A DNA stretch of 23,277 nt from positions 1 to 23,277 of IMG/VR virus record IMGVR_UViG_3300042939_000604. The stretch is one strand, 5' to 3'. A program made the position numbers and the translations under genes. Below the pieces are notes generated by a model. The model saw only the letters and a program-made list of their open reading frames with translations, was not told the DNA's origin and did no database searches. How positions within the stretch are numbered: position 1 is the stretch's first letter; the number at the start of each line of letters is the position of its first letter. Below are positions 1 through 23,277 of the stretch, piece after piece. Source of the DNA: a virus.

Positions 1-173
1 GGCGTGCCGTTGTGGCGGAGCGGGCGGGTGACGGGGCCGGCGGCGTGGCCGGCCGCCCACGGCTGACGCCACGGGGGCAGTTGGCCGGATTCGAGCCGGG
101 CCACGATGGCATCGGTAACGGTCTGGTAGACGTCGGGGCGGGCGGCGGTGGTGGTGGTCTTCTTCGCGGGCAT
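1..173 (-). CDS. ArdC-like antirestriction / ssDNA-binding protein, N-terminus only
   Basis: Reading leftward from the ATG at 173 gives 57 codons that run off the window edge. After a short Lys/Thr-rich lead (MPAKKTTTTAARPD) comes VYQTVTDAIVARLESGQLPPW, a helix followed by PWRQPW, and then the block PLRHNGT. This order (VYQ-VTD-I-LE-G-PPWR-PW, then PLR-NG) is the signature of the ArdC N-terminal domain (DUF1738), known from plasmids, conjugative elements and phages as a ssDNA-binding antirestriction factor, often fused to a zinc metallopeptidase. Whether the peptidase half exists here cannot be seen. The start is supported by AAGGAGCC about 9 bases upstream. The gene has its own promoter at 227-255 with a dyad operator also found in front of the gene starting at 1909. 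The family call is strong; the antirestriction role is known only for family members. Confidence 0.85.
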   Translation of the reverse strand, partial: MPAKKTTTTAARPDVYQTVTDAIVARLESGQLPPWRQPWAAGHAAGPVTRPLRHNGT

Positions 174-226
174 GGTTGGGGCTCCTTCTCTTGGGGTTTT
201 GCGGCCGTCGTGGCCGCGGTATGGTA

Positions 227-255
227 GTTGTAACCGATAGGACACAAGGGGGCAA
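227..255 (-). promoter_or_regulatory. Promoter with dyad operator for the ardC-like gene
   Basis: On the minus strand TTGCCC (255-250) is followed after exactly 17 bases by TACAAC (232-227). A 20-bp dyad, TTGTAACCGATAGGACACAA on the plus strand (228-247), lies over the spacer and the -10 box. It reads TTGTnnCCnnnnGGnnACAA, and the same dyad sits in the same position on the promoter at 1916-1944. The overlap suggests repression by a dimeric regulator. The leader to the ATG at 173 would be about 45 bases. Confidence 0.65.
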
Positions 256-265
256 GGGGGGCGGA

Positions 266-529
266 TCAAAAATCTTTTGCAGGGGCGTCGCCGGCCGCCG
301 GCGGCGTGGTGTCGCGGATGGCCTGGCCAAGCGCTTCGAGGTCGGCCGCGGTCGGCCGGGCGTTGGCGCGCTCCAGGCGTCGCACGAGGTCGCGGGCCTC
401 GTCGCGCGTGTCGAGCGTGGCGACGATCGCGCGGCCGCCATCGTTCGCGATGTATTCAACGTCGAACCATACCCCCTCGCGGCGGTCGCGGTGGCGGATG
501 ATTCGATAGCAGGGGGCCGGCGTGGTCAT
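266..529 (-). CDS. Small hypothetical protein, 87 aa
   Basis: The ATG at 529 is chosen over an in-frame TTG at 631 because GGAG lies about 9 bases before it (CTGGAGCCCTTGACC then ATG), the same ribosome-binding layout as its upstream neighbours, and because the extra N-terminus would be only Pro/Arg-rich filler. The protein starts MTTPAPCYRIIRHRDRREGV and continues with alternating strands (WFDVEYIAN, AIVATLDT) and an acidic/basic helix (RDEARDLVRRLERANA). This resembles a compact strand-strand-helix fold that reads like a small binding domain, but I do not recognise a family. It is the last gene of a four-gene minus-strand run starting at 1909. The function is unknown. Confidence 0.6.
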   Translation of the reverse strand: MTTPAPCYRIIRHRDRREGVWFDVEYIANDGGRAIVATLDTRDEARDLVRRLERANARPTAADLEALGQAIRDTTPPAAGDAPAKDF

Positions 530-627
530 GGTCAAGGGCTCCAGGGGGTGAGGGTGGCGGGCGGGGTGCCCGGCCGCCCGGTTGCCCCCGCCCGCGGGCG
601 GCGGGGGGCGCCGGGGGGCCGCAGCGG

Positions 628-960
628 TCAACGGCCGGCGGGCTCCAGGGTGAAGCCTCGCGAAGTGTCAAGCGGGCGGCCATCGGCGGCCACGAGCGTG
701 GCGAGCACGGCGCGGCGGACGGCCGCCGGCCGGAGCCCGGCGGCCCGGGCAACCTCCCGCCAGTGTCGCGCGAGGTGGGCGGCCTCGTCTCGGGCGTTTT
801 GGCGGCCGGGCTCCCGGCGCTCATCGAGGACGTACCAGAGGCCAAGGGTCCGGGCGATCCGGCGGCGCGTGGCCTGCAAGTCGGCCGCGCGGAAGATGCG
901 GGCCTGGACGATATCGGGCACGGTGGCGGGGTCAACGGTGGCGGTGGCGGTGGCGATCAT
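628..960 (-). CDS. Small hypothetical protein, 110 aa, helical
   Basis: An ATG at 960 is preceded by CTGGAGCCCCTGACC, giving a GGAG ribosome site at good spacing. The product begins MIATATATVDPATVPDIVQA and is mostly helical with many Arg and Ala residues (LQATRRRIARTLGLWYVLDE, then NARDEAAHLARHWREVARAAGLRPAAVRRAVLATLVAADG). The middle could be a helix-turn-helix-like bundle (HWREVARAAGLRPAAVRRAVLA), but this is only a visual impression. The gene shares its leader sequence with the genes before and after it and belongs to the same presumed operon. There are no membrane segments and no catalytic motif. I do not recognise the family. Confidence 0.6.
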   Translation of the reverse strand: MIATATATVDPATVPDIVQARIFRAADLQATRRRIARTLGLWYVLDERREPGRQNARDEAAHLARHWREVARAAGLRPAAVRRAVLATLVAADGRPLDTSRGFTLEPAGR

Positions 961-1037
961 GGTCAGGGGCTCCAGGGGTCAATCGTCGGCGGCCGGTTTC
1001 CCGCGGCCGTATCGGGTTGTGCGGGGGGGGCGTGGCT

Positions 1038-1295
1038 TCACTCGTCGAACATGGGCAGCATGGGCGGCCGGGCCACGGGGGCGGCGGCGGTGAAGCGGGG
1101 CGCGTCGGTGGCCCCGTGGTCCGCGACGCGCCGGACGAAAAACTCCGCGGACCACCAGGCATCCGAATAGCGGCCGCCCGCGGCGGCCGCCGCGGCGGCC
1201 ACGTCACCGGCGGCCAGGTGCTCGAAAGCACGGCGAACGGGGGCGGGGGCGGCGGCCAGTTCGGCGGCCAGTTTGGCGAACTGATTGAGCGTCAT
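1038..1295 (-). CDS. Small hypothetical protein, 85 aa
   Basis: It starts at an ATG (1295) with CTGGAGCCCGCGACG just upstream, so the ribosome site is GGAG as in its neighbours. The sequence MTLNQFAKLAAELAAAPAPV is an Ala-rich helix, followed by AFEHLAAGDVAAAAAAAGG, the motif YSDAWWSAEFFVRRVADHGAT, and a proline-rich tail ending PPMLPMFDE. The WW/FF cluster may form a small hydrophobic core. It lies 44 bases after the HTH gene (1340-1909) and is probably co-transcribed with it. No known family is recognised. Confidence 0.55.
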   Translation of the reverse strand: MTLNQFAKLAAELAAAPAPVRRAFEHLAAGDVAAAAAAAGGRYSDAWWSAEFFVRRVADHGATDAPRFTAAAPVARPPMLPMFDE

Positions 1296-1339
1296 CGTCG
1301 CGGGCTCCAGGGGGGCGGCTTGTGGCCGGTAGGGGACAA

Positions 1340-1909
1340 CTAGAACGGGGCCGCCTCACGGCGGGGGCGGCCGGCAGTGGGGTGGCGCTGGAAAAAAGCG
1401 ATGTCGGCGGCCGATACGATCCAGTTCCGGCCGCGCTTCTCACCGCGGACCTTCCCGGCCTTGACCAGTTGGCGCAGCCATTGTTCCGTTATGTCGGCGG
1501 CCGCGGCCGCGGCCACGAGTGGCACCATTTCGCCGGGCTCGGCGGGGGCGGCGAGCGCGGCGGCGCGGTCGAGCGCTTCCGTCATGACGTCATCGGCCGG
1601 CCGGAGCCCGTCGGCGGCCGTGGCCAGGTCGGCGAAAAGCTCGTCGGCCGTCAGGCCGCGATCCGCGGCGACAACATCCAGCCCGGGGAGGTAGGTCGCG
1701 TCGCCCTCGGCGAAGGCGGCCCGGTGGCGACCCTTGAACCGGCCCCCGTGAGCGTCGCCCGCGGCCGCCTTGAACGCGTCGCGACGCGCGGCCGTGGTCC
1801 GCTCCAGTTCGGCGATCTCAAGGCCGCGGATCTCACGGTAGACATCGAGGACCGCGGACCATTCAAGGCCCAGCTCCGTCGCGCGTCGCTTGTGTTCGGT
1901 TGTGTTCAT
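1340..1909 (-). CDS. HTH (excisionase/MerR-like) domain protein, 189 aa
   Basis: The frame stays open further upstream, but the ATG at 1909 is favoured. The -10 box of a good promoter ends only 6 bases before it, and the protein then starts sensibly as MNTTEHKRRATELGLEWSAV. The N-terminal two thirds are helical and charged. The last 55 residues read VPLVAAAAAADITEQWLRQL then VKAGKVRGEKRGRNWIVSAAD. This is the pattern of a winged helix of the excisionase/MerR type, where a helix-turn-helix is followed by an Arg-rich wing and a second strand (NWIVSAADI). It heads the minus-strand run 1909-266. A DNA-binding role is inferred; it may be the autoregulator that acts on the dyads at 1917-1936 and 228-247, but nothing in the sequence proves that link. 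Confidence 0.7.
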   Translation of the reverse strand: MNTTEHKRRATELGLEWSAVLDVYREIRGLEIAELERTTAARRDAFKAAAGDAHGGRFKGRHRAAFAEGDATYLPGLDVVAADRGLTADELFADLATAADGLRPADDVMTEALDRAAALAAPAEPGEMVPLVAAAAAADITEQWLRQLVKAGKVRGEKRGRNWIVSAADIAFFQRHPTAGRPRREAAPF

Positions 1910-1915
1910 GCTGCG

Positions 1916-1944
1916 ATTGTAACCTATCGGTGACAACGGGTCAA
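1916..1944 (-). promoter_or_regulatory. Sigma70-like promoter with dyad operator, probably leaderless
   Basis: Minus strand: TTGACC (1944-1939), 17 bases, TACAAT (1921-1916). The dyad TTGTAACCTATCGGTGACAA (plus strand 1917-1936) covers the spacer and part of the -10 box. The expected transcription start falls at or next to the A of the ATG at 1909, so the mRNA may have no leader and no ribosome site. Confidence 0.75.
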
Positions 1945-2045
1945 GTGGGTGAGTCAAAAAGTTTTTTTCCCCTACACTTGTGGCCGGACGGCCACAATGG
2001 ACATTTGGCACCGTGAGAAAAACGGGGGCCGCCGGACCCTCGCGA

Positions 2046-2064
2046 GGGTATTTCGATGGCCGCC
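2046..2064 (+). repeat. Left inverted copy of the TATTTCGAT motif framing the repeat array
   Basis: The sequence GGGTATTTCGATGGCCGCC is the reverse complement, apart from a 5-base insertion, of the stretch at 2420-2445. The pair brackets the tandem repeats at 2100-2422. A near-identical motif stands in front of the gene at 13109. Confidence 0.7.
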
Positions 2065-2099
2065 CGGTGACGGGCTCACGGCCTCACCGGCCTAACGGC

Positions 2100-2422
2100 C
2101 TCACGAGGTCGGGCGGGCTCACGAGGTCGGGCGGGCTCACGAGGTCGGGCGGGCTCACGCCTCACGACCTCACGACCTCACGACCTCACGACCTCACGAC
2201 CTCACGGGCTCACGGGCTCACGGGCTCACGGGCTCACGACCTCACGACCTCACGACCTCACCGGGCTCACCGGGCTCCAGGCTCCAGGCTCCAGGCTCCA
2301 GGCTCCAGGCTCCAGGCTCCAGGCTCCAGGCTCCAGGCTCCAGGCTCCAGGCTCCAGGCTCCAGGCTCCAGGCTCACCGCCTCACCGCCTCACCGCCTCA
2401 CCGCCTCACCGGGCTCACCGGC
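2100..2422. repeat. Mosaic of short tandem repeats in a gene-free region
   Basis: Consecutive blocks are visible. First come three copies of an 18-bp unit CTCACGAGGTCGGGCGGG (2100-2153). Then come twelve 8-bp units, CTCACGAC or CTCACGGG (2161-2256), two 9-bp units CTCACCGGG (2257-2274), fourteen exact 7-bp units CTCCAGG (2275-2372), four 8-bp units CTCACCGC (2373-2404), and two final CTCACCGG-type units. Units change length but mostly keep a CTCAC or CTCC start. No credible gene lies in 1910-2577; the one open frame across the array simply translates the repeats. It is probably a slippage-prone VNTR-like intergenic segment. Confidence 0.9.
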
Positions 2423-2430
2423 GGCCGCGA

Positions 2431-2478
2431 CCATCGAAATACCCCGGGCGGGGGGGAGGGGGGCTATCGAAATACCCC
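2431..2478 (-). repeat. Two direct copies of the YATCGAAATACCCC motif
   Basis: CCATCGAAATACCCC (2431-2445) and CTATCGAAATACCCC (2464-2478) are direct repeats with a 33-bp period. They are inverted relative to the copies at 2046-2064 and 13093-13108. The motif is too long to recur by chance in such GC-rich DNA, so a protein-binding or recombination role is likely. Confidence 0.7.
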
Positions 2479-2577
2479 TTGTGGGGGGGTAGGTGTACGG
2501 GCGTTCAGGGGTCCTCCCAGCGGCCCGCGGCGGGCCGCCCCGGCTTCGAACGGCCCATCATCATCGAGTCCGTGCGC

Positions 2578-2940
2578 TCACCGGTCCAGCAAACCGTCTT
2601 TTCGCATTTCGTCGCCCTCCACCAACTCGACCACGATCCCCTCGAGACTGTCGTTTCGTTTCACCGTGACAACGACCAGCTCCCCCGGCTTTTTGCGCTT
2701 GCAATAGTTCGCGATCGTCTTGGGATGCTTCACCCTCACCTTGTCCACCCACACGATCATGTCGCCATGCACAAACCCCGACGCTCGGGCCTTCCCTGTG
2801 GCATAGAACCGCTCCAGGCGAACGATCGTGGTGCCTGGATTCACGATGCTCGGATGAAGTGCGGCCTCAAATCCGATGTGGGTTTCGGCCGACGCTACGC
2901 AACAGGCCGCAACTGAACAGATGAACACAAGCGCACGCAT
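2578..2940 (-). CDS. Secreted PDZ-like domain protein, 120 aa
   Basis: The N-terminus MRALVFICSVAACCVASA is a short signal peptide. Cleavage after ASA is plausible, and VAAC also fits a lipoprotein box, so the mature protein could be lipid-anchored. Residues about 35-110 have the PDZ pattern: ARASGFVHGDMIVWVDKVRV gives the G-x-V-x-GD-I-x-x-VD core, followed by a helix (HPKTIANYCKRKK) and strands ELVVVTVKRN and GIVVELVEG. There is no protease domain, so it is a stand-alone binding module. The start has GGAGG 8 bases upstream, inside the end of the integrase gene; the two genes are 2 bases apart and share an operon. A secreted protein expressed with an integrase is a candidate lysogenic-conversion gene, but it could also be a host gene next to the insertion. 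Confidence 0.75.
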   Translation of the reverse strand: MRALVFICSVAACCVASAETHIGFEAALHPSIVNPGTTIVRLERFYATGKARASGFVHGDMIVWVDKVRVKHPKTIANYCKRKKPGELVVVTVKRNDSLEGIVVELVEGDEMRKDGLLDR

Positions 2941-2942
2941 GG

Positions 2943-3833
2943 CTATCCTCCGGCTGGTGGTTGGAGTTTGGGCAACAAGTCGCAGGCCCGCGGCCCACGG
3001 TCAACATAGCGGGGGTCTAAGTACCACCTTTTTGTGGTCGAGGCTTGGGCATGGCCCGCCAACTGTACCGGATCTCCCCCGGCCCGGGCGAAATGGGAAA
3101 TGGCGGATCGCCTCACCTGCTGAAAGCCAACTCGCTTGCCGGCCAGGCCCGCTCGCTCAAGGATCGACTTCAACTTGTCCCACAGGTATGTCTTGCCACG
3201 ATCCCAGGCGAACAGCGATTGCCCTGTCTTGCGGGGCGTCGCCGCCAGCATCGCGTCGATCCGGTCGCAGACCTCTGCGGACAGGTCCGAAACCCGGCCG
3301 CGTCGCCTTCCCTTTCGCACGCCGGCCTCAAACGTGATGTGCGGCCGGCGGTAGCTCTCCCGCGGCGTTGTCATAATCGCTCCGATCCGTTCGCCCGACT
3401 CAAACGCCACAGAAATCACAAGCGGCCACCATTCCCGGGCAGGGAATCCCGCAACCAGCCCGTTTTGGGCACACGCTTCCGCGTAGAGTCGCCGCAGTTC
3501 GTCCTCTGACCACGACATCGGCACGGGCTCGGGCAGGACGCAGGGCTCGCAGGACGGCATTCGCTCGATCAGCCTCCGCTCGCTGGCCAGCCGGGCCATG
3601 CTCATCAGCTGGCTCCGCTCCTTCTCGGCCGTGAAGGCAGACCGTGTTGCCTGCCGGTGCTCGAGGAACCTGGCAAGCGTCAACTCGTCGGCCAGGTCCG
3701 AGAGATCCGCGGGACGGCCGAGGAACTTCCCGAACGTCCGAATCGTGCAGCCGTAAAGCCGGCTGGTGTTTTCCGACCGGCCACGCAGCTTGAGTGGCCG
3801 ATAAACCGTGTCGAAGTATTCTTGAACCGTCAT
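2943..3833 (-). CDS. int: Tyrosine recombinase (phage integrase), 296 aa
   Basis: The protein would catalyse site-specific integration and, with a partner, excision. Residues 1-60 form a SAM-like core-binding domain (VQEYFDTVYRPLKLRGRSEN, then LYGCTIRTFGKFLG). The catalytic domain spans about 105-285: R149 in FESGERIGA, K174 in the strand hairpin GVRKGRRRG, box II at 238-241 (QQVR), H261 in AGHAQAST, and nucleophile Y271 in RWYLDPRY. Box II normally reads HxxR; here the His is Gln238, an unusual but tolerated change. The start has GGAGGAGG about 9 bases upstream. It is divergent from the HTH regulator at 4060 and co-directional with the PDZ gene. No duplicated attachment core is visible in this window, so the att site is not assigned. 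Confidence 0.92.
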   Translation of the reverse strand: MTVQEYFDTVYRPLKLRGRSENTSRLYGCTIRTFGKFLGRPADLSDLADELTLARFLEHRQATRSAFTAEKERSQLMSMARLASERRLIERMPSCEPCVLPEPVPMSWSEDELRRLYAEACAQNGLVAGFPAREWWPLVISVAFESGERIGAIMTTPRESYRRPHITFEAGVRKGRRRGRVSDLSAEVCDRIDAMLAATPRKTGQSLFAWDRGKTYLWDKLKSILERAGLAGKRVGFQQVRRSAISHFARAGGDPVQLAGHAQASTTKRWYLDPRYVDRGPRACDLLPKLQPPAGG

Positions 3834-4059
3834 TGCGTGTACCTCCTCCGGATGGATAGGTCACGCTTCCGTGCTATGCGACCCGCGCCGTCCTGGTCGC
3901 GGTGTTTTCGGGCCCGTGCGGCGGGGAAATCCGAGTTCTGTCCCCGCCACTTTTTTGCCCCGGGTGGTCCGGCGTCATGCCGGCCGCCCGGGCGGCCCCA
4001 TACACCACGTTTGCCTCGCCCTGGTCGCGAGTCAAGGATTCGGTCTGGAGGGCGTCGGA
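3834..4059. other. Divergent intergenic region between integrase and repressor
   Basis: This 226-bp gap must hold the integrase promoter and the promoter of the HTH gene. I see no convincing -35/-10 pair on either strand. It contains a perfect 16-bp palindrome GGCCGCCCGGGCGGCC (3982-3997), immediately preceded by an overlapping small hairpin CCGGC-gtcat-GCCGG (3969-3983). Either could be an operator. No small gene is supported. Confidence 0.5.
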
Positions 4060-4317
4060 ATGGCTACTGTCAGCGAGAAAGACACGGGCGGCCGGCCGCG
4101 AGAGCGTGAGCTGTGCGAGCTGGGCCAACGCATTGAGGCTCGCCTGGAAAAGTTGCGGATTTCCGTTGACAACCTCGCTGACTGTACGGGCGTCAACCGG
4201 CAGACGATCTACGACATCATGTGTGGGCGAACGAGCGAGCCCCGTCCATCGACCCTGCGGAAGCTGGCCGAGGGGCTTGGGACCACCCGCGAAAAACTGG
4301 CTGGGGATCTGTTTTGA
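4060..4317 (+). CDS. Small Cro/C1-type HTH regulator, 85 aa
   Basis: The ATG at 4060 follows CTGGAGGGCG. The frame extends upstream, but that part is low-complexity and lacks a ribosome site. Residues 20-80 hold a complete XRE-type helix-turn-helix: LGQRIEARLEKLRISVDNLA, DCTGVNRQTIYDIMCGRT, then PRPSTLRKLAEGLGTTREKL. The recognition helix is NRQTIYDIMCG. No dimerisation or LexA-like cleavage domain follows, so it is closer to Cro or a minimal repressor than to CI. It lies between the divergent integrase and the rightward early promoter, the usual place of a lysogeny regulator. The repeated GTTGTCTGGC sites at 4334 and 4367 are its most obvious candidate targets. Its stop codon lies inside the terminator that follows. 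Confidence 0.88.
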   Translation: MATVSEKDTGGRPRERELCELGQRIEARLEKLRISVDNLADCTGVNRQTIYDIMCGRTSEPRPSTLRKLAEGLGTTREKLAGDLF

Positions 4318-4328
4318 TCCCTTTTTTT
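4304..4328 (+). terminator. Intrinsic terminator after the HTH gene
   Basis: A perfect 6-bp stem GGGATC (4304-4309) / GATCCC (4316-4321) with loop TGTTTT is followed at once by seven T residues (4322-4328). The TGA stop of the HTH gene (4315-4317) is part of the structure. Confidence 0.85.
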
Positions 4329-4333
4329 CAGCA

Positions 4334-4388
4334 GTTGTCTGGCATTCCAGATTTCTTGGTTGACACGTTGTCTGGCGACGATTACAAC
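4334..4388 (+). promoter_or_regulatory. Rightward early promoter with two GTTGTCTGGC operator-like repeats
   Basis: TTGACA (4360-4365), 17 bases, TACAAC (4383-4388): a perfect -35 box and spacing with a fair -10 box. The 10-mer GTTGTCTGGC occurs at 4334-4343, just upstream of the -35 box, and at 4367-4376, within the spacer. They are exactly 33 bp apart, about three helical turns, so a dimeric or cooperative repressor could bind both on one face. The promoter would drive the long plus-strand operon that starts near 4497. Confidence 0.8.
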
Positions 4389-4496
4389 CTCCCCCCGACG
4401 TCGATCAACGTGATCGGCCGGACAGTGAGGCGAGGGACCGCCAGATGGACAGCAGCGGCAGGAAGCCAGCGGCGGCCACCAACCACGGAGGCGGCC

Positions 4497-4688
4497 ATGC
4501 GAAATCGGATCAAGCGACACGCGACCACGAAGCCCGCGGCACCGGAGCCGAGTCGCGACGAGATCGAAACGGCCCTGGCGGAGATTCACGCCAAGTGGTC
4601 GGCACGGCGTCGGCGGAATCGGCACGCGATGGCCGAGTTCCAGGTCCAGTACCGGCTGACGCCAATCGTGACCGGATCGCGTCGCTGA
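4497..4688 (+). CDS. Small basic hypothetical protein, 63 aa
   Basis: It is the first well-initiated gene after the early promoter: CACGGAGG lies 5 bases before the ATG at 4497. The product starts MRNRIKRHATTKPAAPEPSR, continues DEIETALAEIHAKWSARRRR and ends in a short strand-like segment (EFQVQYRLTPIV). It is strongly basic, with one amphipathic helix, so nucleic-acid or transcript binding is possible. I do not recognise a family. A longer open frame (4595-5059) overlaps its 3' half; the amino-acid pattern is more protein-like here than in that overlapping part. Confidence 0.55.
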   Translation: MRNRIKRHATTKPAAPEPSRDEIETALAEIHAKWSARRRRNRHAMAEFQVQYRLTPIVTGSRR

Positions 4689-5059
4689 TTGCGGACGTTC
4701 GGCGGGTTGCCTGGGAACTGTTCAACCGGGCCGTGATAGCCCACGACTGCGGCACTCGCCTCTCGCTGGACGAGGCTGAGGCGATGAGCATCGACCAGAG
4801 GATTCTGGTTGGTGATCTCACGGCCATGTACGACGCGATTGTTGAGGCCCGCGAGGCGCTCGACATCGTGCGGGCCGACGTCGGCACGCTGGTGGCCGGA
4901 GACCCGGAAACGCTCGACCGCCTCGCTGCGGTTCGGGCCGAGAGCGAGGCCCGCGGGGCCACGCGAGCGAAACAGGATGCCGCGGCGAGGGACCGCAGCG
5001 GAACGGAGCGGCAGAGGAGCCGCATCACACGGAGGGCCTCGCCCACGAGTCACGGCTGA
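4595..5059 (+). CDS. Hypothetical helical protein, about 154 aa, start uncertain
   Basis: The protein-like part begins around RIASLIADVRRVAWELFNRA and runs through LSLDEAEAMSIDQRILVGDL, YDAIVEAREALDIVRADVGT and DPETLDRLAAVRAESEARGA, a series of amphipathic helices with probable coiled-coil character, then a basic, disordered tail. No family is recognised. Start choice is hard: ATG 4445 would make the first 50 residues a shadow of the 63-aa gene; GTG 4595 has GGCGGAG about 11 bases upstream and is used here; ATG 4784 is also possible. No ordinary start codon lies at the end of the preceding gene, where overlap coupling would be expected. The gene ends just within the hairpin region preceding csrA. 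Confidence 0.5.
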   Translation: MVGTASAESARDGRVPGPVPADANRDRIASLIADVRRVAWELFNRAVIAHDCGTRLSLDEAEAMSIDQRILVGDLTAMYDAIVEAREALDIVRADVGTLVAGDPETLDRLAAVRAESEARGATRAKQDAAARDRSGTERQRSRITRRASPTSHG

Positions 5060-5077
5060 CCAGTGGGCGGTTTTTTT
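5040..5077 (+). terminator. Terminator-like hairpin directly abutting the csrA start
   Basis: CGCCCAC (5040-5046) pairs perfectly with GTGGGCG (5063-5069). The 16-base loop contains a further TCA/TGA mini-stem. After one G come seven T residues (5071-5077), and the csrA ATG starts at 5079. This has every feature of an intrinsic terminator, yet lies within the operon, so it may act as an attenuator or as a translational control hairpin for csrA. CACGGAGG, a GGA-containing motif of the kind CsrA binds, lies at 5028-5035. Confidence 0.65.
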
Positions 5078-5078
5078 G

Positions 5079-5396
5079 ATGCTTGTTCTGACACGACGGG
5101 AAACGCAGGTAATCACGATCCACTGCCCGGATGGGACGTCGATCGAGGTCAGCGTTGTGGCGATCGACGGGGGAAAGGTTCGGCTGGGCTTTACGGCTCC
5201 GCCCACGGTCAACATAGCCAGGAAGGAGCGCGACGATGGACGAGCTTTGCGGCCTCAAGCGACGCAGGCGGTCGGCGGTGGGGCAACGGGAATCAAAGAC
5301 GGCACTCCGCACGGCCAAGTCGTGCCGGGCCGTCGCAGTGGCCAGACAGGTCTGCATATCTGGCCGCAGAGTCACCAAGGGGATCTATCGGATTGA
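5079..5396 (+). CDS. csrA: Phage-encoded CsrA-family RNA-binding regulator, 105 aa
   Basis: CsrA binds GGA motifs in mRNA leaders as a swapped dimer and changes translation or stability. The first 50 residues are a clear family member: MLVLTRRETQVITI, then DGTSIEVSVVAIDGGKVRLG, FTAPPTVNIARKER. Conserved features are the MLxLTRR start with R6 and R7, the V-V-x-I-x-G-x-KVRLG central strands, the APxxVxIxRxE end, and an Arg equivalent to E. coli R44. Usual length is about 60-75 aa; here the frame continues for some 50 residues of Gly/Arg-rich, non-conserved sequence that overlaps the next gene (from 5236) in another frame. A strong ribosome site is missing: the bases before ATG are a T7 run preceded by the GGGCGG arm of a hairpin. 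TTG at 5076 is an alternative start. Confidence 0.85.
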   Translation: MLVLTRRETQVITIHCPDGTSIEVSVVAIDGGKVRLGFTAPPTVNIARKERDDGRALRPQATQAVGGGATGIKDGTPHGQVVPGRRSGQTGLHIWPQSHQGDLSD

Positions 5397-5469
5397 GCCG
5401 GAAGCATGGGTCGCGTTGTGTGCGGCCGTGGATGAAGCCTGGGAAGCCATGAAAGGAGTCGAGGAATGA
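5236..5469 (+). CDS. Small basic hypothetical protein, 77 aa
   Basis: The ATG at 5236 has AAGGAG about 10 bases upstream, and its stop overlaps the ATG of the ATPase gene by four bases (ATGA), so translation is coupled. The product begins MDELCGLKRRRRSAVGQRES and ends in an acidic amphipathic helix, YRIEPEAWVALCAAVDEAWE, with a basic segment between. No known family. The first 161 bases overlap the C-terminal extension of csrA in another frame; if both are translated, this stretch encodes two proteins. The good ribosome site and the coupling favour this frame as the real one there. Confidence 0.65.
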   Translation: MDELCGLKRRRRSAVGQRESKTALRTAKSCRAVAVARQVCISGRRVTKGIYRIEPEAWVALCAAVDEAWEAMKGVEE

Positions 5470-6410
5470 CGCTGAAAATCGAACGTGGGGTGAAGCGGTC
5501 GGCGGTGCGGGCCGTGATCTACGGCACCGAGGGGATCGGCAAGAGCACGCTCGCGGCGCAGTTTCCGAACCCTGTGATCCTCGATACCGAGGACGGCACG
5601 GGGCAAATCGACTGTGCCCGTGTCGTGTGCCACGACTCGATGGCGATGGAGTCGGCCCTGCTCGATCTGATCGGGGATCCGCAGGGGTTCCAGACCGTCG
5701 TGATCGACTCCGCGGATTGGGCCGAGCGGCAAATCCTCGAGCACATGCTGCGGAAGGACGGCAAGCGATCGGTCGAGGACTACGGCTTCGGCAAGGGTTT
5801 CGTGAAACTCGCCGAGGCGTTCACAAGGGTCATGGGCCTGTGCGATCAGTTGATCGCGAAGGGTGTTCACGTCGTGATGGTGGCTCATGCCACTATCAAG
5901 CGGACGTCGCCCCCCGACGAAACCGATGGCTACGACCGCTACGAACTCAAGCTGACAAAGCAGACGGCCCCGCTGCTCAAGGAATGGTCCGATCTGCTGC
6001 TGTTCTGCAACTACCGCACCAAGCTGGTCGAGGGTGCAGACGGCCGGATGAAGGCCCAAGGCGGAAAAACCCGCGTCATGTACGCGGAAAGGGCCGCGGC
6101 ATGGGATGCAAAAAATAGGTTCGGCCTGCCGGCAGACATGCCAATGGAGATCGGCCAGTTGGCCGGGCTCCTGGAGCCTGTTGGCCCGGCGAAAGCCGGC
6201 CCCGTCGCGAAGCCAAAGTCGTGGCGTGAGCGGATTTCCGAGGCGGCCGATACTTCGGCCCTTCGCGTGATCCGTGGCCAAATCAGTTCGGCTTTCGGCA
6301 CCAACAAGTTGAGTGAAGAGCAAGCCGCCACGCTGTTTGGGCTGGTTGACGAGCGGCAGTCGGCCATGGAAGTCGGCAGCGAGCCCGCAACGGAGGCGGC
6401 AAATGCCTGA
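5466..6410 (+). CDS. Sak4-like RecA-fold phage ATPase, 314 aa
   Basis: It is a P-loop NTPase of the phage nucleotide-binding type (AAA_24 / Sak4 group), single-domain RecA relatives that assist ssDNA annealing or recombination, usually next to an SSB. Walker A is GTEGIGKST (20-28), after strand AVRAVIYG; Walker B is TVVIDSADW (77-85); the sensor strand is HVVMVAHATIK (135-145), whose His is typical of the group. The core ends near residue 215; the rest is a Pro/Ala linker and a helical tail (WRERISEAADTSALRVI and onward), perhaps for partner contact. An SSB-like gene three genes downstream (6860) supports the recombination role. It overlaps the upstream gene by four bases and the downstream gene by eight. 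Confidence 0.82.
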   Translation: MTLKIERGVKRSAVRAVIYGTEGIGKSTLAAQFPNPVILDTEDGTGQIDCARVVCHDSMAMESALLDLIGDPQGFQTVVIDSADWAERQILEHMLRKDGKRSVEDYGFGKGFVKLAEAFTRVMGLCDQLIAKGVHVVMVAHATIKRTSPPDETDGYDRYELKLTKQTAPLLKEWSDLLLFCNYRTKLVEGADGRMKAQGGKTRVMYAERAAAWDAKNRFGLPADMPMEIGQLAGLLEPVGPAKAGPVAKPKSWRERISEAADTSALRVIRGQISSAFGTNKLSEEQAATLFGLVDERQSAMEVGSEPATEAANA

Positions 6411-6666
6411 GTGGCACAGCACGTTCAATCGCATGCGAGGCATGGCCGGCCGCCGCCAGTGGATGACATGGCGAGAGTTTCTGGCTCGGCTCGACGCGGC
6501 CGGCGTGAATATGTCGGCCCACTACGTTCGGATTGCCTTGCGGTCAGCGCCGCCAGGTCAGGTGTACGGTCTGAACCGCTACGAGGATCGCCATGTTGCG
6601 ATGGCGATTAAATACGCCAAGTCCCGCGGTTTTGTGCGGGACAAGCCACAGGAGGTTCGTGCATGA
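6403..6666 (+). CDS. Hypothetical DNA-binding-like protein, 87 aa
   Basis: The start at 6403 has CGGAGGCGGC directly upstream and overlaps the ATPase gene by 8 bases; the end overlaps the next gene by 4. The product begins MPEWHSTFNRMRGMAGRRQW, then MTWREFLARLDAAGVNMSAH, YVRIALRSAPPGQVYGLNRY and EDRHVAMAIKYAKSRGFVRD. A helix-turn-helix-like order is suggested (TWREFLARLDAAGV-NMSAHYVRIALRSAPP with a wing GLNRYEDRH), so it may bind DNA, but I cannot name a family. Its position between recombination genes suggests a replication or recombination accessory role. Confidence 0.65.
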   Translation: MPEWHSTFNRMRGMAGRRQWMTWREFLARLDAAGVNMSAHYVRIALRSAPPGQVYGLNRYEDRHVAMAIKYAKSRGFVRDKPQEVRA

Positions 6667-6863
6667 GCATTGACGAACTGAGAGAGCAGATGAGTCGCCT
6701 GGCCGTAGACAGGATCCGGCGGGTCAAGCAACTGCTGGACGCTTTCGAGTCGGGTGATATGCCGGCGTCGCTGGCGATCAGCAGGATCGAGGAAGTCGCG
6801 AGCGGGGACGATGATCGGATCGTGAGGGTTGGGATTAAGCACACACCGGAGATTCAGACATGA
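6663..6863 (+). CDS. Small hypothetical protein, 66 aa
   Basis: It is joined to both neighbours by four-base ATGA overlaps, and GGAGG stands a few bases upstream. The product, starting MSIDELREQMSRLAVDRIRR and continuing VKQLLDAFESGDMPASLAIS, is a helical hairpin of charged residues followed by a short polar tail (DDDRIVRVGIKHTPEIQT). There is no recognised family. Its strict coupling to the SSB-like gene suggests joint expression. Confidence 0.6.
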   Translation: MSIDELREQMSRLAVDRIRRVKQLLDAFESGDMPASLAISRIEEVASGDDDRIVRVGIKHTPEIQT

Positions 6864-7327
6864 GGTTCGATGATTGGGGCGGCGAGTCGGGGCCGGAGCC
6901 GATCGTGCCGAACGGCACTCACTCGGCGGAAATCCTGGAGGCCAAGGAGCGAACCTTCAAGTTCTTCCAGGAAGACAAAAACCCGTCTGGTGCGGGGCTG
7001 CTCGTGGTTCTGTCGGTGCCCGGCTTTGCGTCGATCGAGACGAAGACTCCGAGCCACTACCGCGGCAAGATCGAGGCCATCTGTCGGGCCGCTCGGGTTG
7101 CCTTGCCAACTCCGGGCGAGGATTGGGACGAGCGTTCGCTGGTCGGCCGGATGGTGATGATCGAGACGGCCCAGGACACGCGAAAGGACGGTAGCCAGTA
7201 CGTGAAGGTCCTCAAGTGGCACGCCGGAGCGGACCCGCTCCCTGCCAGCAAGCCAGCCGCCCGTACCCCGGCTGCGAAGGTCGAGGCCGCCGGCCAGAAG
7301 GGGGCAGACGATGACATCCCCTTCTGA
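6860..7327 (+). CDS. SSB-like single-strand DNA-binding protein, 155 aa
   Basis: The central region has the strand pattern of a small OB-like domain (HSAEILEAKERTFKFFQED, GAGLLVVLSVPGFASIETKT, LVGRMVMIETAQDTRKDGSQ, YVKVLKWH), then a Pro/Ala/Lys linker and the terminal GADDDIPF. The acidic DDDIPF tip is the hallmark of bacterial and phage SSBs, through which they recruit replication and repair enzymes. The body is not a canonical SSB sequence and is closer in style to phage DUF669-type proteins that replace SSB. The position near the Sak4-like ATPase is the usual pairing. The function is inferred mainly from the tip and context; the tip itself is unambiguous. Confidence 0.75.
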   Translation: MRFDDWGGESGPEPIVPNGTHSAEILEAKERTFKFFQEDKNPSGAGLLVVLSVPGFASIETKTPSHYRGKIEAICRAARVALPTPGEDWDERSLVGRMVMIETAQDTRKDGSQYVKVLKWHAGADPLPASKPAARTPAAKVEAAGQKGADDDIPF

Positions 7328-7565
7328 TCTCGCCGCCGAGCTGATCCAGGTGAACGGCCGCGGCCACCACCCCAGTGACGTGTGCCAGCAAGCACTTGGG
7401 TATCTCGGTGCGGTCGGCAGCGAGCGCCTTTCCCCGTATCAGCGGCAGACCCTTGAGCGTGCTCGTGATCGGCTGCGGCTTGTCATTGCATGGCTCCAGG
7501 CGGTGGAGGTTCGCGAGAGGCGTGAGTCGTGGCCGGTGGGAACAAAAACATGGACGGGAGACTGA
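7311..7565 (+). CDS. Small hypothetical helical protein, 84 aa
   Basis: Its ATG lies 17 bases before the end of the SSB-like gene, so it is translationally coupled. The product MTSPSDLAAELIQVNGRGHH continues PSDVCQQALGYLGAVGSERL, then a long Arg-rich helix (YQRQTLERARDRLRLVIAWLQAV) and a short polar tail. No family is recognised. Small helical proteins in this position are common in phage early operons. Confidence 0.6.
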   Translation: MTSPSDLAAELIQVNGRGHHPSDVCQQALGYLGAVGSERLSPYQRQTLERARDRLRLVIAWLQAVEVRERRESWPVGTKTWTGD

Positions 7566-7569
7566 TCCG

Positions 7570-7932
7570 ATGAGCCAGAACTTCCAGCAGGGCCAGACGG
7601 TTTGGCGCGCATGGGCCTACGTCGATTCCTTCGGCACCCCGGTGACGCGGATCCGCAAGGCCACCTACGAGCCAACCGACAACCCGCACATGCCGCTGCT
7701 CAAGTACGAGGACGGCAGGGCCGAGTTCGTGTTTTCGTTCGGCTCTGCAGAGCGGATCTACGCCACTCGCGAGGGTGCGGTGCTGCACTGCATTCGCGTC
7801 TTTGCCGACGTCCGTTGGCGGATCGAGGACGCGATCGACCGGCTCCAGGCCGAGCCAGTGGAACATTCGGGTGGTCCCGCCCCAGGGAATGACGCCCCTG
7901 CAGGGACAGCGCCGCCGGAGGTCGCGAGGTAA
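7570..7932 (+). CDS. Hypothetical protein, 120 aa
   Basis: The ATG at 7570 lies 4 bases after the preceding stop. The N-terminal 90 residues alternate strands and turns: FQQGQTVWRAWAYVDSFGTP, VTRIRKATYEPTDNP, LLKYEDGRAEFVFSFGSAER, IYATREGAVLHCIRVFADVR. This suggests a small beta-sandwich or barrel with a C-terminal helix, and the last 30 residues are a disordered Gly/Pro/Ala tail. No known domain is recognised. It ends the first tightly packed block; a 101-base gap follows. Confidence 0.6.
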   Translation: MSQNFQQGQTVWRAWAYVDSFGTPVTRIRKATYEPTDNPHMPLLKYEDGRAEFVFSFGSAERIYATREGAVLHCIRVFADVRWRIEDAIDRLQAEPVEHSGGPAPGNDAPAGTAPPEVAR

Positions 7933-8033
7933 CGCCGGCATGTCGGCGCCCGGGAGCGGCAGGCTTCCTCCGGACCCCGGACCGACCGTAAGCCTCACGA
8001 CACGAGGCACCACACACCACGGAGGGACTGAGA

Positions 8034-8213
8034 ATGTTTGCGTGGATTCGAAGGAGAAGGCAGCGGGCTCACCTGGCAGAAGTTGCCAGGATACTCGAGG
8101 CCGAAAACGATCGGCTCCGGCAGGAAAACGCCCGGATGCTGCATTTGGTGCGTTTGCTGCGGGACGTGAACGCGGACTTGGACAGGCGGCTAACGCCGGA
8201 GGCCCAGCCGTGA
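8034..8213 (+). CDS. Short coiled-coil protein, 59 aa
   Basis: The ATG at 8034 has CACGGAGG 8 bases upstream, one of the best ribosome sites in the region. The 59-residue product begins MFAWIRRRRQRAHLAEVARI and continues LEAENDRLRQENARMLHLVR, LLRDVNADLDRRLT. Heptad Leu spacing with Glu/Arg flanks predicts a leucine-zipper-like coiled coil. A basic cluster precedes the zipper, as in bZIP-like or loader-like proteins. It is coupled to the next gene by a GTGA overlap. The function is unknown. Confidence 0.65.
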   Translation: MFAWIRRRRQRAHLAEVARILEAENDRLRQENARMLHLVRLLRDVNADLDRRLTPEAQP

Positions 8214-8428
8214 GCGCAAGCAAGGCGATCGACTGCGAAGACGTTCCGGTGTTCTCGTGCGTCCGCTCTAGTCGCAACCGTGCGTACATCGTTTTCGTGT
8301 GCCCGAAATGCGGTGCCCGAAACTGTCACGGAGGGGGCGAACGGCTTGGCGACGGCGACGGCCATCGTGTTTCGCATTGTGGATGCTGGCCGAACGGATA
8401 CGACTTGAAGGAAAGGGCCTCTGGGTGA
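8210..8428 (+). CDS. Zinc-ribbon protein, 72 aa
   Basis: It starts at GTG 8210, overlapping the previous TGA (GTGA), and ends with the same kind of overlap into the next gene. Cysteines are arranged as FVCPKCGARNCHGGG, then HRVSHCGCWPNGYDL: a CPxCG knuckle followed about 20 residues later by HCxC, the pattern of a small zinc ribbon. Such proteins in phage replication regions often bind nucleic acid or primase/helicase partners. No further domain is present. Identity within the ribbon superfamily cannot be fixed. Confidence 0.7.
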   Translation: MSASKAIDCEDVPVFSCVRSSRNRAYIVFVCPKCGARNCHGGGERLGDGDGHRVSHCGCWPNGYDLKERASG

Positions 8429-8970
8429 GCGGGCAGTCAGACGCAGCCTGTGTCGGTGCGATCCGTGGATGTCGGCCAGAGCTCAAGTTTGTGGCTGAAT
8501 GGTCATCGTGCGCAGAAACCACATGGGATAGCTTTCTGCGCAGCAACAACCTGGAAGGCAGCTTTTCGGACTGGGATACAAGAAGAAAAATGCACAATCC
8601 AGGTTGGACGCCTCCAAGTTGTTTTCTTTATCTGATGCGATGCTCTACGTTTGATCGCAGCGCTCACATTTATAAGGTTGGCATTACAAACTGCATTAGC
8701 TCGAGGCTCGCCGACCACAGCAGGAACCCGATTGCGATTTGGTCTGTAGCAGGCGCAGTCAGGTGCGCCTCGCGCGACACGGCAACGGAAGCAGAGAAGT
8801 GCTTTCTCGTTGCGGCCGCACTTGCCGGCAGATGGCTTGGCGGCGAGTGGATTGCAGGATGCTCCAAGTCTTTAGACATGCTTTCGTTTTCGGGTCATTC
8901 GATTTGCAGAGACAGGCGACGGAGAGTCAGAGCTATAAGGAGGGCCACGGATGGCACGGGTATCGGTTGA
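8425..8970 (+). CDS. GIY-YIG-type nuclease (MUG113/T5orf172-like), 181 aa
   Basis: The GTG at 8425 overlaps the preceding stop (GTGA) and follows GGAAAGGG. The core is at about residues 66-145: SCFLYLMRCSTFDRSAHIYK, VGITNCISSRLADHSRNP, then a helix with TEAEKCFLVAAALAGRWLGG and EWIAG. Y69 and the YKVGIT block (Y83, G86) replace GIY...YIG, R94 is the conserved Arg, and E124 or E141 could be the metal ligand. Such genes are phage homing or defence-type nucleases. The composition is markedly less GC-rich than that of its neighbours, with AT-ending codons, which suggests recent acquisition. The last 20 bases overlap the replication gene and hold its ribosome site. Confidence 0.72.
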   Translation: MSGQSDAACVGAIRGCRPELKFVAEWSSCAETTWDSFLRSNNLEGSFSDWDTRRKMHNPGWTPPSCFLYLMRCSTFDRSAHIYKVGITNCISSRLADHSRNPIAIWSVAGAVRCASRDTATEAEKCFLVAAALAGRWLGGEWIAGCSKSLDMLSFSGHSICRDRRRRVRAIRRATDGTGIG

Positions 8971-9724
8971 CCACTACATACCGTTCTTCGGCAGGGACTT
9001 CCTGGCCTCGACGGCCGGATGGACCGCAGAGGAACGCGGCCACTACGTCACGGCGCTGATCGTGCAGTGGGAACAGGGCTCGATCCCTGACTCGCTGGAG
9101 CGCCTGGAGATCGTATCTCCGGGCATTGGGCGGGCCTGGGAGATCCTGGAGCCGAAGTTTCCCGTCTGCCAGGACGGGCGACGCAGGAACGCCAGGATGG
9201 AGGAACACCGGGCCAAGGCCGAATCGCTCAAGGAAGCGAGGGCGGAGGCTGGGAGGATTGGGGGGAGGTCTCGGCAAGCAAACGGCAAGCAAACGGCAAG
9301 CAAAACTCAAGCAAACGGGCAAGCAAACGACCTAGCAAAAATCAAGCCTCCATCTCCATCTCCATCTTCTTCCCTTCGGGAAGAATTACACACACACACG
9401 CAAACCGCGATTCACCATTTTGGGGAACCCGGCTGGGCGGCCGACGAGTGGTCCCGGTTTGCCGCCGCCTGGAACCGGACCGAGCGGGCCGAGCCTTGGA
9501 CGCACCTGACTGCCCCGGGCGGCTGGGTGGACCTGGCGGCAAGCCCGGGGTGGCTCGACCGAGCCCACGCGGCCATGGCCATGCTCCCCGGCTGTGAGTT
9601 CTTCGACACGCCCCTGCCCGTGACCCGGTTCTTCGAGTACGTGGACCGGATCCTCGCCCGGGAGTTTCGGGGGGCCAAGGCAGAACGTGGTGGCAAGCGG
9701 AAACCCGTCGGAGGAAACCTGTGA
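8951..9724 (+). CDS. DUF1376 (YdaU-like) phage replication initiator, 257 aa
   Basis: Residues 8-90 match the DUF1376 pattern of phage replication proteins: HYIPFFGRDFLASTAGWTAE, ERGHYVTALIVQWEQGSIPD, SLERLEIVSP, and a helix ending in EHRAKAESLKEARAEAG. A low-complexity linker follows (about 108-130, rich in Ala, Asn, Gln, Lys), encoded by iteron-like DNA, then a Pro/Ser stretch, then a C-terminal domain (EPGWAADEWSRFAAAWNRTE and onward, 157-250) resembling the helical replisome-contact domains of such proteins. AAGGAGGG lies at good spacing. The gene after it looks like a helicase loader, so the pair is the counterpart of lambda O and P, with the origin inside this gene. The family call is firm; the origin is inferred. 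Confidence 0.83.
   Translation: MARVSVDHYIPFFGRDFLASTAGWTAEERGHYVTALIVQWEQGSIPDSLERLEIVSPGIGRAWEILEPKFPVCQDGRRRNARMEEHRAKAESLKEARAEAGRIGGRSRQANGKQTASKTQANGQANDLAKIKPPSPSPSSSLREELHTHTQTAIHHFGEPGWAADEWSRFAAAWNRTERAEPWTHLTAPGGWVDLAASPGWLDRAHAAMAMLPGCEFFDTPLPVTRFFEYVDRILAREFRGAKAERGGKRKPVGGNL
9273..9399 (+). other. Candidate phage replication origin with iterons, inside the initiator gene
   Basis: Five direct copies of an 11-bp iteron, GGCAAGCAAAC or a close variant, start at 9273, 9284, 9295, 9306 and 9318, so successive copies lie one helical turn apart. A sixth, decayed copy follows at about 9331. Next come three CTCCAT units (9349-9366), a perfect 8-bp hairpin TTCTTCCC-TTC-GGGAAGAA (9367-9385), and an ACACAC tract (9388-9399). 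Iterons, a hairpin and a base-skewed tract within the initiator gene are the layout of the lambda origin. Confidence 0.6.
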
Positions 9725-10194
9725 GAACGTGGGAGGACAACAAGCGGGCGATCAACCAGCTGTGGCCCAAGGCCGAGTTCACCGACGAGGAACGTCGGCT
9801 GTGGCACGACGATCTTTCGGGGCTGAACCAGGACGTGCTCTACGACGCGATTCGCAACGTCAAGCGAGCCAACGACACGCTGTACCCGCAGCTCAAGTGG
9901 TTTCGCGACGAGTACCGCCACCTGGAACGTCTGCGGCGGTTCTCCGACGGCCGGAAGGTCAAGGGCTCCGACCAGCCGCGCGAAACCGTGGACATCGACC
10001 CTGCCATTGACGCAAAGATGGCGGCAGACCTGCGGGACGTCATCGACACGCTCGCGCCGTCACAGTGGCAGGAGGGGCTCGATCTCATCAAGGCGAAGGC
10101 AGGCGAAAACAAACTTGAGTTGGGCACTGCCTGCAAGCTCGGCCACTACCTCAACGATCGGCTCGGCATGTCCGGCGGCGGGAGGGTGTCATGA
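9721..10194 (+). CDS. Putative helicase-loader-like replication protein, 157 aa
   Basis: It starts at GTG 9721 (4-base overlap with the initiator; GGAGG just upstream) and ends with an overlap into the next gene. The N-terminal half, TWEDNKRAINQLWPKAEFTD followed by EERRLWHDDLSGLNQDVLYD and AIRNVKRANDTLYPQLKWFR, has the pattern of the helical domain of phage helicase loaders of the G39P kind: a conserved LW, a short spacer, then VLYDAI and a proline before the last helix. The second half is a less conserved helical region. The position directly after a DUF1376 initiator fits a loader. Sequence support is only a pattern resemblance. Confidence 0.6.
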   Translation: MRTWEDNKRAINQLWPKAEFTDEERRLWHDDLSGLNQDVLYDAIRNVKRANDTLYPQLKWFRDEYRHLERLRRFSDGRKVKGSDQPRETVDIDPAIDAKMAADLRDVIDTLAPSQWQEGLDLIKAKAGENKLELGTACKLGHYLNDRLGMSGGGRVS

Positions 10195-10493
10195 AGCGCC
10201 GCAAATACAAGCCGTGGAAGTCGGGCGGCGGTTGTGGCGGCACCCAAATCGAGGACGCCGACCGCGATGAAGCGGGTCGTGTCGCCGCAACCAATCGGCA
10301 ACTGGAGATCGTGAATGCGATCCGAGAGCTCACGGGCAAGCAGGGGTATCCGCCCACCGTGCGGGAACTGCAGTCACGATTCGGCTACGCATCGCCGCAC
10401 GGGGTCGTTTGCCATCTGCGGGCACTGCGACGCAAGGGCTGGGTGACATGGGCAGAGGGGTTGAATCGAACGCTGCGGGCCGTGGGAGAATGA
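10191..10493 (+). CDS. LexA-type winged-helix DNA-binding protein without protease, 100 aa
   Basis: Residues 35-98 match the LexA N-terminal domain: TNRQLEIVNAIRELTGKQGY, PPTVRELQSRFGYASPHGVV, CHLRALRRKGWVTWAEGLNR. The helix-turn-helix is VRELQSRFGYASPHGVVCHL and the wing is around GWVTWAEG. The C-terminal autocleavage domain of LexA is absent, so the protein is a stand-alone DNA binder, as in many phages, and cannot respond to RecA by itself. The N-terminal 30 residues are Lys/Gly-rich. It is coupled by overlap to the gene before it. It may regulate the late genes or antagonise host LexA, but this is inference. Confidence 0.8.
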   Translation: MKRRKYKPWKSGGGCGGTQIEDADRDEAGRVAATNRQLEIVNAIRELTGKQGYPPTVRELQSRFGYASPHGVVCHLRALRRKGWVTWAEGLNRTLRAVGE

Positions 10494-10497
10494 AAGC

Positions 10498-10965
10498 ATG
10501 AGCATCGTGATCGGTATCGACCCGGGAGTGAGCGGAGCGATCGCATTCGTTTGCGACCGCGGCGTTTCTGTTCGCGACATGCCAACCGTCGAGGTCCGCG
10601 GCAAGCGTCGGGTCTGCCCGCACGGGTTGCGGTCGATTCTGGCGGAGGAAAATCTGCAGGCCGTCGATGCCGTGGTCCTCGAGCACGTCCAGGGCGTGCA
10701 GGGCACCGGGGCGACGTCGGCCTTCTCGTTTGGCCGGTCGTTCGGGCTGGTGGAGGGGGCCGTCGCGGCCTTGGGCCTACCGCTCACGCTCGTGCGGCCC
10801 CAGGTCTGGACGAAGGCCCTCAACGTGAGCCGCGACAAGGGGGCTCACCGCCAGGCGGCCGCCAACCTGTGGCCAAAGCAGGCCGACCTGTTCTCTCGCG
10901 TCAAGGACGATGGCCGCGCCGACGCGGCGCTTCTGTGCCACTGGTGGCTCCGGCAGGCTCGCTAA
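10498..10965 (+). CDS. RuvC-like Holliday junction resolvase, 155 aa
   Basis: RNase H-fold resolvase that would cut branched DNA before packaging. Motifs: D8 in VIGIDPGVSGAIAF, E62 in VDAVVLEHVQGV, and the C-terminal pair D138 and D142 in VKDDGRADAALLCHW. The helix FSFGRSFGLVEGAVAALG (77-94) and strand LTLVRPQVWTKALNV (97-110) are typical of phage RuvC proteins. Its length is normal for the phage group. It lies next to the terminase, a common position for debranching enzymes, and its TAA stop overlaps the terminase ATG by one base (TAATG). The assignment is confident. Confidence 0.88.
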   Translation: MSIVIGIDPGVSGAIAFVCDRGVSVRDMPTVEVRGKRRVCPHGLRSILAEENLQAVDAVVLEHVQGVQGTGATSAFSFGRSFGLVEGAVAALGLPLTLVRPQVWTKALNVSRDKGAHRQAAANLWPKQADLFSRVKDDGRADAALLCHWWLRQAR

Positions 10966-13076
10966 TGGCGACCAAAAGCAAAGAGGCGGTCGAGCGCCGC
11001 CGCGAGAAGACGGTCGAACGCGGCCGGGCGACCACGGCCAAGGGGGCCGACATCGGCGAGATCCCGCCGGTCGCGGATCCGGCCCGCCGGGCCTCCTGCC
11101 GCGACAACCTCGAACTGTTCCTGACCACCTACTTCCCGTTCTCCACCGGCCTGTCGCCGTTCTCGGACGATCATCGCCGGGTGATCGCACGGATCCAGGA
11201 TTGCCTGGTCCGCGGCGGCCGGTTCTGCAACGCGGTGTATCGCGGCTTCGCGAAATCCACGATCTCGGAAAACGCCTTGCTGTGGGCCACGCTCTACGGG
11301 CATCGGAAGTTCGTCGCGATCTTTGCGGCCGAGAGCGATCTGGCGGATAAGGCGATCAACTCGATCCGCCTGGAGCTGTCGGAAAACGACATGCTCTACG
11401 AAGACTTCCCCGAAGTGTGCCACGCGATCCGGGCCTTGGAAGGCAAGCCGCAACGCTGCAACTCGCAGACGCAAGGCGGCAAGCGAACGCATATCCAGTG
11501 GAAGAAAGACACGCTCGTGCTTCCGCAAATCGAGGGCAGCGTCAGCGGCGGCTCGATCATCACGTCTCGCGGCCTCACCGGCTCCATCCTTGGCTTGCGA
11601 CACAAGGCTTCCGACGGCCGGCAGCTGCGGCCGGACTTCACGATCGTGGACGATCCGCAGACCCGCGAATCGGCCCGCAGCCCGATGCAGTGCCAGACCC
11701 GGCTGGAGATCCTCAAGAAATCCGTGATGAAGTTGGCCGGCCACAAGAAGACGATGGCCTGTGTCGTGAATGCGACGGTGATCCAGCGGGGCGACATGGT
11801 GGATCAACTGCTCGACCCGGCCAAGAATCCCGGCTGGCAGACCGAGCGGATCCCGATGGTCCGGCAGTGGGCCGACCGCCACGAAGACCTTTGGCTCGAT
11901 CGCTACGCCGGCCTGCGGCGGGCCTTCGCCCCGGACATCGTGGGCGACCAGGCCCGTGCCCACCGGGAAGCCAACGAGTTCTATCTGGCCAACCGCGAGG
12001 ACATGGATCGCGGGTGCGTTGTGTCGTGGGGGTCGTGCTACGACGATGAGACCGAACACTCGGCGATCCAGCACGCCTACAACTCGCTGATTGACGATGG
12101 GGCCGACGTGTTCGCGAGCGAGTTCCAGCAGCAGCCACTCGAAGACGAGGCCGCGTCGCTGGGGCTCGGGCCGGAAGACATTCGGGCCTGCGTCATCAAC
12201 ACGCCGCGATGGGTGGTGCCTCGCGGGCTGGACACGCTGACGGCATTCGTGGACGTGCAGGGCACGCTGCTCTACTGGGCCGTCGTGGCCTGGGGCCACC
12301 AACTCCGCGGCCACGTCGTGGCCTACGGTGCTTACCCGGACCAGGGCCGCGTTTACTTCACGCTCCGCGACGCCAAGCGCACGCTCCAGGCCGCCGCCGG
12401 CGTCGAGAGCACGGAGGCCGCGATCCACGCCGGGCTCGAGGCGCTCGCCGGCCAACTGCTCGACCGGGAGTTCACTCGCGAGGACGATGCCGCGGAACTG
12501 CGGATCGGCCAGTTGTTCGTGGATGCCAACTGGGCACAGACGCAGGGGGTCGTGAGGGACTTCGCCAGGCGGTCCAAGTGGGGGCCGCGGGTGCTGCCCA
12601 CGCACGGCCGATTCGTGGGGGCCTCCGGCCAGACGATCAGCGACAAGGCCCCGGACCGCGGCGAACGGATCGGGGCCAACTGGCGCACCAGCACGATCCA
12701 GCGGCAGCGGCACGTCCTGTTCGATACGAACTGGTGGAAGACGTTTCTGGCGGCCCGGATCAAGCTGCCGATCGGCGATCCGCAGGGCATCACGATCCAC
12801 ACCGGCCAGCACGAGATGCTGGCGGAGCAACTGTCGAGCGAGACGCCCGTGCGGGTCGAGAGCAAAACCCGCGTCGTTGACGAGTGGCGGCTGATCCCCG
12901 GCCGGGACAACCATTTGTTCGACTGCGTGGTGGGTTCGGCCGTCGCGGCTTCGTTCACCGGGTTGTCGGCAGTCGGGGCCGACCCGCGGCCAGGACGCGC
13001 CGAGCGGAAAATGATTACCCGTGAGGAAATGGCCGCCAAACGGGCCGAGCTACTCGCCCGCATGAACCGGGGTTGA
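10965..13076 (+). CDS. terL: Terminase large subunit, 703 aa
   Basis: ATP-driven DNA-packaging motor and genome-cutting nuclease. The ATG at 10965 is chosen since it overlaps the resolvase stop; the frame is open upstream only because it shadows that gene. ATPase part: Walker A-like YRGFAKST (92-99), strand KFVAIFAAES with D125, Walker B FTIVDDPQ (225-232). Nuclease part: D430 in LTAFVDVQG, D520 in QLFVDANW, and D648/D653 in PGRDNHLFDCVVG, the expected three-acid RNase H-like site. Length is at the upper end of the family and includes an Arg/Lys-rich lead of about 40 residues. No small-subunit gene is recognisable next to it; the small proteins upstream are candidates only. Confidence 0.88.
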   Translation: MATKSKEAVERRREKTVERGRATTAKGADIGEIPPVADPARRASCRDNLELFLTTYFPFSTGLSPFSDDHRRVIARIQDCLVRGGRFCNAVYRGFAKSTISENALLWATLYGHRKFVAIFAAESDLADKAINSIRLELSENDMLYEDFPEVCHAIRALEGKPQRCNSQTQGGKRTHIQWKKDTLVLPQIEGSVSGGSIITSRGLTGSILGLRHKASDGRQLRPDFTIVDDPQTRESARSPMQCQTRLEILKKSVMKLAGHKKTMACVVNATVIQRGDMVDQLLDPAKNPGWQTERIPMVRQWADRHEDLWLDRYAGLRRAFAPDIVGDQARAHREANEFYLANREDMDRGCVVSWGSCYDDETEHSAIQHAYNSLIDDGADVFASEFQQQPLEDEAASLGLGPEDIRACVINTPRWVVPRGLDTLTAFVDVQGTLLYWAVVAWGHQLRGHVVAYGAYPDQGRVYFTLRDAKRTLQAAAGVESTEAAIHAGLEALAGQLLDREFTREDDAAELRIGQLFVDANWAQTQGVVRDFARRSKWGPRVLPTHGRFVGASGQTISDKAPDRGERIGANWRTSTIQRQRHVLFDTNWWKTFLAARIKLPIGDPQGITIHTGQHEMLAEQLSSETPVRVESKTRVVDEWRLIPGRDNHLFDCVVGSAVAASFTGLSAVGADPRPGRAERKMITREEMAAKRAELLARMNRG

Positions 13077-13092
13077 CCACGGCGCGGCATCC

Positions 13093-13108
13093 GGGAGTAT
13101 TTCGATAG
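13093..13108 (+). promoter_or_regulatory. Copy of the GGAGTATTTCGATAG motif before the membrane protein gene
   Basis: GGAGTATTTCGATAG (13094-13108) matches the reverse complement of CTATCGAAATACCCC (2464-2478) at 14 of 15 positions. It ends directly at the ATG at 13109 and includes GGAG as the likely ribosome site. Its recurrence more than 10 kb from the repeat array suggests a phage- or host-specific binding motif. Confidence 0.55.
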
Positions 13109-13372
13109 ATGACCGACTTCTCCCCGCTCACCGCCGGCGTGATCTTCGTCACCTATGTGGCCGTGGACATCCTCTACGCCTGGTACATCATCTGCGTCGA
13201 GCGCCGCCAGCCGCTCCGCGCCGCCGCGATCTCGGCGGTGCTCTACTCGCTCCTCGCGTTCGGTGTCATCACCTACTCGCGGAACCCGCTGTATCTCATT
13301 CCGCTGGCCACCGGGGCGTTCGTCGGGACGTACCTGACCGTGGCATGGCACAGGAGGCAGGAAGGCCGGTAA
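13109..13372 (+). CDS. Small membrane protein with three predicted helices, 87 aa
   Basis: Hydrophobic segments lie at about 9-30 (GVIFVTYVAVDILYAWYIIC), 38-57 (AAAISAVLYSLLAFGVITYS) and 61-80 (LYLIPLATGAFVGTYLTVAW). The loops carry ERRQPLR and the C-terminus HRRQEGR, so the positive-inside rule places the first loop and the C-terminus in the cytoplasm. Size and topology are compatible with a class I holin, but similar three-helix phage proteins of unknown role exist, and no endolysin is beside it. It lies between the terminase and the portal. Function not assigned. Confidence 0.7.
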   Translation: MTDFSPLTAGVIFVTYVAVDILYAWYIICVERRQPLRAAAISAVLYSLLAFGVITYSRNPLYLIPLATGAFVGTYLTVAWHRRQEGR

Positions 13373-13444
13373 ACCGGCCGAAATGGGCCGAAAACGTGGC
13401 CCGTAAAATGGGGTTATAAGCCGCTCGCCGTCTGGAGTCGCCCC

Positions 13445-13543
13445 ATGAAGCCCCAAGCCTGCGGTCGCCACTGCGCGATCTTCGATGAGTGGGACGAGGA
13501 AGACGATGGCGAGGTCGATTGGATCGGCTGGCCTTCGCTATGA
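13445..13543 (+). CDS. Very small acidic protein, 32 aa
   Basis: ATG at 13445, TGA at 13541-13543, GGAG about 9 bases upstream. The product MKPQACGRHCAIFDEWDEED then DGEVDWIGWPSL has a CxxxC pair and a very acidic centre with Trp residues. It is too short for composition statistics, so support comes from the ribosome site and the otherwise empty gap (13373-13609). It could be a transcript-leader peptide or a DNA-mimic-like protein; neither can be shown. Confidence 0.4.
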   Translation: MKPQACGRHCAIFDEWDEEDDGEVDWIGWPSL

Positions 13544-13578
13544 CGCTGAAAGGCTGAACGTTGGTACACTGGTGGTTA

Positions 13579-13594
13579 GGTGGCGCACGCCACC
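13579..13594 (+). other. Perfect tetraloop hairpin before the gpW-like gene
   Basis: GGTGGC (13579-13584), loop GCAC, GCCACC (13589-13594). It sits 15 bases before the GTG at 13610, so it stands just upstream of the ribosome site GGAG and could tune translation. There is no T-run, so it is not a terminator. Confidence 0.45.
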
Positions 13595-13609
13595 GACCGG
13601 AGCCCGCCA

Positions 13610-13816
13610 GTGCCGACCAACGAAGACGTTATCGACGCCGTGGCCGCGAATCTCGCGCAGCCGCAGCGTGCTCGCACTGAGGCCGGAGAGGTCGAGCAGC
13701 ACGAGCTCGATCACCAGGTCGAGGCCGCCAAGTTCGTGATGAACGCCCGGGCTACGGCGAACCCTTTCGCCTGCCTGCGGTTCGCCCGCACCGAGGCCCC
13801 GGGGGCTATCGGCTGA
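13610..13816 (+). CDS. gpW-sized head-tail joining candidate, 68 aa
   Basis: The GTG at 13610 is preceded by CGGAGCCCGCCA, and the stop overlaps the portal ATG (TGATG), so translation is coupled. The protein, PTNEDVIDAVAANLAQPQRA, then RTEAGEVEQHELDHQVEAAK and FVMNARATANPFACLRFART, is a helical pair with a polar linker. Its length (68 aa) and its position between terminase and portal are those of lambda gpW, but the sequence does not clearly show the gpW pattern. Many phages of this type have such a small gene here. The CDS is likely; the function is by context only. Confidence 0.6.
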   Translation: MPTNEDVIDAVAANLAQPQRARTEAGEVEQHELDHQVEAAKFVMNARATANPFACLRFARTEAPGAIG

Positions 13817-15285
13817 TGGGCCTGTTCTCCAACCTCTTTGCTGGCGGCCCCTCGCGGGCGACGCTCACGCAGACCGTGGCCGAGCAGCGGGCCGCGATCA
13901 GCAAGCTCGTGCGCGCCCGGTTCGACGCGGCACAGACCACGACGCTGAACAAAAACCACTGGTCGATGGTCGATCACCTGTCGGCCGACGCCGCCCTGTC
14001 GCCGATGATCCGCCGGACCCTCCGGGGGCGGGCTCGCTACGAGTCGGCCAACAACGGGTATCTGGCTGGCATGGTCACGACGCTGGCCAGCGACGCCGTG
14101 GGGACCGGCCCGACCCTGCTCCTGGACTGCGGCCCCGACGCCGACCAGGAAGCCGTGGCCCGCGTCGAGGACAACGTATTCGAGTGGCACCAGAAGATCA
14201 GTCTGGCCACCAAGCTCCGGCTGATGCGGACGGCCAAGGCCATCGACGGCGACGTGTTTGGCATCGAAACCAACAACCGCCGCCTCCGGGGCGTCCAGCT
14301 CGATCTGCGGGTGGTCGAGGCCGAGATGGTGGCCGATCCGGCGAGCCGCTGGGATCTGGCCGGCAGCGTGGACGGGGTGCGGTTCGATGGGGACGGCAAC
14401 CCGACCGAATACTACCTGCTCAAGCATCATCCCGGATCGCTTCACTTCGGCGTCACGCTCGAAGGCGATTGGGTTCGGGCCAACCGGGTTCACCACTACT
14501 ACCACGCCACTCGGCCAGGCCAGCACCGCGGCATGGGCGAGGTCGTGCCGGCCCTTGAACTGTTCGCGATGCTTCGCCGCTACCAGTACGCGGTCGTGAC
14601 CGCGGCGGAGACGGCCGCGGACCTGGCGGTGATCCTCAAGACCACGATGCCGGCCGACGGCGGCGGGGCGGTGGGGTTGCCGGCCTGGGAGACGATGCCG
14701 CTCGCCCGCGGGATGGCGATGGCCGGCCCGGAAGGCTGGGAGCCCTACCAACTCAAGGCCGAGCAGCCCACGAGCACGTTCGACGCCTTCGAGCGCCGGA
14801 TCCTCATGCAAATCGCTCGCTGCTTGAACATGCCCTACATCGTGGCCGTCATGGATGCGACCGGGGCCAACTACTCGACCATGCGGGGCGACTACCTCGT
14901 GTACCGCAAGCATGTCGCGGTCGAGCGGGCCGAGATCGAGCGGGTGGTGCTGGATCCGCTGCTGGAGCGGTGGATCGAGGAAGCAACCTTCGTGGACGGT
15001 GCAATCCCTGACGGCCTGCCGCCCCGTGACCAGTGGTCGTGGCGGTGGCGGTGGGACGGGTTCGAGCACGTCGATCCGCTCAAGGAAGCCAACGCGGAAA
15101 CGGTCGGCATCGAAAACAAGACGGTCAGTCGGGCCGAAGCCTGTGCCCGCCGCGGCAAGGACTGGCGGCAGGTGTTCCGCCAGATTGCGGCCGAGCGGGC
15201 CTACGCAGACGAGTTGGGGATCGACCTGGAGCCCGAGCCGGTTGTTCCGGCCGTGGATCTGGAAGACGAGGAGCAAGCCGAATGA
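13816..15285 (+). CDS. Lambda-type portal protein, 489 aa
   Basis: Twelve copies form the channel through which DNA enters and leaves the head. The N-terminal stretch FDAAQTTTLNKNHWSMVDHL, SADAALSPMIRRTLRGRARY, ESANNGYLAGMVTTLASDAV, GTGPTLLLD is diagnostic of the lambda portal family (Phage_portal_2): it includes the RxRYExxNNGYLxGMV motif and the D-x-VGTGP loop. Later RVHHYYHATRPGQHRGMGEV and LELFAMLRRYQYAVVTAAET (wing and stem), and the crown-side helices ILMQIARCLNMPYIVAVMDA, TGANYSTMRGDYLVYRKHV are also typical. Length is normal. It is coupled to both neighbours by overlap. The call is firm. Confidence 0.93.
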   Translation: MGLFSNLFAGGPSRATLTQTVAEQRAAISKLVRARFDAAQTTTLNKNHWSMVDHLSADAALSPMIRRTLRGRARYESANNGYLAGMVTTLASDAVGTGPTLLLDCGPDADQEAVARVEDNVFEWHQKISLATKLRLMRTAKAIDGDVFGIETNNRRLRGVQLDLRVVEAEMVADPASRWDLAGSVDGVRFDGDGNPTEYYLLKHHPGSLHFGVTLEGDWVRANRVHHYYHATRPGQHRGMGEVVPALELFAMLRRYQYAVVTAAETAADLAVILKTTMPADGGGAVGLPAWETMPLARGMAMAGPEGWEPYQLKAEQPTSTFDAFERRILMQIARCLNMPYIVAVMDATGANYSTMRGDYLVYRKHVAVERAEIERVVLDPLLERWIEEATFVDGAIPDGLPPRDQWSWRWRWDGFEHVDPLKEANAETVGIENKTVSRAEACARRGKDWRQVFRQIAAERAYADELGIDLEPEPVVPAVDLEDEEQAE

Positions 15286-17168
15286 GCAAGCAACTGCGCA
15301 TCACTGGCGAAGCCCATCTGATCGACCCGCAGCTGATGGCTGACGGCACGGTGGGCGGCAATGCCAAGTTCTCCCTCGTGGGCTACACCGGCCGGGCCAT
15401 CCGGCAGGCTTGGAGCCGCAACCCGCTGGTGGTGGATCTCGCCGGCATGGACACGACCAGCCAAACGGTCGCCGTGATGCTCGGCCACCAGTACGACATG
15501 GATCACGCCGTCGGCCAGGCCGATCGCGTGGAAAACAGCGGCACGGACCTGACCGTGGCCGGCGAGGTCATCGGCGAGGGGCCGGAGGTCGCCAAGGCCA
15601 TGCAACTGGCCCGCAAGGGCTGGAAGTTCCAGGCGTCGATCGGGGCCGATGTCGGCCGGATCGAAAACATCGCCGCCGGCGAAACCGTCGAGGTCAACGG
15701 CCGGCAGTTCAGTGGCCCGATCAGTGTGGTGCGTGCGTCCACGCTCCGCGAGGTTTCGATTGTCCTGTTCGGTGCAGACGCCGCTACGTCTGCCGCTATC
15801 GCCGCGGAGGCGAGTGATGGAGGTTCCCCTATGGCGGATCACGCCAACCAGACGCCCGACGAGGCCGTGAAGGCTTCGGCGGAGGCCGCGGCGAAGGTCG
15901 CCGCGGGTTCGACTTCCCCCGCTCCCGCTCCGGTGCAGCTGCCCGGCGTGACCGCCGGCACCCCCGGCGACGGTGCCTCCCTCGTGGATGCCGACACCAT
16001 CGCCGCCAAGGTACTCGAGCGGATCAAGGCCGAGAACCTCGCCGCGATCCGGGCTGACCGGCCTTCGGCCCCCGCGGCCCATGTCGTGGCCAAGCCGGCC
16101 GAGACGGAGGAGGTGCTGCTGGCCTCGCTCTGCATGGCCGGCAACCTGCCCGGCGTGGAGAAGCAGTTCGGCGAGCGGGTGCTGGAGGCCGCCCACAAGC
16201 GGCGGAACATCGGCCTGCAGGAGATGCTCCTGCGTGCCGCGAAGGCGAACGGGCTGGAGGGCGACGTGTACCGGGTCACGGACGGCAATATCCGTCAGGT
16301 GCTCCGGGCCGCGTTCGCGACCCACTCGATCGCCAACGTGACCAGTGCGGCCTACAGCAAGTTCTTGCTGACGGGCTTCACGGCGGTGGAATCGGTGTGG
16401 GATCTGATCTCGATGATCCGTCCCGTGTCCGACTTCAAGGCCGTGACGGGCATCCGTGTCAACGGGGCCTTCGAGTTCGAGGAAGTCGGCAACAGCGGTG
16501 AGCTGAAGTCGGCCGACGCGAGCGACGAGGCCCGGGCATTCTCGGCGAAGACCTACGGGCGGATCTCCACGATCACCCGGAAGGACATCATCAACGATGA
16601 CCTGGGTGCCCTGACGGTCGTTCCGAGCCGGCTGGGTCGCGGTGCTGCCACGAAGATGAACAAGGTCTTCTGGGCCGAGTTCGAGGCCAGCAACGCCACC
16701 TACTTCGAGAAGGCCACGGCTGGGGCTGGCAACGCCCTCGGCCTGGGCTCGCTCAAGGCGGCTGCTTCGGCCTACCGGAAGCTCAAGGATCCGGACGGGA
16801 ACCCGTTGGGTGTCGCCCCGTCCCTGCTCCTCGTGCCGCCGGAGCTCGAGATCGAGGCCGCGGAGCTGATGGGCGGCGGGCTGCTCATCACCGGCGAGAA
16901 CAAGACGCTCACCAATGTGAACGTCCTCGCCGGCCGCTACCGGGTGGTGTCCTCGGCCTACCTGACGTCGGCAACGACCTGGTGGCTGATGGCCAACCCC
17001 GGCGATCTCAACGCGATGGAGGTGCTCTTCCTCAACGGGCAGCGCACCCCCACGGTCGAGCAGGCCGAAGCGGACTTCGACACCCTCGGCATCGCCGTTC
17101 GTGGCTACCACGACTTCGGCGTGGCGAAGGGTGAGCCGAAGAGCTGCTACCGGATGGCGACCGCCTGA
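15282..17168 (+). CDS. Prohead protease / major capsid protein fusion, 628 aa
   Basis: One frame encodes two head proteins. Residues 1-180 are a herpesvirus-assemblin/HK97-type protease: strand FSLVGYTGRAI, catalytic His69 in VAVMLGHQYDMDH, strand LTVAGEVIG, nucleophile Ser119 in WKFQASIGADV, and the conserved end STLREVSIVLFGAD. Residues 184-300 are Ala/Pro-rich and helical, as in scaffolds (MADHANQTPDEAVKASAEAA). Residues about 330-628 are the capsid fold: NVTSAAYSKFLLTGFTAVES, YGRISTITRKDIINDDLGAL, and the C-terminal GIAVRGYHDFGVAKGEPKSC. An internal ATG at 15831 with GGAGG 7 bases upstream is in frame at residue 184, so a shorter scaffold-capsid protein may also be made. The start overlaps the portal gene by 4 bases. 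Confidence 0.88.
   Translation: MSKQLRITGEAHLIDPQLMADGTVGGNAKFSLVGYTGRAIRQAWSRNPLVVDLAGMDTTSQTVAVMLGHQYDMDHAVGQADRVENSGTDLTVAGEVIGEGPEVAKAMQLARKGWKFQASIGADVGRIENIAAGETVEVNGRQFSGPISVVRASTLREVSIVLFGADAATSAAIAAEASDGGSPMADHANQTPDEAVKASAEAAAKVAAGSTSPAPAPVQLPGVTAGTPGDGASLVDADTIAAKVLERIKAENLAAIRADRPSAPAAHVVAKPAETEEVLLASLCMAGNLPGVEKQFGERVLEAAHKRRNIGLQEMLLRAAKANGLEGDVYRVTDGNIRQVLRAAFATHSIANVTSAAYSKFLLTGFTAVESVWDLISMIRPVSDFKAVTGIRVNGAFEFEEVGNSGELKSADASDEARAFSAKTYGRISTITRKDIINDDLGALTVVPSRLGRGAATKMNKVFWAEFEASNATYFEKATAGAGNALGLGSLKAAASAYRKLKDPDGNPLGVAPSLLLVPPELEIEAAELMGGGLLITGENKTLTNVNVLAGRYRVVSSAYLTSATTWWLMANPGDLNAMEVLFLNGQRTPTVEQAEADFDTLGIAVRGYHDFGVAKGEPKSCYRMATA
15819..15833 (+). promoter_or_regulatory. 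Internal ribosome site and start codon within the protease/capsid fusion
   Basis: GGAGG (15819-15823), then 7 bases, then ATG (15831-15833), in frame with the fusion and located at the protease-scaffold boundary. It is a better site than that of many real starts in this window. Initiation here would yield a 445-residue scaffold/capsid protein without the protease. Confidence 0.6.
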
Positions 17169-17190
17169 TCCGGCGTGACGTGACCAAGTT

Positions 17191-17219
17191 CCCGGGGGCC
17201 GGCCAGCCCGGCCCCCGGG
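17191..17219 (+). other. Very stable 12-bp hairpin after the capsid gene
   Basis: CCCGGGGGCCGG (17191-17202) pairs perfectly with CCGGCCCCCGGG (17208-17219) around a 5-base loop. No T-run follows, so it is more likely a transcript-protecting or pausing element than a normal terminator. Confidence 0.75.
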
Positions 17220-17264
17220 GTTCCGATCTTCCAGGTTTCCAGCAACAGAAAGTAGGTGATCCAG

Positions 17265-17606
17265 ATGGCGAAGCTCGTGCAGATGAAGGGTGACTCGATC
17301 GACCACACGCCGGGCTCGGCGGTGGCTGTCGGGGCGATGGTGGCCGTGGGCACCGGCATGGTCGGCATCGCTGACCGTCCGATGGCGGCCGGCGAGCTCG
17401 GTGCTCTCGTGGTGGAAGGCGTCTTCGACGTGGACAAGACCACCGGGGCGAGCACCGATTTTGCGGTGGGCTCCAAGGTGTACCTCAACACCTCGACCGG
17501 CCTGGCGGTGGCGACCAACAACAGCGGTGCCTACCCCCCGATCGGCATCGTGCTGGTGCAGCCGGCCACGACCGACACGCTCGTGCGGGTCAAGCTCTCG
17601 CGGTAG
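17265..17606 (+). CDS. DUF2190-type capsid-associated protein, 113 aa
   Basis: The sequence MAKLVQMKGDSIDHTPGSAV, AVGAMVAVGTGMVGIADRPM, GELGALVVEGVFDVDKTTGA, KVYLNTSTGLAVATNNSGAY has the DUF2190 pattern: an opening (I/V)DHTPGSAVAVG, a G-A-L-V-V-E-G-V-F-x-V-x-K centre, and PIGIVLVQPATTDT near the end, which is the usual order. Family members follow the major capsid gene and are thought to be decoration or stabilising proteins of the head. AGTAGGTGAT is a good ribosome site for the ATG at 17265; a GTG at 17256 would add three residues. The gene stands alone between two very stable hairpins (17191-17219 and 17621-17661), which may separate its expression from its neighbours. Confidence 0.82.
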   Translation: MAKLVQMKGDSIDHTPGSAVAVGAMVAVGTGMVGIADRPMAAGELGALVVEGVFDVDKTTGASTDFAVGSKVYLNTSTGLAVATNNSGAYPPIGIVLVQPATTDTLVRVKLSR

Positions 17607-17620
17607 TCCCAGTGTGCATG

Positions 17621-17661
17621 GCCCGGTGAGGGGCAGCGCCAAAGCGCCGCCCCTCCCGGGC
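17621..17661 (+). other. Long composite hairpin between DUF2190 and connector genes
   Basis: Three stacked helices: GCCCGG (17621-17626)/CCGGGC (17656-17661), GAGGGGC (17628-17634)/GCCCCTC (17649-17655), and GCGC (17636-17639)/GCGC (17644-17647) with a CAAA loop, interrupted only by one bulged T and an A/C mismatch. That is 17 pairs. The ribosome site GGAGG (17668-17672) of the next gene follows within 7 bases. Confidence 0.75.
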
Positions 17662-17677
17662 TGCGGTGGAGGTTCTC

Positions 17678-18103
17678 GTGCCCGATCTCATCGCCCAAGC
17701 CGAATCGTGGTTTGAGCAGCAGCGGCGGGAACACTTGGCGATCGACGTCGAGTACCAGCCTCGCGGCTCGTTCGTGCCAGTTTCGTGCCGGGCCACCCTG
17801 GTGGTCGGCAAATGGGACACGATCGACAAGGCCGGGAATCTCGTGCGGTACGAAACGAAAGATTTCTTCATCGCAACCGATGACTACGCTTCCGATCCTG
17901 TGCGGGGCGACAGGATCGTGGTGGACGAGGGTGCTGGTGAAGAGGTCTACGAGGTAACGATTCCGGACGGCAAGCCGCAGGCATGGGCCTGGGCTGACCG
18001 ACGGCAGCGGGTCCGCAGGGTGCATACCAACAGGCTCCCGGCCCAACTGGCCGGTGGGATCGTCTATCAGTCCGGCGTCTACGTTCCTGGAGTCTTCGCA
18101 TGA
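17678..18103 (+). CDS. Putative head-tail connector/completion protein, 141 aa
   Basis: GTG 17678 is chosen because GGAGG lies 5 bases before it; GTG 17666 would add four residues and has no ribosome site. The protein starts as a helix ([20 protein letters not shown]) and turns into strands: [79 protein letters not shown]. This helix-then-beta-barrel order, with RGDRIVV, is typical of small head-completion or stopper proteins in this position. The fibre gene follows by ATGA overlap. The function is by position and fold impression. Confidence 0.6.
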
Positions 18104-18849
18104 GCATCGCCGGCCTCGTCAAGCGTATCGTCAAGGGTGCCCCGCTCACGGCGGCCGAGCACGACGCCAACCTCACGGCCATCGAGGGAGCCATCGAGGC
18201 GGTCGAGCTGACCCCAGGTCCGGCGGGCGCGCAGGGGCCAGCCGGACCCGCCGGACCGGCTGGGGCTGCTGGGGCTGCTGGGGCTGCTGGAGCCGCTGGA
18301 GCCAAGGGGGACCAGGGCAACGCAGGGCCGGCCGGCGCTCAAGGCCCTGCCGGCGCGAAGGGCGACCAGGGCAATCCCGGCCCACAAGGACCGCAGGGCA
18401 TCAAGGGCGACCAAGGCGACGTCGGGCCTGCGGGATCGCCCGGCACGACCACTTGGGCGGGCATCACAGACAAGCCATCCACCTTCGCGCCCGCTGCCCA
18501 TGCCTCAAGCCATGCGACCGGGGGCTCCGACACGATTGCGAACGTGCCGGCCACGGCCTCACAGCTGACGGCCGACGCCAACGACCTTGCCTTGCCCACT
18601 GGGGACGTCATCGACATTTCGTCCAACGCGGCCCGGAATGTGACGGGCATCGTTGCCAGGGCGGCCGGCACGGGGATCCTGCTCGTCAACACGGGCAGTC
18701 ACGCCATCACGCTCCGGCACGAATCGGCCTCGAGTTCATCCGCGAACCGGATCACGGTCCCGTGGGCCGGAGACTACGTTCTCTCGGCCAACGGCGGGGC
18801 GGCCGTTCTCGTGTATTTCTCCGGTACTTCCCGCTGGCGTGTCATCTGA
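18100..18849 (+). CDS. Collagen-like phage fibre protein, 249 aa
   Basis: Residues 1-37 are a helical N-terminus ([20 protein letters not shown]) that may attach to the particle. Residues 38-115 are about 26 Gly-x-y triplets ([16 protein letters not shown], four GAA units, then [13 protein letters not shown] and so on), a collagen-like triple helix. The C-terminal 120 residues ([40 protein letters not shown], ending [11 protein letters not shown]) form a trimeric beta head; the [13 protein letters not shown] motif is common in phage fibres. GGGGCTGCT-like units show recent repeat slippage at 18258-18288. It is probably a virion surface fibre. Confidence 0.82.
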
Positions 18850-18887
18850 CGCGCGGCCTCACATCAACCACTCTTGCGACATTCACC

Positions 18888-21185
18888 ATGCCGATGAATC
18901 CCCGTCTCCTGCGTCCGACCGCCAGCGGATTCAATCCCCGCCAGATCAGCGGTCTGGCCTTGTGGCTGGACGGCGCGGACGCCTCGTCGCTGTACACCAC
19001 CGATGCCGGGCCGGTGACGGCGGTCAGTAGCCCGCTGGACATCAGCGGCAACTCCTGCCTTTGCTGGTATGACGCCTCCGACGCCGCCAGCATCACCAAA
19101 GACGGCAGCAATCTCGTCTCCCAGTGGAACGACAAGAGCGGCAACGCCCGTCACGCCACATCCAGCGGAAGCCTGCGGCCGACGCATGGAGGGTCACAGA
19201 ACGGCAGAACGGTGATGCAGTTCACCGGAACGCAAGGGCTGACGATCACTGGCAACTTCCTGCAACTTGAAAATGTGACGATGTTCGCTGTTGCGATGAA
19301 GAACATCGACCATTTCAGCGGCATCATCTCTTCGGCGCCAACAAACCCCGAAGACTCGCCCATTCTTGCGTTTTACAACACTACCATAGCGCTAGTAAAC
19401 AGACGATTTGTTATTCAGCAGGCAGCAGCGAATGGCGTATACCGGCTGATCTGCGGGCAAGCCATTGGCACTACACAGCGGGCTCATTTTGAGGGCGTGC
19501 AGGCGACTGACGGCGTGGCATCGGCTGCGCTTAACACTACGAACACCGTCACCAAGATCGGCCCGCTGCGCACATCAGGATCGTCTGGCCTAGACGGCAA
19601 CATCGCGGAGATCGTCTGCTATTCGGGGAATCTCTCCGCCGCCGACCGCGCTCGCGTCGAAGCCTACCTCGCCGCCAAGTGGGGCATCTCTGGCGTCCAC
19701 GCTCCCGCCACCGCGACGAACGATCCGGTGGGTGCATGGTTGGACAAGAGCGGCAACGCGAGGCACGTTACGCAATCGGTCAGCGGAAGCAGGCCGACGA
19801 TAAGTGCGACCAAGCAGAACGGGCGAAACGCTCTTGCGTTCAACGGTTCTTCGCAGAGTTTGTCTATCGCTTCGTACAACGCCGAAAATGGCCTGTCTGG
19901 ATTGACGCGATATGTGGTCGCGTCCATGAGCAGTGTGGGTTCAACTATTGCTACTAGGGTCTGGAACGGCGGCGGCGATGTCCTCTTTGCGACCGTCAGC
20001 AGCGAAATCCGGTTTGCGGCTGGGGCGAGCGCATATTCGGCAGTAGCGTCTACGAACTATGGGCTACTCACCAGCGGCACCAATATCATTGGGTCAGTCT
20101 ACGATGGCACTGCGGGAAGCGTGGCGGCAGGAATCAAGCCGTACTACAACGGCGCAGCGATCCCGCCTTCGTCCACCAGCGGAACCCTGCCGACAACGCT
20201 CCCTGGTGGAACACCCGGATTCTGGATTGGCAGCAACATCGGCGTGAACAGTTTCTGGCCCGGTCGCATTGTCGAATACATCTCGTATTCGCGGGCGTTA
20301 GGAAACGCAGAACGCCAGCGTTTGGAGCGCTACCTCGCCGCCAAGTGGGGCATCACCCTCGCCCCGCAGGTGAGCAACGCCGACGCCCAGGATTGGGTGA
20401 ACCGCGTGTACGCCAACGGCGGCACCGTCAGTTCATCGACGGCGGCGGCGGTCAACTCGTTCTGCGATGCCATCGACGCGGCCGGGATACGGGATCGGTT
20501 CTACAGGCTGTCGCTTTTCTGCGGTACGTCTGATGCCTCGCTCGTTGCCCCGCGCGTCCCGCTCTACAGAGGGCCTAGCCGCACCGGCACCCAATACGGA
20601 AACACCATCGACACCAACGTCTCCTTCGTCCAGGGCGACTACGCCGAGACAGGGGCAAGCGGTGGACTGACCAGCAACGGCAGTAAGCGACTGACAACTG
20701 GATTTAAGCCGACGGAACTCCCCAGCAGCGTCGGAGACACCCATATCGGCGCGTTCGCTTTTGCCCATACGCCGACCGCTGCAAATCACTGGATGATCGG
20801 GACGCGCGAAGGCACTAGCACAACGCTTTTTATGCGTAGCACAAACGTCTCTGGAGGAACCTGGGTAGTCAACAGCGGCTCGGCGATTTCCCACGCATAC
20901 GGCGGCCAGCACCCAGCCGCGCTTTATCTCGCCAGCCGGCGCACCACAACCGACCTGGAGTTGTACGAAAACACAACCTCTCGCGGCACCAGTTCGTCAA
21001 CATCCAGCGTTACTCCGTATGACGGCGACAACTGGGTGTTCAGCGTCAACAATCAGGGCAGTCCGGCGGGCGGCTTCCCGTTCCGACTGGGTGGATACAC
21101 GCTTGGCATCGGGATGACGAGCGGACAAGTGGCGTCCCTGTCTGCGGCGTGGGCAGCATTCAATACCGCATTGAGTCGTACATGA
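18888..21185 (+). CDS. Large fibre protein with two LamG/concanavalin-like modules, 765 aa
   Basis: Each module starts with a WLD/WYD plus DKSGNARHxTxS strand and ends with a helix and AxxYLAAKWGI. Module one runs about 10-270: ISGLALWLDGADASSLYTTD, then a second WYDASDAASITKDGSNLVSQ, QWNDKSGNARHATSSG, ending DRARVEAYLAAKWGISG. Module two runs about 270-490 (VGAWLDKSGNARHVTQSVSG, ending ERQRLERYLAAKWGITL). A third, different domain follows (VNRVYANGGTVSSSTAAAVN, then SFVQGDYAETGASGGLTSNG, to the end). Such LamG-like folds bind sugars, so it is probably the receptor-binding protein. The duplicated WLD/WYD start and the truncated start of module two suggest domain exchange. No ribosome site precedes the ATG at 18888. 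Codon use is less GC-rich than that of the head genes. Confidence 0.78.
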   Translation: MPMNPRLLRPTASGFNPRQISGLALWLDGADASSLYTTDAGPVTAVSSPLDISGNSCLCWYDASDAASITKDGSNLVSQWNDKSGNARHATSSGSLRPTHGGSQNGRTVMQFTGTQGLTITGNFLQLENVTMFAVAMKNIDHFSGIISSAPTNPEDSPILAFYNTTIALVNRRFVIQQAAANGVYRLICGQAIGTTQRAHFEGVQATDGVASAALNTTNTVTKIGPLRTSGSSGLDGNIAEIVCYSGNLSAADRARVEAYLAAKWGISGVHAPATATNDPVGAWLDKSGNARHVTQSVSGSRPTISATKQNGRNALAFNGSSQSLSIASYNAENGLSGLTRYVVASMSSVGSTIATRVWNGGGDVLFATVSSEIRFAAGASAYSAVASTNYGLLTSGTNIIGSVYDGTAGSVAAGIKPYYNGAAIPPSSTSGTLPTTLPGGTPGFWIGSNIGVNSFWPGRIVEYISYSRALGNAERQRLERYLAAKWGITLAPQVSNADAQDWVNRVYANGGTVSSSTAAAVNSFCDAIDAAGIRDRFYRLSLFCGTSDASLVAPRVPLYRGPSRTGTQYGNTIDTNVSFVQGDYAETGASGGLTSNGSKRLTTGFKPTELPSSVGDTHIGAFAFAHTPTAANHWMIGTREGTSTTLFMRSTNVSGGTWVVNSGSAISHAYGGQHPAALYLASRRTTTDLELYENTTSRGTSSSTSSVTPYDGDNWVFSVNNQGSPAGGFPFRLGGYTLGIGMTSGQVASLSAAWAAFNTALSRT

Positions 21186-21493
21186 CGCTCGCAGACGTGC
21201 CGCTACCGATTAGTTACGCCGCATCTCGGCAGTATGCGCTGGTATTTACTCCGCAGTTGGCGCAGCGGCTGGCGGAACTACACGCAGAACATGGGAGGCC
21301 CGACTGTGTGGCTGAGCCGCTCGCACTAGTGGACGGCCGGTACATGATGTGTGCCGATCTGCTCACGGCAACCGTGCCCGGCGGCTGGCTGCACGCCATG
21401 TGGGAGGCGGCAGACAAAGCGATCCTGTTGCCAGCGGTGGAGGTGATGCCGATGGCAGACGCGGAAGCCCTGCGGGTTCCGTCTCCGCTCTGA
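21182..21493 (+). CDS. Small hypothetical protein, 103 aa
   Basis: The ATG at 21182 overlaps the fibre stop by four bases (ATGA), so it is coupled to that gene and may be a fibre chaperone or accessory protein. The sequence MTLADVPLPISYAASRQYAL, VFTPQLAQRLAELHAEHGRP, then LALVDGRYMMCADLLTATVP, GGWLHAMWEAADKAILLPAV has one helix and several short strands. No family is recognised. No membrane segment or signal is visible. Confidence 0.6.
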   Translation: MTLADVPLPISYAASRQYALVFTPQLAQRLAELHAEHGRPDCVAEPLALVDGRYMMCADLLTATVPGGWLHAMWEAADKAILLPAVEVMPMADAEALRVPSPL

Positions 21494-21516
21494 CGCTAGA
21501 CGCACAATGTGACGCC
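21491..21516 (+). repeat. Copy 1 of a 26-bp post-stop repeat
   Basis: TGACGCTAGACGCACAATGT followed by GACGCC starts exactly at the stop codon of the 103-aa gene. It matches the sequence at 21882-21907 at 21 of 26 positions, including both TGACGC ends. Confidence 0.6.
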
Positions 21517-21608
21517 GGAACTATCCGGCGATGCCGGATGGTTGGCCGAAACAGGCGTAGACTCGTTTGCCCAGCGGGGTACGATGGCGGGCGAAAGGAA
21601 GGTGACCC

Positions 21609-21884
21609 ATGATCTACAACGCAATCAAGCGGCGAGACAACCTCATCTCGGGGCTGCGCGACTCGCAGGAGTTTTTTTGCAACGCCATGAACAGGCAGCA
21701 TGGCAACCTCATCGACTGGATGCGGTGGCAGATTGAGAAGCGCGAGACGCGACTAGACACCATCGGTCTGATCGCAAAGGCAGGCGGCGAGCCGTTGGCC
21801 TCAGACGCCGCTAGGACAGCCGGCGAGGTGGCTGCGTTCCAGGCCGTGCTGGCGTACATTCACAACGGCTGGAAGGCCGAGTGA
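21609..21884 (+). CDS. Small hypothetical helical protein, 91 aa
   Basis: The ATG at 21609 is preceded by GGAAGGTGACCC, a good ribosome site. The product MIYNAIKRRDNLISGLRDSQ, EFFCNAMNRQHGNLIDWMRW, QIEKRETRLDTIGLIAKAGG, then TAGEVAAFQAVLAYIHNGWK is largely helical, with several Arg/Asn-rich turns. No known family. It is an independent small unit bounded by the two 26-bp post-stop repeats, which suggests that it is a movable accessory gene (moron). Confidence 0.6.
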   Translation: MIYNAIKRRDNLISGLRDSQEFFCNAMNRQHGNLIDWMRWQIEKRETRLDTIGLIAKAGGEPLASDAARTAGEVAAFQAVLAYIHNGWKAE

Positions 21885-21907
21885 CGCTAGAGGCGGAACC
21901 TGACGCC
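21882..21907 (+). repeat. Copy 2 of the 26-bp post-stop repeat
   Basis: TGACGCTAGAGGCGGAACCT followed by GACGCC begins at the stop codon of the 91-aa gene, in the same position as copy 1 relative to its gene. The pair brackets that gene. Confidence 0.6.
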
Positions 21908-21912
21908 ATAAC

Positions 21913-21962
21913 CGTATGCAAGAACCGACGAAAAACGTGTCGCATGCGATATGATTGGGGCG
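21913..21962 (+). ncRNA. Repeated structured intergenic element, copy 1
   Basis: A 50-bp block that recurs at 23070-23120. Shared features: CGTATGC, then GACGAAAAACGT, a hairpin with a 6-base loop, and TTGGGG(G)CG. Here the hairpin is AAACGTGTC (21933-21941) with GATATGATT (21948-21956), eight pairs of nine if G-U pairs are allowed. The copies differ at paired positions, but pairing is kept, which favours an RNA structure. It lies 130 bases before the gene at 22093. Confidence 0.6.
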
Positions 21963-22014
21963 TTGCGGGACCGATGCCGGAAAGAAAAAGTACCCAGGAT
22001 TGGTAACAGCACAG

Positions 22015-22072
22015 CGATCCCGGCGGGCATCGATCTCACTGATAACGGGGTGACGAGAACCCGCCGGGGTCG
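22015..22072 (+). other. Large stem-loop in the leader of the gene at 22093
   Basis: CGATCCCGGCGGG (22015-22027) pairs with CCCGCCGGGGTCG (22060-22072): 13 pairs, one of them G-U, closing a 32-base loop that can itself form TCTC/GAGA and CAC/GTG pairs. It ends 20 bases before the ATG. It follows copy 1 of the repeated element, so the whole 21913-22072 stretch could be one structured leader. Confidence 0.6.
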
Positions 22073-22092
22073 TTCATTCTGGAAACTGGAAA

Positions 22093-22536
22093 ATGCCTGA
22101 CATCCTGGCCGATTACCGTGAGTGGCGTGACCAACAAGCCGCTCGCGTCAGCACCCATAGCGACCGCTGCCACATGTGGCACCGGGACTGCATGATCCAC
22201 CGGCTCGCGGCGGCGCTGGAGCGAGCGATTTCCGGTGCCGGAAAATCGGCCCCAGCAGCGAACACACCGCCCGAGCCGTCTCCTGTATGCGCTGGTTCTC
22301 ACGTTGCACTGCACCGCGTCGTCCGCGCGTTGCTGGACGGCGTGAACGCCCGATACGCCAAGAATCCTCGCGAGTGGACTTGCCCGCACATGCAGACCTT
22401 GGACGACATGACACAATCGGAGCCGCAGCCCACGCTCACCGACGAGGAGCGGGAGGCGGTGGAGTACTACATCGGCACCGGCGGCCCCGACGCGGTTGAC
22501 GCCACGCTGCGGACGCTGCTGGAGAGGACGAAATGA
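22093..22536 (+). CDS. Phage accessory protein with an LTDEEREA motif, 147 aa
   Basis: Start at ATG 22093; only a weak GGA stands upstream (CTGGAAA). The N-terminal part MPDILADYREWRDQQAARVS, HSDRCHMWHRDCMIHRLAAA, LERAI resembles phage accessory proteins with a DC-x-x-AAxxIERLR-type helix. A CAGSH...CPHM segment could bind metal. The C-terminus carries LTDEEREAVEYYIGTGGPDA. The same LTDEEREA block and a 25-bp identical DNA stretch occur in the next gene, with which it overlaps by four bases. The function is unknown. Confidence 0.6.
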   Translation: MPDILADYREWRDQQAARVSTHSDRCHMWHRDCMIHRLAAALERAISGAGKSAPAANTPPEPSPVCAGSHVALHRVVRALLDGVNARYAKNPREWTCPHMQTLDDMTQSEPQPTLTDEEREAVEYYIGTGGPDAVDATLRTLLERTK

Positions 22537-23051
22537 GCGACATCGCAACCCGCCTGCGGCAGACGCGGGCCGACATGATCGGCACGGCGGACGAGCAGCA
22601 CTACTGGGATTGCTACGACGCGGCGGCCGCGATCGAACGGCTGCGGCTCACCGACGAGGAGCGGGAGGCGATCTCCAGGGTGTACGATTTGCTGTGCGAC
22701 CGCGCCCGCGAATTGCAAAGCGCCACGCGGCTTGACGAGGCTCGCCCGCTGATTCAGTGGGCGAAGACACTGCAAGGTCTGTGGGAGCGGCTGTCGCCCG
22801 ACCGGCCAGAGGCTATCGCAGCGGGCGATACTGCGGCGCCACCCGAGCCTGCGATTCCGCCCGCGTGGCTGGCCCGAGCCTACTGGGTCGATCCCGCTGG
22901 CGGCCACCGCTACGGGTTTCCTCGCCTCTACGATCCCGCGACGGACGGCGATATGACCGAGTGGCTGATCGCGAGCGGCTACCCCGAGCATCTCGCCCGA
23001 CAGGAGTTGGCGTGTACGTTCACGGCCTGCACAGATAGTGGCGGAAAGTGA
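22533..23051 (+). CDS. Phage accessory protein, paralogue-like partner, 172 aa
   Basis: It is coupled to the preceding gene by an ATGA overlap. The start MSDIATRLRQTRADMIGTAD, then EQHYWDCYDAAAAIERLRLT, DEEREAISRVYDLLCDRARE is a pattern widespread in small phage proteins: DIATRLR, a short spacer, DCYDAAAAIERLR. After a helical region and a Pro-rich linker comes AWLARAYWVDPAGGHRYGFP and a Cys-containing end (ACTFTACTDSGGK). DNA identity with the upstream gene over 25 bp in the LTDEEREA block points to duplication or recombination. No biochemical role can be named. Confidence 0.62.
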   Translation: MSDIATRLRQTRADMIGTADEQHYWDCYDAAAAIERLRLTDEEREAISRVYDLLCDRARELQSATRLDEARPLIQWAKTLQGLWERLSPDRPEAIAAGDTAAPPEPAIPPAWLARAYWVDPAGGHRYGFPRLYDPATDGDMTEWLIASGYPEHLARQELACTFTACTDSGGK

Positions 23052-23069
23052 CAGTTTGTGTGCCCCAGG

Positions 23070-23120
23070 CGTATGCGAAAGGCGACGAAAAACGTATCTT
23101 TTGTGATACGTTTGGGGGCG
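23070..23120 (+). ncRNA. Repeated structured intergenic element, copy 2
   Basis: Partner of 21913-21962. Its hairpin is perfect: AAACGTATC (23090-23098) with GATACGTTT (23105-23113), loop TTTTGT. A second small palindrome TTTTCGCGAAAA follows at 23125-23136, and CACAGCGACC (23145-23154) matches CACAGCGATCC at 22010-22020, so similarity extends beyond the core. It lies 80 bases before the gene at 23200. Confidence 0.62.
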
Positions 23121-23199
23121 AGTGTTTTCGCGAAAAAACATGACACAGCGACCCGCTAGGCGGTAATGGAGAGACGGATTGCTGCGGTAAGATAGGGGT

Positions 23200-23277
23200 A
23201 TGAGCAGCCCTTCGCACGTCCAGCGGGAAATCGGCCAGGCCCTCGCCACTGAGCTGTCGGCCTACTCGTTCGCCGGG
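23200..23277 (+). CDS. Partial gene, 26 codons, running off the window
   Basis: ATG at 23200 with a weak upstream site (GATAGGGGT). The visible product is MSSPSHVQREIGQALATELS then AYSFAG, a helix with Gln/Glu/Arg. It could be the first tail or connector gene after the accessory cluster, but 26 residues do not allow assignment. It is preceded by structured element copy 2, so it probably begins a new transcript or translation unit. Confidence 0.5.
   Translation, partial: MSSPSHVQREIGQALATELSAYSFAG

What the first reader, a model, noticed from the sequence alone, without database searches (positions are those of the whole stretch)
5028..5396. Phage-encoded CsrA homologue in the early operon
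The first 50 residues carry the CsrA signatures (MLVLTRR, KVRLGFTAP, an R44-like Arg). CsrA is normally a chromosomal global regulator of carbon flow and motility. A copy in a phage early operon, directly before the recombination genes, could reprogramme host translation or regulate phage mRNAs. The motif CACGGAGG occurs four times in the early region (4484, 5028, 8018, 8327), two of them as ribosome sites of small genes (4497 and 8034), and contains the GGA core that CsrA binds, so a phage-internal regulon is possible.
Basis: partly seen in the sequence, partly recalled or inferred. Interest (0 to 1): 0.85.

Follow-up and report, generated by a model that had tools for sequence, protein, structure and literature searches.

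The report
Phage CsrA with conserved GGA leader
A phage that probably infects Planctomycetota bacteria carries its own copy of the bacterial translation regulator CsrA, and just before that gene lies a conserved folded RNA that displays the GGA motif CsrA proteins bind, so the phage regulator probably controls its own production.

Summary
The gene is real: the CDS is 5079-5396 (not 5028), passes the Pfam CsrA cut-off (55 bits against 27), and keeps L4, R6, R7 and the R44-equivalent arginine. Phage-encoded CsrA is already documented (PMC7366521, PMC8450108; 75 phage records here), so the gene alone is a new member of a known kind. The proposed CACGGAGG regulon mostly fails: of five copies, three are inside coding sequence, and the 8018 site is kept in relatives whose contigs hold no csrA. 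The 5028 site led to something unreported in the papers I could search. The 111 nt before csrA (4968-5078), mostly inside the upstream gene, form a conserved RNA: CAGGA, a hairpin with an ANGGAN-type loop, a free GGA, a second hairpin with GGA in its loop, another ACNGGA, then a hairpin containing the upstream stop codon. Across 16 divergent leaders the GGAs hardly vary while the stems change compensatorily (0/500 shuffles). Two DNA-only scans of 2.9 million viral contigs gave 30 hits, 27 with csrA directly downstream. A covariance model finds one copy per phage and none elsewhere in the window. Most likely the phage CsrA binds and limits translation of its own mRNA; binding itself is inferred.

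The parts
5079..5396 (+). csrA: CsrA-family protein, 105 aa; conserved domain is residues 1-51 (5079-5231). The rest overlaps the next gene out of frame.
   Evidence: PF02599 55.1 bits, cut-off 27; phrog_9500 'CsrA-like regulator' E 2.8e-9; best PDB fold matches are CsrA/RsmA/RsmE; dN/dS 0.02-0.42 in most comparisons between related phage csrA genes.
4968..5078 (+). Conserved csrA leader RNA with five GGA sites and three hairpin elements; lies mostly in the 3' end of the upstream gene
   Evidence: 94.4 bits to covariance model R1 (this leader is one of its 16 seeds), only copy in the window; covariation 0/500 shuffles, 86% paired against at most 48% when slid; 2 of 2000 synonymous recodings reach its 6 GGA and 2 GGA loops.
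4973..4977 (+). Site 1: single-stranded CAGGA (GGA 4975-4977)
   Evidence: AGGA invariant in 16 leaders.
4980..5001 (+). Hairpin P0, loop 4988-4993 AGGGAC (ANGGAN type; GGA 4990-4992)
   Evidence: 7 of 8 pairs have changes on both sides, 93.8% of cells paired; found unprompted by RNAalifold; loop GGA invariant.
5004..5008 (+). Site 3: CGGAG between the hairpins (GGA 5005-5007)
   Evidence: GGAG invariant in 16 leaders.
5008..5023 (+). Hairpin P1, GCGGC-AGAGGA-GCCGC (GGA 5016-5018 in the loop)
   Evidence: Loop GGA invariant; other leaders use other stems around it, e.g. TGCCG/CGGCA, GGCCGGC/GCCGGCC, GCGGCCGC/GCGGCCGC.
5027..5035 (+).
   Evidence: leaders; GGA 15 nt start to start from the P1 GGA.
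5041..5068 (+). Hairpin P2 (GCCCAC/GTGGGC); inner stem contains the upstream gene's stop codon 5057-5059; its 3' arm abuts or includes the csrA ribosome site in most relatives; in this window followed by seven T
   Evidence: 6 of 9 P2 pairs change on both sides; RNAalifold finds it unprompted.
4673..5059 (+). Upstream gene ('up'), start codon uncertain; its last ~25 codons carry the RNA element
   Evidence: 32-43% identical homologues before csrA in relatives; gene bodies nearly unalignable in L283, L286, L288 while the element persists.
5236..5469 (+). 77-aa gene overlapping the csrA tail
   Evidence: Homologues at 40-48% in L281, L279, L280.
5466..6410 (+). Sak4-like recombination ATPase
   Evidence: PF13479 5.6e-46; phrog_124 'Sak4-like ssDNA annealing protein' 2e-47.
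4060..4317 (+). Cro/CI-type HTH regulator
   Evidence: PF13560, PF01381 over cut-off.
2943..3833 (-). Tyrosine integrase, so a temperate phage
   Evidence: phrog_1 integrase 1.5e-15.

Best explanation
The window is from a temperate phage, probably of Planctomycetota, that makes a CsrA-family dimeric RNA-binding protein. Its csrA message begins with a conserved structured RNA that presents five GGA sites, two in hairpin loops. I propose that the phage CsrA binds these sites as bridged pairs and reduces translation of csrA, and perhaps of the overlapping downstream genes, until other RNAs (host or phage targets) draw the protein away. P2, which contains the upstream stop codon and in most relatives covers the csrA ribosome site, would couple csrA translation to the upstream gene. 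Shown: the CsrA domain, the conserved synteny, the conserved RNA structure with invariant GGA, and its tie to csrA. Inferred: binding, negative sign, coupling, host.
For: CsrA domain and key residues. Fixed order HTH / up / csrA / small gene / Sak4 in relatives with csrA only 34-42% identical. csrA under purifying selection. Leader: GGAs are the core of the invariant columns in 16 leaders while stems covary. Blind DNA scan 1 (P1 motif): 12 of 15 contigs have csrA directly downstream; scan 2 (P0-P1 spacer, free P1 stem): 15 of 15. Model R1: one copy per phage at 72-103 bits, next best 23 bits. The peptide read through the element differs between relatives (ERQRSR, KEAGGAGQ, ECRRTG), so selection acts on RNA. 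The features match published CsrA rules: ANGGAN hexaloop, ACA plus GGA, sites bridged at 10-63 nt; E. coli CsrA represses its own leader through four sites (PMC7652899).
Against: No binding data. 5 of 16 P0 loops are UCGGAN, and the window's P1 loop is GAGGA, not ANGGA. The window's own csrA has a poor ribosome site, and P2 there is followed by T7, so attenuation of transcription is possible. L281, L279 and L290 have lost R6 yet keep the leader. csrA-less relatives also have GGA-rich hairpins before Sak4, so such arrays may not depend on a phage CsrA. Covariation alone does not exclude a DNA hairpin.
Confidence: 0.68

Rival explanations
1. The leader is a cis-encoded decoy or sensor for the host's CsrA: host CsrA binds the array, so early-operon expression follows host Csr activity, or the array titrates host CsrA as CsrB-type RNAs do. 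The phage csrA is a later addition to the slot.
For: csrA-less relatives have GGA-loop hairpins right before Sak4; that leader is the top-ranked GGA-loop stretch in L063, L071, L075 and L055 and has some compensatory pairs. 38 of 99 Planctomycetota genomes encode CsrA, some many copies.
Against: R1 matches to those leaders (13-23 bits) are at the level of chance hits in unrelated genomes (25-27 bits in 4 of 392 and 2 of 200), so homology is not shown. The strong element is tied to csrA in every full-length match.
Confidence: 0.2
2. The leader is only a translational-coupling device: P2 hides the csrA ribosome site and ribosomes ending at the upstream stop open it. The GGA motifs are Shine-Dalgarno-like by-products of a GC-rich genome.
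For: P2 covaries and contains the stop codon; GGA is part of Shine-Dalgarno sequences.
Against: P0 and P1 are not needed for coupling, yet are the most conserved parts, with GGA invariant and stems changing. Only 2 of 2000 synonymous recodings match the GGA content and loop display.
Confidence: 0.1
3. The phage CsrA acts mainly on host messages (for example defence or metabolism) and the leader only tunes dose. This can be true together with the best explanation.
For: RsmA represses CRISPR-Cas in Serratia and was suggested as a phage counter-defence (PMC8450108); plasmid RsmQ takes over host regulation (PMC9928087 abstract).
Against: Nothing in this window bears on host targets; no host genome is known.
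Confidence: 0.4
4. A decaying, non-functional csrA capture with a fused tail.
For: Tail overlaps the next gene; below the NCBIfam equivalog cut-offs.
Against: Purifying selection in relatives (dN/dS 0.02-0.42), invariant Arg48 in nine clade members, conserved synteny and leader.
Confidence: 0.04

Closest known systems
Phage-encoded CsrA/RsmA homologues (Pseudomonas RsmM phages, Burkholderia DC1, Vibrio J26)
   Same: A CsrA-family gene on a phage genome; PF02599 domain, 46-48% identity over 50 residues to Pseudomonas phage copies.
   Different: Probable planctomycete phage; longer beta1-beta2 loop (HCPDGTS); fixed position before Sak4; csrA preceded by the conserved GGA leader.
E. coli csrA autoregulatory leader
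   Same: Several GGA sites before csrA; translational feedback (PMC7652899).
   Different: Lies mostly inside an upstream coding region; ends in a hairpin holding that gene's stop codon; autoregulation untested here; sequence relation not tested directly.
CsrB/CsrC, RsmX/Y/Z sponge RNAs
   Same: Alternating hairpin-loop and linker GGA motifs.
   Different: Part of an mRNA, five conserved sites only, no Rfam match.
csrA-Sak4 region of Planctomycetes bacterium Pan216 (CP036279.1, about 2.717-2.719 Mb)
   Same: csrA then a Sak4-like gene then a primosomal-like gene on one strand.
   Different: csrA 40% and Sak4 29% identical; leader is a GGCTAC-type repeat without the RNA element.

Membership tests
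CsrA family (PF02599) | Profile score above the curated cut-off | tested here: met
   55.1 bits against 27.
NCBIfam equivalog 'carbon storage regulator CsrA' | Equivalog cut-off | tested here: not met
   42 bits against 73 (NF002469) and 39.5 against 70.1 (TIGR00202): family member, not the curated equivalog.
CsrA family (PF02599) | RNA-binding residues L4, R6, R7, R44 | tested here: met
   L4, R6, R7, R48 present in the window protein; I47 is Arg and E45 is Lys. In L281, L279 and L290 R6 is lost.
CsrA family (PF02599) | CsrA fold | tested here: met
   Model pLDDT 89-94 for residues 11-50; first 13 PDB matches are all CsrA/RsmA/RsmE, best E 0.0075.
CsrA family (PF02599) | Domain-swapped dimer that binds GGA RNA | not testable with these tools
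   Needs purified protein.
CsrA-binding leader | At least two GGA, one in a hairpin loop, 10-63 nt apart | tested here: met
   Five sites, two in loops, P1 and site 5 GGA 15 nt start to start; rule from PMC7652899.
CsrA-binding leader | A site overlapping the Shine-Dalgarno sequence | tested here: inconclusive
   P2 3' arm includes or abuts the ribosome site in most relatives; the window's ribosome site is weak.
CsrA-binding leader | Direct binding and feedback | not testable with these tools
   Needs gel shift and reporter assays.
CsrB/Rsm sRNA families in Rfam | Match to an Rfam model | tested here: not met
   No match at gathering thresholds.
   3 of 5 sites in coding sequence; 8018 leader conserved in records without csrA.

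The most novel reading that the evidence does not exclude
A group of planctomycete phages uses structured GGA arrays at the head of the early recombination operon as a sensor or sponge for host CsrA, and one lineage later placed its own csrA directly behind the array, turning it into a self-contained switch that could influence early gene expression or the lysogeny decision.
Probability: 0.18. Interest if true: 0.8.

Novelty: new variant of a known kind. Interest (0 to 1): 0.58.

Why it matters
Phage csrA genes have been catalogued, but in the papers found here none had a known RNA target. This gives a concrete, conserved, testable target RNA in many uncultured phages, and a marker that recognises the lineage from DNA alone. 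It would show that a phage Csr system includes its own feedback loop, in phages of a phylum for which I found no paper on phage CsrA.

Tried and rejected
CACGGAGG regulon: rejected. Conservation of the leader as a protein tail: rejected, since different peptides are encoded by the same RNA layout and the upstream gene bodies hardly align. More csrA members by a CsrA alignment: the nine sequences were too diverse for a search, so DNA patterns were used. Chance hits of the P1 18-mer alone (L289, L292, L295) have no array and no csrA. The element in host chromosomes: only 25-27 bit hits, equally frequent in Pseudomonadota, so treated as noise. csrA leaders of other phage groups (those of L003-L018 that were searched): no strong match (L006 15.9 bits next to csrA, not followed). 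Rfam: nothing. Sigma-70 promoter scan: nothing. No near relative among named phages.

Full report
Observation. The ORF around 5028-5396 contains a CsrA-family protein that starts at ATG 5079. Pfam CsrA scores 55.1 bits against a cut-off of 27, PHROGs gives 'CsrA-like regulator' at 2.8e-9, and NCBIfam CsrA models match below their equivalog cut-offs. Residues L4, R6, R7 and Arg48 (E. coli R44) are kept. An AlphaFold model is confident only for the core (residues 11-50), and its first 13 matches among solved structures are CsrA/RsmA/RsmE proteins. Residues past about 53 are read over the next gene (5236-5469) in another frame. That gene has a homologue in a relative where csrA stops at its start, so the long tail is probably incidental.

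Setting. The window is a linear viral record of 23,277 bases with integrase, Cro/CI-type HTH, csrA, Sak4, primosomal, RuvC-like, terminase and portal genes (terminase and portal named from their relatives). The portal protein is mostly 41-49% identical to the better matches in 44 of 392 Planctomycetota genomes, about 28% to the best named phages, and no match at 1e-50 appears in 299 Pseudomonadota genomes. A planctomycete host is therefore likely but inferred. No named phage is close at the DNA level.

What is known. Phage csrA is documented: 30 csrA-bearing phages in PMC7366521, many in GenBank and IMG/VR in PMC8450108, which proposes an anti-CRISPR role. Here 75 phage and 148 plasmid records matched. 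The gene alone is therefore ordinary for its kind.

The motif claim. CACGGAGG occurs five times. The copies at 5028, 8327 and 12410 lie in coding sequence. The ACGGA core is under-represented overall. A CACGGAGG regulon is therefore not supported.

The leader. Relatives found through the portal and csrA searches share the order HTH, up gene, csrA, small gene, Sak4 (HTH and small-gene homologues not detected in L282), although csrA itself is only 34-42% identical (csrA also found in the records of L095, L092, L019 and L118). Their csrA leaders looked alike, with GGA in a hairpin loop. A blind scan of viral contigs with that 18-mer (17 fixed bases) returned 15 contigs, 12 with csrA directly downstream. 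A second scan, CAGGAGACCG-N8-26-GGGAAGGAG, which leaves the P1 stem and all of csrA free, returned 15 contigs, all with csrA downstream (two of them shared with the first scan). The union is 25 contigs. The scans are not exhaustive: the record holding L019 carries the second pattern but was not listed.

Sixteen leaders (15 of them less than 95% identical, plus L300) align over 121 columns with invariant AGGA, GGA in the P0 loop, GGAG, and GGA in the P1 loop. With P0, P1 and P2 as a given structure, 86% of cells pair (at most 48% when slid), 14 of 22 pairs have changes on both sides, and covariation is 0.339 against at most 0.065 slid and 0.123 shuffled, 0 of 500 shuffles reaching it. The structure was partly read from these sequences, which favours it over the slid versions; RNAalifold without guidance also finds P0 and P2, with 11 of 14 pairs compensated. 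P1 changes register between relatives, so its support in this alignment is weaker (79% paired), but the alternative stems around the same GGA are plain in the sequences. In the window alone, 2 of 2000 synonymous recodings of the overlapping codons reach both its 6 GGA and its 2 GGA loops.

RNA, not protein. The body of the upstream gene can hardly be aligned between the window and L283, L286 or L288, while its last codons are conserved only where the RNA is, and the peptide there differs when the P1 stem changes.

Specificity. Model R1 scores 72-103 bits at the csrA leaders, once per phage, and the next best of 970 kb is 23 bits. The leaders in the seed match by construction; L285, L287, L291, L294, L296, L299, L305 and L307 were not seeds but are near-identical to seeds or close relatives. 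Chance matches in whole genomes reach 25-27 bits. No second copy exists in the window, so a family of phage targets with this layout is not seen.

Mechanism. Published rules for CsrA targets are ANGGAN hexaloops, conserved ACA and GGA, and bridging of sites 10-63 nt apart; E. [quoted passage not shown] The phage leader fits: the P0 loop is AGGGAC here and ACGGAU/C in many relatives, and site 5 is ACACGGAGG. Negative feedback is the simplest reading. P2 holds the upstream stop codon and in most relatives the csrA ribosome site, suggesting coupling; in the window and L290 a T run follows P2, so transcription attenuation is possible there.

A complication. Related phages without a detected csrA have GGA-loop hairpins just before Sak4; that stretch ranks first among all 110-nt windows in L063, L071, L075 and L055, high in L067, lower in L073, with limited compensatory support in L061, L064, L066, L067, L071, L076 and L077. 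In the window the csrA leader ranks second as a locus, after 9151-9310. This keeps open a role for host CsrA. 38 of 99 Planctomycetota genomes have CsrA. Pan216 shows csrA followed by a Sak4-like gene without this leader.

Verdict. The csrA is a new member of a known kind; its conserved GGA leader makes the locus a new variant. Structure and association are shown computationally; binding, sign and biological purpose are inferred.

Noticed in passing
L063:5843-5958, L071:5861-5990, L075:5801-5960, L055:5821-5950, L067:4711-4840: In csrA-less relatives the leader of the Sak4 gene is the densest or nearly densest GGA-in-hairpin-loop stretch; L063 has several ACGGA-type loops. Could be a target of host CsrA.
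   Followed up: partly
window 7960-8033 and L061, L062, L070, L072, L076: A conserved leader before the small gene at 8034, with a hairpin whose stem differs compensatorily (GCCTC/GAGGC against CCCC/GGGG) ahead of CACGGAGG.
   Followed up: no
window 9151-9310: The highest GGA-loop density in the window, inside the primosomal-like gene; conservation not checked.
   Followed up: no
window 8428-8970: The frame contains LYLMR...IYKVGITNCISSRL, which resembles a GIY-YIG or T5orf172-type domain by eye only.
   Followed up: no
window 2030-2480: Translated frame is a chain of short repeats (LTRSGG, SRLQAPG), so the DNA looks like tandem repeats near the integrase.
   Followed up: no
window 18100-18849: Collagen-like GPAG repeats in a structural-region gene.
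   Followed up: no
L314 (Pan216, CP036279.1 about 2.713-2.726 Mb): csrA and a Sak4-like gene on one strand in a planctomycete chromosome; its csrA leader is a long GGCTAC/GGCGAC repeat.
   Followed up: partly
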